From NCBI GenBank assembly GCA_023255955.1, contig JAGDWD010000008.1, forward strand, positions 192,845 through 256,844: a stretch of DNA of 64,000 nt, written 5' to 3'. Position numbers and translations under genes: made by a program. Origin of the DNA: Desulfurococcales archaeon. GTDB taxonomy: Archaea > Thermoproteota > Thermoprotei_A > Sulfolobales > NBVN01. Under the pieces are notes generated by a model. That model saw only the letters and a program-made list of their open reading frames with translations, did no database searches and was not told the origin of the DNA. Positions 1 to 64,000 of the stretch are shown in pieces. The number at the start of each line of letters is the position of its first letter. Positions within the stretch are counted from its first letter, which is position 1.

Positions 1-609
1 CCTCGTCGATCCATCCAACATGTAGACGTTAACTGTTGCGGGGGACAGCATATCCCACACTATCGTCCTGGAAACTCCTGCTAGAATGAATAGGCTTACT
101 CCGGATCCTATTCCATACCCCTTCTGTATAGTCTCATCGAGGATCATGAGTATGAGGGCCCCTATAAAGAACTGAAGTGCTATGGACACGGTTACGAAGA
201 TGTTCTGCCTGTAGGATAGAGCGAAACCTGTTGCCTCAACTAAGGCTATAACGATGGCGAGTCCTTTCTCGGACTCTGTAAATAGCTTCCTATCCTCCGG
301 GTCCGATAGATCCAGATCTATGAGTTTACCACCTACCAGGATCTGCATTATCAGGCCCGAGGTCACTATAGGCCCTATCCCCAGCTGAGCTAGCGTTCCA
401 GTAGTAGCTGCGAACACTACTTGTAGGAGAGTCGGGAGCTGAGGACCTCCAGCCTGAACCGGGTAGACAGATACCGACGCCATAGCGAAAAATATCGCGA
501 CAGCTGCTATAGTGAAGGTGATCCTGTACTTAATATCAGGCCTTCTAGCAGGTCTCGGAGGTGATGGAACTATGTTTCCAAGCTTAGCTAGGAAGCTCAC
601 TACACCCAT
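1..609 (-). CDS. secY: Preprotein translocase subunit SecY (3' part outside window)
   Basis: Central pore subunit of the Sec translocon in the cytoplasmic membrane. The minus-strand frame opens with MGVVSFLAKLGNIVPSPPRP and gives about 203 codons before the window edge. It shows the SecY N-terminal layout: a basic cytosolic stretch (RRPDIKYR), a first hydrophobic helix, the plug region with GPQLP and LGIGPIVTSGLIMQIL, and GSGVSLFI further on. Only the first third to half of the protein is present. It follows L15 in the spc order, which is typical, but a 122-bp gap with its own TATA-like box suggests separate or additional transcription. Identity is secure; partial only because the window ends. 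Confidence 0.95.
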   Translation of the reverse strand, partial: MGVVSFLAKLGNIVPSPPRPARRPDIKYRITFTIAAVAIFFAMASVSVYPVQAGGPQLPTLLQVVFAATTGTLAQLGIGPIVTSGLIMQILVGGKLIDLDLSDPEDRKLFTESEKGLAIVIALVEATGFALSYRQNIFVTVSIALQFFIGALILMILDETIQKGYGIGSGVSLFILAGVSRTIVWDMLSPATVNVYMLDGSTR

Positions 610-654
610 GAGTGCGCACCGTTTGATCCTGCCTACAACACATTAAGTTGACAG

Positions 655-662
655 CTTAAAAG
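655..662 (-). promoter_or_regulatory. TATA box for secY
   Basis: CTTTTAAG on the minus strand inside the near-palindrome AGCTTTTAAGCT, about 46 bp ahead of the secY ATG at 609. An archaeal start site would fall near 632, leaving a leader of about 20 nt. Inferred from position and sequence only. Confidence 0.5.
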
Positions 663-731
663 CTATCCTACCTTCCTCTTACCCTCAAAAGACCTAAATA
701 TTACGAGATAGGATATGGAATAACTACTAGC

Positions 732-1190
732 TCAGCTCCTTTCTGTACCTCCAGTGAGTACTACTTCCCCACCCGCGTTCCTTATCTTCTCGATAGCTTC
801 TTCAGAGGCTTTGTAGGCCAACACCTTAAGCTTCAGATCAACCTCTCCTCGACCTAGTAGCTTGTTGTATCCGAGTGTTGAGATATCGATGACGTACATG
901 TCTCCTTCCTTCTGTATCTTACCCTGCTTCTCCAGGTGCTTCACTATCTCACATAGCTCACCGACGTTCACTACCCTATACTCCTCCTTCATCCTTACGG
1001 GATATGTGAACCCGTGTTTTCCGAACCAATCTGGGAAGTACTTAACTACCCAAGACCACTTATGCTTATGCATTCCAGCAGCTCCTTTACCTCCTCTACT
1101 ACCGCTCTTCCTGTGCTGGCCAACACTACCGTAACCGTGGGTTCTTATCCCCCTCATAGACCTACTCTTCTTCCTCCTCCTTACTACCAT
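732..1190 (-). CDS. rpl15: 50S ribosomal protein L15 (uL15)
   Basis: Large-subunit protein bound to 23S rRNA. 152 aa, the usual archaeal length. The basic N-terminus (MVVRRRKKSRSMRG) leads into the glycine-rich loop typical of L15 (THGYGSVGQHRKSGSRGGKG), and the C-terminal globular part holds VLAYKASEEAIEKIRNAGG. It is the last gene of the tightly packed L22-to-L15 run before secY, 13 bp after L30. Confidence 0.96.
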   Translation of the reverse strand: MVVRRRKKSRSMRGIRTHGYGSVGQHRKSGSRGGKGAAGMHKHKWSWVVKYFPDWFGKHGFTYPVRMKEEYRVVNVGELCEIVKHLEKQGKIQKEGDMYVIDISTLGYNKLLGRGEVDLKLKVLAYKASEEAIEKIRNAGGEVVLTGGTERS

Positions 1191-1203
1191 TATCCACCCA
1201 CCT

Positions 1204-1677
1204 CTAGATTAGCCTGATGAGGAGGTCGTTTATGTCAGGACCTCTGTACCCTAACTCACCGCCAGCATTATAAGGTTTCTTAAGACTCCGCTTGAAGCCC
1301 TTGCTCGGTGGGTGAAGCCGGAAGACGGGCTTCACGTACTTATCGTACTGATGCCACAGTATCCTACCCTCAAGGAGGGAGTCTACGAGCTCATCAATAC
1401 TACCTACCTTAAATATGTTTTTCACCATATCCTCGGTTATGGGCCTGCCTCCGACGGTCCTGCCCCTCCTAAGAATTAACTGCTTCAATACGTCCCTATT
1501 TACTTCCCCCCAAGTAACCCAATCCTTAACTACGCTTAGCATCCCATCTATGCTCGGAGACTTCGGGTATATTACTGCGTGGTATGTTCTTGTGAGTCTG
1601 AGTAGCTTGAGGGTGTGTTCGACGTCGTATGGAACGTCCACAGTACCTCTAATTCTTACGATGGCGTAGAGAGTCAC
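1204..1677 (-). CDS. rpl30: 50S ribosomal protein L30 (uL30)
   Basis: Archaeal long-form L30, 157 aa. It begins with the L30 core strand MTLYAIVRIRGTVDVP and the conserved LKLLRLTR stretch, followed by the archaeal/eukaryal extension (VTWGEVN, RLHPPSKGFKRSLK, YRGPDINDLL). Located between S5 and L15 in the conserved spc order with only 3 bp to S5, so co-transcribed. Confidence 0.95.
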   Translation of the reverse strand: MTLYAIVRIRGTVDVPYDVEHTLKLLRLTRTYHAVIYPKSPSIDGMLSVVKDWVTWGEVNRDVLKQLILRRGRTVGGRPITEDMVKNIFKVGSIDELVDSLLEGRILWHQYDKYVKPVFRLHPPSKGFKRSLKKPYNAGGELGYRGPDINDLLIRLI

Positions 1678-1680
1678 GGA

Positions 1681-2319
1681 TTAGACACCTCTCCTCCAGT
1701 CTGTGGGCGACATGAACCTGTATGTCTTTCTAAGGGCGTCGTAAGTTGCTAGGGCGAAGTTTATTGATGTCCTGGTCTCCCCCTTACTCCACGTCCACAC
1801 GTCCTTAATGCCGGCATACCTTAATACAACCTTAGCTACGTCCCCAGCTACTAGGCCGGTACCCTTCGGAGCCGGCTTTAATAGTATTCTAACGCTCCCT
1901 GACTTCCCGCTTACCTCGAATGGAACACTGTGAGGCTCTCTACAGGAGCATTCCCAGCTACCGCACCCTCTCCTTACTGGAACTATGTTGAGCTTGGCTT
2001 CTCTCAGGGCTTTATCTATCGCCTGCCTTAACTGCTTCGCCTTCCCGAGGCCGATGCCGACATAGCCATCGAAGTTACCTGCTATGACCATAACCCTAAA
2101 CCTCGACATCTCACCAGCATCAGTCTGCTTCTGCACTATGCTGACATTGATTACCTCATGTTTCAGGTCTGGTAGAAGGTAGTCCACTATCTCAGGTTCC
2201 TGGATGACCCAGTTATTATCGAAGATCTCCTTAATGCTCGCTATCTTCCCTTCCCTTACGAGCATCCCGAGTTTAGTCCTAGGAACCCAGGCCTCCAGAC
2301 TCGGAGCACCTTCAGACAC
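1681..2319 (-). CDS. rps5: 30S ribosomal protein S5 (uS5)
   Basis: Small-subunit protein involved in decoding fidelity. 212 aa, archaeal/eukaryal-type with an N-terminal extension. The S5 double-stranded RNA-binding domain is visible around residues 60-130 ([20 protein letters not shown] and the [19 protein letters not shown] segment), followed by the C-terminal S5 fold ([20 protein letters not shown]). Its start overlaps the end of L18 by 8 bp, showing translational coupling. Confidence 0.96.
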
Positions 2320-2920
2320 TCACACCACCTCCAAGTGTCTTAATTATGTTAGCCTTAACTTCATCGAAGTGCTCGGGGAGTTTACGCGGATCTAACCCCC
2401 GCTCAAGGTAGCTAGAAAACAGCCTCCTGAACATATCCTCATTCTCAGCCTGAAGCTTCTCAGCATACTTAGCTATGTGCTCTCCCCTCAACCTATCCTC
2501 TGCTGGTAAGACCTCCTCAGACGCCGGTACCTCAACACCGGCATCTCTAAGACCCTTTATTGCTGCGAAGATCCTGGACCCTCTGATAGGTCTGTGAAGC
2601 CCTATATCAGGTATTGCCTTATTTATACCGAGTTTCAGAGCCTTAAAGCCGGCTATGAGGCCGGTTAAGTAAGCTGCCGGGGTATTGTTGAAGTCTCCTT
2701 TCCATCCGAACTCTGTTAGTACTCTACTGTTTACCGCAACCTTCGTGATATCGCCGTGGGGAGCGAACTCAATTATCTGAACTATGATGTACTTATTCGT
2801 TTTCCTCACAACAGCTCTGATTTTCTGACCGGATCTTACCATCTTATACCTCTTATAGTAGTTCGTCTTACCTTCCCTCCTCCTCCTTAGCGGAACCTTA
2901 TAGTTAGGACCTCTCGCCAT
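2312..2920 (-). CDS. rpl18: 50S ribosomal protein L18 (uL18)
   Basis: 5S rRNA-binding protein of the central protuberance, 202 aa, archaeal length. It opens with [19 protein letters not shown], the characteristic archaeal L18/eukaryal L5 N-terminus ([15 protein letters not shown]), and contains [14 protein letters not shown] and [16 protein letters not shown]. Lies 1 bp after L19e and overlaps S5 by 8 bp. Confidence 0.96.
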
Positions 2921-2921
2921 G

Positions 2922-3374
2922 CTATCTCACCTGGATACCCATCTCACTAAGGTGTCTTTTCAGGTCTGAAAGACTTGCGAAGGCTCCTCCCTTTGCTAGC
3001 TGGCGGAGTCTTCGGTAGGTACTAGAGTCCAGTACTTCATTATCCTTCAACCACTTGAGATACCTCCTAATCTTTCTTATGGTGTTCACCCACTTCTTAT
3101 GTGGATCCTCCCTAGCGGTCTTAGAACCCTTTCTCTTTCCCGGCCCCCTACGATGACCTTTTTTCCTTTTCTCATGTCTTTCCTTCCACCTAGCTCTAGA
3201 GTTCCTCCCGCTCTGCTCAGCCCATATAGCCCCGTCCTTTATCAACCTCCTAATATCATCCTTAGTTAGTGCAGACTCTATCTCACTTATTCTCTCGGGG
3301 TCGAACCTTACCCTCGTCTCCCCAACCCCGAGTATCTCTGCTGCGAGCCTCCGCTGAAGTGAGAGGTCGGCCAT
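2922..3374 (-). CDS. rpl19e: 50S ribosomal protein L19e (eL19)
   Basis: Archaeal/eukaryal-only large-subunit protein, 150 aa. It shows the L19e signature: [20 protein letters not shown] at the N-terminus, [10 protein letters not shown], then a long basic helix with [19 protein letters not shown] and [18 protein letters not shown]. Its ATG overlaps the stop of L32e by one base. Confidence 0.96.
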
Positions 3375-3766
3375 CAGAGACCACCGACATTAGCTAGCTT
3401 AATACCCATTTCCTCAGCCTTCTTAACTATCTCCAACTTCTTTCTTAAGCCTACCGTCGAGCTTATGTAGACTATGTGCTTCGACGGATCCAGCTTCTCG
3501 AGGTCCTCAGGTCTACTAATAATTACAGGTACTAAACCGGAGGGGTGGTATCCCCGGATTACTACCGGTGATCTATAACCAACTGACGCGATCGGTGGGT
3601 TACCTTTAAGCCTTAAACGCATCGGGTTGTCCTTACCTCTCGGCTTCCTCCACTTCGGGTCGTTCCTAAACTTCGAGAACTTCCACCACTTATTCCTGTA
3701 AAAGCATATCTTTAGCTTCTTCCTCACCATTTCCTTAATTTTTTCTTGGCTTAGACCGGTGTCCAC
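3374..3766 (-). CDS. rpl32e: 50S ribosomal protein L32e (eL32)
   Basis: Archaeal/eukaryal large-subunit protein, 130 aa. Core motifs are FYRNKWWKFSKF, KWRKPRGKDNPMRL and VGYRSPVVIRGYHPSG, diagnostic of L32e. The start is GTG. It sits 11 bp after L6 and overlaps L19e, so part of one transcript. Confidence 0.95.
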   Translation of the reverse strand: MDTGLSQEKIKEMVRKKLKICFYRNKWWKFSKFRNDPKWRKPRGKDNPMRLRLKGNPPIASVGYRSPVVIRGYHPSGLVPVIISRPEDLEKLDPSKHIVYISSTVGLRKKLEIVKKAEEMGIKLANVGGL

Positions 3767-3777
3767 CCTAGATCACC

Positions 3778-4326
3778 CTAATCTGCGTAACCCCTCTCAT
3801 ATATGTATATACCATCTACGAAAACCCTCCTATCAAACTCCCTTATCTTTGTTGCCTGCTCTATATTAGCTGCTGTCTGTGAAACAGACTCTAAATCACA
3901 GCCCTCCACTATCAAATCCGTCTTTGTTACGGTAACCTTCACATTCCCGACTATCTTAGCAATCCTCGGAGCTTTCTCCCCTATAAAGTTCTCAATTATT
4001 ACTCTATCCCCATCAACCTTAACGTTTATTGGGAAGTGGGAGTAGACTATCTTAAGTTTGTATCTGTATCCCCTCAGAACACCCTCAATCATGTTCTTTA
4101 TGTGGGATACAACAGCATAGAACAGCGCCTTAAGCTCCCTATTCGGGAAATATGTCTCCAGGATAATGGTGTCCCCTTCCTTACTTATCTTAACCTTCTT
4201 CGCGTAGCTGAAGTTTCTCTCAACTACTCCCTTAGGTCCCCTTACCCTAACTAAAGACCCCTCAACCACTACCTCAACTCCTTCAGGGATCTTTATCTCC
4301 TCCCTAAGTATTGCCGCTCTAACCAT
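3778..4326 (-). CDS. rpl6: 50S ribosomal protein L6 (uL6)
   Basis: Large-subunit protein near the sarcin-ricin loop/GTPase-associated centre. 182 aa with the two tandem L6 domains: the first includes VEVVVEGSLVRVRGPKGVVE, the second KVDGDRVIIENFIGEKAPR and the archaeal tail IREFDRRVFVDGIYIYERG. Follows S8 by 10 bp. Confidence 0.96.
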   Translation of the reverse strand: MVRAAILREEIKIPEGVEVVVEGSLVRVRGPKGVVERNFSYAKKVKISKEGDTIILETYFPNRELKALFYAVVSHIKNMIEGVLRGYRYKLKIVYSHFPINVKVDGDRVIIENFIGEKAPRIAKIVGNVKVTVTKTDLIVEGCDLESVSQTAANIEQATKIREFDRRVFVDGIYIYERGYAD

Positions 4327-4336
4327 CAGCTCCCCC

Positions 4337-4738
4337 CTAGTATACGTAAGCTATTAACACTCCACCTGTCTTACGGCTTATTGCCTCCGGGTGTGCCATT
4401 ACCCCCTGTGGGGTAGATAGAATTAATATCCCAATATCCCTAGATGGTAGGTACCTACGCATCCACTCAGGCATCCTCAGAAGCTCCTCATATTTAACTG
4501 AGTACCTAGGCTTTATTGCCCCGCACTTATTTATCCTACCTAGGAGCTGGACCTTTATCTTCCCCCATCTACCATCATCTATGTGCTCAAACTCCCCGAT
4601 ATATCCGTATTTCTGCATTACTCTAAGTACGGAGGCAATGAGCTTCGAAGCAGGCATTATAAGTGCCTCCCTATTTCCACGCATCTCATTGTTGTATATG
4701 GTTGCTAGGGCATTCGAGAGAGGGTCCGTGGACACCAT
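4337..4738 (-). CDS. rps8: 30S ribosomal protein S8 (uS8)
   Basis: Central-domain 16S rRNA-binding protein, 133 aa. Visible motifs are [18 protein letters not shown] (N-terminal), [15 protein letters not shown], and the C-terminal [14 protein letters not shown]. Starts 9 bp after the end of S14. Confidence 0.96.
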
Positions 4739-4747
4739 GATCCCACC

Positions 4748-4912
4748 TCACATGTACTTCTTAAATCCCAGCTGGAGTGCTACCTCCCTAAAGCACTGCC
4801 TGCATAGGTAGAGTCCATACTTCTGTATTACAGCGTCCTTACTACCGCATCTCCTGCACACTTGAACTCCCCTACCGTACTTCCTAATGACTGGTTTCCT
4901 GTACTTACCCAC
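4748..4912 (-). CDS. rps14: 30S ribosomal protein S14 (uS14), zinc type
   Basis: Small zinc-ribbon 30S protein, 54 aa from the start chosen here. It has [22 protein letters not shown], i.e. two CxxC pairs that bind zinc. A longer reading from 4930 is possible, but the GTG at 4912 (MGKYRKPV) matches the family N-terminus and has a GGTGGT ribosome-binding site 5 nt ahead, so I prefer it. It begins immediately after the L5 stop. Confidence 0.93.
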
Positions 4913-4913
4913 G

Positions 4914-5477
4914 TTAGACCACCTTAACACCGAGCCTAGTAATAAAGAATGCTACTGCCTCGTCCCTACTTACACGATGTCTCCTAGGTATCCTCGACCT
5001 ACATCTCCTCCTCCTCATTACTCTATACCCTGGTCTCTCAAGCTTTACAGTCACATCCATACCGAATATACCTATATCCGGGTCGTACTTCATACCAGGC
5101 AACACGATATGCTCCTTAATCCCCAGCGAGACATTGCCGTAGTCATCAAAACTCGAATACTTTATCCTCCCACCGACAGCTGTGAGAACCCTATTCAGGA
5201 ATTCATATGCTCTAGACCCTCGTAGGGTAACCATCACCGCGATCGGCTCCCCCCTCCTCACACCAAACTCTCTAATAGTCCTCTTAGCCCTCCTCAAGGA
5301 AGGTTTCTGCCCTGTGAGTTGCTCTAGTAGCTTAGCAGCCTTCTCCAGCCTCTCACCGGAGCTCCCCACACCTATGTTAACAACTACCTTAGCTATCCTA
5401 GGCTCAAGCATCTTATTAGAAGCCCACCTAAGTGAAATCTTTTTAACTACCTCCTCCAGCCTCGCTTCAGTAGACAT
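4914..5477 (-). CDS. rpl5: 50S ribosomal protein L5 (uL5)
   Basis: 5S rRNA-binding protein of the central protuberance, 187 aa. Motifs: [56 protein letters not shown], and [14 protein letters not shown]. The start region is GTGATG; I take the ATG. It overlaps the S4e stop, indicating coupling. Confidence 0.95.
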
Positions 5478-6235
5478 CACCGACCACCGAGCTTCGTGGT
5501 TATCGGAAGAGTTATTTCAGGCTTTGATGTCCCGATAACGATGATCTTATCGAGGGACGTGTAGAATTTGACACCGCTAGCTATGTCCTCTAGGAGCACT
5601 AATTTTCTATAGTGCCGCATGCCTCCACTAATACTTAGAATCCGCCCTACCCTACCTACGTTGATTCCACCGATGACTACTGCCATAGCTCCGTTCTCGA
5701 CCGGTATATAGTCAGTGAGCCTGTACTCCGGTATACTTACCTTCACTGTGGACATGGTCTTAAACTTCCTACCTTCATCAGCACCTACCTCTATGTTCTT
5801 ACCGTCATGTAGGTTTAGCTGTAGCTTACCTCCCTTAACTGTGGTCTTATTCTCTATCCTGCAGAGCTTGAACGAGGCCTCCTCCTTTGTTATGGGGACG
5901 AGAAACATCACCTTAACCGGTACGGGGACGACACGGAAGAACTCGCCGGTGTCCACTATCTCGATAACGTCCATCAAGCCAACCGGGAACTTATAGTCCC
6001 GCCTAACATAACCATCTACCTTAAAATGACCCTCAGCTATTAACTTCCTAGCCTCCCTACCTGTCTTAGCGAGGCCGAGGATATCTCTTACAATAATCAA
6101 CATCGGGAGGGCTCTACTTACCGGGTGAGGTCCTGGTGATGGTTTAACCACCCACTTAGCTTCCTTCCTAAGTATCGGCCAGAACTCCGGTGCTGCTAAC
6201 CTCTTTAAGTGCCTACTACTACCCATCCTCGCCAT
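5477..6235 (-). CDS. rps4e: 30S ribosomal protein S4e (eS4)
   Basis: Archaeal/eukaryal small-subunit protein with an S4-like RNA-binding domain, 252 aa. N-terminus SSRHLKRLAAPEFWPI is diagnostic. Residues about 45-100 form the S4 domain (LMIIVRDILGLAKTGREARK...LIAEGHFKVDG), followed by the KOW-like C-terminal part (VIGGINVGRVGRI). The start codon overlaps the stop of L24. Confidence 0.96.
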   Translation of the reverse strand: MARMGSSRHLKRLAAPEFWPILRKEAKWVVKPSPGPHPVSRALPMLIIVRDILGLAKTGREARKLIAEGHFKVDGYVRRDYKFPVGLMDVIEIVDTGEFFRVVPVPVKVMFLVPITKEEASFKLCRIENKTTVKGGKLQLNLHDGKNIEVGADEGRKFKTMSTVKVSIPEYRLTDYIPVENGAMAVVIGGINVGRVGRILSISGGMRHYRKLVLLEDIASGVKFYTSLDKIIVIGTSKPEITLPITTKLGGR

Positions 6236-6627
6236 TACTTACCACCCTCCTGCACCTTCTTCCTCCTCTGAATGATCTTCTCCCTCACTTTATCGATACT
6301 GCCGAGCTTCACTATAACAACCTTAGATGGGTGGATGGGGTACGGTACGGGAGTGCCGTCAGCCTTCTTTATTGTTACTCCCTCAACATGTATTCTGACC
6401 CTCTTAAGGTCGACCTTAACAACCTTACCTTCATGCCCAGCCCAATCACCCTTCACTATCCTAACCACATCATCCTTCCTCACAGGTAGCCTCTTAACTC
6501 CGTATTCTTTCTGTAGATCTGGAGACAGAGGTGCGTTAAAGAATCTGTGCCTCCTGTGGAGCGGTGCTCTATAGAGTGCGAGCCTCTGTTTACGTGGCTG
6601 GCTACTGAAGGTTTTTGCGGTAGCCAT
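6235..6627 (-). CDS. rpl24: 50S ribosomal protein L24 (uL24)
   Basis: Large-subunit assembly initiator with a KOW motif. I place the start at ATG 6627 ([15 protein letters not shown]) because GAGGT lies about 6 nt upstream and this fits the family N-terminus; a start 12 bp further up is in frame but less likely. Motifs: [19 protein letters not shown], then [19 protein letters not shown] (KOW). 130 aa. Confidence 0.94.
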
Positions 6628-6639
6628 ACTATACCTCAC

Positions 6640-7059
6640 CTACACGACTAGTGTAGCTAGGTTTGCTATCCCAGGCCATCTCTCAGCTGCCTCTCTAGCG
6701 ACAGGTCCTCTAATTTCACTACCCTTAGGATTCCCCTCCGGAGTCACTATAACGCAGGCATTATCCTCAAATGCTATCCACGTCCCGTCAGGCCTTCTAT
6801 AAGGCTTCCTCTGTCTTACTACTATAGCTCTCATGACCTGCCCGATAAGCTCTGTCTTACCCTTCTTAACTGTAACAACGATCATATCCCCAACCGTAGC
6901 GAAAGGTACTCTCCTCAACCTCGTCTTAACACCTATTACCCCCACCATCATGACCTCCCTAGCACCACTGTTATCAGCTACGTTAAGCCTCGTACCGTTG
7001 ATTATCCCTGGAGACCTACCCAGCCTACTGAACCTAGCCGTAGACTTTACTGAGCTCAC
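6640..7059 (-). CDS. rpl14: 50S ribosomal protein L14 (uL14)
   Basis: Subunit-interface protein, 139 aa. It contains [20 protein letters not shown], the L14 signature, [12 protein letters not shown] and [23 protein letters not shown] split across the core. A 4-bp overlap with S17 shows translational coupling. The start is GTG. Confidence 0.96.
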
Positions 7060-7418
7060 AGACTACCACCCCTCTTGAGTACTCCAAGAACTACCCAGGA
7101 TACGGACTTCGCGAGAGGTCTAGTCTCCCCTATTAAAACAGTGTCCCCTACAGAGACCTTAATGCATGGAGGTAGGTAGGCGTGGATCCTGGACCTACGC
7201 TTCTCATACCTCTTGAACTTCCTGATGTACACCAGGTAATCCCTCTCAACTACCACCATCTTCTGCGCTCTAGCTTTGTAAACACGGCCAACTAGTAAAC
7301 CTCCACGGACCTTGAGATGGCCGTGCCAGGGACATTTCGGATCTGAGCACTGCTCTCTGGGTGGTTCAAGACCTTCGTATCTCAGCCCCACATCTCTTAC
7401 TTGCTTTGCCTCACTCAC
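7056..7418 (-). CDS. rps17: 30S ribosomal protein S17 (uS17)
   Basis: Primary 16S rRNA-binding protein with an OB fold. 120 aa including an archaeal N-terminal extension with [17 protein letters not shown], a single CxxxxC-H arrangement seen in archaeal S17. Core: [20 protein letters not shown] and [17 protein letters not shown]. Overlaps Rnp1 upstream by 4 bp. Confidence 0.95.
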
Positions 7419-7699
7419 CTTGCATCACCACACATCTTCACTCTCTCCTCCGGCCTGCGGAGTATCTCATCACCTAGTAGTTTCACTACATAACCTGAGT
7501 TAGGCAACTTAAAAGAAAACACTCCGTACTGCTTGGGGATGGTCAGCTCCCTACCGGAACTCTCAACTATGAGTGTGTTCCTAGTTTCCCACACGACCCT
7601 ACCCCTCAAACCTACTAGACCCCTATCACTGTGATCTAGTACTTCCACCTCGAGTCCTATCAATTCGTGACACCTCAGATTACTCCTTGCGTGCCTCAC
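7415..7699 (-). CDS. rnp1: RNase P protein component 1 (Rpp29/Pop4)
   Basis: Protein cofactor of archaeal RNase P, which removes 5' leaders from pre-tRNA. 94 aa. The signature HELIGLEVEVLDHSDRGLVG and the Sm-like fold segment GLRGRVVWETRNTLIV are clear. The GTG start at 7699 lies inside the 3' end of L29 (20-bp overlap); it is needed to include the conserved HELIG segment. Position between L29 and S17 is the classic archaeal arrangement. Confidence 0.93.
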   Translation of the reverse strand: MRHARSNLRCHELIGLEVEVLDHSDRGLVGLRGRVVWETRNTLIVESSGRELTIPKQYGVFSFKLPNSGYVVKLLGDEILRRPEERVKMCGDAR

Positions 7700-7904
7700 T
7701 ACTAACGCCCTTTACTTTCTCTTCGTTAAGAACTGTCAGGATACGCGCTATGTTCTTTCTTACTATCCTGATCCGGGCAGGGTTGGTTAACGTACCTACC
7801 CTAGCCTGCGACCTAAGTTTTAGGAGCTCTACCCTCAGCTCATTAAGTAGCTTAAGCCTCTCATCAGCACTCATACGTCTTATCTCTTCAGCTGAGAGAC
7901 TCAA
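7680..7904 (-). CDS. rpl29: 50S ribosomal protein L29 (uL29)
   Basis: Short two-helix protein near the peptide exit tunnel, 74 aa. Motifs: SAEEIRRMSADERLKLLNEL and RSQARVGTLTNPARIRIVRK (the conserved NPxRIRxxRKxIAR pattern). Overlaps S3 by 4 bp. Confidence 0.95.
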   Translation of the reverse strand: MSLSAEEIRRMSADERLKLLNELRVELLKLRSQARVGTLTNPARIRIVRKNIARILTVLNEEKVKGVSSEARKE

Positions 7905-8539
7905 CCGGCTTCACCTGCAGATCCCTGTACTTGCTGAGCCTGTTCTTGGGGCTTGAATGTTACCAAGTCATCAGGAACCCCGGGCTTAACTATTATCACC
8001 TCAATACCGTATAGTCCAGGCTTCAGTAGAACGCTCGTAACAGCTCTATCTACTAACCTAGATACATGACCACCCGACTTATAGACCTTACCAGCTTTAA
8101 CCTTCTCATACCTAGCTCTCTCAGAGACAAGCTTACCACTTATAATTATCTCACATCCCACAGCACCAGCACCCATAATCCTCCTCAGAGCTACGAACGC
8201 TGCCCGCCTGAAGTGGTACCCCTTCTCTAGTGCTAGTGCTATTCTAGAAGCCATTATCCTAGCACTAAGCTCCGGAACCTCGATACCGGTTACCGTTATC
8301 TGCGGATTCTCCAGCTTGAAGTACTTAGAGAGAACATCAGCAAGCTTCTTTATCTGCTGACCCTTCCTCCCTATGACCATAGCAGGTCGGTCAGCATAGA
8401 TTATTACTCTATCACCTAGCGGGGTCCTGAAGAGGTCGACACCCGCATAGCCAGCCTTAGCGAGAGTCTTAGAGAGATATTCATCCACCTTAAGCTTAGT
8501 TACGTTCATCTCGAGGAAGTACTTCTTTATGTCTACCAA
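7901..8539 (-). CDS. rps3: 30S ribosomal protein S3 (uS3)
   Basis: mRNA-entry-channel protein, 212 aa. It has an N-terminal KH type 2 domain (VIIYADRPAMVIGRKGQQIK, with GRKGQ as the GxxG loop) and the C-terminal S3 domain (MGAGAVGCEIIISGKLVSER, AKAGKVYKSG-like). It follows L22 by 4 bp. Confidence 0.96.
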   Translation of the reverse strand: MVDIKKYFLEMNVTKLKVDEYLSKTLAKAGYAGVDLFRTPLGDRVIIYADRPAMVIGRKGQQIKKLADVLSKYFKLENPQITVTGIEVPELSARIMASRIALALEKGYHFRRAAFVALRRIMGAGAVGCEIIISGKLVSERARYEKVKAGKVYKSGGHVSRLVDRAVTSVLLKPGLYGIEVIIVKPGVPDDLVTFKPQEQAQQVQGSAGEAG

Positions 8540-8543
8540 ACCC

Positions 8544-9023
8544 CTACACCTCCCTCGCTATTACTTCTACATGTGTTAGGGATCTGAACTTAGGGGTAGC
8601 ACGACCGAAAGCTCTCGGCATCCACCTCTTTATATAGGGCCCTCTATGAGCAGCAGCATGAATTATTACCAGCCTCTCCAAGTCGAGGCCCTTAGCTTCA
8701 GCATTGTTCTCAAGGTTTCTGAGAAGCTTTAGTAAGTACCTAGAAGCCTTAACCGGGTACCTCCCTATAGGTGATCCCCACTTAGGATATTCGTCCGGAA
8801 GACCTGCCTTGTGGGCTATGGAAAGCTTATACCTTACGTAGGGAACAGCTCTCCGCTTAGCCACAACATCTTCAAGGAACTTGATAGCGTCACGGAGCTT
8901 CATACCCCTCACTATCTTCAGGATTTCGTAAGCCTCCTTCCTAGATATGGGAGCGTCCCACATCATAGCCTTAGCTACCCGTGACTCGTCACGTAGCCTA
9001 AGCGAGTAGCTCCATACTGGCAT
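8544..9023 (-). CDS. rpl22: 50S ribosomal protein L22 (uL22)
   Basis: Exit-tunnel protein. I choose ATG 9023 (MPVWSYSLRL, 159 aa); a TTG at 9035 is in frame but lies at the predicted transcription start. Core motifs: AKAMMWDAPISRKEAYEIL, RGMKLRDAIKFLEDV, ESPIGRYPVKAS-like, and the archaeal C-terminus MPRAFGRATPKFRSLTHVEV. First gene of the downstream ribosomal transcript; separated from S19 by the RtcB cassette. Confidence 0.93.
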   Translation of the reverse strand: MPVWSYSLRLRDESRVAKAMMWDAPISRKEAYEILKIVRGMKLRDAIKFLEDVVAKRRAVPYVRYKLSIAHKAGLPDEYPKWGSPIGRYPVKASRYLLKLLRNLENNAEAKGLDLERLVIIHAAAHRGPYIKRWMPRAFGRATPKFRSLTHVEVIAREV

Positions 9024-9055
9024 ACTCCAGACCAAGCCTTAAAGTATGGATTGAG

Positions 9056-9064
9056 CTTTATAAG
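9056..9064 (-). promoter_or_regulatory. TATA box for the L22-to-L15 operon
   Basis: CTTATAAAG on the minus strand, within GAAGCTTATAAAGC. The predicted start site about 25 bp downstream is near 9034, some 10 nt ahead of the L22 ATG. This gives the split downstream part of the ribosomal operon its own promoter after the RtcB insertion. Confidence 0.65.
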
Positions 9065-9170
9065 CTTCCAAAAGCCTCCGCTCACCTTATTGAATATAGA
9101 GCGTCATTACCACAGAATTAGATCTAGTGGAACCTTCTGCACTAGATACGTAGTGCCGGCTTCAAGATAT

Positions 9171-9629
9171 TTAAGTAGGTTTATCGGCTACCACATCCTT
9201 CTCTTCGCAGTACTTAGCTAGGTACTTACCTAGTATGACTGCTGTTCTTCTATCGACAATTACGGTATGGACATCTCCGTTTTTTACGATCTTAACTATA
9301 TAGATGTCTCTGTAGATCCTCGAGTTCTCTTTAATTAATTTGTTGACGTCTACACCTAGCCCGCTCAGGAGTCTTCTCTCGTGGCTATCGGGGATCTCCA
9401 TACTCCTCTCTGATCTTCTTATAGAGAATTCGCAGCCACCGGAAAGATCTATCTCTAGTTTATCTGCTATGAGGGTGCTGAGCTCCCTAGAGGATAGAGA
9501 ACCCCTAATTTTGAGGGCCTCTGACACCCCAGCCCTCGGAAATACCCTTATAACCCCTAGTTCTTCTAGGACTAAGGTTACAGGTAGTAGAAACCTCCAT
9601 GTCTTCATTAATGCCCTTAACTTTTTCAA
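9171..9629 (-). CDS. Uncharacterized protein coupled to rtcB
   Basis: 152 aa, family not recognised. The start is probably TTG at 9629, overlapping the rtcB stop (TTGA), or ATG at 9608. The sequence is soluble-looking, with a basic N-terminus (KKLRALMKTWRFLLP), a middle part rich in charged residues (CEFSIRRSERSMEI, ERRLLSGLGVDVNKL) and a strand-rich C-terminal part (YIVKIVKNGDVHTVIVDRRT). No signal peptide, no obvious metal motif. Overlap with rtcB argues for co-translation and a shared role, perhaps RNA repair or ribosome-linked, but this is inference only. Confidence 0.7.
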   Translation of the reverse strand: MKKLRALMKTWRFLLPVTLVLEELGVIRVFPRAGVSEALKIRGSLSSRELSTLIADKLEIDLSGGCEFSIRRSERSMEIPDSHERRLLSGLGVDVNKLIKENSRIYRDIYIVKIVKNGDVHTVIVDRRTAVILGKYLAKYCEEKDVVADKPT

Positions 9630-11104
9630 CCTTTTGCTACACCTATAGGTTTCAGGCGAGCTACTAACTTAGCTAGCTTCACTTTGTGACTTACAAGAGC
9701 TACCCTATCAACGTCCTTATAAGCACCTGGAGCTTCCTCCGAGACCACCCTAGAGGTAGCAGCCCTTACGTAGATCCCGCGGGAACTCAGCTCCTGCGTT
9801 ACGCTCTGTGGTCTGTAAGTTCTTACTGCTGCCTCCCTAGACATCCACCTACCAGCACCGTGAGCAGCTGAGTAGAAGGTTCTAGCACCCTCAGGTATAC
9901 CGACCATGACGTAGCTTGCCGTACCCATTGATCCGGGTATGAGGACTACCTGACCTATGGATTGATGTGCTTTAGGTATGTCTGGATGACCCGGTGGGAA
10001 TGCTCTGGTAGCTCCTTTCCTGTGTACTACCAGCTTCATGCGCCTACCATCAACAACGTGCTCCTCGATTTTCGCTATGTTGTGTGCTACGTCATATATT
10101 ATCTTAAGATCCAGCTTGTCGGGATCGGTATTGAACACCTTCCCGAAAGACTCTCTGACCCAGTGAGTTATGAGTTGCCTATTAGTCCACGCATAGTTCG
10201 CTGCCGCGGCCATAGCCGCAAAGTAGTCCTCACCCTCCCTAGTCTTTATCGGTACTGACGCTAGCTCCCTATCTGGTGGTGTTATCCCGTACTTCCTCAT
10301 AGCTCTCTCCATTATAATGAGGTAGTCACTCGCAACTTGATGACCTAGCCCTCTAGACCCTGTGTGCACCATGACGGTGATCTGCCCCTCAAATTCTATC
10401 CCCAGGACCTTCGCTACGTCCTTGTCGTATATCTTATCTACTACCTGAACCTCGAGGAAGTGGTTACCAGCTCCTAGGGTCCCCAGCTGCGGAGCTCCCC
10501 GCTCCTTAGCTGTCCTACTGACCTTACTAGGGTCAGCACCACGCATCGAACCACGCTCCTCGATGAACTCAGGGTCTATATCCCAACCAAAGCCCTTGCT
10601 TATAGCCCACTCAACACCGTCTTGCAGAACCTTATCGAGCTCTGATATGGATAACCTCACCTTACCTGTACTACCCACACCTGAAGGTACGTTATGGAAT
10701 ATCGTGTCGATGAGCTCCTTAAGCTTGCTCCTCACATCATCGATAGACAGGTTTGTTCTCAGGAGTCTTACCCCACAGTTGATATCGTAGCCAACACCTC
10801 CTGGTGAGATGACCCCCTCATCGTAGTCCATACCCGCTACTCCACCTATGGGGAAGCCATATCCTTGGTGACCGTCAGGCATAACATATGAAGCTCCTAC
10901 AATCCCTTTCAGGCACGCAACATTAGCTGCCTGAACCAGGGTTAGATCATCCCGCATCTTAGTTATTAAGTAGTCGTCAGCGAATATTATTGCCGGCACG
11001 TTCATACAGTCCTTAAACCCTTTAGGAATCTCCCACGTGTACTCGTCCACCCTGTTTAAAGTAACTTTCGGTGGGGGACCCCTATAGGCAGATTCCTCAA
11101 ACAT
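9626..11104 (-). CDS. rtcB: tRNA-splicing RNA ligase RtcB
   Basis: GTP- and Mn-dependent ligase joining 2',3'-cyclic-phosphate/3'-phosphate and 5'-OH ends, the tRNA exon ligase of archaea. 492 aa, normal size, no intein. Metal and catalytic motifs are all present: GVGYDINCGVRLL (metal Cys), GAGNHFLEVQ, MVHTGSRGLGHQ, YDVAHNIAK, and SAAHGAGRWMS carrying the His that becomes guanylylated. It sits inside the ribosomal super-operon between S19 and L22, flanked by two unknown genes. The window also carries an intron-containing tRNA-Tyr, a natural substrate class. Confidence 0.96.
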   Translation of the reverse strand: MFEESAYRGPPPKVTLNRVDEYTWEIPKGFKDCMNVPAIIFADDYLITKMRDDLTLVQAANVACLKGIVGASYVMPDGHQGYGFPIGGVAGMDYDEGVISPGGVGYDINCGVRLLRTNLSIDDVRSKLKELIDTIFHNVPSGVGSTGKVRLSISELDKVLQDGVEWAISKGFGWDIDPEFIEERGSMRGADPSKVSRTAKERGAPQLGTLGAGNHFLEVQVVDKIYDKDVAKVLGIEFEGQITVMVHTGSRGLGHQVASDYLIIMERAMRKYGITPPDRELASVPIKTREGEDYFAAMAAAANYAWTNRQLITHWVRESFGKVFNTDPDKLDLKIIYDVAHNIAKIEEHVVDGRRMKLVVHRKGATRAFPPGHPDIPKAHQSIGQVVLIPGSMGTASYVMVGIPEGARTFYSAAHGAGRWMSREAAVRTYRPQSVTQELSSRGIYVRAATSRVVSEEAPGAYKDVDRVALVSHKVKLAKLVARLKPIGVAKG

Positions 11105-11213
11105 CTAGTTCCTCACCACCATAACTTACAAATGAGGTCTAATATCCTTATCTTCCTTTCTGAGCTAAGTCGGTACTCACTCGAGAGCTAGTGTCTTATC
11201 AGGATAGCCGCTA

Positions 11214-11675
11214 CTAGATATTCTCTATGTCCTGGCTCCACACTAATTCATAATCCCCAGAGTACCGAACCTCACACCTCTCACCAAACTCGCCTAGTAT
11301 TTCCTCAAGTAGCTTAGAAAGCTTCTCCTTCTCAGCTTGACGGCAACTCAGCTTCCTCTCAACTAGGATATACTCCCTAGATACCTCTACGTAGCATTGT
11401 CTCGATATTAGAGCTTGGTATATGCGTGTAATAAACTCTCCAGCATCCACGTCAGAACCTAAAAGAATGGAGACCACCAGCTTACTAACCCATCCTGGTG
11501 TGTAGACTATGGCTACCGATACGTCTCTAACTAGCTGTTTTTCGCATACGGCATTAAACCTAACAACGATCAGGTTAGAGGTGTACTCCTCAGCCTCCAC
11601 CAAGATATTCCTGAGGAGTTCAGGTGGGACTAGCCCGGTAAAGAAGTCTCCTAGGCACTTTACTGAGCTACTCAT
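11214..11675 (-). CDS. Uncharacterized protein upstream of rtcB
   Basis: 153 aa, not recognised. It carries four to five cysteines (VKCLGDFF, AVCEKQL, RQCYVEV, KLSCRQAE, ERCEVRY) spread through the chain, an N-terminal part with LLRNILVEAEEYTSNLIVV, and a C-terminal charged helix (AEKEKLSKLLEEILGEFGE). No CxxC pairs, so no clear zinc ribbon. It lies 82 bp after S19 and 109 bp before rtcB on the same strand. Function unknown; association with RtcB or ribosome biogenesis is a context guess. Confidence 0.65.
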   Translation of the reverse strand: MSSSVKCLGDFFTGLVPPELLRNILVEAEEYTSNLIVVRFNAVCEKQLVRDVSVAIVYTPGWVSKLVVSILLGSDVDAGEFITRIYQALISRQCYVEVSREYILVERKLSCRQAEKEKLSKLLEEILGEFGERCEVRYSGDYELVWSQDIENI

Positions 11676-11757
11676 ACTCCTACGCCAGAGTTGGAGGAAA
11701 TACTCCAGTATGGACAGTGTCCGAGGCTCCTACTACAGGAAAACCTATAGTAGAAGT

Positions 11758-12252
11758 CTACTTCATTGCTACGAAGAGTGTGGATCTCGTTGCCTTCAGT
11801 CCCGGCTCGCCGTGCTCGACCTTCTTTGTTGTTATCGCGAACTCTCCTAGATAATGACCGATCATCTCGGGGGTTATTTTAACTGGGACATATTCCTTAC
11901 CGTTATAGACGGCTATCGTTAGCCCGACCATTACCGGTAATATTATGGCGTCCCTAACATGGGTCTTCACAACAACGTTCTTCCCACGTAACATGAGTTC
12001 CCTAGCTCTAAGCACCTTCCTAAGGAGTTTCAGCCTCTCAGGTTCGTCCCGCTCTGACCTCAGCATTCCGTAGTCAGTCATCCTCGTCCTAACCTCAGGG
12101 TCGGACATTCTTAGTAAGCTCCTCCGGGTCCTTGCTGGTAAGAGCTTTATCAACTCATCCATGGGCATACTCATTAACTCGTCTAAGGTCTTACCCCTAT
12201 ACCTGAACTTAGCCCATTCAGGAGGTATCTCGATCTTTGCCCCAGCCGACAT
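11758..12252 (-). CDS. rps19: 30S ribosomal protein S19 (uS19)
   Basis: 30S head protein near the A site. Start placed at ATG 12252 ([20 protein letters not shown], 164 aa) because a TATA box lies about 36 bp upstream, which would make the mRNA nearly leaderless; the longer in-frame TTG at 12270 would precede the predicted transcription start. Archaeal long form with [15 protein letters not shown], then the S19 core ([39 protein letters not shown]). Confidence 0.94.
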
Positions 12253-12283
12253 TGACCGCCCTACCCACAAGCTATTTCTTTCA

Positions 12284-12295
12284 AGCTTATAAGCT
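12284..12295 (-). promoter_or_regulatory. Palindromic TATA box for S19
   Basis: AGCTTATAAGCT, a perfect 12-bp palindrome that overlaps the L2 stop codon. The predicted start site is near 12263, about 11 nt before the S19 ATG. The same core (AGCTTWTAAGCT) recurs at other strong promoters in this window. Confidence 0.6.
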
Positions 12296-13010
12296 ACCTC
12301 TTCCTCCTACCGGTCCTCCTAGCAGCTATGTGACCAACCTTACGACCGGGCGGGGTCGTCCTCGACACTGTTGAGGATCTCGATACACTCTGGTGTCCTC
12401 CACCACCATGTGGGTGTGAGACCGCGTTCATCGCGACACCCCTAACTCTAGGCCATTTCCGGGCCTTCACCTTCCACTTATGGTATGCTGCCCCAGCCTT
12501 TAGTAGTGGCTTCTCAGTTCTCCCAGCTCCTGCTGGGACACCTATTGTTGCTCTACAGCTCCCCAGTAAAGTCTTCTGCTCCCCACTTGGTAGGAGCACT
12601 ATAGCGTAGTTACCGGACTTGCCCAACACTACTGCGTAGCTACCAGCCTGCCTAGCTATCTTACCCCCGTCTCCAGGTCTTAGCTCTATGTTGCAGACTT
12701 TAGTTCCTTCCGGTATACTACTCAGAGGCAGGATATTCCCTACGTTAACAGGTGCTTGAGGACCTATGTAAACAACCTGACCCTGATAGACCCCCTCAGC
12801 AGCTGGGACATAGAATGTTGTCCCATCTTCAAGCACTATCCGCGCTAACGGAACCCACCTACCTGGGTCGTGAACTAACTCGACGATAACACCCTTCTTA
12901 GTGTCGGAGGAGAGTGGGGGATACCTTGCCGGAGCTACCCGCTGGTGTGAAGGACTTCTAAATACTGATGTACCCCGGCCAGCCCTCTGAGAAAGTATTC
13001 TCTTACCCAT
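12294..13010 (-). CDS. rpl2: 50S ribosomal protein L2 (uL2)
   Basis: Peptidyl-transferase-centre protein, 238 aa. Archaeal N-terminus [20 protein letters not shown]; core with [21 protein letters not shown] and the C-terminal [19 protein letters not shown], which contains the conserved His loop essential in L2. Follows L23 by 13 bp. Confidence 0.97.
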
Positions 13011-13023
13011 AGCTAACCACCTG

Positions 13024-13287
13024 TTACACCATACCTAGCTTAGTAGCTACGTCCGATGCTTTATACTCCTTAGATAACCTAACATACGCTTTCTTCTCTC
13101 CCTTCGGGGTCACTAATGTCCTGACCTTCTCCACCTTAACACCGAAGAGCTTCTCGACAGCCTCCTTTATCTCGTTCTTAGTGGCTCTCATGTCGACTAT
13201 GAATGTGAGTGTGTTATACTTCTCCATGTACGTTATGGCCTTCTCACTTGAGACCGCCGCCTTTATTATGGAGTGAATGTCCGTCAT
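13024..13287 (-). CDS. rpl23: 50S ribosomal protein L23 (uL23)
   Basis: Exit-site protein and docking point for SRP and chaperones. 87 aa. Motifs: AAVSSEKAITYMEKYNTLTF, KNEIKEAVEKLFGVKVEKVR and TPKGEKKAYVRLS. Overlaps L4 by 4 bp. Confidence 0.95.
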   Translation of the reverse strand: MTDIHSIIKAAVSSEKAITYMEKYNTLTFIVDMRATKNEIKEAVEKLFGVKVEKVRTLVTPKGEKKAYVRLSKEYKASDVATKLGMV

Positions 13288-14093
13288 GCTGATACCACCC
13301 TAAACCTCTCACTTAACTTAGTTAGCGCTCCGGAGGTAATAACCATGAGCCGGCCTGGATGACCACCGGGAGCTAGGTGCATCACACTAAGTAGGTCTAC
13401 AGACACTACGTCAACCCCAGGCAGAGCTCTCCCAGCTTTAACTACTGGTGCCTTACTGTTGGAGACAACTATAAGGACCGACTTAGGCTCCTCATATCTC
13501 CTCCCCCTCATCTTACCTTTCCCAGCCCTAATCTTGATTCCGTCGTAGGCCCTGACAACATCTTCCCACACCTTAAGCAAGCGTAGCGTCTCCTTGAGGG
13601 TCGATGTTTTCTCTATGTTCTCAAGGTCATCAACAACAACTACCGGTAGAGCCTCTACTGAGAACTTATGCCCTCTACGCCTAACTAGATCCACACTCGA
13701 TGTTGCTGCTAACGCGGAGGCTAGAGCAAGGAGCTTCTCTTTCTTGTTTACCCTCTCATGTATTCTCTTACTAGTCGTCGGTGGGAACGCTAACCTACCT
13801 CCTCTCGCTTGCGGGACAAACACAGCTCTACCGTTGTCGAGCCTAGGTACCCTAGCTACCGAGTAGTTAATGCCCCACGACTCACCAACCCTTCTTTTTC
13901 CAGCTAGCTCATCCCTTCCCTTAGGCTGTATGCGAGCTGTTAGAGCTGAGAGAAATGCTCTCCGTATGATATCGTTTCTCACAGGGAGGGAAAACACTGG
14001 CGGTAGTGTTACCTCTCCTATGGTGGCACCATCTAAGCTATAGACCGGGACCTTTATTGGTTCCACCTTACTCGGTAGTACTATGATCCTCAT
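13284..14093 (-). CDS. rpl4: 50S ribosomal protein L4 (uL4)
   Basis: Large-subunit protein lining the exit tunnel, 269 aa, archaeal/eukaryal type. Motifs: PVYSLDGATIGEVTLPPVFS, RRVGESWGINYSVARVPRL, GRLAFPPTTSKRIHERVNKK and RAGKGKMRGRRYEEPKSVL. Follows L3 by 11 bp. Confidence 0.96.
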   Translation of the reverse strand: MRIIVLPSKVEPIKVPVYSLDGATIGEVTLPPVFSLPVRNDIIRRAFLSALTARIQPKGRDELAGKRRVGESWGINYSVARVPRLDNGRAVFVPQARGGRLAFPPTTSKRIHERVNKKEKLLALASALAATSSVDLVRRRGHKFSVEALPVVVVDDLENIEKTSTLKETLRLLKVWEDVVRAYDGIKIRAGKGKMRGRRYEEPKSVLIVVSNSKAPVVKAGRALPGVDVVSVDLLSVMHLAPGGHPGRLMVITSGALTKLSERFRVVSA

Positions 14094-14104
14094 GGTACAT
14101 CACT

Positions 14105-15127
14105 TCACTGCTTACTTTCTAGACTGATATGCAGTATCTTCGGAGGCTCTAATATAACGTTCTCCGGAGGTCTTATAGGCCACCTTAAGATTAGGGGTCT
14201 CTTAGGTGTACCAAACACACTACCTAACAGTATGACGTGTGTAGATCTTACAATACCGTAATGTGGGAAACCACCTGACGGAGTTATCTCATACCCGTTA
14301 TTTCCTATGTGTAGTATCCACTTATTGAATTCCGTCCTCCTGTGGAAGCCCATCTGACCAGCTTGCGGGACAGTGCTGAGGGCACCGATAGTCGGAGATC
14401 TAGCTCCTATTCTCCTGCTACCCTTTCTATGCTTATGCCACTTCGGTAGCTCCCTAACTCCAAACCTCTTTATCACACCCTGGAAGCCCTTCCCTTTCGT
14501 AACTCCTATAACATCAACGAACTGCCCTACCGAGAACACTGAAGTAATGTCTATGGGCTTCCCTAGTACTGATAGAGCGTAATTAACTTGATCCTGTATA
14601 GTACCACCACCGATCTTTACTTCAAGGATGTCCGGAACCTTCTTGCTCAACCCTCCAGTAAGTTTCGGTTGCGTAGCTACTATCAGACCTACCTCAACTA
14701 CTTTATCTAGTTGGTTCAAGACGTTCTTAGACCTGAGCTCGTTCTTTTCGGGGTCAAATGTGAAGGTTGAGATCTTCCTCCATATCTCCAGTTCCTTAGG
14801 AGGCTCAGTCCATACCTCGGTTAGGGTCTTTAGCCCACCGAACATGCCACGTGTGTAGAATCTAGCTCCGAGGGGAACTATTGGCGGGGTTTCAATTACT
14901 GTAGCGGCTACCGTGATCTCCCGACCGTAATTCATAGACCCCGGCCTGTTATCGATTATTACTAGGTGTGTCATCCCTACTTTATAGCCGATGAACGCTA
15001 GAGGCTTAGCTGTGGGAAGCTCTACTTTCGGCCATGATCTGACCCTAGGTAATAGCCTCGAAGCTCTCTTCCTAGGCCTTACACCTAGGCTACCCCTCCT
15101 AGGAGCAGAGTGCTTCCTGCGTGCCAC
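14105..15127 (-). CDS. rpl3: 50S ribosomal protein L3 (uL3)
   Basis: Large-subunit protein near the peptidyl transferase centre. First gene of the S10-type operon here. I place the start at GTG 15127, giving MARRKHSAPRRGSLGVRPRK, which matches archaeal L3; a frame extension of 18 codons exists upstream but would start before the predicted transcription start. Motifs: LAFIGYKVGMTHLVIID, FVDVIGVTKGKGFQGVIKRF, and RRIGARSPTIGAL. About 340 aa. Confidence 0.95.
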   Translation of the reverse strand: MARRKHSAPRRGSLGVRPRKRASRLLPRVRSWPKVELPTAKPLAFIGYKVGMTHLVIIDNRPGSMNYGREITVAATVIETPPIVPLGARFYTRGMFGGLKTLTEVWTEPPKELEIWRKISTFTFDPEKNELRSKNVLNQLDKVVEVGLIVATQPKLTGGLSKKVPDILEVKIGGGTIQDQVNYALSVLGKPIDITSVFSVGQFVDVIGVTKGKGFQGVIKRFGVRELPKWHKHRKGSRRIGARSPTIGALSTVPQAGQMGFHRRTEFNKWILHIGNNGYEITPSGGFPHYGIVRSTHVILLGSVFGTPKRPLILRWPIRPPENVILEPPKILHISLESKQ

Positions 15128-15163
15128 TGCTACCGCCTTACCTACTTCAATACAAGCACACGA

Positions 15164-15172
15164 CTTTAAAGC
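15164..15172 (-). promoter_or_regulatory. TATA box for the L3 operon
   Basis: GCTTTAAAG on the minus strand preceded by AAAA (AAAAGCTTTAAAG, resembling BRE plus TATA). The predicted start near 15142 is about 15 nt before the L3 GTG. It lies about 110 bp from the plus-strand TATA box of the next gene, so the two promoters are divergent. Confidence 0.6.
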
Positions 15173-15274
15173 TTTTCGCATCCTTAAACCAGAACAACGT
15201 TATTCAGACTTCGGGAGACTCCTCAACTCTCGGTACTCGGCTTTTCACATCATCTACTTAACATATATTACAAC

Positions 15275-15284
15275 GCTTATAAAA
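15275..15284 (+). promoter_or_regulatory. TATA box of the Lys-rich micro-protein gene
   Basis: GCTTATAAAA, centred 26 bp ahead of the GTG at 15306. This is the spacing expected for an archaeal leaderless transcript, which supports the small gene downstream. Confidence 0.6.
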
Positions 15285-15305
15285 CGCGTAGTGATACTGT
15301 CTGCG

Positions 15306-15446
15306 GTGCCTGGGTTGGGAGGTAGGCAAAGGACTACTCTATTCATGGGGATCGGTGAGGGAAAGGAAGAGAAGGGAGGTAAGGAAGCTGAGAAAGGTAA
15401 GAGTGAGGCTGGGAAGGAGCAATCTAAGGGTAAGAAAAAGAAGTAA
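15306..15446 (+). CDS. Lys-rich 46-aa leaderless micro-protein
   Basis: Frame starts GTG CCT GGG (MPGLGGRQRTTLFMGIG) and ends in a strongly basic, low-complexity tail (KEEKGGKEAEKGKSEAGKEQ then four lysines). A strong TATA box sits exactly at leaderless distance, supporting real transcription. Not recognised as a known family; the tail resembles the disordered basic extensions of some archaeal ribosomal proteins, such as the N-terminal part of S25e. It is divergent from L3 and lies 39 bp ahead of the SPOUT methyltransferase, so they could be co-transcribed. A nucleic-acid-binding role is a guess from charge alone. Confidence 0.5.
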   Translation: MPGLGGRQRTTLFMGIGEGKEEKGGKEAEKGKSEAGKEQSKGKKKK

Positions 15447-15485
15447 GTACCGCTATGAGGGTCTTAAGTAAGTACGGGGTTTTTA

Positions 15486-16334
15486 GTGTTTAAATGGCCT
15501 CCACCTAAGTCTAGAGTGTCCCTATCTATTGTCATACCATCGTCCAATCTATCTTTGTATAAGGATCTAAAACTGAAGACTAGGTTAGTAGGTGAGCTTG
15601 CTAGAGTCTTAGCTGTTTTCAGAGTAAGTACTGTAGCAGTCTATAAGGACCCTGAAAGTAGTGAGGAAGACTACCAGCTACTGGTAAGGATAATGAAGTA
15701 TCTTCTGATACCTCCCTACCTCAGAATCAAAGTACAGGGCTTCGACAAGTATCTCAAATTTGCCGGTCTCTTACCACCTCTATCTCTATACACACATAAC
15801 CCGGAGAATAGGCCTGTGGACGTTGGTGATGTGAGGTTCGGGGTTGTTTTGAATGAGTTCGGGGTTGTTGATATAGGGTGGAATAGACCCTGCAGACTCG
15901 TCAACTATAGTGGGATAAAGCGAGGAGATATAGTCCTTGTTGAGGTGGTTTCAGTAGACCCCTTAATCTGCCACACAGTAAGAAACAGCCCTATCTATTC
16001 AGGGTACTCAGTCTCTAGCGTAACAAGCGAAGATGATTTACTGAAGTTTGTAAACACGCACGACGTAGTAATAAACACTAGTAAAGACGGAATCCCAGTC
16101 CACAACGTTTTCTCAGACCACGAAGCACTTAGGAAGATATCTAATGCCCGCTCAATATGCCTACTCTTCGGAAACCCTAGGAAAGACTTTAATGAACTAG
16201 TTAAAGCTCTTCCCAGGATAGATATGACGCTCAACTTCATACCTCACCAGGGCACATTAACAGTGAGAACTCCGGAGGCTATAATAGCGTCATTAGCCAT
16301 TCTCAACGTTTTACTTGAGAGTAAACAAGATTAG
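15486..16334 (+). CDS. SPOUT-fold RNA methyltransferase (DUF171/COG2106-like)
   Basis: 282 aa, start GTG (MFKWPPPKSRVSLSIVIPSS). The family is SAM-dependent, with a trefoil-knot SPOUT fold and an inserted OB domain; the archaeal members are encoded beside L3, as here. Visible: STVAVYKDPES near residue 50, LLIPPYLR, GRPCRLVNYSGIKRGDIV-like OB segment in the middle, and the knot-forming C-terminus SICLLFGNPRK then LNFIPHQGTLTVRTPEAIIA. The exact rRNA target is not known from sequence. Possible start shift of a few codons only. Confidence 0.85.
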   Translation: MFKWPPPKSRVSLSIVIPSSNLSLYKDLKLKTRLVGELARVLAVFRVSTVAVYKDPESSEEDYQLLVRIMKYLLIPPYLRIKVQGFDKYLKFAGLLPPLSLYTHNPENRPVDVGDVRFGVVLNEFGVVDIGWNRPCRLVNYSGIKRGDIVLVEVVSVDPLICHTVRNSPIYSGYSVSSVTSEDDLLKFVNTHDVVINTSKDGIPVHNVFSDHEALRKISNARSICLLFGNPRKDFNELVKALPRIDMTLNFIPHQGTLTVRTPEAIIASLAILNVLLESKQD

Positions 16335-16375
16335 TACTGCTTGACCGTTCTGGTCTAGAATTAGCTTTCATCCCT

Positions 16376-16480
16376 TCCTCCCTCGCGTCATGGGGAGGCC
16401 TTCGCCGTGAACGGGTGAAGCCAGCACCCCTCTCTACCTACACCCATTCAGGCTTATCCTACCCCACATATCGGGCATAG
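16376..16480 (-). mobile_element. Decayed 3' end of an IS200/IS605-type tnpB element (relic)
   Basis: No intact gene. The plus strand holds TCATGGGGAGGCCTTCGCC followed by GTGAACGGGTGAAG, which closely matches 54772-54797 (TCATGGGCGGCCTTCGTCC, CGAACGG). On the minus strand a short frame reads VLASPVHGEGLPMTRGRKG then stop, like the proline/glycine-rich tails of OrfB/TnpB proteins. Interpreted as a solo right end or remnant; the rest of the 16335-16628 gap is AT-rich with no gene seen. Confidence 0.35.
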
Positions 16481-16628
16481 GCACGACACCCTAATCATCA
16501 AAATAATAGGTTTACGTAAAATGGAAGAAGTTTCACATCCCCTTAAATAGTAGACCCATAAACCTTAAAGATTTTAAGGGTACTACGATATGGTGTAAAG
16601 TGTTTTATGCTCAGAAACATGACATATT

Positions 16629-17372
16629 CTATGTTTTAGAAGGTTGTTGAGATTCACTAGCGCGTTTAGGGATTCTCTCTCCGTCACCTACTACCCAGAA
16701 AACCCCGTCATCTCTCTTCTCAATCTTCCAGATTAGTGCTTCATGTTTAACTCTCTCAACTACCTCTTTGAGCGTCTCAATAGAGTTCTTCCTTCCCGTT
16801 CCTAGAACCCCGACAGAGAATACTATATCCCCAGGCTTAAATGACCCTACACTGTGGTTTATTGAAACGTATTTTATCCCCTCCTTTAGAGAGGCTTCTC
16901 GAGCTATTTTCTCCAGAATCTCCCTCGTCTGCTCTTCATGGTGCTCGTAGGTAAGTTCCTCAACTTTACTAGAACCTACCTGACCTTTAACTATACCGAA
17001 ATAGACTGCTACTGCCCCCACCTCGGGATCTACATGCTCTATAAGATCCCTTAAAAAAGACTCCGGATTTATTGGCTGTCCAATACGTAACGTACTACTA
17101 TAGCTACCCCCGCCAGCTGATGGGGGGATAAGATCCACTGTACTACGACCGGAGCAAAGATCTATATCATCGTTCAGATCTCGGATTATCCTCCCTCCAT
17201 AAACTACGAGAACCATTCCTCTAGATACGAGGCCTGAGATCTCCGGATGTCTAGTTGAGATAATCGCTACTAGGTCACCGGCTTTAATCGAACACTTCTC
17301 AACCTCTACCTCCTCCTTGCTGGTGCCGGTGATTTCCTTTAGTACCGCGTAATACCGCACAAGTAGCTTCAT
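16629..17372 (-). CDS. MoaD-MoaE fusion (molybdopterin synthase)
   Basis: Converts precursor Z (cPMP) to molybdopterin. 247 aa. Residues about 1-88 are MoaD-like (MKLLVRYYAVLKEITGTSKE...LIPPSAGG) and end in the Gly-Gly that is normally the free C-terminus carrying the thiocarboxylate. Residues about 95-240 are MoaE: AVAVYFGIVKGQ, LTYEHHEEQTREILEKIA, INHSVGSFKPGDIVFSVGVL, HEALIWKIEKRDDGVFWVVG. As known for the mycobacterial MoaX fusion, cleavage after Gly-Gly would be needed for activity. Alone, no other moa genes nearby. Confidence 0.9.
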   Translation of the reverse strand: MKLLVRYYAVLKEITGTSKEEVEVEKCSIKAGDLVAIISTRHPEISGLVSRGMVLVVYGGRIIRDLNDDIDLCSGRSTVDLIPPSAGGGSYSSTLRIGQPINPESFLRDLIEHVDPEVGAVAVYFGIVKGQVGSSKVEELTYEHHEEQTREILEKIAREASLKEGIKYVSINHSVGSFKPGDIVFSVGVLGTGRKNSIETLKEVVERVKHEALIWKIEKRDDGVFWVVGDGERIPKRASESQQPSKT

Positions 17373-17441
17373 CTTCCATCACATCCTAGATCTCGTTGGA
17401 AGTATTAAATATCATCCCTGATGACGGAGCAGGCCCTCAAC

Positions 17442-17963
17442 TCATACTTCATGCTCGCTCACTACCTCATCCTTCTTAGGCTTCGACGCGACCCTGCTCC
17501 TAATTAGTTGTATGGTGTCATTTATCGTTCTCCAATGGTTCCCCTGCCAGTAGACCTTCTTGCATTTACTGCAGTACCAGAAGGTATCGTACTTGCTCAG
17601 TACTTCAGGAGGTACTAGAGTAGCTATCTGAGCTTTCGGTACTATGCTGAGCCTACTATTGCATAGAGGGCACCTAGTGTTGTTTTTATCGAACTTTACC
17701 TCTATACCTAACTTCTCAACTAGGATAGTTAGGATATCCGCTATCTCCGTTACTTCTGGGGGGATATACACTGACGTGATGTTATTTTTCAGTGCCCGCC
17801 TATGTAACCCTAGGTCCTTAGTGATTAAGACTCTATCCTCGCGGATGGCTGTAGTAAGTATATCCTTATCTAACATCTTCCTGGAGTACTCCGTATCGTA
17901 TCCGAGTACCCTCAGCCACCGAGCCAGGTTACCGAGCATGCTGTCTACGATTATCTTTACCAC
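17442..17963 (-). CDS. Mut7-C family RNase domain / PIN-like protein with zinc ribbon
   Basis: 173 aa. The N-terminal part is PIN-like: MVKIIVDSMLGNLARWLRVLG and RVLITKDLGLHRRA, with the early Asp and LGRWLRLLG-type motif diagnostic of Mut7-C. The C-terminal part is a zinc ribbon with two pairs, CPLCNSRL and CSKCKKVYW. Predicted ribonuclease; the physiological RNA is unknown. The neighbouring moaD-E is on the same strand, 70 bp away, with no evident functional link. Confidence 0.85.
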   Translation of the reverse strand: MVKIIVDSMLGNLARWLRVLGYDTEYSRKMLDKDILTTAIREDRVLITKDLGLHRRALKNNITSVYIPPEVTEIADILTILVEKLGIEVKFDKNNTRCPLCNSRLSIVPKAQIATLVPPEVLSKYDTFWYCSKCKKVYWQGNHWRTINDTIQLIRSRVASKPKKDEVVSEHEV

Positions 17964-18137
17964 TACCCTCTTCCACTCACTAGAAACTGTGGGAGAAATT
18001 TAAGTTATATTTAGGAGCAGGTTCTTTAGGGCAGGAGAGAAAATCAGTTATTAAAGTTAGATGCCTTGACTTGCTACCCTCACGAAACATATTCAGCTAT
18101 AAAAACGCTGAAGGAATAGATCTGTGTAGATAGTACG

Positions 18138-18410
18138 ATGAGGAGAGCTATTCAGGTCATTCCGACCCTATTAATACTTGAGACAGTGGCTAGAGCAGGA
18201 GGTACTATGTCAGGTGAAGCGCTGTTCATGGAGCTAAGAAAAGCCAGTGATATATCGTTTGGAGAATTCCTGAGACTGTTAATGGTTCTCGAGCTGAGGG
18301 GTTTAGTTCGGGTGACTAGTGCCTCTGAAGAGAAATTCTTTGTACACATAACTGAGAGAGCCTTTAAGATACTGACCTCCAGAGAAGAGAGTGAAGATGA
18401 GAGTGACTGA
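18138..18410 (+). CDS. Small winged-helix-like protein, 90 aa
   Basis: MRRAIQVIPTLLILETVARA opens a helical domain with SGEALFMELRKASDISFGEF, LLMVLELRGLVRVTSASEEK and FFVHITERAFKILTSREES, which reads as a compact winged helix (helix, turn, helix, beta hairpin) with an acidic tail. A TATA-like GCTATAAAAAC lies near 18094-18104, about 35-40 bp upstream. Could be a transcription regulator; family not assigned. Confidence 0.6.
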   Translation: MRRAIQVIPTLLILETVARAGGTMSGEALFMELRKASDISFGEFLRLLMVLELRGLVRVTSASEEKFFVHITERAFKILTSREESEDESD

Positions 18411-18470
18411 GGTCCGTTCCCAACCCCTCCGCCCTGAAGGACGGGGCCCTCAGCGTTAAACGAACTTAAC
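18411..18470. mobile_element. Solo IS200/IS605-like end (hairpin) relic
   Basis: CCAACCCCTCCGCCCTGAAG then GACGGGGCC contains the imperfect hairpin CCGCCCTGAAGGACGG (18429-18444). This type of CCCTCCGCCC-TGAA-GG(A)CGGGGC sequence is common at ends of IS200/IS605-family tnpB elements. No transposase frame remains around it. Directly abuts the stop of the 90-aa gene. Confidence 0.35.
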
Positions 18471-18503
18471 GACAACATGTAGTTGGCGATGTTCCTAAGG
18501 TAC

Positions 18504-18872
18504 TCAGTTACTGTTCCAAATAAAATCCGGTATTTCCTGGACATTGATTATTGGGACGTTGATAGCCCCTGTTTTAAATCCTTTGTTTAACTCTATATGT
18601 TCCCCGGTATCGTCAGACCTTAGGACTGCGTAGTTTCTGTCAACAGGTATTTTACAGCCCTCATCAACCCAGAAATATATGAGGGGTATCCCGTAGTACT
18701 TATAGAAGTCCTTGAAGACTGCCATTATTCCGTAGATGCAGATGTTTTCCCCAGTATTTAACCTCAGGATGTAGGTTGGCTGCCCCATCATTATGCCTGA
18801 CGCTGCTAGCCTTACTAGGTCTGAGAACTCCTTAACACGTATCTTAGCGAGCTTTCCCTCTGGGATGCTCAT
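18504..18872 (-). CDS. Uncharacterized protein, about 122 aa
   Basis: Not recognised. I place the start at ATG 18872 (MSIPEGKLAKIRVKEFSDLV) because a TATA box (18904-18917) predicts transcription from about 18885; an in-frame GTG at 18902 would lie upstream of that. The chain looks globular and mixed alpha/beta, with LVRLAASGIMMGQPTYILRL, ENICIYGIMAVFKDFYKYYG and the C-terminus INVQEIPDFIWNSN. No transmembrane segment or metal motif. Confidence 0.6.
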   Translation of the reverse strand: MSIPEGKLAKIRVKEFSDLVRLAASGIMMGQPTYILRLNTGENICIYGIMAVFKDFYKYYGIPLIYFWVDEGCKIPVDRNYAVLRSDDTGEHIELNKGFKTGAINVPIINVQEIPDFIWNSN

Positions 18873-18997
18873 TACAAGCACCAAGTCTTCTATACGTGAC
18901 ACTTACTTATATTTATGAGTTACTACCTAGGTAATAAGGCTGTTTAACATACTTTCATATCTTTCTCTACATTCCCTAGTTCCGCTACAGATTCTCT

Positions 18998-19558
18998 CTA
19001 CTGGAAGAGGGGTTTTATTAGGTATATAGCACCATCTTCAGCAACTATCTGAGATACACAATCCCCTCTAACATAGCATAGAGATACTAGTGCCGCAACT
19101 ATAGCATCTCGAAGATCTTTTCTAAGCCTTCTGCTCTCATACTCACCGAGATCCACTCCAAGCCTCCTAGCTAGATCGACTACACTACCTGCTTTAGAGC
19201 TCTTTAGAGCACTTCTCGGATGCGTCTCAATGACTATTACCCCCACCGACGTAAGCCTTTCATAGAGGTTCCAGCCACGGATAGTGAGCTTACTCATATA
19301 GCCGAGATTTGGTGGTAGCACCCTAAACCCCAACTTCATTGCTGCCCGGTCGACAGCTCTAAGCCTAGGTTCTCTAGCTATTGGTGAGTCTACACTAACC
19401 ACCTTCACATTATCTGTGAGGATGCTAGCTACTATCTCCTCGTCCTCATATAAACATTTAAGCCCTACAAGCCTAGATAGCTCTAAATCTATAACCGCAT
19501 ACCCACAGCAGTTACGTTCCAAAGCAGCCAGGTCGAGGCCTGCTACTTTCGTTTTCAT
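18998..19558 (-). CDS. DUF429 family protein (RNase H-fold)
   Basis: 186 aa. It has the features of DUF429, a predicted RNase H-like nuclease family: an N-terminal VAGLDLAALERNCCGYAVID (Asp on the first strand), VKVVSVDSPIAREPRLRAVD (DSP motif with R), GFRVLPPNLGYMSKL, IETHPRSALKSSKA (ETHP/YP motif) and RKDLRDAIVAALVSLCYV (D-A near the C-terminus). Biochemical activity of the family is poorly defined. Single gene. Confidence 0.8.
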   Translation of the reverse strand: MKTKVAGLDLAALERNCCGYAVIDLELSRLVGLKCLYEDEEIVASILTDNVKVVSVDSPIAREPRLRAVDRAAMKLGFRVLPPNLGYMSKLTIRGWNLYERLTSVGVIVIETHPRSALKSSKAGSVVDLARRLGVDLGEYESRRLRKDLRDAIVAALVSLCYVRGDCVSQIVAEDGAIYLIKPLFQ

Positions 19559-19962
19559 TCCCTAATATTCTATTAGTTCTCTAAGTGTAAAGAATGCTTA
19601 GACTCACCTTCAGATATCCTCCACAGCGTGGCTACACAACTCACAAACTAGACATGGCACAGCCACTCTACCACGTCATCGAAGACGGGTAGAAGACCCT
19701 TAAGTATTCCTAGACCTGCTTAATTGAAGGTCGTGCCGACGTTGTCTATGTCCGGATTTTCTCTTCTAGAGCAGTGTAGAGGGATGTCAAGCAACTACTC
19801 CGATAATCGGTATAAATATGCTGGATATGGAGAATATGTCAGCACCAGTAAAGCATGTTGCGGTACGGCAGCACTACATATTTATTTCGCATATATGTGT
19901 TTTAATCTCTTCAAACCTTGAGGGCTACGGCTTAGAATGCGAGAGTAGTGAGCCTAACGTAA
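19559..19962. other. 404-bp gap without recognised gene
   Basis: Divided into a GC-balanced half (19600-19720) and an AT-rich half. A short minus-strand frame around 19640-19710 (LGILKGLLPVFDDVVEWL) has no start and no family; I do not call it. No tRNA, terminator hairpin or CRISPR unit seen. Confidence 0.4.
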
Positions 19963-20895
19963 TCAGCAAAGAAATTTCTCTACTTTAGACATACACCACT
20001 TGAGAAACGGGCCTTTAATTCCAAAGAATAGCAATACCTTCAGCAACGTTGGGGGCTTGACTGAGAATCCTGCTGCGTTCGGGTGCCCACCACCACCAAG
20101 TTTTTTAGCTACCTCACGGACATCCACCCTACCGTTACTTCTTAGACTAACAGACCCTTTCCTACATATCACAGCAACATCTGCACCGTACCTAGACATT
20201 AATGTAGCAGCTACATACGAGGTGACATGGTCCTTAACGGACTTATAGTAATATGCTACTCTATGACCGCAAACATCGCGAACTACTGCCTTTTTCAGAG
20301 CCTCTGAGATTATTTTAAGTTCCCTGTCCACACTGTCCTCAACTACCCTCATAACTTCCTCGTCTAGTAGGTGACCGCTCGCAAGTCTGTCTACGACCTT
20401 CCTCCTCCAATTCTCACTCTTACTAAAGCCTACATACCTAGCTAGGAAGTTACCTAGCCAGTCATTAAATACCCACATATCCAGAGAACATGTTGCCTCA
20501 GCTAAACGCTTAGAGACAGGGTCGTTATTCCCAACATGTTTGAGCACTACCCCAGCAGAGCATGTGGTAACGTCTATAGCTAATCTAACACCCATATCGA
20601 GAAGGCTCTCAATCCATTTTCTCTCCCATATGTGGTGATCAAACCACCAAATTCTAGCTCCAGATGATAGTGCCTTCCTGATTCCCTCCTTTATCTCTAG
20701 GTAGTTACTGTTGTTGGGGCTTAGATCACATATGTATACCTCACACTCGTCGGAGCATTTAATGGCTGATATAGCCTTATGGAGGATGTGGGGCTGGGTA
20801 AATATGTACTTATCTACCTTACCTAGCTGCCGGGAAATAATAGCTGCTGAAGCTACACCATCAAGATCTGTGTGAGTTATTACCAGCCTCTTCAA
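19963..20895 (-). CDS. DHH/DHHA1 family phosphoesterase
   Basis: 310 aa. Motifs of the DHH superfamily are clear: VITHTDLDGVASAAII (motif I with HTDLDG), EVYICDLSPN (II), ARIWWFDHHIWE (III, the DHH), and the C-terminal DHHA1 GGGHPNAAGFSV. Such proteins hydrolyse phosphodiesters of nanoRNA, pAp or cyclic dinucleotides; the substrate here cannot be fixed. It follows the RNAP/S12 operon on the same strand by 24 bp and could be its last gene. Confidence 0.88.
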   Translation of the reverse strand: MKRLVITHTDLDGVASAAIISRQLGKVDKYIFTQPHILHKAISAIKCSDECEVYICDLSPNNSNYLEIKEGIRKALSSGARIWWFDHHIWERKWIESLLDMGVRLAIDVTTCSAGVVLKHVGNNDPVSKRLAEATCSLDMWVFNDWLGNFLARYVGFSKSENWRRKVVDRLASGHLLDEEVMRVVEDSVDRELKIISEALKKAVVRDVCGHRVAYYYKSVKDHVTSYVAATLMSRYGADVAVICRKGSVSLRSNGRVDVREVAKKLGGGGHPNAAGFSVKPPTLLKVLLFFGIKGPFLKWCMSKVEKFLC

Positions 20896-20919
20896 AGTAT
20901 TTTCATCACGGCTCTAGGA

Positions 20920-21363
20920 CTATCTCATAGGTTTCTGCTTCTTACCTTTGAGAAGCTCCTTCAGGGATACTCCGTTTACTGCTATTACCTTATACCTTAC
21001 CCCAGGTAGGTCTCCCATAGACCTTCCTCTAGTACCCCCGATACCCTCTATTATGACCTCGTCATGCTCGTCAATGAAGGTTATGCCACCATCCCATGGA
21101 ACGAATGCTGTCACTACCTTCCCGTTCTTAACTAGCTGCACCCTAACACACTTCCTCAAAGCTGAGTTTGGTTGTCTAGACTCTATACCTACCTTCTCGA
21201 GCACGATGCCGCGTGCCATAGGTGCCCCTTCAAGTGGATCGTACTTCTCCTTCAGCCTCATCATCCTTACTCTGAACTCCCTCTGAGACCATCTAAACTT
21301 GAGTCTCTTGAGTCTCAGCTTCCGCGCGGCGAAGAGACCCGTAGGAGCTTTCGAACCGGGCAT
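20920..21363 (-). CDS. rps12: 30S ribosomal protein S12 (uS12)
   Basis: Decoding-centre protein, 147 aa, archaeal form. N-terminus [20 protein letters not shown]; decoding loop [59 protein letters not shown]. Last ribosomal gene of the rpoH-B-A1-A2-L30e-nusA-S12 string. Confidence 0.97.
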
Positions 21364-21406
21364 AGCCTCTACCTCAAAATGTCAGGACGTTCCCGCTTAT
21401 AAGCAT

Positions 21407-21802
21407 TTATATTATCGAGACCACATCTATGTCGAAGTACCTCTTAAGTATGGTCTTAGCCTTGTTCACGTTCTTACCTCCCTTACCGATCGCCAGTCCC
21501 TTGTCTTCCGGGTTCACCCGCACGTAGAGGACTTTCTTACCGTCCTTAAGCTTCATCAGGCTTGTACCTAAAACCCTAGCAGGCAGGAAGAGGTTCTTCA
21601 CGAAGTCCTCTAGGTTGTCAGCCCACTCAACTACCTCTATTCTCTTCCCTAGGATCTTAGAGAGCCTCTTAACGTTTATTCCTCTACTCCCTATGGCTAG
21701 ACCGGCCTTACCCGGAGGAACTATGAACACTATAGTCCCGGTTTCAGGCTCTATCACACAGTCCCTAACGTCTACTCCGGTGATGTCGCTGAAGAGCGCC
21801 AT
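21407..21802 (-). CDS. nusA: NusA-like KH-domain transcription factor (archaeal NusA)
   Basis: 131 aa, the short archaeal form made of two KH domains and lacking the S1 and N-terminal domains of bacterial NusA. Both GxxG loops show: GLAIGSRGINVKRLSKILG (first) and GLAIGKGGKNVNKAKTILK (second). Located between L30e and S12, the conserved archaeal position. Likely involved in transcription-translation processes; exact role in archaea is uncertain. Confidence 0.93.
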   Translation of the reverse strand: MALFSDITGVDVRDCVIEPETGTIVFIVPPGKAGLAIGSRGINVKRLSKILGKRIEVVEWADNLEDFVKNLFLPARVLGTSLMKLKDGKKVLYVRVNPEDKGLAIGKGGKNVNKAKTILKRYFDIDVVSII

Positions 21803-21833
21803 ATACCTAAGCTCTTCATTACTTAACTTAATC

Positions 21834-22154
21834 TCAGACAGAGCTTCCCACCTCGGACAGCTTCGACTCTCCGAAATCGAGGACTGCCATAACAGATACC
21901 GGAAACTGCCTCCCGCAGATGAGCCCGAGCTCGTAGCTCGTCCCAGGATATCTGATTACTGGTATACCACTTAGTTTAGCGTAGTGGACAACGTCTGCCT
22001 CAACTGCTGGTGGGATCTTACTGGCTACTATGACAGCTCTGGCCTTACCCATAAGCACAGCCTTCAAGCTCCTCTTACTTCCGAGGATATATTTACCTGT
22101 TCTAATTACGTTCTTTATCTCCCTCTCTAATTCAGGTCTAGACAGCTCACTCAC
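21834..22154 (-). CDS. rpl30e: 50S ribosomal protein L30e (eL30)
   Basis: Archaeal/eukaryal protein of the L7Ae fold, 106 aa. Motifs: [40 protein letters not shown] and [20 protein letters not shown]. Overlaps rpo1C by 4 bp. Confidence 0.95.
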
Positions 22155-23623
22155 TGAGAGTTTCCACCCCTAGCTAATAGTCGTGGACTAGTTTTAAGCT
22201 GTACAAGGCTTGTTCCAAATGGTATCAACTGCCCAACTATAATGTTTTCTGCTACCCCACCTAAGGAGTCTAACTCACCAGACGCACTAGCATCGAAAAG
22301 CTGCTTAGTAGTTACCTCGAACGCTGCTCTAGCTAGAACGCTTCTCTTCTCTCCCACTATCCCGTGCCTACCTATCTGCCTAACCATACCACTCCAAGTC
22401 ATGAGGTCCGCGACAAGCATGACGTGCCTCACATCAACCTCCAGACCCTGCTCCCTCAGCGTATTCATCATCTCGTTTATGAGGGCCTGTCTAGCAGCCT
22501 CTATACCGAGCACCCTCTCAATTTCATGTATATCGTTCGTCCTAGTCCTCCTATGGTCTACCTGCGGTATTGATAGTATCTCAGCTAGGTTAGATCCCTC
22601 CGTTAGGAGAACATACTCGTGCTTACCTGTCTGCGGGTTAAACCTCCTCTGGAGGATAACCTTCTTTATACCCTTAACACCCTTGATCTTCACCTTAAGC
22701 AGTCTTTCCCTGAACTTCAAGATCTTCGATATGTGTGCCTGTGTCTTAGGAACTTCCACGATTATCGTCATGGGATCCTCATCAGATACCCTAACCCTCC
22801 CGGCAAGGGCTTTACTCTTAGATAGGGAATCAACAACATCATCTACTGTAAGACCCTTATCCTCAAGCATCTCCTTATCGATCCTTATGACAATGCTCTC
22901 AGTAATCAGGTCTACCTCCGCCGACGCCGTTATGGCCTCAAGGTTCGTGTACTCAATCTTCCTGGCAATCGCGAGAGCTGTGTTTAGATCGTGCTTATAC
23001 TCATCAGTTAGGAATATCTCCATTATCGGAGTCTCAGGCTTCCTCTTAGCGTCTACGAGCTCTATAAGTCTTGGAAGGCCTAGGGTAACGTTAAGCTCCC
23101 TAACACCTGCGAAGTGGAACGTCCTTAAGGTCATCTGGGTACTAGGCTCACCTATAGACTGCGCAGCTACAGTCCCAACAGGCTCTCCCGGCTCGACGAT
23201 AGCTCTGAGGTAGGATTGCCTAACATCCTCTCTTATTCTAGCTAACTCATCGTCACCTATTGAGTACCTGTACGCAGCATCTAAGAGCTTCGATAGGAGC
23301 TCATCCATTATGGACCTTGGTAAGGTGTCCTCCAAGGGCTTCATAGATTCGTAGATTCTACTAGCTAACCCCACTAAATTCTCAAATTCCTGCTTAATCT
23401 TCTCCTCGTCAGGTTTAGCACCGTACTTTGCAAGCACTATCGATCTAATCGAATTCACTAACACTGTAGGAAGCTTCTCATGTAGCCTCAACTCCTCGAT
23501 GAGTCTCGCTACATACTCCGACGGCTCTAAGACCGCCTTCCTCAGCTCCTCGAGCTTACCCTCCTCTTTCTTCTCTAACTCTCTAACCTTCTCCTTCTTA
23601 GTTTTCCTCGACTTCTTGCTCAT
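22151..23623 (-). CDS. rpo1C: RNA polymerase subunit Rpo1C (A'')
   Basis: C-terminal part of the split largest subunit (beta' homologue). About 490 aa. Start set at ATG 23623 ([15 protein letters not shown]) because it overlaps the rpo1N stop in an ATGA; a TTG 15 bp upstream is in frame. The trigger-loop/bridge region is seen in [20 protein letters not shown], and the end carries [18 protein letters not shown] and [13 protein letters not shown]. The Lys/Arg/Glu-rich N-terminal 30 residues are unusually basic. Confidence 0.96.
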
Positions 23624-26268
23624 AGGCTCATCCTCCAACCAATGTTCTTAACGATAATCCTATCTACATCTACAGCCTTACCGAAAGCTGTCTTCTTAGG
23701 ATCTACAGCATCCTCTCCGTACTTAAACTGTACGAGCTCTCCGTAGGAGCTCCTCACTGTTAGGTCGTACTCCACGTACAGATCGAGTAGAGCATTTATC
23801 AACCTCCTCTGCATGTAGCCGCTCTGCGATGTTCTGACAGCTGTGTCGACCAGTCCTTCCCTACCTCCTGCTGAGTGGAAGAATACTTCGAGAGGTGTGA
23901 GACCCTTATAGAATGAGCTCGCTACGAAACCCCTAGCTTCTGGTGAGAGGTCTCCTGCTTTGAAGTGAGGTAACACCCTTCCGTAGTAGCCACGCCATAT
24001 TCTCTCACCTCTAACGGATTGCTGACCAAGTAGGACAGACATCTGCGTTATGTTTAGGTTGCTACCTCTAGCTCCAGTCCTAGCCATAATGTACACTGGG
24101 TTCGTCAGGCTCATATACTTTATCGCTGCTGAACCGGCTTCATCTCTTGCTTTAGCTAAAGCATCTAGGATCCTTATCTCAAGGGTCTCGACGAGGGTCC
24201 TCCCCGGTACCGGCTCCAACTGGCCTGTCCTGAACATCTCTATGAGTTTATGGACCTCTGAGTAGGCCTCTTTAACTACCTTCTCCGCTTCTCTTAGAGC
24301 CTCCTCACTTACTCTGATATTGTCTAGGGTCATGGTGAAGCCAGCCATCTCTATGTACCTCAAGAAGAGCTTGAACGCCTTATTCATGAACTCAGAACCG
24401 AATTTTACTCCGTGCTCCATGATTAGGTAGTGGAACATGGACTTCGGTTGCTGTGAGCCTATCACGGTCTTATCGATTACCCCGGCAAGGACCTTACCCT
24501 TCTTTACTACTAGGAGGGTATCCCAGAAGCATTCCTCAGAAGAACACTTTAAGTTACCAGAAGACAGCTTCGTCTCACCGATAAAGTTGAAGTCCTCCGG
24601 TATGAGTAGGCTGAAGATCTGCTTACCTGTCCACGCCTCTATAGGTGATAATACTGCTGGCTCAGGTATCTCACCTGAGTAATCTATCGTAGCTAGTAGA
24701 TCTGAAACCTGCTCCTTCGTCAATATAGTCGACTTAAGCGTCAGTAAGTAACCACCACTGATATAGTCCTGGATACCGCCAATTATCGGCCCTCCATACC
24801 TTGGGGACAGTATGTGCTTCATAACCAGTAAGAGCTCCTCGGCCTCCGCCCTAGCCTCCACAGTTTGAGGGACATGGAGGTTCATCTCGTCTCCATCGAA
24901 GTCAGCGTTATATGGTGGGCAGACTGCTAGGTGAAGACGGAAGGTCTTACCTGGAAGTACTCTTACCTTATGAGCCATTATAGACATTCTGTGTAGTGAT
25001 GGTTGCCTATTAAATAGAACTACATCACCATTTATTAGGTGCCTCTCGACAATGTATCCCGGCTTAAGACCCTCAGCTAGAGCCTTAAGGTCCTTGACGT
25101 ATCTTAAGTCAAGTCTACGGCCTGAAGGGTCTATAACGTAGTTAGCTCCGGGCCACTTATTCGGACCGTTAAGTACGTACTCCCTCATCTTATCTATATT
25201 CCACGGGGTTACGTACTCGGGTACGGTGAGCGTCATAGCTACTTCATAAGGAACCCCAACCTCGTTTATATCTAAGTTGGGGTCGGGACTTATCACGGTC
25301 CTTGCTGAGTAGTCAACTCTCTTTCCCGATAGATTACCTCTGAATCTCCCTTCCTTACCCCTAAGTCTCTGCGCTATCGTCTTGAGAGGCATACCGGATC
25401 TTCTCTTTGCTACAGGAACACCTGGAAGCTCGTTATCTATGTACGTCATTACATGATATTGGAGGAGCTCCCAAAGATCCTCCACTATTATCTCGGGAGC
25501 ACCCGAGTTTATGGCTTCCTTAAGCTTCTCATTAGCTCTAATGATATCTACGAGCTTGTGGGTCAGGTCGTCCTCGGCCCTCATACCGGTCTCAAGGACT
25601 ATGGAAGGCCTTACCGCTATCGGGGGTATCGGAAGGACGTTTATGATCATCCACTCAGGTCTAGCTACCTCGTAGTCTATCCCCAGTACCTCGAGGTCTG
25701 TGTTAGGTATGTTGCTAAGCCACTGCTTGATGACGTCTGGGTATAGCTTACCCCGACCTCCCTCCTCTATGAAGGTCGCTGGTTTCTCCAGCTTTATCTT
25801 GAACTGCCTTGCCTTGCAGTGGGGGCACTCCAATGCTTTAGAGGCTTTTTGTCTAATGAACTCTACGAGGCTGTTTGCTAGCTGTGGCCACCTATTCCTG
25901 AGTTTACGGTAGAGGTCTCTGTACCTGATAATGTCCTCCTCAGGGATCTTTACTCTGTTACATGAGTGGCAGGTTGCCTTCAACAGCATGAATATGTGTC
26001 TCACAAAGCCTATGTGAATAACTGGCTTAGCAAGCTCTAGATGCCCGAAGTGTCCGGGGCATTGAGCGAGGGTGTTACCGCATGTCGCACATCTCTGGCC
26101 TGGCTCTATGACACCCAGCCTAGGATCCATTACTCCGCCTTCAATCGGTATTCCGTTCTCATCGTAAACCTCCGGTGTTACCACAGCTGTTACCGAGATC
26201 TTCCTGATGATCTCCGGTGAGAGGATCCCGAACTTTATTCCTTTAATGAACTTCTCGGACTCAGCCAT
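23620..26268 (-). CDS. rpo1N: RNA polymerase subunit Rpo1N (A')
   Basis: N-terminal part of the largest RNAP subunit, holding the catalytic site. 882 aa. Motifs: zinc site [20 protein letters not shown], second zinc pair [10 protein letters not shown] and [47 protein letters not shown], and the absolutely conserved [16 protein letters not shown], whose three Asp bind the catalytic Mg. Starts 2 bp after rpoB. Confidence 0.97.
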
Positions 26269-26270
26269 CT

Positions 26271-29200
26271 TTACTCACCTCCTATCGCCTCGTATTTATC
26301 TCCCAGTATCAGCCTCGGATATATCAGCATAGACATAAGCTCCTGCAGTAGTAGCTTAAATGCGTAGCTTACTTTAACAGGGCTCAGCCTACCCTTATCA
26401 CCATGGAGAGGACACACATACCTATTCCTCTTCCTATCGAACCACCCTACGAGCCCGCAGTCACTACATACATACACTACTACCTTATCCGAGCTCTCAA
26501 GCATTCTTTCCTGCAGAAGCATGGCGGCACCATGCCCTATTATACAGTCCCTCTCCATCTCACCAAACCTTAACCCTCCCTCCCTAGCTCTACCCTCCGT
26601 CGGCTGACGAGTAAGTAGCTGTATCGGGCCCCTAGCTCTAGCATGCATCTTATCTGCGACCATGTGGTGCAACCTCTGGTAGTAGACTACGCCAATGAAG
26701 ACCGGGTTAGCCAGGAGCTCTCCAGTCCTACCATCATACATGGGTTCAGTACCGTCGCTTGGGTAACCCCTAAGTAACAGCTCCATCCGCAAGTTCTCTG
26801 GTTTCTCACCGTAGAACGGGGTCCCATCAACTAACCTCCCAGCGAGAGCACCGACCTTACCAGCTATCGACTCAATTAACTGCCCTACAGTCATTCTAGA
26901 TGGTAGTGCGTGTGGGTTTATTATAACGTCCGGGGTTATACCGTCAGGTGTGTATGGCATATCGTACTGCGGTACAAGGAGACCTACAACACCTTTCTGT
27001 CCATGTCTAGAGGCAAACTTATCCCCGATCTCAGGTATCCTGAGGTCCCTCACCTTAACCCGGACAAGCTTGTTTCCATCTGCTGAAACAGTCAGTAGGA
27101 CTGTATCAACAACTCCTTTATCTCCATGGCGTAACGTTATTGAGGTGTCCCTCCTAGTCGTGCTTATTATCCCAAGCTCCTTATACTCCTCCATAAACCT
27201 TGGTGGGGAGGTCTTACCCACTAAAACATTACCAGATGAGACCTTAGTCTCCGGACTTACTATACCGTCCTCATCTAAGAGTGCGTAATTCTCTCTTCCT
27301 CTATAGCCCCTCACTGAAGGCTCCGGGATCTCTATCTTATCCATCTGACCTCCAGCATAACGTAGCTCCTCGGTGGAGTACTCCCTAAAGAACGTACTAC
27401 GAGCTAACCCCCTCTCCACGGACGACTTATTCAGTATTATAGCGTCCTCCATGTTGTATCCGGTGAAGGAGAGAACAGCAATAACGAAGTTCTGGCCTGC
27501 AGGTCTATCATTATATCCTATAACATCCAGGAACCGTGTCTGAACTAAAGGTTTTTGCGGGTAGTGGAGTACGTGTGCCCTACTATCGAACCTGAGGTTG
27601 TAGTTCGCAGCGTAGAGACCTAGTGCCTGCTTAGCCATAGCTGCTTGGTAGGTATTTCTCGGTGACTGGTTATGCTCGAGGAACGGAATGGTAGCAGCTG
27701 CTACACCGACTATTGCCGGGGGCCAGAGCTCTAGGTGTGTATGCTCAGGTGTGAGATCGCTTGTATCCATAGCTATGTATGCGTTTTCCTCTTCATCAGG
27801 ATCAATGAACTCTATTATCCCTTTCCTAACTAGATCACTAAACGTTATTTTTCCGGATAGGTAGTCACTGACTATGTCCTCGGTGAGCTTAGGTTTTCCG
27901 TTCTCAACTACTATTAGAGGTCTAAGTACCCTCCCTTCATCGGTATTTATGTATACCTCGTTTACGTACTCAGTCTTTATGTATTTGACGTTAACCTCCG
28001 GATGGAGCCGTCCCCTCCTCCTCAAATGAATTATCGCCTTCGCTAGAGTCTCGGAACTACCCACATAGTAACCGATTAGGGTTCCATTTAGGAACACTTT
28101 AGCATATGAGGATATGTTCTCTACAATCTCGGGATCTCCGTTTAATAGTTTCTCATATACCTCCTCAGCTGGAATAACACCCAGCTTCTTAATTACAGAA
28201 CGTATTTCCCCTGGATTAACTCCTGAAGAGATTTTCACATAGAGAGACAGGTTCTTAACTAAACCACAGTTAGGTCCCTCAGGAGTCTCGAAAATACATA
28301 TCCTACCGAACTGTGTTCCGTGGACATCCCTAGCCTCAAAGTGTGGCTGTCCCCTACTTAGAGGAGATACCGTCCTCCTCAGATGGCTGAGAGTGGAGAT
28401 CCAGTTCGTTCTGTCTAACATCTGGCTAACGCCGGTCTTACCGCCAACCCAGTTTCCAGTTGCTAGAGCATGTCTTATCCTCTCAGTTATTATGTCGGGT
28501 CTCGCAAAGGCCTTAACGTTTATTCGTCCGGATCTTATCGTGATCCTCTCTAGAGCACTTCTCAGCTCATCTATGTACTGCCTGAAGGCTACCCTAAAGA
28601 GCTGTGCTAGTAGATCTCCAGCTAGTCTGAGCCTTCTATTGCCGTAGTGATCCCTATCGTCAGGTTCCCTCCTCCCTAGGACAAGCTCTATTAATTTGCA
28701 TACCATCTGCCCCAGGTAGAGGGCCTTCATCAATCTCGTTGAGGGTGAAGGGTCTGTACCTATGTGTGGGAATAGATACCTGTCTAGAACTTCCTCGGCC
28801 CTCTTCCTCCTAGCCTCAGCTACCTGACCTGCCGCAATCCTAGCACCTATGTAGTCTAAAGCATCGTCTCGAGTTCTTATTTCCTGCACTTGGAGTAGTG
28901 AGGGCAGTAACTCCTGCTGTATCTCAGGATCGTGCGACACGGCGTACACTATCTCTTTATCGGTAGTTAAGCCAAGGGCCTTCATAACTATTACTACCGG
29001 GACCTTAGCGAGGAGAGGTGGGAAGTTTATGACTAGAGTACCGTCTTTAAGTCTGTCAACAATGGTCGGTACTCGAAGACCTGCCGAGACCGATATCATC
29101 TTAGCTGAGTGGGTTATGTTAGCACCCATCTCCGCCTTCTCCACGAAGACCCTGTTCGGTGCTAGATCTTCCTGAGCAACTATGACCCTCTCAGAACCGT

Positions 29201-29696
29201 TTACTATGAAGTAACCTCCTGGATCCCTCCAGTCCTCACCTATCTCAGCAAGCTCCTTCCTGTCCATCCTGGATGTCGGGTCTATCTTAGACCTCACCAT
29301 AACTGGAAGTGAGCAGAGTGGGACCTCGTCCTCGTAAAGTACGTTCCCATCCTTCTTAACAACTACCTTAGCTGATACAGGCACGCTGTAAGTTAGGTTC
29401 CTGAGGCGAGCCATCATAGGTGTGACATCTACTACGTGTCCCTCGACCTCATAGAACTTCGGTGTACCTATAGATACGTCGACGAACTCTATGACTAACC
29501 CCTTAAGGGACGGCTCCTTAGTAGGAACCTCTATTACACCTAGACTCGATACTATGTCCTTCAGCCCTATCTCAACGAAGCTATTGAAGGACTCAATATG
29601 ATGTCTGGCAAGTCCTACGTCCTGCAGGAAGTCTTTAAATATCCTCCACCTAACCTCCGATGTGATATGAGATACCGCGCCCTCGGCCAGAGACAT
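26271..29696 (-). CDS. rpoB: RNA polymerase subunit Rpo2 (B), unsplit
   Basis: Second-largest RNAP subunit, 1141 aa, not split into B'/B'' (the split form occurs in many euryarchaea). Start taken at the ATG of GTGATG. Motifs: [77 protein letters not shown], and the C-terminal zinc site [10 protein letters not shown] with CPLHGDKG. Follows rpoH directly. Confidence 0.97.
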
Positions 29697-29701
29697 CACC
29701 C

Positions 29702-29959
29702 CTAACCAACCACCACGAATCTATAAGCTATGGAAACCCCTGAAGTAGCAGACTTTCTTATTATTCTAATTATGTCGCCTGGCTTAGCCCCTAAAAGTTT
29801 AGCTACAGGATCTGACGCTCTAATCCACGGAAGTTGCTCAGGGCGTACACCCAGCTCCCTAAGCACTTTAAGCGCCTCCTCCTTTGTTAGGAGTTCATGC
29901 TTCGGAACTAACTCGTGCTCCATGATCTTACTCTCAATTTTTTCCGGTCTACTACTCAT
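29702..29959 (-). CDS. rpoH: RNA polymerase subunit Rpo5 (H)
   Basis: 85 aa, homologue of the C-terminal assembly domain of eukaryal RPB5. Motifs: [39 protein letters not shown] and [20 protein letters not shown]. First gene of the RNAP operon; TTG-ATG start, ATG chosen. Confidence 0.95.
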
Positions 29960-30272
29960 CAACCTATTCCCCAGCTACTACAGGTTTCTCTAAACTAAGT
30001 TATAAGCACTAAACATAGGAGACCTCCATGTATACCGCTCAAGAATACCCTTGACAACTGCCCCGAGTTTACTGAGGTTTGCAGGTTCTAAGTGGTGCCC
30101 GTGATGTACTAACCTGGGGTGGTTCTCGGGAAGTTCTTAGAGTAGGATGCTCGCTAGGTTTCATAACTTAACTGAACCTCTCAACTCTCAGAATCTCTCA
30201 ATTTCCTCGACCAGAACCGGGGATCTCAATCGTAATTAAGCTCGTTTTAGTAGAATAGTAGGATGCTATGTG
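29960..30272. promoter_or_regulatory. Divergent intergenic region rpoH / pheS
   Basis: On the minus strand a TATA box GCTTATAAC (29998-30006) predicts initiation near 29976, about 17 nt before the rpoH ATG, driving the whole RNAP operon. On the plus strand GTAATTAAG (30233-30241) is the likely pheS TATA. The middle (30060-30200) shows no gene or RNA that I can support. Confidence 0.5.
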
Positions 30273-31784
30273 ATGAGTGAGCAACGCAAGATAAAGTTAC
30301 CGGCAAGGCAGTACTCTATCGCGAAGGTAGTACTAGAGCTTAAGACTGCGAACGTATCTGAGGTTGCGAGGCTTGTAGGTAGGCGTGAGCAGGATATAAT
30401 GAGGGACCTAGCGGAGCTCGAGAAGAGAGGGCTGATCAGGCTTTTCAAGAAGGTCCTCTATAGGATAGAGCTCAGTGAGTTGGGTAGGAAGTATTTAGTT
30501 AGTGGACTACCAGAAGAGATAGTCTTGAGGGAGCTCATTAAAGATGTGAGGGTACCTGTAGCAACACTGAGGAATATAGGTCTCAGCGATGACGAGTTTG
30601 AGGCTGCTCTCGGGATCCTGAGAAGGTTTGGTGTTATTAGGATTCAGGGAGGATTCGCAGAGCTAGTATCTTCAAATATTTCCAGGATCTTAGAGTACGT
30701 CCAGGAAATTAAGAAGGAGCTTGAGAAGTATTCATCACCTACTGTCGTAAGTGAGGTACCTGACAACTTAAAGGAGGTTAGAAGACGGGGATTAGTTGAG
30801 GTAGGAGAAATTAAAGAGTTAGTGGTGGAGGCAACAGATTCGCTGGTAAGAGACTTCAATATGCTAACACCAGTGGATGTAGTAACGGTTGTGACACCGG
30901 AGGTTATATCCTTAGGGAACTGGGACTCCATAGAGTTCAAACCATTCGATCTATCTATAGAGCCTCCCAAACTTCCAGTAGCGAGGAAACACTTCTTTAC
31001 TGAGGTAATTAACTACATGAGAGAGCTGATGATCTCCTTAGGCTTCGAGGAAGTTAAAGGCCCTCACGTAGAGCTGGAGCTGTGGAACTTCGATGTCTTA
31101 TTTGTCCCACAATACCATCCATCTAGAAGACCCAGTGACGTGTATATCCTAGGTAGCACCGCATCTCCAGATCCACGCATAGCCGACCTACTAAACTCTG
31201 TTGGTAGGTACCATGAGGAGTTCAGAAGGTATAGATGGGACCAATCCCGGGCCCTGAGGTTAGTGCTTAGAACCCACTGTACTGCCGTATCTGTTAGGAC
31301 GCTGTGGGAGAGGGGTCCAGGAGAGTATAGAGTCTTCACCATAGACAGAGTTTTCAGACCCGACACACCCGATCCCACACATCTAATGGAGTTCCACCAG
31401 CTAGATGGGATAATAGTAGGCTCTAGGGTATCCTTTAAGGACCTGCTTGAATTCTTTAGGGAGTTCTCCCGAGGTCTAGGACTCGGGGAGGTTAGGTTCA
31501 AACCAGCTTACTTCCCATTTACTGAGCCGAGCGTTGAGGGATACGTTAAGCATCCGAAACTAGGCTGGATAGAGGTCTTACCGGGAGGGATGTTTAGAAA
31601 ACAGGTTCTCGAACCACTCGGGCTTAAAGGCTATAACGTAGCTGCTTGGGGTATAGGTATAGATAGAGTCGCGATGATCCTCATGGAGATAAACGATATA
31701 AGAGACCTCTACACCGATGATGTTCGGGAAATAGAGAGAACCCCTGTTCCTAAGGTGGTGCTGAGTGCCGGTCGTCACAGTTAG
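30273..31784 (+). CDS. pheS: Phenylalanyl-tRNA synthetase alpha subunit
   Basis: Catalytic subunit of the (alpha-beta)2 class II enzyme. 503 aa, archaeal long form: an N-terminal winged-helix part (VVLELKTANVSEVARLVGRR), then the class II core with PHVELELWNFDVLFVPQYHP, LVLRTHCTAVSVRTLW (motif 2 region), DRVFRPDTPDPTHLMEFHQL and motif 3 GYNVAAWGIGIDRVAMIL. Start ATG 30273 in GTGATG. Its end overlaps pheT by 20 bp. Confidence 0.96.
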   Translation: MSEQRKIKLPARQYSIAKVVLELKTANVSEVARLVGRREQDIMRDLAELEKRGLIRLFKKVLYRIELSELGRKYLVSGLPEEIVLRELIKDVRVPVATLRNIGLSDDEFEAALGILRRFGVIRIQGGFAELVSSNISRILEYVQEIKKELEKYSSPTVVSEVPDNLKEVRRRGLVEVGEIKELVVEATDSLVRDFNMLTPVDVVTVVTPEVISLGNWDSIEFKPFDLSIEPPKLPVARKHFFTEVINYMRELMISLGFEEVKGPHVELELWNFDVLFVPQYHPSRRPSDVYILGSTASPDPRIADLLNSVGRYHEEFRRYRWDQSRALRLVLRTHCTAVSVRTLWERGPGEYRVFTIDRVFRPDTPDPTHLMEFHQLDGIIVGSRVSFKDLLEFFREFSRGLGLGEVRFKPAYFPFTEPSVEGYVKHPKLGWIEVLPGGMFRKQVLEPLGLKGYNVAAWGIGIDRVAMILMEINDIRDLYTDDVREIERTPVPKVVLSAGRHS

Positions 31785-33417
31785 ACCTTGGGACCTTGCT
31801 CGCCTAGTAGGTAAAGAACTCGACGTGAATACCCTGACAGAGCTTTTCGATAAGCTGAAGCTGGAGGTAGGTAAGATAGAGTCAGACGAGATAGTGTATG
31901 AAGCACCACATGATAGGCTCGATCTCTACTCAGTGGAGGGATTAGCTAGGGCTATAGCCTACTATGTAGGTCTGAGAGAACCCAGTAAGTTTGAGTTCTC
32001 TAGGGGGGACCTCTCAGTAGATGCTTCTTACGCACCGAGCTACAGACCCTACGTCTTCATGACTATTGTAAGAGGTGTGAAACTGGACGATGAGGCGATA
32101 TCTCAGTTATTTCAGTTACAGGAAAAGCTCCACCTAACACACTGCGGTAACCGGGAACTGGTGTCAATAGGACTCTACGATCTTGATACCGTAAGTTTCC
32201 CGGTGTACTATAGGGAGGTATCGGACGTAGTTTTCACACCACTCGGCTCTTCTGAGGCGATGAGTGTTAGAGAGATACTCGAAAAAACGGAGAAAGGGAG
32301 AGAGTATCGGAATCTAGTTAAGGAGGGACACTACCCCCTACTAATAGACTCAAAGGGCATTGTACTTTCTCTTCCCCCAATAATTAACTCGGAGGAAACG
32401 AGAGTAACCGAGAGAACTAGGAATGTCTTGATAGACGTCACAGGAACAGAGCCGTACTTAATGGCTTCGATACTAGCTGTAATGACTACGTCGGTTTACG
32501 AACGTGGTGCTAGTAGGGTTGAGGTAGTAAGAGTTATTGGAGGGAAGGACTTCAACGAGGACGTGGTTGTGAAAGCTCTTTCCGGGAAGTACGTTACCGT
32601 CAGCTTAGAAAGGATAAGGAACCTGATCGGGCTTGAAGTTCCCGTTAACGATGTGGTAGGGCTCCTTAGAGGTCATGGCTACATAGTTGAACATTTTGAA
32701 AGCGCGGAAAACGTCTTTAATGTGTGGGTACCTCCCTACAGAGTGGATGTGATAGATGAGGATGACTTAGTTGAGGATGTCGCTATATCTTTAGACTATA
32801 ATAGGATAGGTGGTAAGATTGAGCCACCAACCCATCGAGGACTGCCTCACCGAATAGAGGTAGTGTCGAGGAGTTTGAGGGACATACTCGTAGGGTTAGG
32901 GTTTACTGAGGTAGTGAACTTCATACTCACAGACCCTGACTACCTTATGATGTTAGGTTTCTCCAGTTTCATCGAGGTCGAGAATCCGAAGATGAGGATA
33001 TATTCAGTGCTACGACCGTCCTTACTACCTGGGATCCTTAGGAGTGTCTCGAAGAACGTGAAGAAGTACGATCTTCAAAGCCTCAAAATATTCGAGGTAG
33101 GTGACGTGGTGGATCCAAAAACAGCAGGTACCCGAAGGTATGTCGCCGGGGCAATATACGGACCCGGCACTACGTTGACAGATGGCCTTGCCACGACTAG
33201 AACATTACTCGAGCTCCTCGGCTTTAAACCCATCTTTAAGCCCGCAGAAGGTAATGTGCTCTTTATTAGTGGGAGGAGTTCTATCATCGAGGTAAACGGT
33301 GTAGCTCTGGGAGTAGTAGGTGAAGTCCACCCAAGATACCTAAAGCAGATGGAGCTTTCATATCCATTAACACTTTTCGAAATATCCGTGGAGGCTGTAG
33401 CTGAGCAGTTCAAGTAA
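31765..33417 (+). CDS. pheT: Phenylalanyl-tRNA synthetase beta subunit
   Basis: 550 aa, archaeal/eukaryal short type without the bacterial EMAP and anticodon-binding ends. GTG start ([20 protein letters not shown]) within the pheS 3' end. The B3/B4 editing region lies around residues 80-260 ([40 protein letters not shown]), the B5 domain follows ([20 protein letters not shown]), and the class II-like catalytic mimic closes the chain ([19 protein letters not shown]). Confidence 0.96.
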
Positions 33418-33559
33418 CACTCATAGGTAAAGTTTCTCGTGGTTTTCTTTTAGCTAAACTAATTAGAAAAACCTTCCCCAACCTAAAGATATGTTCTCAG
33501 ATATGGTGAGGCTATCACAAAGATAGTGATAAATCTAAAATCTAAACACTCCTCGATGT

Positions 33560-33670
33560 GGAGGCAGGTGGAGGCCTCTACTCACAGAAGACCCCGCAGC
33601 GTTTGGCTTGACAGGGCCTCACGAAGCTGAGCTGAAGCTGATGGGATTAGAGCCGTCTACAGATACTTAA
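33560..33670 (+). mobile_element. Possible tnpB C-terminal tail relic
   Basis: A 36-codon open stretch without start reads GGRWRPLLTEDPAAFGLTGP then HEAELKLMGLEPSTDT and stop. Such short proline/glycine-rich ends resemble the variable tails of OrfB/TnpB proteins of the IS605 family; upstream is decayed. The remaining gap 33418-33720 is AT-rich and shows no other feature. Confidence 0.22.
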
Positions 33671-33730
33671 AGATGTGATTAGATGGAAGCACTGTAACCA
33701 CGACACTAAACAACTATTTATTTTCTGGTG

Positions 33731-33807
<77 letters not shown>

Positions 33808-34036
33808 CACACACCATTGATGCAACAAGGCTTTTTAAGTTTCCATCCCCTCCTGCAGCAATATATCGTGGAAGACCGTTTCAGGGTTATGTTAGAGTGT
33901 CTAGGCGTAATGTTTCGTAAGTACTTAGTCACGTCCATGAATATGGTTTCTCATGGTTTAAAGCAAGCTTAAAACTTTTCAGAACCTCCATAAGGTGGAG
34001 AAACAAGCAGTAACGCGCTGAAGCGAGGTGTTAGAG

Positions 34037-34273
34037 GTGATATGGAAACACGACAACGGAATGAAGTGCCCTAGATGCGATGGTAAGGCTACTGTAATGG
34101 TAGAAAAATATGCGGCTGACGGTAGTGCTGTAGTTAGATACCTCATTAAGTGCTCATCCTGCGGGTACCGCAGGACCCTGCAAGAGCTGACAATAAGCAG
34201 GTCTGACACCGGGCTAAAAGTGAAGATAACCCCGATAGAGCACAGTGAACAGAAGATTATGAGAGGAATGTGA
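34037..34273 (+). CDS. Small two-CxxC zinc-ribbon protein
   Basis: 78 aa from GTG 34037, chosen because a GAGGTG ribosome-binding site lies 7 nt upstream; GTG 34028 is also in frame. Zinc pairs: MKCPRCDGKATV near the start and LIKCSSCGYRRTLQEL about 30 residues later, a classical zinc ribbon. The rest is charged (TISRSDTGLKVKITPIEHSE). No family assigned; single-gene unit with a TATA box near 33967-33976. Confidence 0.7.
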   Translation: MIWKHDNGMKCPRCDGKATVMVEKYAADGSAVVRYLIKCSSCGYRRTLQELTISRSDTGLKVKITPIEHSEQKIMRGM

Positions 34274-34464
34274 AGAACACCCATTTTTAGTTTAACGTTG
34301 ATCTGTGTGGTGCATCGGATTTAGGTTCGCTTTAATGTGCCCACCTTAAAACCTTTCGAGCTAGCTACGCGGAGCTATAGCTAACCCTTCTCGCCATAGG
34401 AGTGGGATCTTCAGCTGTAGTTACATTACTCGGTAGTTTAAATTCTATAGCAGAGCAAACCTAG

Positions 34465-34930
34465 CTACCCAAGTACTCGCCTTAGTATATTCAGCTCTTT
34501 GAGTATTAGGATTAATAGGGGTAGTTCAAGCACTGGTGCGATGGCTACTACTAGTGGATGAGTGTACCTGGAAACGCTGTTGCTGCCACTGCTAGCGATG
34601 CCTCGCTGTTCCTGGCTGTCGTAGTGAATGTGAGCAGTACGTACTCTCCGTAGGACAGATCGAGGATCTTGACTATTAACAGGTCTAGTAGGGGTATTAA
34701 CAGGAAGAATAGGGCTACAGGTGCTACTATACTTGATAACACGAAGAGGTTGGAGTACAGTGTCTCTGCCTGCGAGACTAACATGAATGCTATGACGATT
34801 ACTAAGAGAATAGTCTTAGCGTAGTCCACGAGCCTACTACTGTCCACCCTCTGAAACCATAGCATGAAAACCTGGATAGACCCAGCGGCACGAAGAGGTA
34901 TAGGATCACACTCTCAACAATCTTAGCTAA
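34465..34930 (-). pseudogene. Decayed ACR3-family arsenite exporter (C-terminal part)
   Basis: Membrane transporter remnant in three frames. The main piece (34551-34865) has hydrophobic helices (ILLVIVIAFMLVSQAE, FFLLIPLLDLLIVKILD) and TFTTTARNSEASLAVAATAF, the hallmark ACR3 motif. A frameshift near 34560 moves the final helix into another frame (PLVVAIAPVLELPLLILIL), and a second near 34860 disconnects the preceding helix (SVILYLFVPLGLSRF). The N-terminal half is absent; the remaining sequence stops beside a perfect palindrome. Clearly nonfunctional. Confidence 0.72.
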
Positions 34931-34935
34931 CTACC

Positions 34936-34976
34936 CCCTAATTGATTTAGACTGTTACAGTCTAAATCAATTAGGG
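34936..34976. repeat. Perfect 19-bp inverted repeat (3-nt loop)
   Basis: Left arm CCCTAATTGATTTAGACTG (34936-34954), loop TTA, right arm its exact reverse complement (34958-34976). It lies 26 bp beyond the ndk stop and borders the ACR3 relic. It could be an ndk terminator, a metal-regulator operator (it contains TTTAGACT, as in the feoA operator) or the scar of an excision event. Confidence 0.85.
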
Positions 34977-35002
34977 AGGAACCTAGATCAGAGTGAGTAT
35001 AG

Positions 35003-35428
35003 CTAGGATAGTTCGTCACATGCTGGGTCGAAAACTATCCGGGACTCGTAATCAGCTCTTTCCTCACTGTCAGCAGCATGTACTATGTTCTCCTGGATGG
35101 AGGTCGAGAAGTCCCCTCTTATGGTTCCAGGAGGTGCCTTCCTACCGTCAGTCGGGCCTATCATGGTCCTCACAACATCTATCGCTTCATCACCTTCGAC
35201 AAGGATAGCTACTACGGGATGTGACGTCATGAAGTTTATTAGGGACTCATAGAACGGTTTCCCTTTATGGACGTCGTAGAGTCTTTCAACACATTCTCGA
35301 CTCATTTTCAGCATTTTAAGTTTCAGTATTTTGAGACCCTTCTGCTCTATCCTCTTTATTACCTCACCGATTAGTCCTCTTCTAACTCCGTCAGGCTTTA
35401 TTATAATTAACTCTCTCTTTAATGCCAT
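35003..35428 (-). CDS. ndk: Nucleoside diphosphate kinase
   Basis: Balances NTP/NDP pools by a phospho-His intermediate. 141 aa. Motifs: [59 protein letters not shown], and [20 protein letters not shown] with the catalytic His in the HxSDS-like loop (here HAADSEE, Ser replaced by Ala beside His). 20 bp downstream of L24e, the conserved archaeal L24e-ndk pair. Confidence 0.95.
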
Positions 35429-35448
35429 CTAAATTAAGGCACCTCAAA

Positions 35449-35631
35449 CTACTTTCTCTTTATGTAGTAGGCACTCCACGGAGTCCTCTTAGGATCCCGC
35501 CCTAACTTGAAGTTCTTAAAACATTTACTTGAGCAGAAATAGTATATAGTCCCGCTCCTAAGTACGTACGTCAAGCCTGAACCCGGCTCTATTTGCTGCC
35601 CGCAAAAGCTGCATGTATGGATCCTAGGCAT
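35449..35631 (-). CDS. rpl24e: 50S ribosomal protein L24e (eL24)
   Basis: Zinc-binding large-subunit protein, 60 aa from ATG 35631 (MPRIHTCSFCGQQIEPGSG); GTG 35637 is an alternative. The TRASH-type motif CSFCGQQ...FCSSKC supplies four Cys. Ends KRTPWSAYYIKRK. Confidence 0.94.
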   Translation of the reverse strand: MPRIHTCSFCGQQIEPGSGLTYVLRSGTIYYFCSSKCFKNFKLGRDPKRTPWSAYYIKRK

Positions 35632-35735
35632 ACTCACACCCTCTACTACTAAGAGCCTCGCCTTTTAACTTTTAAGGCTGTAGTGGGGCCGAACCCTCCT
35701 TAAAAGCTTTAAAGTAGGAGTGTAAGTTAGGAGAG
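35632..35735. promoter_or_regulatory. Divergent promoters L24e-ndk / S28e
   Basis: Two opposed TATA elements share about 100 bp: TTAAAAG on the minus strand near 35662-35672 (start near 35640) and GCTTTAAAG on the plus strand near 35705-35713 (start near 35733, making S28e leaderless). Confidence 0.55.
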
Positions 35736-36002
35736 GTGCTGGACGTGGGTGAAGTTAGAAAGCTCGATATAACGCAGCCCGACGTAAACGTCACAGAGGA
35801 GTTCGGCTTCCCAGCAGAGGTGCTTCAGGTAGTTGGGAGAACTGGAGTTACTGGTGAGATCACACAGGTCCGGGTTAGGGTTTTAGATGGGAGGGATAAG
35901 GGTAGAGTCATAACAAGAAACGTGAAGGGTCCTGTAAGGGTCGGTGATATAATTATTCTGAGAGAAACTGAGCGCGAAGCTAGGAAACTGACAACGAGAT
36001 AA
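35736..36002 (+). CDS. rps28e: 30S ribosomal protein S28e (eS28)
   Basis: Archaeal/eukaryal OB-fold 30S protein. 88 aa from GTG 35736, longer at the N-terminus ([20 protein letters not shown]) than usual. Core: [40 protein letters not shown] and [20 protein letters not shown]. In many archaea it is co-directional with L24e; here it is divergent. Confidence 0.95.
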
Positions 36003-36039
36003 ATTCTAGGGTTTCAATATAGTTTTGTGAGTTAGGGCT

Positions 36040-36609
36040 ATGTTTGTAGGCATATCTAAGTCGAAGCTCCCGAATACTCTCACATATCTGTGGATACCTC
36101 ACATGCTGGTAGAGCCTTCATGCCGCAAGAACTTAATCCTCCTCGACTGCTTCTTCTCTACAGCTCTAAACAAGGACTTCCTGATGGTACTTCTCTCACG
36201 TAAAGTCCGTAAGAAACCCCACATGGAGGCATTCGCTCCGGTAGAGTGCCCAGTACTTTACTCGTCAAACTGCAACGTTGTTCATTACCAGAAGACCCTA
36301 CAGAAAATCGATGAATCACTCAAGATGAACAGGGTGGAGGATCTGATGCTGAGACCCCAAGATGTGAGGTCTAGGGCTCTCGTAGCTGAGGTATTTCACA
36401 CAGCACTTAAGCACTTATGCTACCCGGAACCTCCATCGAATGTGAGCCAGGTTTACGTACTGGTAGGTGTAGACATAAACAAAAAGAGAACGTATATAGC
36501 ACTAGAGAACAAGATATTTAGATCGGCAGTCCTCGAGGAAGTACTCTACGGAAATCTAAGCGGGATAGAGGCGATAGCCCCATATCTAACTATCCATAAC
36601 CTAAGATAG
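36040..36609 (+). CDS. Uncharacterized protein, 189 aa
   Basis: Not recognised. It begins MFVGISKSKLPNTLTYLWIP and has a hydrophobic patch (LILLDCFFSTALNKDFLMVL), several cysteines (PVECPVLYSSNCNVVHY, KHLCYPEPP) and a C-terminal half with strand-like VYVLVGVDINKKRTYIALEN. No signal peptide or confident membrane helix. It follows S28e by 37 bp and may share its transcript. Confidence 0.6.
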   Translation: MFVGISKSKLPNTLTYLWIPHMLVEPSCRKNLILLDCFFSTALNKDFLMVLLSRKVRKKPHMEAFAPVECPVLYSSNCNVVHYQKTLQKIDESLKMNRVEDLMLRPQDVRSRALVAEVFHTALKHLCYPEPPSNVSQVYVLVGVDINKKRTYIALENKIFRSAVLEEVLYGNLSGIEAIAPYLTIHNLR

Positions 36610-36667
36610 CGATCATACTAACTATCATCTTACTATAATCTTAATTAACTAGCTGGGCGGGGAGAAA

Positions 36668-37534
36668 TTAGGGCAGTAATATCTGTATCGAGGCGTAGCC
36701 GACGACCCACCCCCTCTCTCCAGTGACGTCTCCTGACGTCGCATACTTCAATAGCTTAACGTTCCTTGCGTTCAGGTTTTTAGCTACGTATAGGAGAGTC
36801 ATGGTGCTCCCAGGACCGCACATACTTATCTCCCTATCTAAGACCGTCTTAAATAGTCCTTCAGGATCTAAACTCAGTATCCTGTCTATCACGAGCTTAT
36901 CCTTCATGTAAGCTACTTCATGCGGCTCGTAGTGGGTTAGATCTGTTGTAGCTACGATTACCGTGCTTCCGAGATCACCGTAGAGTGTTTGGACTGCTGT
37001 GAGTACTGCCTTAGCTAAGTCCTCAGCAACTTTCGGGGTCTGATTCAGCATAGTTATAGGTACTATACTGAATCCTTCTCCGAGTACGTACTGAAGGAAC
37101 GGTACCTGAACCTCAATAGAGTGCTCATATTCGTGAGCTGAGGTATCCAGCCTAGCAAATCTACTGTGCTCCACTATCAGCTTAGCTAAATCAGCATTTA
37201 TCGGAACTCTACCGAGAGGCGTCTCCCAGAAACCACCTGGATACACTGACACTGAAGGACCTACACCGGAGTGGTTCGGACCTATAAGTACGACTACTGG
37301 GACTCTCCTCTCCTGTGAGAGGGCGTAGTAGGCGTGTGCTGCTACAGGCCCGCTATACATGTAGCCTGCGTGAGGAACAATAAAACCTAGGCTTCTCCTC
37401 TCAGGGGAAGGCTCCCTGCTTGGGAGTTTCTGCGGACCTAGACTGTGGAGAAAGCAGCTCTTTATCTGTTCCAGGAGTTCCTCGGATGTCCCTTCATAGA
37501 ACTGCCCCGCGACCACCGGCTTTCTAACGCTCAA
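36668..37534 (-). CDS. Memo family protein (MEMO1 / YjbA-like, AmmeMemo)
   Basis: 288 aa from TTG 37534 ([15 protein letters not shown]), which has AGGTG about 9 nt upstream; a longer start at 37555 is possible. Class III extradiol-dioxygenase-like fold. Conserved: [68 protein letters not shown], which supply the metal-site residues. Archaeal members are regularly encoded just after S2, as here (11-bp overlap). Physiological role is uncertain. Confidence 0.9.
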
Positions 37535-38177
37535 CAGCTGACACCTTAGTCTCAAACTCCTCGTAGCTGACTGGGAGGTTCCCGTCTGCCGGTATGCTCC
37601 CGCGTTCTCTGAGAACCTGCCTCGCTAGAAGCCAGTAAATCAGTGCCAGAGATTTCCTACCCTTATTGTTTCCTGGGATGACTATGTCGACATTATTTAG
37701 CTTAGCGTCAGTACTTGCTATAGCAATTACGGGGATTCCGACTTTGGAAGCCTCCTCTATTGCCTGCCCATCAACTCTAGGATCTGATGCTATCAGTACC
37801 TCAGCCTCTATATGAGTACTTAAGTACGGGTTCGTTATCGTCCCGGGAACGAAGCGCCCAATGACGTACCTACCTCCGACGAACTCCGAGAACTTCTGTA
37901 CAGGTGTGAAGCCGTAGGGCCTCGACGACACTGCTAGAACTGACTGCGGGTTGAATGTTGCTATGAACTTTGCCGCTGTCCTGAGCCTCTCGTCAATCCT
38001 TCTTATATCAAGTATGTAGGGGCCGTCAGGTCTTGCTTTATACACGAACTTCTTCATGTACTTAGTGCAGACGTATGTCCCTATATGCACACCTGCCTCT
38101 AGGTAGAGTTCTGGTGGGACTAGTAGCTCTGAGACTAGTTTTGGTGCTTCATCCAGGTACTTCTTCTGCGAGCTCAC
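37524..38177 (-). CDS. rps2: 30S ribosomal protein S2 (uS2)
   Basis: 217 aa archaeal S2. Motifs: [80 protein letters not shown]. Follows rpo10 by 3 bp. Confidence 0.96.
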
Positions 38178-38180
38178 TCT

Positions 38181-38381
38181 CTACACCTTCCTTCCGTATA
38201 CGATAACCTCATTTATTAAATCTACGTGAGATATGAACATCCTCCTACAGCAGTACCTTCTCACACCGAGCTCGTCTAGGACCTTACCCGGGTTCTCACC
38301 GCTAGCTACCCTCCTAGTGAACTCCTCCCAGAGATGCCCTATGACCTTACCGCAAGTAAAGCATCTAACAGGTATGATCAT
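38181..38381 (-). CDS. rpo10: RNA polymerase subunit Rpo10 (N)
   Basis: 66-aa zinc-bundle subunit homologous to RPB10. Motifs: [20 protein letters not shown] (CxxC) and [20 protein letters not shown] (CC), the atypical CX2C..CC zinc site. Operon position between S9 and S2 is standard. Confidence 0.96.
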
Positions 38382-38392
38382 GCCTGACCACC

Positions 38393-38854
38393 CTATCTAT
38401 AGGATTTCTGCCTCCACCTCCTAGCACTATACCTCATCCACTTCTCCGGCTCTGTCTGCCTCGGATCTCCTGAAAGCATATACCTGGAGTACTCTTTGTA
38501 GAGCTGCTTCAACTCCTCGCTTTCGACGAACCTCGTTAGACCTCTCGCTATGGCTACCCTAACAGCCTCAGCTTGAGCCATCACACCACCACCGGAGACT
38601 GTGACCTTAATGTCGACAGAGTTTCTTATCTTTTCCCCAGCAAGTAGTAGAGGTTCCATCATCTTGAATCTTGCTAGCTCTATAGGGTAGATCTCGATGG
38701 GTATCCCATTGATCCACACCCTCCCAGATCCTGGGGTAACGACTGCTCTAGCAACTGCTGTCTTCCTCTTCCCAACCTCGATAACCACCTTCAGTGGGGT
38801 CCCCTTAGATACCGCAGCAGGTTGTCCTACCCTAGATGTAGCTCTGGAGCTCAT
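38393..38854 (-). CDS. rps9: 30S ribosomal protein S9 (uS9)
   Basis: 153 aa. Motifs: [53 protein letters not shown] and the C-terminus [12 protein letters not shown], whose basic tail contacts P-site tRNA. 4-bp overlap with L13. Confidence 0.96.
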
Positions 38855-39306
38855 ACCTCACCCCTCCACCCTAAGTATTTAGCTACCTCACCTACTGTAA
38901 TATATCTACTCCCGAGTTTACTAGCGTCAGCTTCAGGGATCTTAATAGGCTGCAGATTCAGCCTCCTCACTTCCTCAGGGAAACCTACGTAGACCTTCAA
39001 TCTCCTAAGAAGAACTACCTTCTTAAACGGATGCTTAGGTAGCATCCCGCGGACAGCGTACTTCAACATAGATACCGGGTTTCTAGGTCTGTGCGGAGAC
39101 CACTTCTGCGGGTTTCTGAGGGTCTTTATCTCGAACCACTTCGCGTATGACTCCTTAACCATTTGCGGGTCACCGCTAATCACGGCCTTCTCCACGTTCA
39201 CGACGTAGACCTTATATCCGTACTTCAACAGCTTAGCTATGGCTGAAGCTACCCTCCCCAGGATAAGCCCTTCAGCATCTACCAGTACCTCCTTAGCGTA
39301 GCTCAC
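38851..39306 (-). CDS. rpl13: 50S ribosomal protein L13 (uL13)
   Basis: 151 aa. Motifs: VDAEGLILGRVASAIAKLLK, VYVVNVEKAVISGDP, RNPVSMLKYAVRGMLPKHPF. 4-bp overlaps on both sides (L18e and S9). Confidence 0.96.
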   Translation of the reverse strand: MSYAKEVLVDAEGLILGRVASAIAKLLKYGYKVYVVNVEKAVISGDPQMVKESYAKWFEIKTLRNPQKWSPHRPRNPVSMLKYAVRGMLPKHPFKKVVLLRRLKVYVGFPEEVRRLNLQPIKIPEADASKLGSRYITVGEVAKYLGWRGEV

Positions 39307-39665
39307 ACTACCACCCTCACTCCAGATCCTTTCGGGTTTAGTTTAACAAGGTCTGAAATGGATATAGCTACACCACCCGCTCCTAAGATCTTCTCAAGTG
39401 CTTTCTGGGAAAACGATAGCGCAGCAACTGTTACAGGTTTACTAATCGTTCCAGCTCCGAGTACCTTCCCAGGTACGACCACATATCCTCCAGCGCTAGA
39501 GTACCTGTTTATCTTGCTGACATTAACCACTATTCTCTGTCTTGAAGGTTTCTCAAGTAAGTCTGCTACGTAATCCCATATCCTAACGTTATTCTGGTTA
39601 GAGGCCTTCCTCAACTCCCTTATAAGCTTCCTAACAGTTACGTTCGTCGGGCCGGTTCTCCTCAT
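39303..39665 (-). CDS. rpl18e: 50S ribosomal protein L18e (eL18)
   Basis: 120 aa, archaeal/eukaryal protein of the L15-like fold. Motifs: MRRTGPTNVTVRKLIRELRK, IVVNVSKINRYSSAGGYVVV, VPGKVLGAGTISKPVTVAAL. Overlaps rpoD and L13. Confidence 0.95.
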   Translation of the reverse strand: MRRTGPTNVTVRKLIRELRKASNQNNVRIWDYVADLLEKPSRQRIVVNVSKINRYSSAGGYVVVPGKVLGAGTISKPVTVAALSFSQKALEKILGAGGVAISISDLVKLNPKGSGVRVVV

Positions 39666-40495
39666 GATCCACCACCTACTCCTGAGAAAACCTCCTTAAA
39701 CGATCTTTGAAACTCTAGCAGCTTTGTCTTTATTTGGAGTACTGCCTCAAGGAAAATTCTCTCAGGTTTTAGGGAGCCTGAGGACTCGATAAGTAGTCTA
39801 TACCTATCTTTCTCCCAGTCAAGCTCTATAGCCTCCGGTTCACACACGCTAACACACTGCCTGCAGAGGTTGCATTTAGTGGAATCTACGACTATCCTAT
39901 CGTTAACTACAGATATGGCTTTAGTGGGGCATCTCTCCACACAGAGACGGCATAAATTACATCTCTCAGTAATTACCCTCACATTCGGGATGTATGTGAG
40001 TACCGATACCGTAGCCGGGGACCACTTTATGTGTTCCCGCCCCCTACCTAGCCTAGCCCATGCCTCCAGAACAACCCTTTGCTGCGGCCCTAGCTTAATA
40101 AGCGGGATGTCTCCGTATACTGGGACTACCTCAGGGTCTTCCTGAGGCTTCAAATCCTTTGAGTAGATCACTAATTCCTCTTGAGGCCCTGTCTCCGCCT
40201 CTAGGTAGAGGCTGACGTAGCATCCTTCAGGTGGGTTACTGCCCCTACATTCCTCAGGACGTCTATACTTATCTATTGCTAAGTCCGATCTTAGTGGGAC
40301 CATAGCTATTCGGTGAGCTATGATCTCATCACTTAACGCAGTGGTGTTATCATAGAAAACAACGTAGTCTATAGCCATGGTCAACACCTCCTCTAGTGCT
40401 GCCCTCCTTATAGCGTTAGCAAACTCTAGCGGGATATCCCTCAATACCAGTGCCAGTACCGTATCGTTTTTCTCGGTTATTTCTATACCGACCAT
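39662..40495 (-). CDS. rpoD: RNA polymerase subunit Rpo3 (D) with two 4Cys Fe-S motifs
   Basis: 277 aa alpha-like assembly subunit. The dimerization halves carry DIPLEFANAIRRAALEEVLT and MVPLRSDLAI. Residues about 180-230 form an inserted ferredoxin-like domain with two complete motifs, CNLCRLCVERCP and CNLCRQCVSVCEP (CxxCxxCxxxC each), so two [4Fe-4S] clusters are possible. Such clusters influence D-L assembly in archaeal RNAP. Between S11 and L18e as usual. Confidence 0.96.
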   Translation of the reverse strand: MVGIEITEKNDTVLALVLRDIPLEFANAIRRAALEEVLTMAIDYVVFYDNTTALSDEIIAHRIAMVPLRSDLAIDKYRRPEECRGSNPPEGCYVSLYLEAETGPQEELVIYSKDLKPQEDPEVVPVYGDIPLIKLGPQQRVVLEAWARLGRGREHIKWSPATVSVLTYIPNVRVITERCNLCRLCVERCPTKAISVVNDRIVVDSTKCNLCRQCVSVCEPEAIELDWEKDRYRLLIESSGSLKPERIFLEAVLQIKTKLLEFQRSFKEVFSGVGGGS

Positions 40496-40504
40496 TCCCT
40501 CTCC

Positions 40505-40906
40505 CTATACTCTCCTCCCGCGACGACCTCCAGGTCTTCTCGTAGTATCATGGGGTATTGGGGTCACATCTTCGATCCTACCTATGATCAGTCCAGACCT
40601 TGCTATAGCTCTTATAGCTGCTTGAGCTCCCGGCCCAGGTATCTTCGGTCCATGACCACCCACACCACGGATCTTTATGTGTACTGCTGCTATTCCCTTA
40701 TCCATAGCTTCCTGTGCTGCTCTGTAAGCTATCAGCATTGCTGTGTAGGGTGACGGTTTCTCTCTATCTGCTTTAACCACCATCCCGCCCGACCAGCGGG
40801 AGACTGTCTCAGCTCCACTTAGGTCAGTTATGTGGACTATGGTGTTATTGAATGAGCTGAATATGTGGACAATACCCCACTTTAACTCACGTAGAGACAT
40901 CCCCAT
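40505..40906 (-). CDS. rps11: 30S ribosomal protein S11 (uS11)
   Basis: 133 aa platform protein. Motifs: [60 protein letters not shown], and the C-terminal [19 protein letters not shown]. Confidence 0.97.
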
Positions 40907-40916
40907 CTGAGCTCAC

Positions 40917-41441
40917 CTACGAAGAGCTCCCGGCACCACTTTCAAGTCTTCTCCTGTAGTACGGGGATGTGACAGCGTAGTCTATCAACGGTTCCTCAGC
41001 TCTCGTAACTAACCTACCCGGAGATCTGACTTTACGTCCAGCTATAGCTATGTGTCCATGCACTATGAGCTGCCTCGCCTCATGGATAGTCCTTGCCAGT
41101 CCTTTCCTATACACTATCGTCTGAAGCCTCCTCTCAAGGACGTGCCTGAGGGTTAGACCGAGTACGTGATCTATAGCAGCGTTCTCACTTTCTAGTAGCC
41201 CCATATCATACAGCTTCTTTACTAGAACCCTCTCCCTGATCCTCCTCTCTGCTTCAGCAAGAGATAGGAGGGCTTTAGCTCTCGTTCTAATAGACCTGAG
41301 CAGGGTCTGAGCCTTCCAAAGCTCCCTCTTGTTCCTCAGCCCGTACTGCCCGACAAGCTCCATCTCCTCAGCAAGCCTCTCCTTAATCCAGGGATGTCCG
41401 GGCCGTTCCCAGGTTTTCCTAGGTTTCTTAGGGTCTCCCAC
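40917..41441 (-). CDS. rps4: 30S ribosomal protein S4 (uS4)
   Basis: 174 aa archaeal S4. [40 protein letters not shown] and the S4 RNA-binding domain [20 protein letters not shown] near the end. 10 bp from each neighbour. Confidence 0.96.
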
Positions 41442-41451
41442 ACTACACCAC

Positions 41452-41907
41452 CTACTTCTGCTGCTTAGCCTTACCCTTTGAAACTCCTATCACGGGACCT
41501 ATCCTACCTGTAGTATGGGTACGCTGACCTCGAACCTTAAGACCTAGGGAGTGTCTGAAGCCTCTCCACGACCTAATCCTCATCTCCCTCTCTATGTCCT
41601 GCCTAGCTACGAATATCAGGTCCGAGCCTATGAGGTGTTTGTCCTGACCAGTCTCGTAGTCCTTCCTCCTATTCACCATCCACGCAGGAATACCATAACC
41701 GAGAGGATCACGTAGGAAACCCTCAATCTTCTCAACATCCTCATCACTTAAGTGACCTACCTTCATTCTCGGATCTAACCCGAGTTTTACTATACATGCC
41801 CTCGCTATTCTGGGACCTACTCCCTTAATCTTCATTAGCCCGTAAACTAGGGGTAACTCACCATCTATATCTACGCCAGCTATCCTCACTATATGTCTGA
41901 ACGACAC
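41452..41907 (-). CDS. rps13: 30S ribosomal protein S13 (uS13)
   Basis: 151 aa. Motifs: [60 protein letters not shown] and [19 protein letters not shown]. First gene of the S13-to-Memo operon, GTG start with GGAGGGT just upstream. Confidence 0.97.
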
Positions 41908-41939
41908 CCTCCACTACCTACTCCAAGAACAGTGAGAAG

Positions 41940-41950
41940 ATATTTAAGTT
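41940..41950 (-). promoter_or_regulatory. TATA box for the S13 operon
   Basis: ACTTAAATATC on the minus strand, placing initiation about 10 nt before the S13 GTG. Confidence 0.55.
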
Positions 41951-41968
41951 TTAACTTGGTTTAAGCCC

Positions 41969-41992
41969 CTTCATACCCTATAGGGTGTGAAG
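41969..41992. repeat. Near-perfect 24-bp palindrome
   Basis: CTTCATACCC-TATA-GGGTGTGAAG: 10-bp arms with a single mismatch. It lies about 60 bp past the rubrerythrin stop and about 20 bp upstream of the S13-operon TATA box. Either a rubrerythrin terminator or an operator; sequence alone cannot decide. Confidence 0.6.
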
Positions 41993-42054
41993 AAAGTAGA
42001 AAAGCCTGTAAACTATGTTTAGCCACAGATGGATAAAGTTCTTGGTCGTAATCG

Positions 42055-42618
42055 CTAGAACCCTACAAACATCTTCCTTGGAACTCCGCAGATAGGGCAT
42101 TTCTCCGGGGGTTCTCTACCGATGGATGTATGCCCACATACCGGACATATCCATACCTGTCCATCTATAGGCATGTCCTGCCCCCTATCAACGTATTCCT
42201 TTGCTATACTGTAGAGATCCGCATGTATTTTCTCTGCCTCTAATGCCCAAATAAAGCTCTTAACAGCTCTATTCTCACCTTGATATCTAGCTATCTCTAT
42301 ATAGACAGGGTACATCTCATTAATCTCAAATAACTCCCCTGCTCTAGCTAGCTCAAGGTTTTTAGAGGTATTTCCGGGACCTATCGGAGCTGCCGCAACT
42401 ACCTTAGCGTCCTCTCTGTACTCTCTCAGTAAATCATAGTGATTTCTAGCATGTACCTGCTCCGCAAAAGCTATTGCTCTGAAAAGCCTAGCAACGTTCT
42501 TAAATCCTTCTTTCTCAGCTATATCAGCGAATATCAGGTATCTCATGTTCGCCATGGACTCTCCCCCAAAAGCTGAAACTAACGCGTCTTTAGTCATAGG
42601 TCTAACCAAATGTTTCAC
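42055..42618 (-). CDS. Rubrerythrin
   Basis: Peroxide-scavenging diiron protein. About 187 aa, GTG start at 42618 with TATA box (TTAAAACG-type) at leaderless distance. Ferritin-like domain with the two-iron ligands in FGGESMANMRYLIFADIAEK, AFAEQVHARNH and ALEAEKIHADLY (ExxH motifs), then a C-terminal rubredoxin domain CPVCGHTSIGREPPEKCPIC. Typical of anaerobes. Confidence 0.94.
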   Translation of the reverse strand: MKHLVRPMTKDALVSAFGGESMANMRYLIFADIAEKEGFKNVARLFRAIAFAEQVHARNHYDLLREYREDAKVVAAAPIGPGNTSKNLELARAGELFEINEMYPVYIEIARYQGENRAVKSFIWALEAEKIHADLYSIAKEYVDRGQDMPIDGQVWICPVCGHTSIGREPPEKCPICGVPRKMFVGF

Positions 42619-42835
42619 CAAGTATTGTTCAGTGATTCGTTTTAATGTTTAGGCATGTACATTCCTAGTTACTTACCTGAAAACATGTTTCTCTCATTTC
42701 GTAAAACTAGCTAACATCATAGAATTACATCACGAGGTATCTACATCAATTCATGCTTACAACCGAAGCCTCGTCCTTTTATGGCGGGGATAACGAGAAA
42801 CTTATAAGCCTGTTTCGTAGAGTTAGTTCCCGGTG

Positions 42836-43774
42836 ATGAACTTAGAGAATGTAATTAAGCTAAAATCGATTATATCTATGACATCCACAACCTCCGGTCC
42901 TACGCAGGTTAGGGGTGGCGATTCGGGGACAGGACCCACAGTTGGGTCCCTAGGAGGGGGTGTAGTATCGAATTCTCCTCAAGGAACCCTCACCATTGAG
43001 GGTGGGAATTTGGTCGGTAGGTTTGATCAGGTAGTGAGAGCTGTCTCCTTCGATCTTTGGTTTACAGTAATATGGGAGAAGGTCCCTGAGGATGAGGTAG
43101 CCTATAGCTCGATGAGGATTAGTGTTATTCGAGACGCTCTCAGGTTAAGGGGTTTTGAGGTAGATCTAAGTAAGATAGCTGAAGTCTATAGGAGGATGGG
43201 GTCTAGTAGAGCTATTCTAAGTAGTAGGGAGATCGCGTCGTTAGTGCTAGCTAGCCTTGGTATAGAAAGAACCGATGAACTTGTAAGGGAGGTGGCTTCA
43301 GCTTATGAGTACTCAACGCAGAGCTTTAGACCAAGAGAGAACCCAGAGGTATTTGAGGTCCTCCCAACCTTGAAGAAGATGGGGTTTAAGATAGCTATAG
43401 TGAGTAATACCAGCTTCAGCTCTAGTGGTGTTAGAGCACTCCTTAAGAACCTAGGCATAGACAGCTTCGTTGACGTAATAATATCTTCGTCAGACATAGG
43501 AGCATTAAAACCTCAAAGAAGGATATTCGATGAACTCGTAAATACTTTAGGAGTAGAAGCACATGAGATAGTTCACGTTGGGGATTCCTGCTTGGAGGAC
43601 GTCCTAGGAGCACTAAGTAGAGGTCTCAAGGCAGTCTACTACACAGGTCTCCTCAAACTTAGGAATGCTGAGGTTGATTCTCTGTGCCTAGCTATTGCCC
43701 CAAGTATTGAAAACCTGGGTGAGCTGCCTAAGCTACTTACCAATAAACAATTACTCATTAGGAAAGGTCTTTAG
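42836..43774 (+). CDS. HAD-superfamily hydrolase with low-complexity N-terminal extension
   Basis: 312 aa. The catalytic part begins near residue 65: motif I VSFDLWFTVIW (nucleophile Asp, second Asp replaced by Trp as in some archaeal HADs), motif II IVSNTS, motif III LKPQRRIF, motif IV HVGDSCLEDVLGA. The first 60 residues are rich in Gly, Ser and Thr (TSTTSGPTQVRGGDSGTGPT) and unlike the family. A TATA box (CTTATAAGC, 42801-42809) puts transcription exactly at the start, so the extension is translated. Substrate unknown. Confidence 0.85.
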   Translation: MNLENVIKLKSIISMTSTTSGPTQVRGGDSGTGPTVGSLGGGVVSNSPQGTLTIEGGNLVGRFDQVVRAVSFDLWFTVIWEKVPEDEVAYSSMRISVIRDALRLRGFEVDLSKIAEVYRRMGSSRAILSSREIASLVLASLGIERTDELVREVASAYEYSTQSFRPRENPEVFEVLPTLKKMGFKIAIVSNTSFSSSGVRALLKNLGIDSFVDVIISSSDIGALKPQRRIFDELVNTLGVEAHEIVHVGDSCLEDVLGALSRGLKAVYYTGLLKLRNAEVDSLCLAIAPSIENLGELPKLLTNKQLLIRKGL

Positions 43775-43836
43775 GAGATATCGCTATTAAGAGAAAGAAC
43801 TGTTAATGCGGTGAGGCTGACCTCACTTTAAAAGGT

Positions 43837-44045
43837 GAGACCCCTTCACGGGTTCACTAACCCTCCGGTCCATTTGGGGACATATACCTCGTTCTGGGGC
43901 GGTCAGGATGGCTGGAGATAACCCATCTAGGGGTAGGTACGTTTCCAGCCCTCTCAACGAGTCCGGGAATATCCTCATGGGGGCGGTAAATCCGTATTAC
44001 TGTCTCTTCATCAAGCTATTGCCACGTATTCAGATATTTACTTAG
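43837..44045 (+). mobile_element. tnpB 3'-end relic (possible)
   Basis: A frame with no start runs SIWGHIPRSGAVRMAGDNPS, RGRYVSSPLNESGNILMGAV and NPYYC before stop. This proline/glycine/asparagine-rich style matches the divergent tails of OrfB/TnpB proteins. Preceding GGTGAGACCCCTTCACGGG and TAACCCTCCGG are GC-rich, hairpin-prone stretches as in element ends. No transposase core survives. Confidence 0.3.
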
Positions 44046-44116
44046 GTACCTAACCCTGTAAGCATTAAATAAAAACTCAGAGTTAGAGTACGTTATGAAG
44101 AGCTACTGCTTTGCGG

Positions 44117-44836
44117 ATGAGGGATATGCCGGAAATACCGCTAAAGAGAGCTAGACTGAGAGCGTATGTTAATGCTATAGCAGATCTTGTGGGGGAGCGT
44201 GAGTCAGGTAGGAGTGTGGGTAGAGAACTCGCGATAGGGATTCTGAGAAAATCCCTGGAGGAATTTAAGGTTGAGCCATTTAGGGGTGTTAGGTTCTCCG
44301 ACGACATATATGATAAGGAGATGATGAGTCTGTACATAGTAGCTAAATACATACTTAGAATCCCCGTGACACTATTCGGCGATGTCTTCGTGAACGAGAT
44401 ATTACTGGATAGGACGTCCTTAGTTATTAGGAACAGTAGTGAGCCTGGGGAGGTGAGGTCCACCGTTGAGAAGTATTTGGGTAAAGCCGATGAGGTCACG
44501 CTCAGTAAGCTCATCCGGTACATAACCACGGAGTACTATTTGGACCTCATAGGAGAGGAGGTAGCCTTAAGATCCGTTAGAAACCTAATAAACGCGTTCC
44601 CAGAGCACTCCGAGAATTTTAAGAGGATGTGTAAGTTCTTCATTGCTGTAGTACTTGGGAGTAAGATAGTCTCAGATGAGATAAGGAGTAAGATAGATCT
44701 TGAGATAAGGAAGAAAGCTCTAGCTATCAATCTAGGTCTCAGTGGGGGTGCTCCCAGCAATGAGTACATAATTGAAGTTACTCGGATAGCGTATGGGAAT
44801 GCTGGTAGCCTAGCGAGATTGAAGGCTAGTAGCTGA
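44117..44836 (+). CDS. DUF2192-like crenarchaeal protein
   Basis: 239 aa from ATG 44117. The pattern IYDKEMMSLYIVAKYILRI near residue 75 and the C-terminal half (FPEHSENFKRMCKFFIAVVL, RKKALAINLGLSGG) fit the family of helical, soluble crenarchaeal proteins I know as DUF2192; this assignment is from memory. Function unknown. Monocistronic, TATA-like TAAATAAAA around 44065-44073. Confidence 0.7.
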   Translation: MRDMPEIPLKRARLRAYVNAIADLVGERESGRSVGRELAIGILRKSLEEFKVEPFRGVRFSDDIYDKEMMSLYIVAKYILRIPVTLFGDVFVNEILLDRTSLVIRNSSEPGEVRSTVEKYLGKADEVTLSKLIRYITTEYYLDLIGEEVALRSVRNLINAFPEHSENFKRMCKFFIAVVLGSKIVSDEIRSKIDLEIRKKALAINLGLSGGAPSNEYIIEVTRIAYGNAGSLARLKASS

Positions 44837-44892
44837 GGCTCTGAGGGAACGTGAAGGTGTCTCCACGTCTTAACTGTCTGCTCTACCGTAGG

Positions 44893-46011
44893 TTAACCTA
44901 GCATCCACTCCGGAAGCCTCTTCGGTTCTACTGAGATACCGAGCTCCTCGAGGTTCTTGTAAAGTGATGCTAGAGCCTCCTCATCGCTCTTGACTGGTTC
45001 AGGCGGGTGTTTGAAGTAGAATGCTGATGCCCAGCCTGGGTTTCCGTATATTCCGGCCTCCTTCAGGACCTTCGCTAATCTAACTACATCTACTAATATT
45101 GCCGAGGCCATTGCCTTATCGTCCACTGTCAGCTTAAGGTCTATGAATATCGGTAGCCCCATGAACCCTGAGATCTTCATGTATATATAGGAAACCTTGG
45201 TGTTCCCGAGGAACGGGACGTAACCGCTCGGCCCGGCGAATATTCTCTCAGCTACGGACTCGGGGTCGGGTTGGGTGGTTGCTACCGCCATGGTCTTACT
45301 GATCTTCTTGCTGTCAAGCCTCCTCGAGTCGAGCATGTTCTTAAAGTCGCTGTTACCCCCGACGTTCAGCTGGTACGATTCCACTACTTCACCACCCCTC
45401 ATAACAGCTAAGCTAGCTAGAGCTCTATGTACTATGGTGGAGCCTAGCTGGCCTTTAATGTCGTCTCCGAGGACGAGGGTCTTCGCGTTCTTAAATCTCT
45501 CACTGTATGTTCTATTGCTAGCTATGAACTCCGGGATGCAGTTCACGAAGGCGGCTCCAGCCCTCATAGCTACCTCAGCATAGAACCTCGTAGCCTCTCT
45601 ACTTCCTACTGGCAATAGATTCACTAGTACATCTACTGACTTATCCGAGATTTCGCGTGCGAGCTCCTCCAAGCTCGGCTCTCTAGCGTCAGCGACAGCG
45701 AAGTCCTCGGACATGTGGTCAGCAACACCGTCTAGGACGCGGCCCATCCTCACTACTACCCCACTCCTAGGTAGCTCAACTAGTTTGGGGACCATGTTGG
45801 GCTTGGCGAATATTGCTTCCTCCAACTCCTTACCTACCTTAAACCTGGACACGTCCACGGCGTAGACTACTTCTATGTCCTTCACTTCGTAGTTACCTAT
45901 CTTCCTGTGTATCAGTCCCTTAGGCTCCCCAGTGCTTCTGTAGTACTGCAGGCTTTGAATAAACATTGAGGCTATGTTCCCAACACCTATTAGACCTACC
46001 CTAACCACCAC
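44893..46011 (-). CDS. Myo-inositol-1-phosphate synthase
   Basis: NAD-dependent conversion of glucose-6-phosphate to L-myo-inositol-1-phosphate, the source of archaeal inositol lipids and of di-myo-inositol phosphate, a thermoprotectant. 372 aa. Rossmann motif VGLIGVGNIASMFIQSLQYY, then NLLPVGSREATRFYAE, FVNCIPEFIASN, LVLGDDIKGQLGSTIVHRAL and VGGNSDFKNMLD, with LKLTVDDKAMASAILVDVVR near the end. Divergent from padR, so a candidate for its control. Confidence 0.93.
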   Translation of the reverse strand: MVVRVGLIGVGNIASMFIQSLQYYRSTGEPKGLIHRKIGNYEVKDIEVVYAVDVSRFKVGKELEEAIFAKPNMVPKLVELPRSGVVVRMGRVLDGVADHMSEDFAVADAREPSLEELAREISDKSVDVLVNLLPVGSREATRFYAEVAMRAGAAFVNCIPEFIASNRTYSERFKNAKTLVLGDDIKGQLGSTIVHRALASLAVMRGGEVVESYQLNVGGNSDFKNMLDSRRLDSKKISKTMAVATTQPDPESVAERIFAGPSGYVPFLGNTKVSYIYMKISGFMGLPIFIDLKLTVDDKAMASAILVDVVRLAKVLKEAGIYGNPGWASAFYFKHPPEPVKSDEEALASLYKNLEELGISVEPKRLPEWMLG

Positions 46012-46090
46012 TGTTCCCGCAGTATATTTTTGGCCAGAAATATAAATCTACAGATATATACTTCCTCAAACACATAGTGAGGTGGGAAGC
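46012..46090. promoter_or_regulatory. Shared promoter region ino1 / padR
   Basis: AT-rich, with AAATATAAAT (46035-46044) and AGATATATAC (46052-46061) as overlapping TATA candidates in both directions. GAGGTGG lies just ahead of the padR ATG. Confidence 0.5.
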
Positions 46091-46405
46091 ATGCGGAGCA
46101 GAGCTTATGAGAGGCTGGTCAAGAAGCTGACTGTCGAGATACTGTGGATCTACATAGCGAAGGTTCTTATGAGTTCTGGCCCTCTCAGAGCGTATGAGGT
46201 GAAGAAGAAGATAGTGGAGAGGTTTAATATGAAGCCTCAAACTATGACTACCTACACAGTCATATATAGGATGGTTAGGGAGGGTCTCCTAGCTCCTACA
46301 AATATCGGTGGGGACACTGTCTACACCTTAACCGATAAAGGGAAGGAGGAGTTTACTGAGGCAGTTAAGTTCCTGGAGTCCGTCCTGGAAGCGTTAAAGC
46401 ACTGA
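46091..46405 (+). CDS. PadR-family transcription regulator
   Basis: 104 aa, start ATG 46091 behind a GAGGTGG ribosome-binding site. Winged-helix fold with the PadR pattern: LWIYIAKVLMSSGPLRAYEV, KKKIVERFNMKPQTMTTYTV, YRMVREGLLAPTNIGGDTVY, TLTDKGKEEFTEA. No effector domain; short dimerization helix (LESVLEALKH). Probably autoregulates and may control the divergent inositol-phosphate synthase. Confidence 0.85.
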   Translation: MRSRAYERLVKKLTVEILWIYIAKVLMSSGPLRAYEVKKKIVERFNMKPQTMTTYTVIYRMVREGLLAPTNIGGDTVYTLTDKGKEEFTEAVKFLESVLEALKH

Positions 46406-46494
46406 GTTAGATCATTGAGGTAGGAGCCTGCTGTAGCAGAAGTTAGTGCACTACATATATTACCTGAGACACTACAACTTAGTAGGTGCTCTGG

Positions 46495-46926
46495 ATGTCT
46501 GGAGGGGAGGTGTCTAGGTTAGTAGCTCAGTTAAACGCCCTGAGTGAGTGGATAGAGTTGCAGAAAGCGACCATCGAGACCTTCAAGGAGATAAATAACA
46601 CTATCAGCGATGCTGATAGGTTAACGCTTGTCCTGCTAATCAGGAAGGCCTTCGACCACATCATGAAGACTGTCCGGGAGTTCGATAAGTGGCTTGAGAA
46701 TCCGCTGGTCCTCAGCTACATCAACAGGGAGATGCTTCAGGAGGTGTGGAACGGTGTATTCGGGATCCTCCTGGAGCTCCTGGAGCTGGACATAAAGCAT
46801 ACTGCGGCAGTGAGGGATACCGCTATAAACATGCTTAAAGCAGGTAAGATACCGCCCATAATAATGGAGTTCAAGAGAGCTAGGCCGGAGGAGGAAGAAG
46901 AGAGGGGGGCTATTAGGAGGCTGTGA
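46495..46926 (+). CDS. DUF2153-like crenarchaeal protein
   Basis: 143 aa from ATG 46495, all-helical. The pattern LTLVLLIRKAFDHIMKTVREFDKWLENP, then MLQEVWNGVFGILLELLELDI with KHTAAVRD, agrees with the DUF2153 family as I recall it. TATA-like ACATATATTAC (46452-46462) upstream. Function unknown; acidic C-terminal tail (RPEEEEERG). Confidence 0.65.
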   Translation: MSGGEVSRLVAQLNALSEWIELQKATIETFKEINNTISDADRLTLVLLIRKAFDHIMKTVREFDKWLENPLVLSYINREMLQEVWNGVFGILLELLELDIKHTAAVRDTAINMLKAGKIPPIIMEFKRARPEEEEERGAIRRL

Positions 46927-47073
46927 ACCTGTTAGCTTGGTGTGAGTAGTTAAGTACTTCATGTGTCCCAGTTAGTTGTAGGTCCCTGAACTAGCTTACT
47001 ACACCTCAATCTACAGTTTTAGGTGTTCACTCCTTATAGCTCATACCTAGCTATACACTCCTAGGTGGTGAAG

Positions 47074-47655
47074 ATGTTGAGGTTGGTAATAATGGACGTC
47101 GATGATACCCTGGTTAGAACACCGATAGACTGGCTGAAGCTCCGTAAAAGTATTGAGTCCATCACTGGGGTCTACATAGAGTACAAGCCCCTGATTAGGG
47201 GGGTGTACACATACTTAGATGGTGAGCTCAGGGAGCTGGCACTTCGGGAGATAGAGAGAGCTGAACTTGAGAGCGCAGCGGCGGTTAGCCCGTCAACCCC
47301 CCTCAAAGAGCTTGTTAGCAACATAAGGAAGTGCGGGTGCCGGGTCTCGGTAGTTACACTGAGGGGGAGGAGCTCTGCTGAACTCATCCTAAGACTACTG
47401 GGAATCCACGAACTGGTAGACCTCCTAGTAACTAGGGAAGACTCTATGAGCAGGGTTGAACAGCTATCGATAATACTAAACAAACTAGGGGTAGATAGCC
47501 GTGAAGCAGTCTTCATCGGTGACAGCCCAGACGACATAGAAGCCTTAGTAAAGCTAAAGCTGAGCACAGTAATCATAAGACAACCTAACCAGATAGGAGT
47601 CCCCAAAGAACTACTCCAAACCCTATCGCAACTAGCACACATATGCTGCGGATAG
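47074..47655 (+). CDS. HAD-superfamily phosphatase
   Basis: 193 aa from ATG 47074 (AGGTGG 5 nt upstream). HAD motifs: I IMDVDDTLVRTP, II VVTLRGR, IV FIGDSPDDIEALVKL. A short helical cap (residues 20-75) suggests a phosphoglycolate phosphatase-like enzyme; substrate uncertain. Last gene before the CRISPR leader. Confidence 0.85.
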   Translation: MLRLVIMDVDDTLVRTPIDWLKLRKSIESITGVYIEYKPLIRGVYTYLDGELRELALREIERAELESAAAVSPSTPLKELVSNIRKCGCRVSVVTLRGRSSAELILRLLGIHELVDLLVTREDSMSRVEQLSIILNKLGVDSREAVFIGDSPDDIEALVKLKLSTVIIRQPNQIGVPKELLQTLSQLAHICCG

Positions 47656-48050
47656 CCAGCCCCCACTCTAAGATAATAACCCCGTCCCTCCCAAAACAAA
47701 CACCAAAGAACCCCTCAACAGAAAAGCTTATAAACCCCTACATTCCATCACATAGAAAAACCTCCCTAGTTTTTCCTAAGGTAACCATAGGAAGAAGACT
47801 CAGCAAATAAAAGCTTTTCGGTCACTGGAACTACGTTACCTAAAGAACCATTCTATACCTAGACATCGTCAGTTTTCCCATGGCGACCATAGGATCTCAA
47901 TGTATAGACCGGGTCGGGAGCTTACTTGGACCCCGCTTAAAAAGACCCTAGGGAGCTGAGTACCCTACCCAGAGGAAAAGCTTAAATACCTAGACACCAA
48001 TAATACTTGGATCTGAATCTGATAGATAGAGATGGCTAGCCCACCACACA
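47656..48050 (+). promoter_or_regulatory. CRISPR leader with repeated promoter-like blocks
   Basis: 395 bp with no gene. AAAAGCTT occurs three times (47722-47729, 47809-47816, 47975-47982), the first and last followed by TATA-like ATAAACC and AAATACC. ACCATAGGA is repeated at 47784 and 47886, TACCTAGACA at 47856 and 47986. The last TATA (CTTAAATA) predicts array transcription from about 48008, some 43 bp ahead of repeat 1. A repeat-like relic GAATCTGATAGA stands at 48015-48026. Confidence 0.65.
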
Positions 48051-49825
48051 GAATCTAAAAGATAGAATTGAAAGTCCTAGCACCGCCCTTTACGTGCCTG
48101 ACCGGCAACCTCAGAATCTAAAAGATAGAATTGAAAGTCCTAGCCACAACGACGGACATAACCCCCACAGAGGTTACGTTCGAATCTAAAAGATAGAATT
48201 GAAAGACCACCGCCACCGCCGCCCTTAGCACCAGTAAGTGTTGCAGCGTGAATCTAAAAGATAGAATTGAAAGGTGCACGTACCTGACTGCGACACAGCC
48301 TTAAGCCCGGAACCGTGAATCTAAAAGATAGAATTGAAAGACCAATTTTGTCGTGCTTTAGTGCGTGCTTACCTAAAGAGTAGAATCGAATCTAAAAGAT
48401 AGAATTGAAAGCTACGGAGTGTGTTTTACGATGTTTTGAGAGGTTATGCTACAGCGTCAAGCCTTGAATCTAAAAGATAGAATTGAAAGCTTCACAGCTA
48501 TCAGGAGACAACGTAGTTGAGTTGTTAGACTGAATCTAAAAGATAGAATTGAAAGCAGATAAGACAAATACCGTATCTAAGCGAGGTACTGGAGAGAATC
48601 TAAAAGATAGAATTGAAAGAGCACTAAGACCCTGACAGTACCTCCCGCGGACGTCGAGTTGATGAATCTAAAAGATAGAATTGAAAGTAACGAGTTGCTG
48701 GCGTCTCAGGTCTCGATGTTTCTGACCATCAGGAATCTAAAAGATAGAATTGAAAGTTGAGTACCCCGTGTCGTTACCTAACCCAGTAACCACGCTACCG
48801 AATCTAAAAGATAGAATTGAAAGGCTGGAGCCGAACCCTTTTTCTGTTCCTCTGTTCTCTACTGTGAATCTAAAAGATAGAATTGAAAGGCGGTACGCAG
48901 GTAGTACCGAGGACTGGCTCTACAACCTCGAATCTAAAAGATAGAATTGAAAGTCTTTATCTCCTCGGCCAGCATTGCAGCCTCTAGCATTGTCGGAATC
49001 TAAAAGATAGAATTGAAAGGGTGGGGTACTATGTCCATTGCTATTGATGTCGGTAAGGAAGAATCTAAAAGATAGAATTGAAAGTTGGCGTAGGCATCCC
49101 TACCGGCTGCGTCGGTGACACCAGGAATCTAAAAGATAGAATTGAAAGTATCTCCAAGCTTTATTGTGTACGACCTCCCGCGCTTCTCCACGTCCAGGAA
49201 TCTAAAAGATAGAATTGAAAGAGGATAGTGTCTCCAAGCCACCTAAACCACCCGCCGATATCTTCTTGAATCTAAAAGATAGAATTGAAAGTGAGGCCCG
49301 CCTGAGTTGCGGGCCGAATGGAATTGAAAGAGAATCTAAAAGATAGAATTGAAAGATATTTTCGCGGTCTTGTACCGTTAAGTCTCTCTGCTAGACCTGA
49401 ATCTAAAAGATAGAATTGAAAGTCCTGGAGGAGCTGGCGAGCTACGTGAGAACCTATGTGGAGCGTGAATCTAAAAGATAGAATTGAAAGGTTTTTCCTC
49501 AACCGCCTCACGCATTTCATTGAATTCTACAGAATCTAAAAGATAGAATTGAAAGTCTTCCTCACGCTACCGATTTCACCCTCGAACCAGTCCCTGAGAA
49601 TCTAAAAGATAGAATTGAAAGCATTAGCTACTCACTAGAACAATATTTATTCTTATCACCAAGAATCTAAAAGATAGAATTGAAAGTAAGCTCTACTATT
49701 ACTACTACTCCATACTTGCTGCTATGGCAGGAATCTAAAAGATAGAATTGAAAGTGCTCCACCGCCTTGCTAAGCACACACATGAAGTGTGCTCCAGTCT
49801 CGAATCTAAAAAATAGAATTGAAGG
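48051..49825 (+). CRISPR. CRISPR array, 27 repeats of 24 bp, 26 spacers
   Basis: Repeat begins GAATCTAAAA and ends GATAGAATTGAAAG. I count 26 identical copies starting at 48051, 48114, 48182, 48250, 48317, 48388, 48466, 48532, 48596, 48664, 48733, 48800, 48866, 48930, 48996, 49061, 49125, 49198, 49268, 49332, 49399, 49467, 49532, 49598, 49663, 49731, plus a degenerate terminal copy at 49802-49825 (two changes). Spacers are 39-54 nt, mostly 40-47. The degenerate end puts the leader on the left. No cas gene lies in the window. Repeat style (ending ATTGAAAG) is that of crenarchaeal type I-A/III arrays. Confidence 0.99.
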
Positions 49826-49873
49826 TTGCGTGTTTATTAGTTGTTAGGAGCTATGCCTTTTGGTGTAGGCTAG

Positions 49874-50611
49874 GTGAGTATTTCGTTTGGTGCTGCTAGG
49901 TTACTTAGGTATGTGGTGGCTTCGGCTGCGAAGTTTAGTGAGACTGCTGTTATGGTGGTGACGCCGGGTGAGTTTGTTTTTAAGGCTATAGATCCCTCGA
50001 AGACTGCTTTGCTCGTGTTGACTATTCCTAGGGAGTCTGCGATAGAGTTTAATGTTACTCAGGAGGCTCAGTTGGTTGTGGGTTTGGAGGATTTGAGTAA
50101 GGTCTTTAGGAGTGCGGAGAAGGATGATTCGATAAGCTTGGGCTGGTCTCAATCTACTCTCTCAGTATCTTTTGAGAGGAGGGGGTTCTCGAGGGTTTTC
50201 ACCTTACCCCTCTCATCGGTCATTGAAGAGATACCTGAGATAGAGATTGAGTACCCCAATACATACGTGATACCACCCATAATATTCCACGACGGCTTAG
50301 CCGGGATAGAGGATGTCGGTGACCTCCTGAGGGTTGAGGGAGGGAGTAGTGAGCTGAGGTTGAGGGCTGAGAGTGAGCTGGGGGAGGCGGTGGTAGTGTT
50401 CAGTAAGGAGAGGGGTGGGATAGAGGAGGCTGACGTCACTGACCCGGACTTCAGTGTGAGCTTCTCGATGGAGTTCGTATCTAACTTCAGGCCCGTTACC
50501 AGGGTAGCGGAGAGGTTAGTACTTAAGGCCGGGTCAGACCTACCACTCTACCTGGAGGTACAGTCCCACGGGCTCCTAATCAAGTATTACGTGGCCCCCA
50601 GGGCTGAGTAG
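49874..50611 (+). CDS. pcn: DNA polymerase sliding clamp (PCNA)
   Basis: 245 aa, GTG start (MSISFGAARLLRYVVASAAK). Typical clamp repeats: FKAIDPSKTALLVLTIPRES, FSRVFTLPLSSVIEEIPEIE (DLxxVxxEIPEIE-like), and the C-terminal LPLYLEVQSHGLLIKYYVAP preceding the PIP-binding pocket. Crenarchaea often carry three paralogues; only one is in the window. Directly followed by priS. Confidence 0.94.
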   Translation: MSISFGAARLLRYVVASAAKFSETAVMVVTPGEFVFKAIDPSKTALLVLTIPRESAIEFNVTQEAQLVVGLEDLSKVFRSAEKDDSISLGWSQSTLSVSFERRGFSRVFTLPLSSVIEEIPEIEIEYPNTYVIPPIIFHDGLAGIEDVGDLLRVEGGSSELRLRAESELGEAVVVFSKERGGIEEADVTDPDFSVSFSMEFVSNFRPVTRVAERLVLKAGSDLPLYLEVQSHGLLIKYYVAPRAE

Positions 50612-51661
50612 TTGACTCTAAGTAGGGAGAACCAGAAATTCGTGCGAGAGCTTTTCAGCTATTACTATAAGGTAGCCCCCATAAAGCTACCTAAAGACCT
50701 AAGCTCCAGGGAGTTCGCGTTCCAGACACTAGACTCCGAGGTCTACGTAAGGCACATGAGCTTCATGTCGGAGACTGAGGTTAGGACATACCTAATACTC
50801 AACACCCCTAAGCAGGCCTACTACTCCACAGCTAAGTACCTCAACCCAGCAGCACCAGACTTCTCCGAGGCCGTATGGCAGGGATCTGAGCTAATGTTCG
50901 ATATAGACTCCGATAAGCTACCCAACTGCCAGACAATCTCCATCGGCGGTGTAGTGGAGGTAGTAACTGATAGCTGCATTGAGGCCGCGAAGAACTCCCT
51001 CGATAGATTAGTGTACATACTGGAGCAGCACCTCGGCTTTAGTGAGGGAGAGCTACTAATCTACTTCTCCGGAAACCGGGGATTCCACGTAGTAGTAGCA
51101 ACTGAGGACCCGGAGTGGTTAGGTCTGAGCTCCACCCACAGACTGGAGATAGTGGACTACATCACTGCCCGAAGCATCAACATCAAGAGGATCTTCGGGG
51201 CGGTCCCGAAGAAGAAAATCAAGCCCGCACCCCCAAACATTAGTGACGGAGGGTGGAGATCCCTAATAGCAAAGTTCGGAGAAGGTAGTGAGATCAGTGA
51301 TGAGGTAGTGAGGAAGGTGGCCGTAGCAGTAGACCCAGTAGTTACCCAGGACGTGTCGAGGTTGGTGCGAATCCCGAACTCTATAAACGGGAAGAGCGGG
51401 CTACCTGCTAGGCTACTAAAAGTGGACAACATTAGTGAGTTCAAGCTAGATAGCTCTCTTTCACCATACGACGGCTACGCCATAGTCAAACCCGGGGTAA
51501 GCTTTGAAGGCCCCCTACTAGGTAGGGAAGTAAAGCTAGTTAAGGATGTTGCCACGAAGGTCGATATAGACATAGCTCTCTACCTAGTACTCAACAACCT
51601 AGCATCGATACTTAGATACAGCCTGAACCACGTAAAGAAGCTAGACGAGTACCACCACTAA
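50612..51661 (+). CDS. priS: DNA primase small catalytic subunit PriS
   Basis: 349 aa. TTG start immediately after the PCNA stop codon (no gap), so coupled. Catalytic motif LMFDIDSDKLPNC (DID) near residue 97, YFSGNRGFHVVVATEDPEW (SGxRGxH) near 150, and RLVRIPNSINGKSGLPARLL near 250, the nucleotide-binding motifs of the AEP superfamily. Makes RNA/DNA primers with PriL, which is not in the window. Confidence 0.95.
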   Translation: MTLSRENQKFVRELFSYYYKVAPIKLPKDLSSREFAFQTLDSEVYVRHMSFMSETEVRTYLILNTPKQAYYSTAKYLNPAAPDFSEAVWQGSELMFDIDSDKLPNCQTISIGGVVEVVTDSCIEAAKNSLDRLVYILEQHLGFSEGELLIYFSGNRGFHVVVATEDPEWLGLSSTHRLEIVDYITARSINIKRIFGAVPKKKIKPAPPNISDGGWRSLIAKFGEGSEISDEVVRKVAVAVDPVVTQDVSRLVRIPNSINGKSGLPARLLKVDNISEFKLDSSLSPYDGYAIVKPGVSFEGPLLGREVKLVKDVATKVDIDIALYLVLNNLASILRYSLNHVKKLDEYHH

Positions 51662-51729
51662 CTTCCTCAGGCCTAGAAGAGAAGCTCCCGGACACACATC
51701 TGTCATCATAAAAGTTGTGAAGCTTAAAA

Positions 51730-51745
51730 TTTAGACTAATCTAAA
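51730..51745. promoter_or_regulatory. DtxR-like operator upstream of feoA
   Basis: TTTAGACTAATCTAAA: a 6-bp inverted repeat with 4-bp spacer, between the TATA-like GCTTAAAA (51722-51729) and the feoA ATG 10 bp downstream. The layout fits repression by blocking initiation. DtxR/IdeR/MDR1-type iron regulators bind similar TTAGG/CTAA-rich palindromes. Confidence 0.5.
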
Positions 51746-51754
51746 CTGCATGGA

Positions 51755-51982
51755 ATGACACCGCTAAGTGATACCGCTACGGGAGATGTAGTTAAAGTAG
51801 TTGAAATACACGCAGGTAGAGGTCTGAAACTCAGACTAGAGCAGCTAGGGCTGTTCCCAGGATCGCTAATCGAGGTATTATCAAACAATAAGGGACATGT
51901 CCTCATCAAAGCTCAGGGAGCGGTTATATCCTTAAGCAGAGGAATAGCATCGAAAATATTTATCGTTAAGACCCAGAAATAG
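51755..51982 (+). CDS. feoA: FeoA domain protein (ferrous iron transport)
   Basis: 75 aa SH3-like FeoA: GDVVKVVEIHAGRGLKLRLE, QLGLFPGSLIEVLSNNKGHV, LIKAQGAVISLSRGIASKIF. Usually a partner of the Fe(II) permease FeoB, which is not encoded next to it here. The mRNA would be nearly leaderless. The operator just upstream suggests iron-responsive control. Confidence 0.88.
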   Translation: MTPLSDTATGDVVKVVEIHAGRGLKLRLEQLGLFPGSLIEVLSNNKGHVLIKAQGAVISLSRGIASKIFIVKTQK

Positions 51983-51985
51983 CCC

Positions 51986-52165
51986 TTGAAAACAGGCCTA
52001 CTTCAAGACCCGGCACCTACAGATCCTACTCACATCCTAACGAGCTCTCTAAGTTCCCTCAAAGTCGTGGAGGTGTCTCCTGGAGACATTAAATTCCTAG
52101 TTCCGCATTCCATGAACTACGAGTATTTAATGGGGAAGCTGAGGATGCTTAGCTACCGTCTCTAA
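51986..52165 (+). CDS. Possible 59-aa protein in frame after feoA
   Basis: After the feoA TAG the same frame stays open for 60 codons; TTG at 51986 would give MKTGLLQDPAPTDPTHILTS and later SLKVVEVSPGDIKFLVPHSM, NYEYLMGKLRMLSYRL. The C-terminal 40 residues look like real protein, with regular hydrophobic spacing. It could be a separate tiny gene, a readthrough extension of FeoA, or the decayed end of another gene. No family recognised. Confidence 0.35.
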   Translation: MKTGLLQDPAPTDPTHILTSSLSSLKVVEVSPGDIKFLVPHSMNYEYLMGKLRMLSYRL

Positions 52166-52286
52166 CACTCCGTCTTGGTGTAGGCTTTATTCAAGGAAAT
52201 TACTTAAAATACTCTACAGGAACAAGTTTCGGGATCAGGCTACGAAGTATCGGGGTACAGTTAAGGTTGAGCTAAGCAGGGATCTG

Positions 52287-53834
52287 GTGGAGGAGGATCT
52301 GGAAGCCCTTAGAATAGGTATTGACAGTGCTGCTCGGGCTCTTGTTAAGGGTTTTAAGGACCCTGAGGAAGGAGGTAGGATAGAGAGCTGGAGCTTTAGT
52401 GGTAAGGTTCTCTCTCTAGTCATATCAAGTAGGAGGTTGAGGATAGATGAGGCTGCTATGAGGGTTAAGAACGTCTTAGAGGAGGTTCTCGGGAGCACTA
52501 GGAAGATTGGGGTTAGGTACGTTAAGCTTGAGGACGCGTTCATAGAGATCGATGGGGAGGTTAGAGTAAGTATTAAGCTTCCATTCATAAGGAGTATAGA
52601 GACCGCTAACGGCCGTACGAAAATATTTCTTGAGGTTCTAGACGAGAAGGACCTGAAGAAGCCGATCCTACTGAGGCTTCTGAGACTACTCAACGAGAAG
52701 GAGGTTCGGGCCGGTTGGGGAGGTAAGACGGAGCATTGGCAACTCATAAGGCAGTCTAAGATAAAGTTCGATACTCCAATCACAGTCGAAGATCCCAATA
52801 GGATCCTCGAGGAAGCAGGTCTAGTGAAGAGGTTCTCTATAGGGCAGTGGCTCTACACACCACTAGCCGTCTACCTGCTTAACACCGTGCGAGATGTATT
52901 CATTAAGGAGGTTGTCCAGCCACTAGGATTTCAGGAAGCTGTGTTCCCGAAGATTTACCCGCTGGAGATAGGGCTTAAAACAGGTCACCTTAGAGGTACC
53001 ATAAACTCTATGATATTTGCCTCACTACCTAAGACATATAACATCGAGGAGTTCGAGGAGCTCACAGACTACATGTATGTAACTAACGAGGCACCACCCG
53101 AGGAGATAGCTAAGTATCTTAGGTACCCGGAGTACTTCCTCTGCTTCGCTCAGTGTGAACCATTCTACTGGTTCTTCAGTAACGAGCTCCTTGATGATAG
53201 GTCACTACCTATTAAATGGTTCGATAGGAGCGGGCCGTCCTTTAGGTGGGAGTCGGGCGGTATATACGGCCTCGAGAGAGTTATAGAGTTCCACCGGGTT
53301 GAGATAGTCTGGCTCGGAAAACCAGAGCAGGTTGTGGAGATCAGGAACGACCTGCTTAAAGCATACGAGAAGTTCATGGACGAGATCTTAGATCTGGAGT
53401 GGCGTATGGCCTGGGTAACACCCTGGTACTACGAGCAGAGCGGTGCGGTCGAGAAGGTTGAGGAGTTCGACATAGATAGACCTGGAACCATAGACTTCGA
53501 GCTCTGGCTACCATATAAAGGTCCCCGAGAAGACCGTAAAGCATGGCTAGAGGTAGGTAACATCTCAATTCACGGAACTAAGTTCACCGAACCATTCAAG
53601 GTGAAGCACAACAAGGGGGAGACCCTGTGGACCGGTTGCTCTGGGTATGGCTCGCAGCGGTGGCTAGTAGCATTCTTAGCTCAGCGCGGATTCAACCCTG
53701 AGAACTGGCCTCCGATACTCAGGGAGTACATAGAGAAAAACCCACCTCCGGATCCAGTGATCACAGTAACATACCCTAAGACACGTAGTGGTAAGGAACT
53801 GTTAGATAAGCTAATGAAGTACCTAAAGAGGTAG
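52287..53834 (+). CDS. Seryl-tRNA synthetase, type 2 (methanogen-type)
   Basis: Class II enzyme of the unusual zinc-dependent SerRS, first known from methanogens and distinct from the common SerRS. 515 aa from GTG 52287. Motifs: TEHWQLIRQSKIKFDTPITV, SIGQWLYTPLAVYLLNTVRD, LGFQEAVFPKIYPLEIGLKT, FAQCEPFYWFF (candidate zinc Cys), RWESGGIYGLERVIEFHRVE, and the C-terminal WTGCSGYGSQRWLVAF (second candidate zinc Cys, motif 3). Similarity to the family N-terminus extends upstream of 52287 (GTVKVELSRDL), with no ATG, GTG or TTG, so the true start is unclear. Confidence 0.92.
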   Translation: MEEDLEALRIGIDSAARALVKGFKDPEEGGRIESWSFSGKVLSLVISSRRLRIDEAAMRVKNVLEEVLGSTRKIGVRYVKLEDAFIEIDGEVRVSIKLPFIRSIETANGRTKIFLEVLDEKDLKKPILLRLLRLLNEKEVRAGWGGKTEHWQLIRQSKIKFDTPITVEDPNRILEEAGLVKRFSIGQWLYTPLAVYLLNTVRDVFIKEVVQPLGFQEAVFPKIYPLEIGLKTGHLRGTINSMIFASLPKTYNIEEFEELTDYMYVTNEAPPEEIAKYLRYPEYFLCFAQCEPFYWFFSNELLDDRSLPIKWFDRSGPSFRWESGGIYGLERVIEFHRVEIVWLGKPEQVVEIRNDLLKAYEKFMDEILDLEWRMAWVTPWYYEQSGAVEKVEEFDIDRPGTIDFELWLPYKGPREDRKAWLEVGNISIHGTKFTEPFKVKHNKGETLWTGCSGYGSQRWLVAFLAQRGFNPENWPPILREYIEKNPPPDPVITVTYPKTRSGKELLDKLMKYLKR

Positions 53835-53991
53835 TACATACACTCAACCTAGATACTGAGGTCGTATACTCTTGAAGATATCTCTTAATTAGTCTTTTAA
53901 CCTATGCTACGATCAATGATACTTTAAACTGTACATGAGATTGAGCACAGTGAGGAGGTCGAGGCTTTAGCTGTGAAGGGCCTCCACATCT

Positions 53992-54660
53992 CTATCTCGA
54001 GCTAGTTGATAACTCAATCTCACCACACTCTACTCCACGTACATTATTGGCTACATAATTTATCAGTATCCTAACACTCGAAGATATTAAAGGTAGGGGT
54101 ACCCCGGGTGCTCCATAACCTATGAAAGCAACGTTCCTCGTCTTGGTGTTCGCAGGTGCTACGTTAGTTAACTTATATGGGTAGACGTAGATTACCCTAC
54201 CTTGAGAGTCCACCAGCACTATCGTCCCCCTAGGGAGAACAACACTCCGCTCATCGAGATCACTTACTGATTCCCTCTTCAAGATCCGAGTAATCTTCAG
54301 GACCTGACCAGCCCTATCTACGTCTATCGGAGTCATAGGTATCTTAGTAAGCATTGAGACAGCATTGGATATGTCTATAATCGGGTTGCGGCGGGGAAGT
54401 CCCCCACCAAATAGTACCCTCCTTATAAGTACTTCGGGATAGGTATCTAGCTCAGAGCTCCCCCTGCGAAACCCGGCAAACGATTTATACTTGGATAAGA
54501 TCGGGTCGTTATTAAGGCTCTCCAAATCCGTCGAGGAGATAACCATGCTAACTATCCTCCTAACCTCGAAGAGCAGCCCTACATGATGTTCTGAAGTCTC
54601 GACATTCCTACAAACCACGTAAGCTATCGGCACCTCCGGGATCGTAATTATCCTAATCAT
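53992..54660 (-). CDS. Free-standing B3/B4 domain protein (COG3382-like)
   Basis: 222 aa resembling the B3/B4 tRNA-editing region of PheRS beta as an independent protein. Characteristic: FAGFRRGSSELDTYPEVLIR, RRVLFGGGLPRRNPIIDISN, AVSMLTKIPMTPIDVDRAGQ and FIGYGAPGVPLPLISSSVRI. Members are annotated as DNA/RNA-binding or possible trans-editing proteins; function unproven. Convergent with the type 2 serS. Confidence 0.85.
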   Translation of the reverse strand: MIRIITIPEVPIAYVVCRNVETSEHHVGLLFEVRRIVSMVISSTDLESLNNDPILSKYKSFAGFRRGSSELDTYPEVLIRRVLFGGGLPRRNPIIDISNAVSMLTKIPMTPIDVDRAGQVLKITRILKRESVSDLDERSVVLPRGTIVLVDSQGRVIYVYPYKLTNVAPANTKTRNVAFIGYGAPGVPLPLISSSVRILINYVANNVRGVECGEIELSTSSR

Positions 54661-54683
54661 CTAGATACCCTATCCATTTGTCT

Positions 54684-54900
54684 CTAGATGCTCGTTGATG
54701 TGGGTTTATGTTCGTTCACCGCATCTAGGGACTTCCACCTCACTCGCAGGGGTAGGGAAAACCCCTGCTGGTCATGGGCGGCCTTCGTCCCGAACGGAAC
54801 GCGGGACACATCTACGTCTAACCCCGCAGAGCTCGGAGCATTGTTCCCATTACTCAGCAGGGTATCCAAGCTACCCACAGGAATGAAGTTAATAAGCTTA
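54684..54900 (-). mobile_element. Decayed 3' end of an IS200/IS605-type tnpB element (relic)
   Basis: A minus-strand frame with no proper start holds LLSNGNNAPSSAGLDVDVSR, VPFGTKAAHDQQG and FSLPLRVRW, in the style of OrfB/TnpB C-terminal tails. The plus strand has the hairpin CAGGGGT-AGGGAAA-ACCCCTG (54747-54767) followed by TCATGGGCGGCCTTCGTCC, homologous to 16389-16407. Up to 54975 the sequence is AT-rich without a gene. Confidence 0.4.
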
Positions 54901-54975
54901 ACATATAATCCCAGGACACAGCGACCTAAAAACAACCAACTACGAAAACAAAACCATGAACACAACACCCACCAA

Positions 54976-55332
54976 TCAAAAACAGAACAGCCCTTTGAGG
55001 TGTTGATGATCTATGGATTCGCAGATTCTTCTAAGTTTCTCACTCGCTCTAAACACCTTAACACCCCTACCATATCCAGCACAGTATGAGCTTAGAGGGC
55101 ATAGCATGCATGCGCCGCTAAGCCGCTCCTCAATGAGATAGCCAGCATTGAGGAGGGCTCCTATTATCGTCTCAGCAACCGACTCCTCAATATCCGTTAA
55201 CGAACTCAACAACCTGGAGTCAACGATTCCATATCTACAAATGATGGTTAAAGCCCTCGCTAGGAAGTCCTCGGCCAGCAGCTCCCTAATTTTCAGACCC
55301 TGAATACTGGGACATCGCAGAATATATAGCAC
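54976..55332 (-). CDS. Winged-helix protein with C-terminal Cys cluster, candidate TFE-beta
   Basis: 118 aa from GTG 55332. Residues 15-72 are a winged helix (IRELLAEDFLARALTIICRY, SSLTDIEESVAETIIGALLN, AGYLIEE). Then a Cys set: GACMLCPLSSYCAGYGRG and a later RRICESI, which could hold a [4Fe-4S] cluster. This combination matches archaeal TFE-beta (RPC34/RPC39 homologue). FeoC-like regulators have a similar layout, and feoA is 3 kb away. Start is uncertain because a TATA-like element overlaps codons 2-5. Confidence 0.5.
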   Translation of the reverse strand: MLYILRCPSIQGLKIRELLAEDFLARALTIICRYGIVDSRLLSSLTDIEESVAETIIGALLNAGYLIEERLSGACMLCPLSSYCAGYGRGVKVFRASEKLRRICESIDHQHLKGLFCF

Positions 55333-55440
55333 CTACATGTTCGACACATCTACTTCGGAGGTGACGACCCTGCCACGCCGAGAGCTAGCTACTACTTAAA
55401 CCCTCTTTCAACTTAGTTTAAGGAGTCGGTCTGGGGCGTG

Positions 55441-56160
55441 ATGTCGAGTACTAAAGCGATAGTCGTGGAGGAGGTGTATAAGGTCTACAGAAGTGGTACG
55501 AATGTTACTTGGGCTCTTAGAGGTGTGAGTCTCTCTGTGGATAGGGGCTCTTTTGTCTCGATTATGGGTCCTTCCGGATCTGGAAAGACCACTCTCCTAA
55601 ACATTATGGGACTCCTAGATAGGCCGACTAGGGGTAGGGTCTACATAGACGGGGTTGATACCCTCAGACTTAGCGATAGAGAGCTTGCTGAGTTTAGGAA
55701 TAGGAAGATAGGGTTCGTTTTCCAGACGTTTAACCTCGTAAATAGACTCACCGTTCTCGAGAACATAGAGCTACCTCTCATAGCTAGGGGACTAGCAAGG
55801 GAGGAACGCAGAAAGCTAGCTGTCGATGCCCTGCTAAAGGCTGGTGGGGACGTTTCCTGGCTAAGCAAGAGACCTAATCAGCTATCGGGGGGCCAGCAGC
55901 AGAGGGTGGCTATTGCTAGAGCTATAGTGGGGTCACCAACGATAGTACTAGCAGATGAGCCTACAGGTAATCTCGACACAGCATCAGCTAGGGTGGTTAT
56001 AAAGACCTTCATAGAGTTAAATAAGCTTGGGCAGACCATAGTCATGATAACCCACAACCCGGAGGTCGCGAACTGCTCGCACATGATATACCTCATACGG
56101 GACGGAAGGCTTGTAGGAACTATGGATCCGAGCCCGGAGAAGTGCTTAATAAATCAATAG
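55441..56160 (+). CDS. ABC transporter ATP-binding protein (LolD/MacB/FtsE type)
   Basis: 239 aa. All nucleotide-binding motifs present: Walker A IMGPSGSGKTTLLN, Q-loop FVFQTFNLVNRLTV, signature LSGGQQQRVAIARA, Walker B IVLADEPTGNLD, switch His MITHNPE. The family normally pairs with an FtsX/MacB-type permease, which is absent on both sides; the next gene follows by 10 bp and is an aminotransferase. Start ATG in GTGATG. Confidence 0.9.
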   Translation: MSSTKAIVVEEVYKVYRSGTNVTWALRGVSLSVDRGSFVSIMGPSGSGKTTLLNIMGLLDRPTRGRVYIDGVDTLRLSDRELAEFRNRKIGFVFQTFNLVNRLTVLENIELPLIARGLAREERRKLAVDALLKAGGDVSWLSKRPNQLSGGQQQRVAIARAIVGSPTIVLADEPTGNLDTASARVVIKTFIELNKLGQTIVMITHNPEVANCSHMIYLIRDGRLVGTMDPSPEKCLINQ

Positions 56161-56170
56161 AGCTCCCTAA

Positions 56171-57178
56171 GTGGTGGTGGAGCTGGAGCAGGTTAGGATG
56201 CACCTAAACGAGTCGGCATTCGAGCCAAGTAGGTTAGTTGCCGAGTACGTAGCTAAGTACATCAGTAAGCTGAACCTGTACAGTATAGAGGAGCTTGAAA
56301 GAGAATTTACTAGAAAGCTATCAAGCTATGTTGGACTACCTGAGGAATATGTGAGCACCTTCCCGAGCTCCACAGAAGCTCTCAACGCAGCCATAAGGTA
56401 CATCAGGTCTAGGGGGCTTAGGTTAGTGACTGTGTGGCCTAGCTTCCACGGTCTACTGGATCAGGTACGTATGGAGGGGGTGGACATAGGGTTTATACAG
56501 CTGACACCGGAAAACTTCGAGTTAGATCTTGTAAAGCTAGCAAGGGAGGGAAGTCCTGATAAAGCTCTCTACCTACCTAACCCAAATAACCCTACCTCAA
56601 ATCTACTCTTTAACGATAAGGACACGCTCGAGTTCCTTCTGAGGAGATTCGGTCTAGTGATAGTAGATGAAGCATACTACGAGTTCTCCGGGTACACAGT
56701 AGCTGACTTCGTTAGAGAGGTAGATAATCTAATTGTTGTGAGGACTTTTTCTAAAGCGTTCTCCATAGCGGGAGCTAGGGTAGGGTACGCAATAGCAAGC
56801 CAGGAGCTAACACAGAGGTTAATGGAAAATACTCCGATGTTCTCCATAGCAACACCGTCGCTTGCTGCGGCGTTGGGAGCTCTCGAAGATATTGACTACA
56901 TGAAGAAGGTAGTGGAGAAGACTATTAAGCTCCGGGATGATTTGAGGAAAGAAGTATTGGGTCTAGGGCTCTACGCTCCGGTCTCTAAGACGAACTTTCT
57001 ATTCATAAAGACCCCGATCCCGGGGAGATACATAGCTAAACAGCTAGCTCAGAGAGGTATACGAGTTAGAGGCTACGACTTCGAGGAGATCAGGAACTAC
57101 GTAAGGGTCAGTGTCTCGCGGAAGGAAAACAACCTAGCTTTCATTAATGCTTTATCCGATATTTTAAAAACCTTGTAG
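56171..57178 (+). CDS. HisC-like class I/II aminotransferase
   Basis: PLP enzyme, 335 aa. Fold-type I landmarks: FPSSTEALNAAIRYI, ALYLPNPNNPTSNLLFN (NPNNPT), LVIVDEAYYEFSG (Asp for PLP pyridine), VVRTFSKAFSIAGARVGYAI with the Schiff-base Lys. Resembles histidinol-phosphate aminotransferase in architecture, but no other his gene is nearby, so substrate is open. Translation probably coupled to the ABC ATPase. Confidence 0.85.
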   Translation: MVVELEQVRMHLNESAFEPSRLVAEYVAKYISKLNLYSIEELEREFTRKLSSYVGLPEEYVSTFPSSTEALNAAIRYIRSRGLRLVTVWPSFHGLLDQVRMEGVDIGFIQLTPENFELDLVKLAREGSPDKALYLPNPNNPTSNLLFNDKDTLEFLLRRFGLVIVDEAYYEFSGYTVADFVREVDNLIVVRTFSKAFSIAGARVGYAIASQELTQRLMENTPMFSIATPSLAAALGALEDIDYMKKVVEKTIKLRDDLRKEVLGLGLYAPVSKTNFLFIKTPIPGRYIAKQLAQRGIRVRGYDFEEIRNYVRVSVSRKENNLAFINALSDILKTL

Positions 57179-57382
57179 GAACCGTTTTATCCCAGAGGAT
57201 TTGCTCTAACCTATTTATGCCGTCCTTTTGAGGCCGTTCCTCCTATTCCACCCATATAATAACATGACCATCTACAGAGCTAGAGAATCGAGTATTCGTA
57301 GATCTAGAACTTAGGTCTAAGCCGATAAAGAAGCTGGAAACCAAAAACCGTTGAGTTTCCACGAACTTTCTCTACCGTCTTA
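57179..57382. other. Intergenic, nothing recognised
   Basis: Convergent gap between the aminotransferase and the small minus-strand operon. AT-rich, no hairpin or RNA gene that I can support. Confidence 0.4.
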
Positions 57383-57532
57383 TCAGCACTTAATTCTGGG
57401 ATCGTCGATACATATCCGCAGTCTCTCTGCGAATTTGCATAGCTTGTCTAGAGATATTATGGCTTGAGACCCTCTCTCTGTTGTCACTAGTGCGACCTTA
57501 TCTTTTATCTTAACCGTAGCTTTCTCACACAT
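57383..57532 (-). CDS. Cys-containing 49-aa protein
   Basis: Begins MCEKATVKIKDKVALVTTER and ends RICIDDPRIKC. It starts only 2 bp after the stop of the upstream gene, so it is almost surely co-translated with it. Four cysteines (M-C, KLCKF, RICID, IKC-end). The pattern looks like a compact beta-hairpin plus helix. It is too short for standard gene finders. Function unknown. Confidence 0.6.
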   Translation of the reverse strand: MCEKATVKIKDKVALVTTERGSQAIISLDKLCKFAERLRICIDDPRIKC

Positions 57533-57534
57533 AC

Positions 57535-57960
57535 CTATCTCGGCTTAGCCTTTCTCTCTTTAAGCCTCATCTCTATGAGATACTGTATAGCTGCTGAAAT
57601 ACTTCCAGTAACCTCTATTAGGTGGCCCCATCTTTTTCTAAACTTCGAAGGGGCGAGAGGCCTTACCCTCTTCTTAGTTTTAGCAGGGACGTAGGTCTCC
57701 TCCATACCCCTGAGGCCGAAGGTGCCATCTATCATCTCAACTATCTCATCCCGTTCTATTAACCGAATAAGTACCTTCCTCAGCCTATCTTCACCAACTA
57801 CACCACTTAACTCCCTTCTCAGTTCCTTCCAGGAAAGAGGACGCCCTCTCTTTAGTATGATGTCCTTCACTATCCTCTCAAGTTCCTCATCGCTGGGAGC
57901 ACGTACAACTACGATGTCGTTGTCTTCATAAACAACTGAGTTAGACACTTCCACCACCAT
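57535..57960 (-). CDS. Winged-helix-like protein, 141 aa
   Basis: Residues 25-85 form a wHTH-like unit (DEELERIVKDIILKRGRPLS, WKELRRELSGVVGEDRLRKV, LIRLIERDEIVEMIDGTFGL), followed by a basic C-terminal region (KTKKRVRPLAPSKFRKRWGH, RLKERKAKPR). A TATA box (GCTTATAAG-type, 57981-57993) lies exactly at leaderless distance from the ATG. Probably DNA or RNA binding; family unknown. Confidence 0.65.
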   Translation of the reverse strand: MVVEVSNSVVYEDNDIVVVRAPSDEELERIVKDIILKRGRPLSWKELRRELSGVVGEDRLRKVLIRLIERDEIVEMIDGTFGLRGMEETYVPAKTKKRVRPLAPSKFRKRWGHLIEVTGSISAAIQYLIEMRLKERKAKPR

Positions 57961-58219
57961 TTAAATATATGTATGTTGAGACTTATAAGCTCATATGTAG
58001 CTTAAAAACTTTAACATCAACTATTTCAAGAACGTAGCCTGAGTTATTATGACACCCTGATACTCAGCTAAAAAGCTTTATGTTTAGAACCTAAGAATAT
58101 CTCTATGGCTATCTTGTCAGGTTGTTATAACCTATGCATCCCTAAACTGAAGTATGGTACTCAGGACGTATTTCCAGCTGCAAACGCTTTTAACTTTCCT
58201 TAGATATTGTAGTTATGGA

Positions 58220-58304
58220 CCCGCCGTAGCTCAGCGGCAGAGCGCCCGGCTGTAGTGTGGGGGCTGAAACCGGGTGGTCGGGGGTTCGATTCCCCCCGGC
58301 GGGA
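58220..58304 (+). tRNA. tRNA-Tyr (anticodon GTA) with a 13-nt intron
   Basis: Acceptor CCCGCCG pairs with CGGCGGG (C1-G72, typical of archaeal tRNA-Tyr), discriminator A. D stem GCTC/GAGC, anticodon stem CCCGG/CCGGG, T arm GGGGG-TTCGATT-CCCCC. Anticodon at 58252-58254. An insertion at the canonical 37/38 site (58256-58268, about 13 nt, beginning TGTGGGGG) must be removed to give a normal 7-nt loop. CCA not encoded. TATA-like CTTTTAACT near 58186. Confidence 0.95.
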
Positions 58305-58359
58305 CTCCCCCATCAATTTTTTACCTCTGCTATGCACAGTCTTTTGGTGGTAGGCATTT

Positions 58360-59790
58360 GTGTTGAGGATATACAACACGCTGACGAGAAAGGTAGAGGA
58401 GTTCACACCTAGTCAAGTAGGTGTAGTTAGGGCATACTTCTGCGGTCCCACCCCCTACGACCATCTCCACCTCGGCCATGCGAGGGCGTTCGTATCATTC
58501 GACTTCATAAGGAGGTATCTCATCCTTAAAGGCTACAACGTGTTCTATGTTCAGAACATTACCGATATCGATGATAAGATAATAAGGAAAGCTGGGGAGC
58601 TTGGAGTTCAATGGTTTGAGGTAGCTGAGAAGTACACGAAGGAGTATCTGGAGTTATTAGAGAAACTGAAAATAGCTGTAGATCTACACCCGAAGGTTAC
58701 GGAACATATCGAGGACATAGTGAGGTTCGTGGAGAAACTCATCGAGAAAGGACATGCCTACGTAGCTCCAAGTGGTTCAGTATACTTCGATATAACGACC
58801 TACAGTGACTATGGAAGATTGAGCGGTAGGGTTGGTAGGGAGGAATGGAGACAGGAGGAGGAGTTCCTACTTGAGAAGAGAAACCCGTTTGATTTTGCTC
58901 TGTGGAAGGCGGCTAAGCCTGGTGAGCCTTTCTGGAACTCACCGTGGGGTCCGGGGAGACCTGGCTGGCACATAGAGTGCAGTGTTATGAGCTCTAAATA
59001 CTTAGGTGACACCATAGACATCCACGGTGGTGGTCAAGACCTCATATTCCCTCACCATGAGAACGAGCGAGCACAGAGTGAGGCATACTTCGGTAAATCA
59101 CCTTGGGTCAGGTACTGGATACACATAGGGCCGCTAACCGTAGTCGGAGAAAAGATGAGTAAGAGTCTCGGTAACATAGTCAGGCTTACTGATGCTGTGA
59201 AGAGGTGGGGACCTGAGGTCATAAGGTTATGGATATTCTCCTCACACTACAGAAAACCTCTTGACTACAGTGAAGAATCTCTAGAGCAGTTTCAGGTAAG
59301 TTACAAGAGAATTGTAAACCTGTACGAGATGCTTAGAAGGCTCATAAAGGAGAGACCAGTTGAGCACAGACTTAGCGATGCCGAAATCAGTACCTGGGTT
59401 AAAGTATCTCAAACATGGGAAGAGTTTATAGATTCCCTCGACAACGACATGAATACCCCGAAGGCCCTCGCCGCACTGAACAAACTTGTTAGTCTAGCAT
59501 ACTCGGAGATCATGACATATGATAAGAGTTCCCTAGCGTTTAAGGCTCTCTCAACTCTCGAACTCATGGATAGGGTACTGGGGGTACTTCCCCCTAGGGA
59601 GGAGATAGCTAAGACGTCTGACGAGGTTGAGGAATTAGTGAAGTTAATAGTTGAGGTGAGGTCAAGGCTTAGAGCTAGGAAAATGTATGAAGAGTCTGAC
59701 TGGATTAGAGCTGAGCTGAGTAAACTAGGGATAAGACTTGCTGACACGAAGGACGGGACAAGGTGGTTTATTGAGAGGGATCGCAAGTAA
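58360..59790 (+). CDS. cysS: Cysteinyl-tRNA synthetase
   Basis: Class I synthetase, 476 aa, GTG start. Motifs: [20 protein letters not shown] (first zinc Cys and HIGH), [32 protein letters not shown] (second zinc Cys), [16 protein letters not shown] (zinc His), [13 protein letters not shown] (KMSKS). Lies 56 bp downstream of tRNA-Tyr. Normal length. Confidence 0.97.
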
Positions 59791-60072
59791 GAGGAGGTAA
59801 GTAGGCTGTCTCAATGGACTATCTATAACCATTAACGCAGATTACGTCAGCCATATCACGTCACATACGGTTTGGATTCTAAGACCCTTAGCAGAGTATG
59901 TTCCAGTGGTAGCCTTTACGATTCATATGTATCTACAATGTTAGGTTTGCGGATCGGGCTTCATATATCTAGTAATACTGGTGAGGGCTTTTAACATCTA
60001 GAAAACCGGGGTGGTACCTGAGAGAGTGATGTCAGCAACAAGAACTACAGGGTATCTAAATTCGGTTAGTAG
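59791..60072. other. 282-bp gap, nothing recognised
   Basis: Convergent gap after cysS. No open frame with start and ribosome-binding site, no clear C/D-box RNA and no palindrome that I can support. Confidence 0.4.
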
Positions 60073-60456
60073 TTACGTAGGTGTCCCGAGCTTCAGGCCT
60101 AGTTTCCTGTAGGGACACTGCTTCCAGAAATTACTGCAGAGGTTCACTTCATGTATTCCGAGAAATCTCTTTAGAACTAAACACCCAGCTAGATACTTGC
60201 CTTGCTCATGTTTGAATACCTTCATGAACTCGCATAAGGCTTCGGGAGCTTTATCAAGTCCGTGAACCATTAGGAATGGTTTTCCGAACTCGTCGTAACC
60301 TCCCTCCTTGATAGGTCGTGGCTCCCTGTAGAGCCTGCAGCGCGTGTAGAGCTCAGGACCTCCTAAGCAGTAAACCTTATTTACAACATCTGCTGAAGGA
60401 TAGTCGAGTAAAGGTGAGGAGCAGTAACCATCTTTAAACCAAGGGCAGACACTCAC
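60073..60456 (-). CDS. Cys-rich uncharacterized protein, 127 aa
   Basis: Nine cysteines in patterns suggesting metal or Fe-S binding: MSVCPWFKDGYCSS, NKVYCLGG, LYTRCRLYRE, ALCEFMKVF, YLAGCLVLK, VNLCSNFWKQCPYRKLG. GTG start overlaps the end of the coiled-coil gene by 4 bp. Sits two genes behind CDC48 on the same strand. Not recognised; a redox or Fe-S role is only a suggestion from cysteine content. Confidence 0.65.
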   Translation of the reverse strand: MSVCPWFKDGYCSSPLLDYPSADVVNKVYCLGGPELYTRCRLYREPRPIKEGGYDEFGKPFLMVHGLDKAPEALCEFMKVFKHEQGKYLAGCLVLKRFLGIHEVNLCSNFWKQCPYRKLGLKLGTPT

Positions 60457-60878
60457 AGGCCTAACCTCGACTTAATAATTGAGTAGGTAACCTCTAGCTC
60501 CTTTCCGAGCACCTCGATCTCCTCCATATCGACCCTATCTATCTCATCTGCGTACTGCTCAGTGTTTTTATGTTTCCTTAAAACACGTGAAGTACCCTGC
60601 AGAACCTCCCTCTCCATATGTACCCCCACCATAAGCATGTACTCTAAGATCGTAACTAAAGGCTCTTCAAAACCTTCGTAGTTACCAGCCTCCCTAATAT
60701 ACACGAGGATCTTCCTGAGGGCCTTCCTCGACGTTCTCAGGGCCTTGACTTGCTCCACAATATTATTTAGATCCTCCTCCGTGTATGCTTTTCTGCAACT
60801 CCTTCTAAGTTTCTTACTAATCCTATCCCTTCTGAGGATGTTGTTTTCCAAGTTTCTATATAGGACCGCTATGTCCAT
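60453..60878 (-). CDS. Helical uncharacterized protein, 141 aa
   Basis: Almost entirely helical and charged: YRNLENNILRRDRISKKLRR, YTEEDLNNIVEQVKALRTSR, KALRKILVYIREAGNYEGFE, then a C-terminal helix EEIEVLGKELEVTYSIIKSR. The basic N-terminal half and acidic C-terminal half suggest an extended helical bundle or coiled coil. It follows CDC48 by 18 bp and couples to the Cys-rich protein. Family unknown. Confidence 0.65.
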   Translation of the reverse strand: MDIAVLYRNLENNILRRDRISKKLRRSCRKAYTEEDLNNIVEQVKALRTSRKALRKILVYIREAGNYEGFEEPLVTILEYMLMVGVHMEREVLQGTSRVLRKHKNTEQYADEIDRVDMEEIEVLGKELEVTYSIIKSRLGL

Positions 60879-60896
60879 AACTCGAACCTATCTACC

Positions 60897-63089
60897 TTAT
60901 ATTATAATTCTCTTCAAATCACTATACATTCTCTCATATTTATTGACTATCTCGTTCGTCAGCGACGGTTTTACCACCTTCATTGCCTCCAGGAAGTACC
61001 TAAATGAGACAGGTCTAACAGCGAAGTTCTCTCTGAGTGCTATCATCACCGCCTCCCTAACTAGTGCTTCGAGGTCAGCACCACTATACCCCTCCGTCAT
61101 CTCAGCAAGTTTCTCAAGATCTACATCACTGTCTAGTGGGACCTTCCTCGTATGTATCTTCAGGATCTCATATCTTGCCTTCTTATCGGGTGGTGGTACG
61201 TAGATTACCCTATCGAACCTACCGGGCCTTAATAAGGCTGGATCTATCAGATCCACTCGGTTGGTTGCCCCAATAACCACGACGTTCTTTAGTGTCTGAA
61301 TTCCGTCTAACTCAGCTAGGAGCTGGTTAACTATTCTATCTGTTACCTCAGTGTCGTGCCTCATACCTCTTACCGGCACAATCGCGTCGATCTCGTCAAA
61401 GAATACTACGGTAGGTGCTACCTGCCTAGCTCTCCTGAAGATCTCCCTAATGGCTTTCTCCGACTCTCCCACCCACTTGCTTAACACCTCAGGACCCTTC
61501 ACAGCTATGAAGTTAGCGTTAGACTCTGTAGCTACGGCCTTAGCTAGGAGGGTCTTACCGCAACCTGGTGGGCCGTAGAGGAGTATACCTCTAGGAGGTC
61601 TTATCCCCATCCTCTCGAAAACCTCCGGGTACTTCAGAGGCCACTCCACAGCTTCTCTAAGTGCCTGCTTCACGCTATCGAGACCGCCAACATCATCCCA
61701 ACGAACCTCCGGCACCTCGACGAGCACTTCACGCATTAGTGTTGGATGCACCACCTTCAGTGCGTCCAGGAAGTCTTGCTGAGTCACCTTCAGCTTCTCC
61801 AGTACCTCAGGTGGTACTGGCTTGCTCAGATCTATGCGTTCTGACTTCAAGAACCTCCTGAGAGCGTTCATGGCGGCCTCTTTAACTAGAGCTGCTAGAT
61901 CTGCCCCGGTAAATCCGTGTGTTATATTAGCTAGAGCATCGAGGTTCACGTCCTCAGCTAAGGGTATGTTCCTGGTATGAACCTCCAGTATAGACTTCCT
62001 AGCATACTTATCTGGAGGTGGGATCTCTATCTCCCTATCAAACCTACCCGGCCTCCTCAACGCTGGATCTATGGCATCTACCCTGTTAGTAGCACCGATA
62101 ACTATGACCTTCCCCCTCTCCTTAAGTCCGTCCATGAGGGTAAGTAGCTGGGAGACTACCCTCTTCTCAACCTCCCCAACGACCTCCTCCCTCTTAGGGG
62201 CGATAGCGTCTATCTCATCTATGAAGATTATGGCTGGAGCGTTCTTCTGTGCTTCCTCGAATATCTCCCTTAACCTAGCCTCAGACTCACCATAATACTT
62301 ACTCATAATTTCCGGACCGTTTATAGCTATGAAGTACGCCCCTATCTCATTAGCAAGGGCTTTAGCTAGCAACGTCTTACCGACTCCCGGAGGGCCATAA
62401 AGCAGAACACCCTTAGGAGGTTCTATACCTAAATGCTTGAAGAACTCTGGGTGCTTCAGCGGTAGCTCCACCATCTCTCTTATCCTCTCCTTAACCTCCT
62501 CAAGATCCCCTATATCCTCCCAAGTAACTCTAGGGACACCCCTCATCCTCTCTAAAGCCTCCACGGTGACAGGCTCCGAAGTGACATCAATACGTGTGTC
62601 GTAGTCTATGAAGACTACTTGAGCAGGGTCAGTAGCCTTAACAACGAACCTGAAGGGCTCGGCATAGTAAGGAAGGCTGACAAATATTATCTCCCCCTTC
62701 TTCACAGCCTTATTAAGCAACCTCTCCTTGAGGAAACCAGCAAATTGCTCTGAATACTCTATCCTGAAGTCAACCGGGGCTAGTACAACTCTTTGGCCCC
62801 TAACTACCTTAACTTTTCTAACTGTTACATAATCACCTATAGCTACACCTATAGCCTCTCTCGTGTAACCATCAATTCTGATTACATTAGACCCCTCATC
62901 CTCGGGATATGCTGGCCTCACTTGAAGAACAACCGATGAGCGGGGTCCCTCAACCTCAACAAAATCTCCGTAGCCGACTCCAAGAACTTCCATATATTTT
63001 TTAGGTAGCCTAGCAATCTTCCTTCCAACATCACGAGGTCCGACACTCTCAACACGTAGTTCTACTTCCCCTCCACTCACTCCGACCAC
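60897..63089 (-). CDS. CDC48/VAT-type AAA ATPase
   Basis: Hexameric unfoldase with two AAA domains, 730 aa from GTG 63089, which lies at the leaderless distance from a GATATATG box. N domain (double-psi barrel) residues 1-185; D1 with [17 protein letters not shown] and [16 protein letters not shown]2 with [17 protein letters not shown] and [15 protein letters not shown]. Arg fingers sit in [12 protein letters not shown] and [11 protein letters not shown]. It ends DLKRIII, lacking a C-terminal HbYX proteasome-docking tail. Confidence 0.95.
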
Positions 63090-63190
63090 CAAATCTATAG
63101 GGTAGTACGGGACATATATCTACTAGATCATATCATCCAACGATCCTTCTAAGTGGTTGTAGTTGAGGAAATTAACGATGGAGACTGCGT

Positions 63191-63200
63191 GTTTATATCG
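63191..63200 (+). promoter_or_regulatory. TATA box of a tiny leaderless gene
   Basis: GTTTATATCG centred about 27 bp ahead of the GTG at 63223, the spacing of a leaderless archaeal transcript. Confidence 0.5.
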
Positions 63201-63222
63201 GTTGTATAAGAGTGAATATTTG

Positions 63223-63294
63223 GTGGTAAAAATACCGTGTAAAGCTAGAAAGAAGAAAGAGGAAAAGAAAGAAGAAAAAGAGCAGAAGAAATAA
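63223..63294 (+). CDS. Lys/Glu-rich 23-aa micro-protein
   Basis: GTG start, reading MVKIPCKARKKKEEKKEEKE then QKK and stop, followed by T-rich sequence (TAATTTTTAATT) that may terminate transcription. The TATA box at leaderless spacing is the main support. A second Lys-rich micro-protein exists at 15306. Could also be an mRNA leader or chance; no family. Confidence 0.4.
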   Translation: MVKIPCKARKKKEEKKEEKEQKK

Positions 63295-63396
63295 TTTTTA
63301 ATTATCGATCAAATATTATTTAACCACAGGTATTTCCAAATTATTTACACTGAGTTTAAGTATTCATAATGATGCTGAAATAGTGAGTGTCGATTA

Positions 63397-63951
63397 TTAA
63401 AACAGTCTCCTGAGGCTGTTTAACAGAGACAGACCTTCCTTGAAATCGAGTGGTGATGAAATTAGAAATCCGTCAACTAGGTCAGCGCATGTCGAGGCGA
63501 TTTGGAGAGCCTCATCTCTTTTGAGGAGTTTACTTGGCCCAAGTAGTTTTGCTAGAGTATCGTAATTAGATTCTGTAGCTAGAACTAAGTAGGGATATAT
63601 CTTCACGCCTACCCGACGTGCTTCCCTACTTACCTCAACTAATTTCTCCACAGTCTGCTTGTTTAAGTTGAGGACGAGGTAGAAGTCAGCACGCAACTTC
63701 ACTCTCTCTAAGATTATCTCCAGCTCCTTCCTTAAGCTTAAGGTAAGTCCCGGACTTATACCCGGGCTATACTGCCTCGCAATGGCTACCGCGCTCTCCG
63801 GCTCCACATCTTTTACTACAGTAGCTCCAGGTACTAGGTCACCTCTAATGAAGACCACCCTCCCTACTCCACATAGAGTCAAGCTCTTGAGTACGGACTT
63901 TAATGCTACTGAGTTCAGATCTATGGTTCTTATATGAGCTATTACATCCAT
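63397..63951 (-). CDS. Uncharacterized protein, 184 aa
   Basis: Not recognised. Alternating strands and helices (VIAHIRTIDLNSVALKSVLK, GVGRVVFIRGDLVPGATVVK, LRADFYLVLNLNKQTVEKLV, VGVKIYPYLVLATESNYDTL, ADLVDGFLISSPLDFKEGLS) suggest a TIM-barrel or Rossmann-like soluble enzyme. A TATA-like GCTTAATTAG (63968-63977) places transcription near the ATG. The 63092-63396 gap upstream holds only the micro-gene above. Confidence 0.65.
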   Translation of the reverse strand: MDVIAHIRTIDLNSVALKSVLKSLTLCGVGRVVFIRGDLVPGATVVKDVEPESAVAIARQYSPGISPGLTLSLRKELEIILERVKLRADFYLVLNLNKQTVEKLVEVSREARRVGVKIYPYLVLATESNYDTLAKLLGPSKLLKRDEALQIASTCADLVDGFLISSPLDFKEGLSLLNSLRRLF

Positions 63952-64000
63952 ACCCTCAAGATATCTAATTAAGCAACTAACAATTGACGAAAACTGAGAC

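Follow-up and report, generated by a model that had tools for sequence, protein, structure and literature searches.

An ordinary-length CRISPR spacer with a repeat-like 3' tail in an archaeal array

Stand-alone CRISPR repeats occur in the viruses and plasmids of Sulfolobales (PMC6858448), and archaea can acquire spacers from the chromosomes of related species (PMC7694759). Mini-CRISPR arrays in the same mobile elements (PMC6858448), the solitary repeat units known as Racr (PMC10651486), and the ectopic repeats of creA (CreTA; PMC8501985) are further described cases of repeats away from conventional arrays. The spacer analyzed here (spacer 19, or unit 19) lies inside an array and carries a repeat-like sequence at its own 3' end.

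The array occupies positions 48051..49825 (+ strand) of the window, the whole 64,000-nt stretch of DNA that was analyzed, and comprises 27 copies of the repeat GAATCTAAAAGATAGAATTGAAAG separated by 26 spacers. All but one of the repeats (26 of 27) are identical. The exception is the terminal repeat (49802-49825), whose degeneracy places the leader side upstream of the array; the probable leader, assigned from this polarity, spans 47740..48050 (+). Two similar 22-nt stretches upstream of the array (47771-47792 and 47873-47894, 82% alike) are perhaps leader motifs, and spacers 1 and 2 (48075-48181) have their first seven bases (TCCTAGC) in common. A HAD-family gene neighbors the array on one side and PCNA and primase genes on the other. 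Contigs 5 and 7 of the 13-contig draft assembly bear three further arrays built from the same repeat. The sole Cas1 that we found is on contig 7, in a locus that also holds Csa1, Cas2, Cas4, Csa3, Cas6, and Cas3''; this locus is a type I-A system, which serves the array in trans. Outside arrays, a single perfect copy of the repeat sits between molybdopterin oxidoreductase and radical SAM genes (L041:1077-1100; G000 C3:30076).

Unit 19 (TGAGGCCCGCCTGAGTTGCGGGCCGAATGGAATTGAAAGA; 49292..49331, +) is an anomalous 40-nt sequence present in a single copy in the assembly. Like a normal CRISPR spacer, it sits between two intact repeats, the perfect repeats 19 (49268..49291, +) and 20 (49332..49355, +). 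Its hairpin, GGCCCGC-CTGAGTT-GCGGGCC (49295..49315, +), has a 7-bp GC stem and a 7-nt loop and is followed by the repeat-like tail GAATGGAATTGAAAG (49316..49330, +); a single base, A at 49331, separates the tail from repeat 20. On re-reading, the coordinates and letters given for the unit in the original prediction were all correct. That prediction also held that unit 19 is not a normal spacer, yet its length is normal and falls within the range of the 139 spacers of its own genome (37-54 nt). Among 1005 spacers from related arrays, the shortest has 28 nt and the second shortest 34. An origin from a tRNA or other RNA family was rejected, as Rfam returned only two tRNAs in the window.

To compare the tail with its own repeat, we scored the 1005 spacers (27 repeat types) for matches at the 3' end, within a few bases, to the 3' end of the repeat of their own array. 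The match covers 0-6 nt in 1003 of them, 10 nt in unit 19, and 11 nt in a spacer from genome G035. By chance, about 0.006 end-anchored matches of 10 nt or more would be expected per 1005 spacers, a figure that overstates the case because the pool includes loci fetched for such patterns, and 1.6e-4 for the 26 spacers of the array. The tail is nevertheless repeat-like, as had been proposed, beyond chance and in register with repeat 20. Its description as the repeat lacking nine internal bases and carrying one A-to-G change is a valid gapped alignment (14/15) in which GAAT and 11 nt of the tail match both ends of the repeat with one change. Other alignments exist, however: the last 10 nt are identical to the repeat, and the last 12 nt align to it without gaps at 11 of 12 positions. 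The tail also retains the 8-nt handle ATTGAAAG. When 214 genomes of the order were searched for such patterns, the same two cases, unit 19 and the G035 spacer, came up and no third. Setting G035 apart, the other tail-then-repeat matches in these genomes were rejected as normal repeats before spacers that start with GAATC or as strays outside arrays. Likewise, no further repeat-abutting tail emerged, judged from the matched strings alone, when 398 genomes were scanned for pairs of ATTGAAAG handles spaced 15-30 nt apart. Array spacers of the same order at L069 and at G350 C1:2532779-2532850 contain GAATTGAAAG or AATTGAAAG in an internal rather than terminal position.

The second case belongs to another family of the same order (L011/L053; G035 C1:100292). 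The spacer, AATCTCCTTAAGAGAATTATAAAAAAAGAATGGAATAGAAA, lies near the trailer end, adjoins the next repeat, and ends in the 3' 11 nt of its own repeat. Its tail equals that repeat minus 8 internal nt, exactly, and the last 14 nt of the tail are identical, too, to the degenerate terminal repeat of a further array in G035. The 5' part of the spacer is repeat-like as well (GAATCTC..GAGAATT). If the tail is counted as a repeat, the neighboring spacers measure about 27 and 0 nt. The end of this tail, AATGGAATAGAAAG, occurs in the order only as scattered single copies and never as an array repeat.

Three other families of the order have intact repeats that end in exactly the last 14 nt of the unit 19 tail, AATGGAATTGAAAG (ungapped, 14/14). 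Repeats with this ending include GAATCCGATAAATGGAATTGAAAG and GAATCCGCTCAATGGAATTGAAAG, and GGAATTGAAAG has no other occurrence in the genome of unit 19. Judged by its letters, the tail is therefore not necessarily a broken local repeat; were the donor repeat one that ends in AATGGAATTGAAAG, as in several relatives, the A-to-G change would vanish. The 14-nt match is the longest sense match among the 1005 spacers and 27 repeats, and shuffles reach 13 nt. Taken alone, this identity is suggestive but weak and no proof, because the antisense control also contains 12-14-nt matches to some repeat, one of them reaching 14 nt. Immediately 5' of the 14-nt tail, the next 10 bases bear no likeness to the 5' half of known repeats, a point against a repeat-bearing donor. 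The same 15-mer as the tail ends an ectopic, degenerate repeat in genome G084. On contig C68 of that genome (L104, ~3010-3115), two divergent repeat-like sequences surround 48 nt in an ectopic mini-array that is creA-like in form; cas genes were not seen on this short contig.

The hairpin had been singled out as a special element but is ordinary among spacers: stems of at least 7 bp are present in 33 of the 1005 spacers (27 repeat types) and in 5 of the 139 from the same genome. The hairpin alone has a folding energy of -13.9 kcal/mol and the complete 40-nt unit one of -15.3 kcal/mol (z -2.7 vs shuffles), which ranks it third most stable of the 139 and 21st of the 1005. Because the predicted fold covers guide positions 4-24, unit 19 is probably a poor guide.

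We infer, with roughly even confidence, that unit 19 is an ordinary-length spacer of foreign origin, acquired in a single capture from donor DNA in which the 3' end of a CRISPR repeat was present. Uptake would have been one event, carried out by the type I-A Cas1-Cas2-Cas4 machinery, and the donor would be either an array or degenerate ectopic repeat of another archaeon or a stand-alone repeat borne by a virus or plasmid. A single capture is favored because the length of the unit is normal and both flanking repeats are perfect; the non-chance tail, its 14-nt identity to foreign repeats, and the type I-A adaptation module also support it. Against it, a fragment taken in random phase from an array should not stop exactly at a repeat border, and both known cases do; the G035 tail, moreover, fits local breakage. 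Furthermore, no exact or near-exact donor was found in the unit's own genome, 98 relatives, 211 genomes of the order, phages, plasmids, IMG/VR, or GTDB contigs, nor any with up to 3 mismatches in 398 genomes of the phylum; viral and genome contigs scanned for exact matches yielded none, and the viral and plasmid collections searched gave no match beyond chance. The lack of a donor is weak evidence, since a protospacer is found for only some 6% of spacers in Sulfolobales (PMC6858448) and the array's other 25 spacers had no significant match to phage records either. Several candidate matches have only a seed in common with the spacer and were rejected as chance: those to a tail 18-mer (viral L043-L047 and bacterial genomes L048-L050), to a foreign-repeat pattern (L042), and to a hairpin 17-mer (L109).

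Chance resemblance and local breakage are live rivals. It is possible, although rather unlikely, that unit 19 is an ordinary spacer from a virus or plasmid whose end resembles the repeat by accident. Accidental matches to repeats can be long, as the 14-nt antisense match illustrates, the hairpin is ordinary, and scanning many windows picks up rare coincidences. What argues against an accident is the end anchoring, with two matches of at least 10 nt seen where about 0.006 per 1005 spacers are expected (subject to the overstatement noted above) and a next value down of only 6 nt.

The view of the original prediction, in which a local array event left a 24-nt spacer, an internally deleted 15-nt repeat, and a 1-nt remnant, is more doubtful. 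It draws on the fit of GAAT and 11 nt to both ends of the local repeat and on the same architecture in G035, where the tail is the local repeat with 8 internal nt removed. However, it requires several separate events (24-nt and 1-nt spacers, a 9-bp deletion, and a substitution), the 24-nt spacer would fall below the range of the 1005, the total length is normal in both cases, and the neighboring repeats are all perfect. During adaptation, the leader-proximal repeat serves as the template for every new one. A truncated repeat could thus not be the source of the perfect repeats that lie toward the leader, and the damage would have to be later. A local repeat broken by slippage therefore no longer stands as the leading idea, with every other repeat letter-perfect save the terminal one and spacers of 24 and 1 nt otherwise unseen.

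A less probable proposal is that prespacers are made at repeat borders: the integrase would cut exactly at the 3' end of a repeat, foreign or ectopic, and capture of the resulting ~40-nt fragment would leave a repeat-tailed spacer. Within the favored capture reading, it is conjecture that the donor fragment stopped at the border through integrase cutting at precisely that point; this would account for the tail at the spacer end both here and in the second genome. An assembly error or chimera is very improbable; the genome is a draft of 13 contigs and arrays are repetitive, but a join at repeats would produce whole repeats rather than a shortened and substituted one, and the neighboring repeats are exact. 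An internal terminator or processing signal, also raised in the original prediction, is scarcely credible and has no support, for although the hairpin is stable and Cas6 cutting at the ATTGAAAG handle of the tail is conceivable, no T-run follows the stem, a terminator scan at unit 19 yielded no terminator-like site, other spacers hold equal or stronger hairpins, and the unit is unique in the genome.

We regard unit 19 as a real but minor oddity, a rare curiosity with no new mechanism, and most likely a normal spacer from repeat-bearing foreign DNA. Should the donor have been the array of another archaeon or a stray repeat on a mobile element, the unit would record the entry of CRISPR-derived DNA into a cell and its storage as memory. 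It also provides a concrete example of how one might misread a spacer as a broken repeat. The understanding of CRISPR is unchanged unless further cases show systematic capture at repeat borders.

Compared to an ordinary type I-A spacer, unit 19 is alike in its position, 40-nt length, perfect flanks, and the presence of type I-A adaptation genes in the genome, and unlike in having a 3' end that reproduces that of a repeat. Viruses and plasmids of Sulfolobales carry stand-alone repeats and mini-CRISPR arrays (PMC6858448), and these, like the solitary repeat units or Racr (PMC10651486), present repeat-like sequence outside its array context and are possible donors. However, they are borne by mobile elements, whereas unit 19 holds 14-15 nt of such sequence within a spacer and a viral copy was not found in the collections searched. 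Unlike creA (CreTA; PMC8501985), unit 19 has no toxin gene, is not near cas genes, and is inside an array; like the ectopic repeats of creA, its tail combines a divergent 5' part with a conserved 8-nt handle end.
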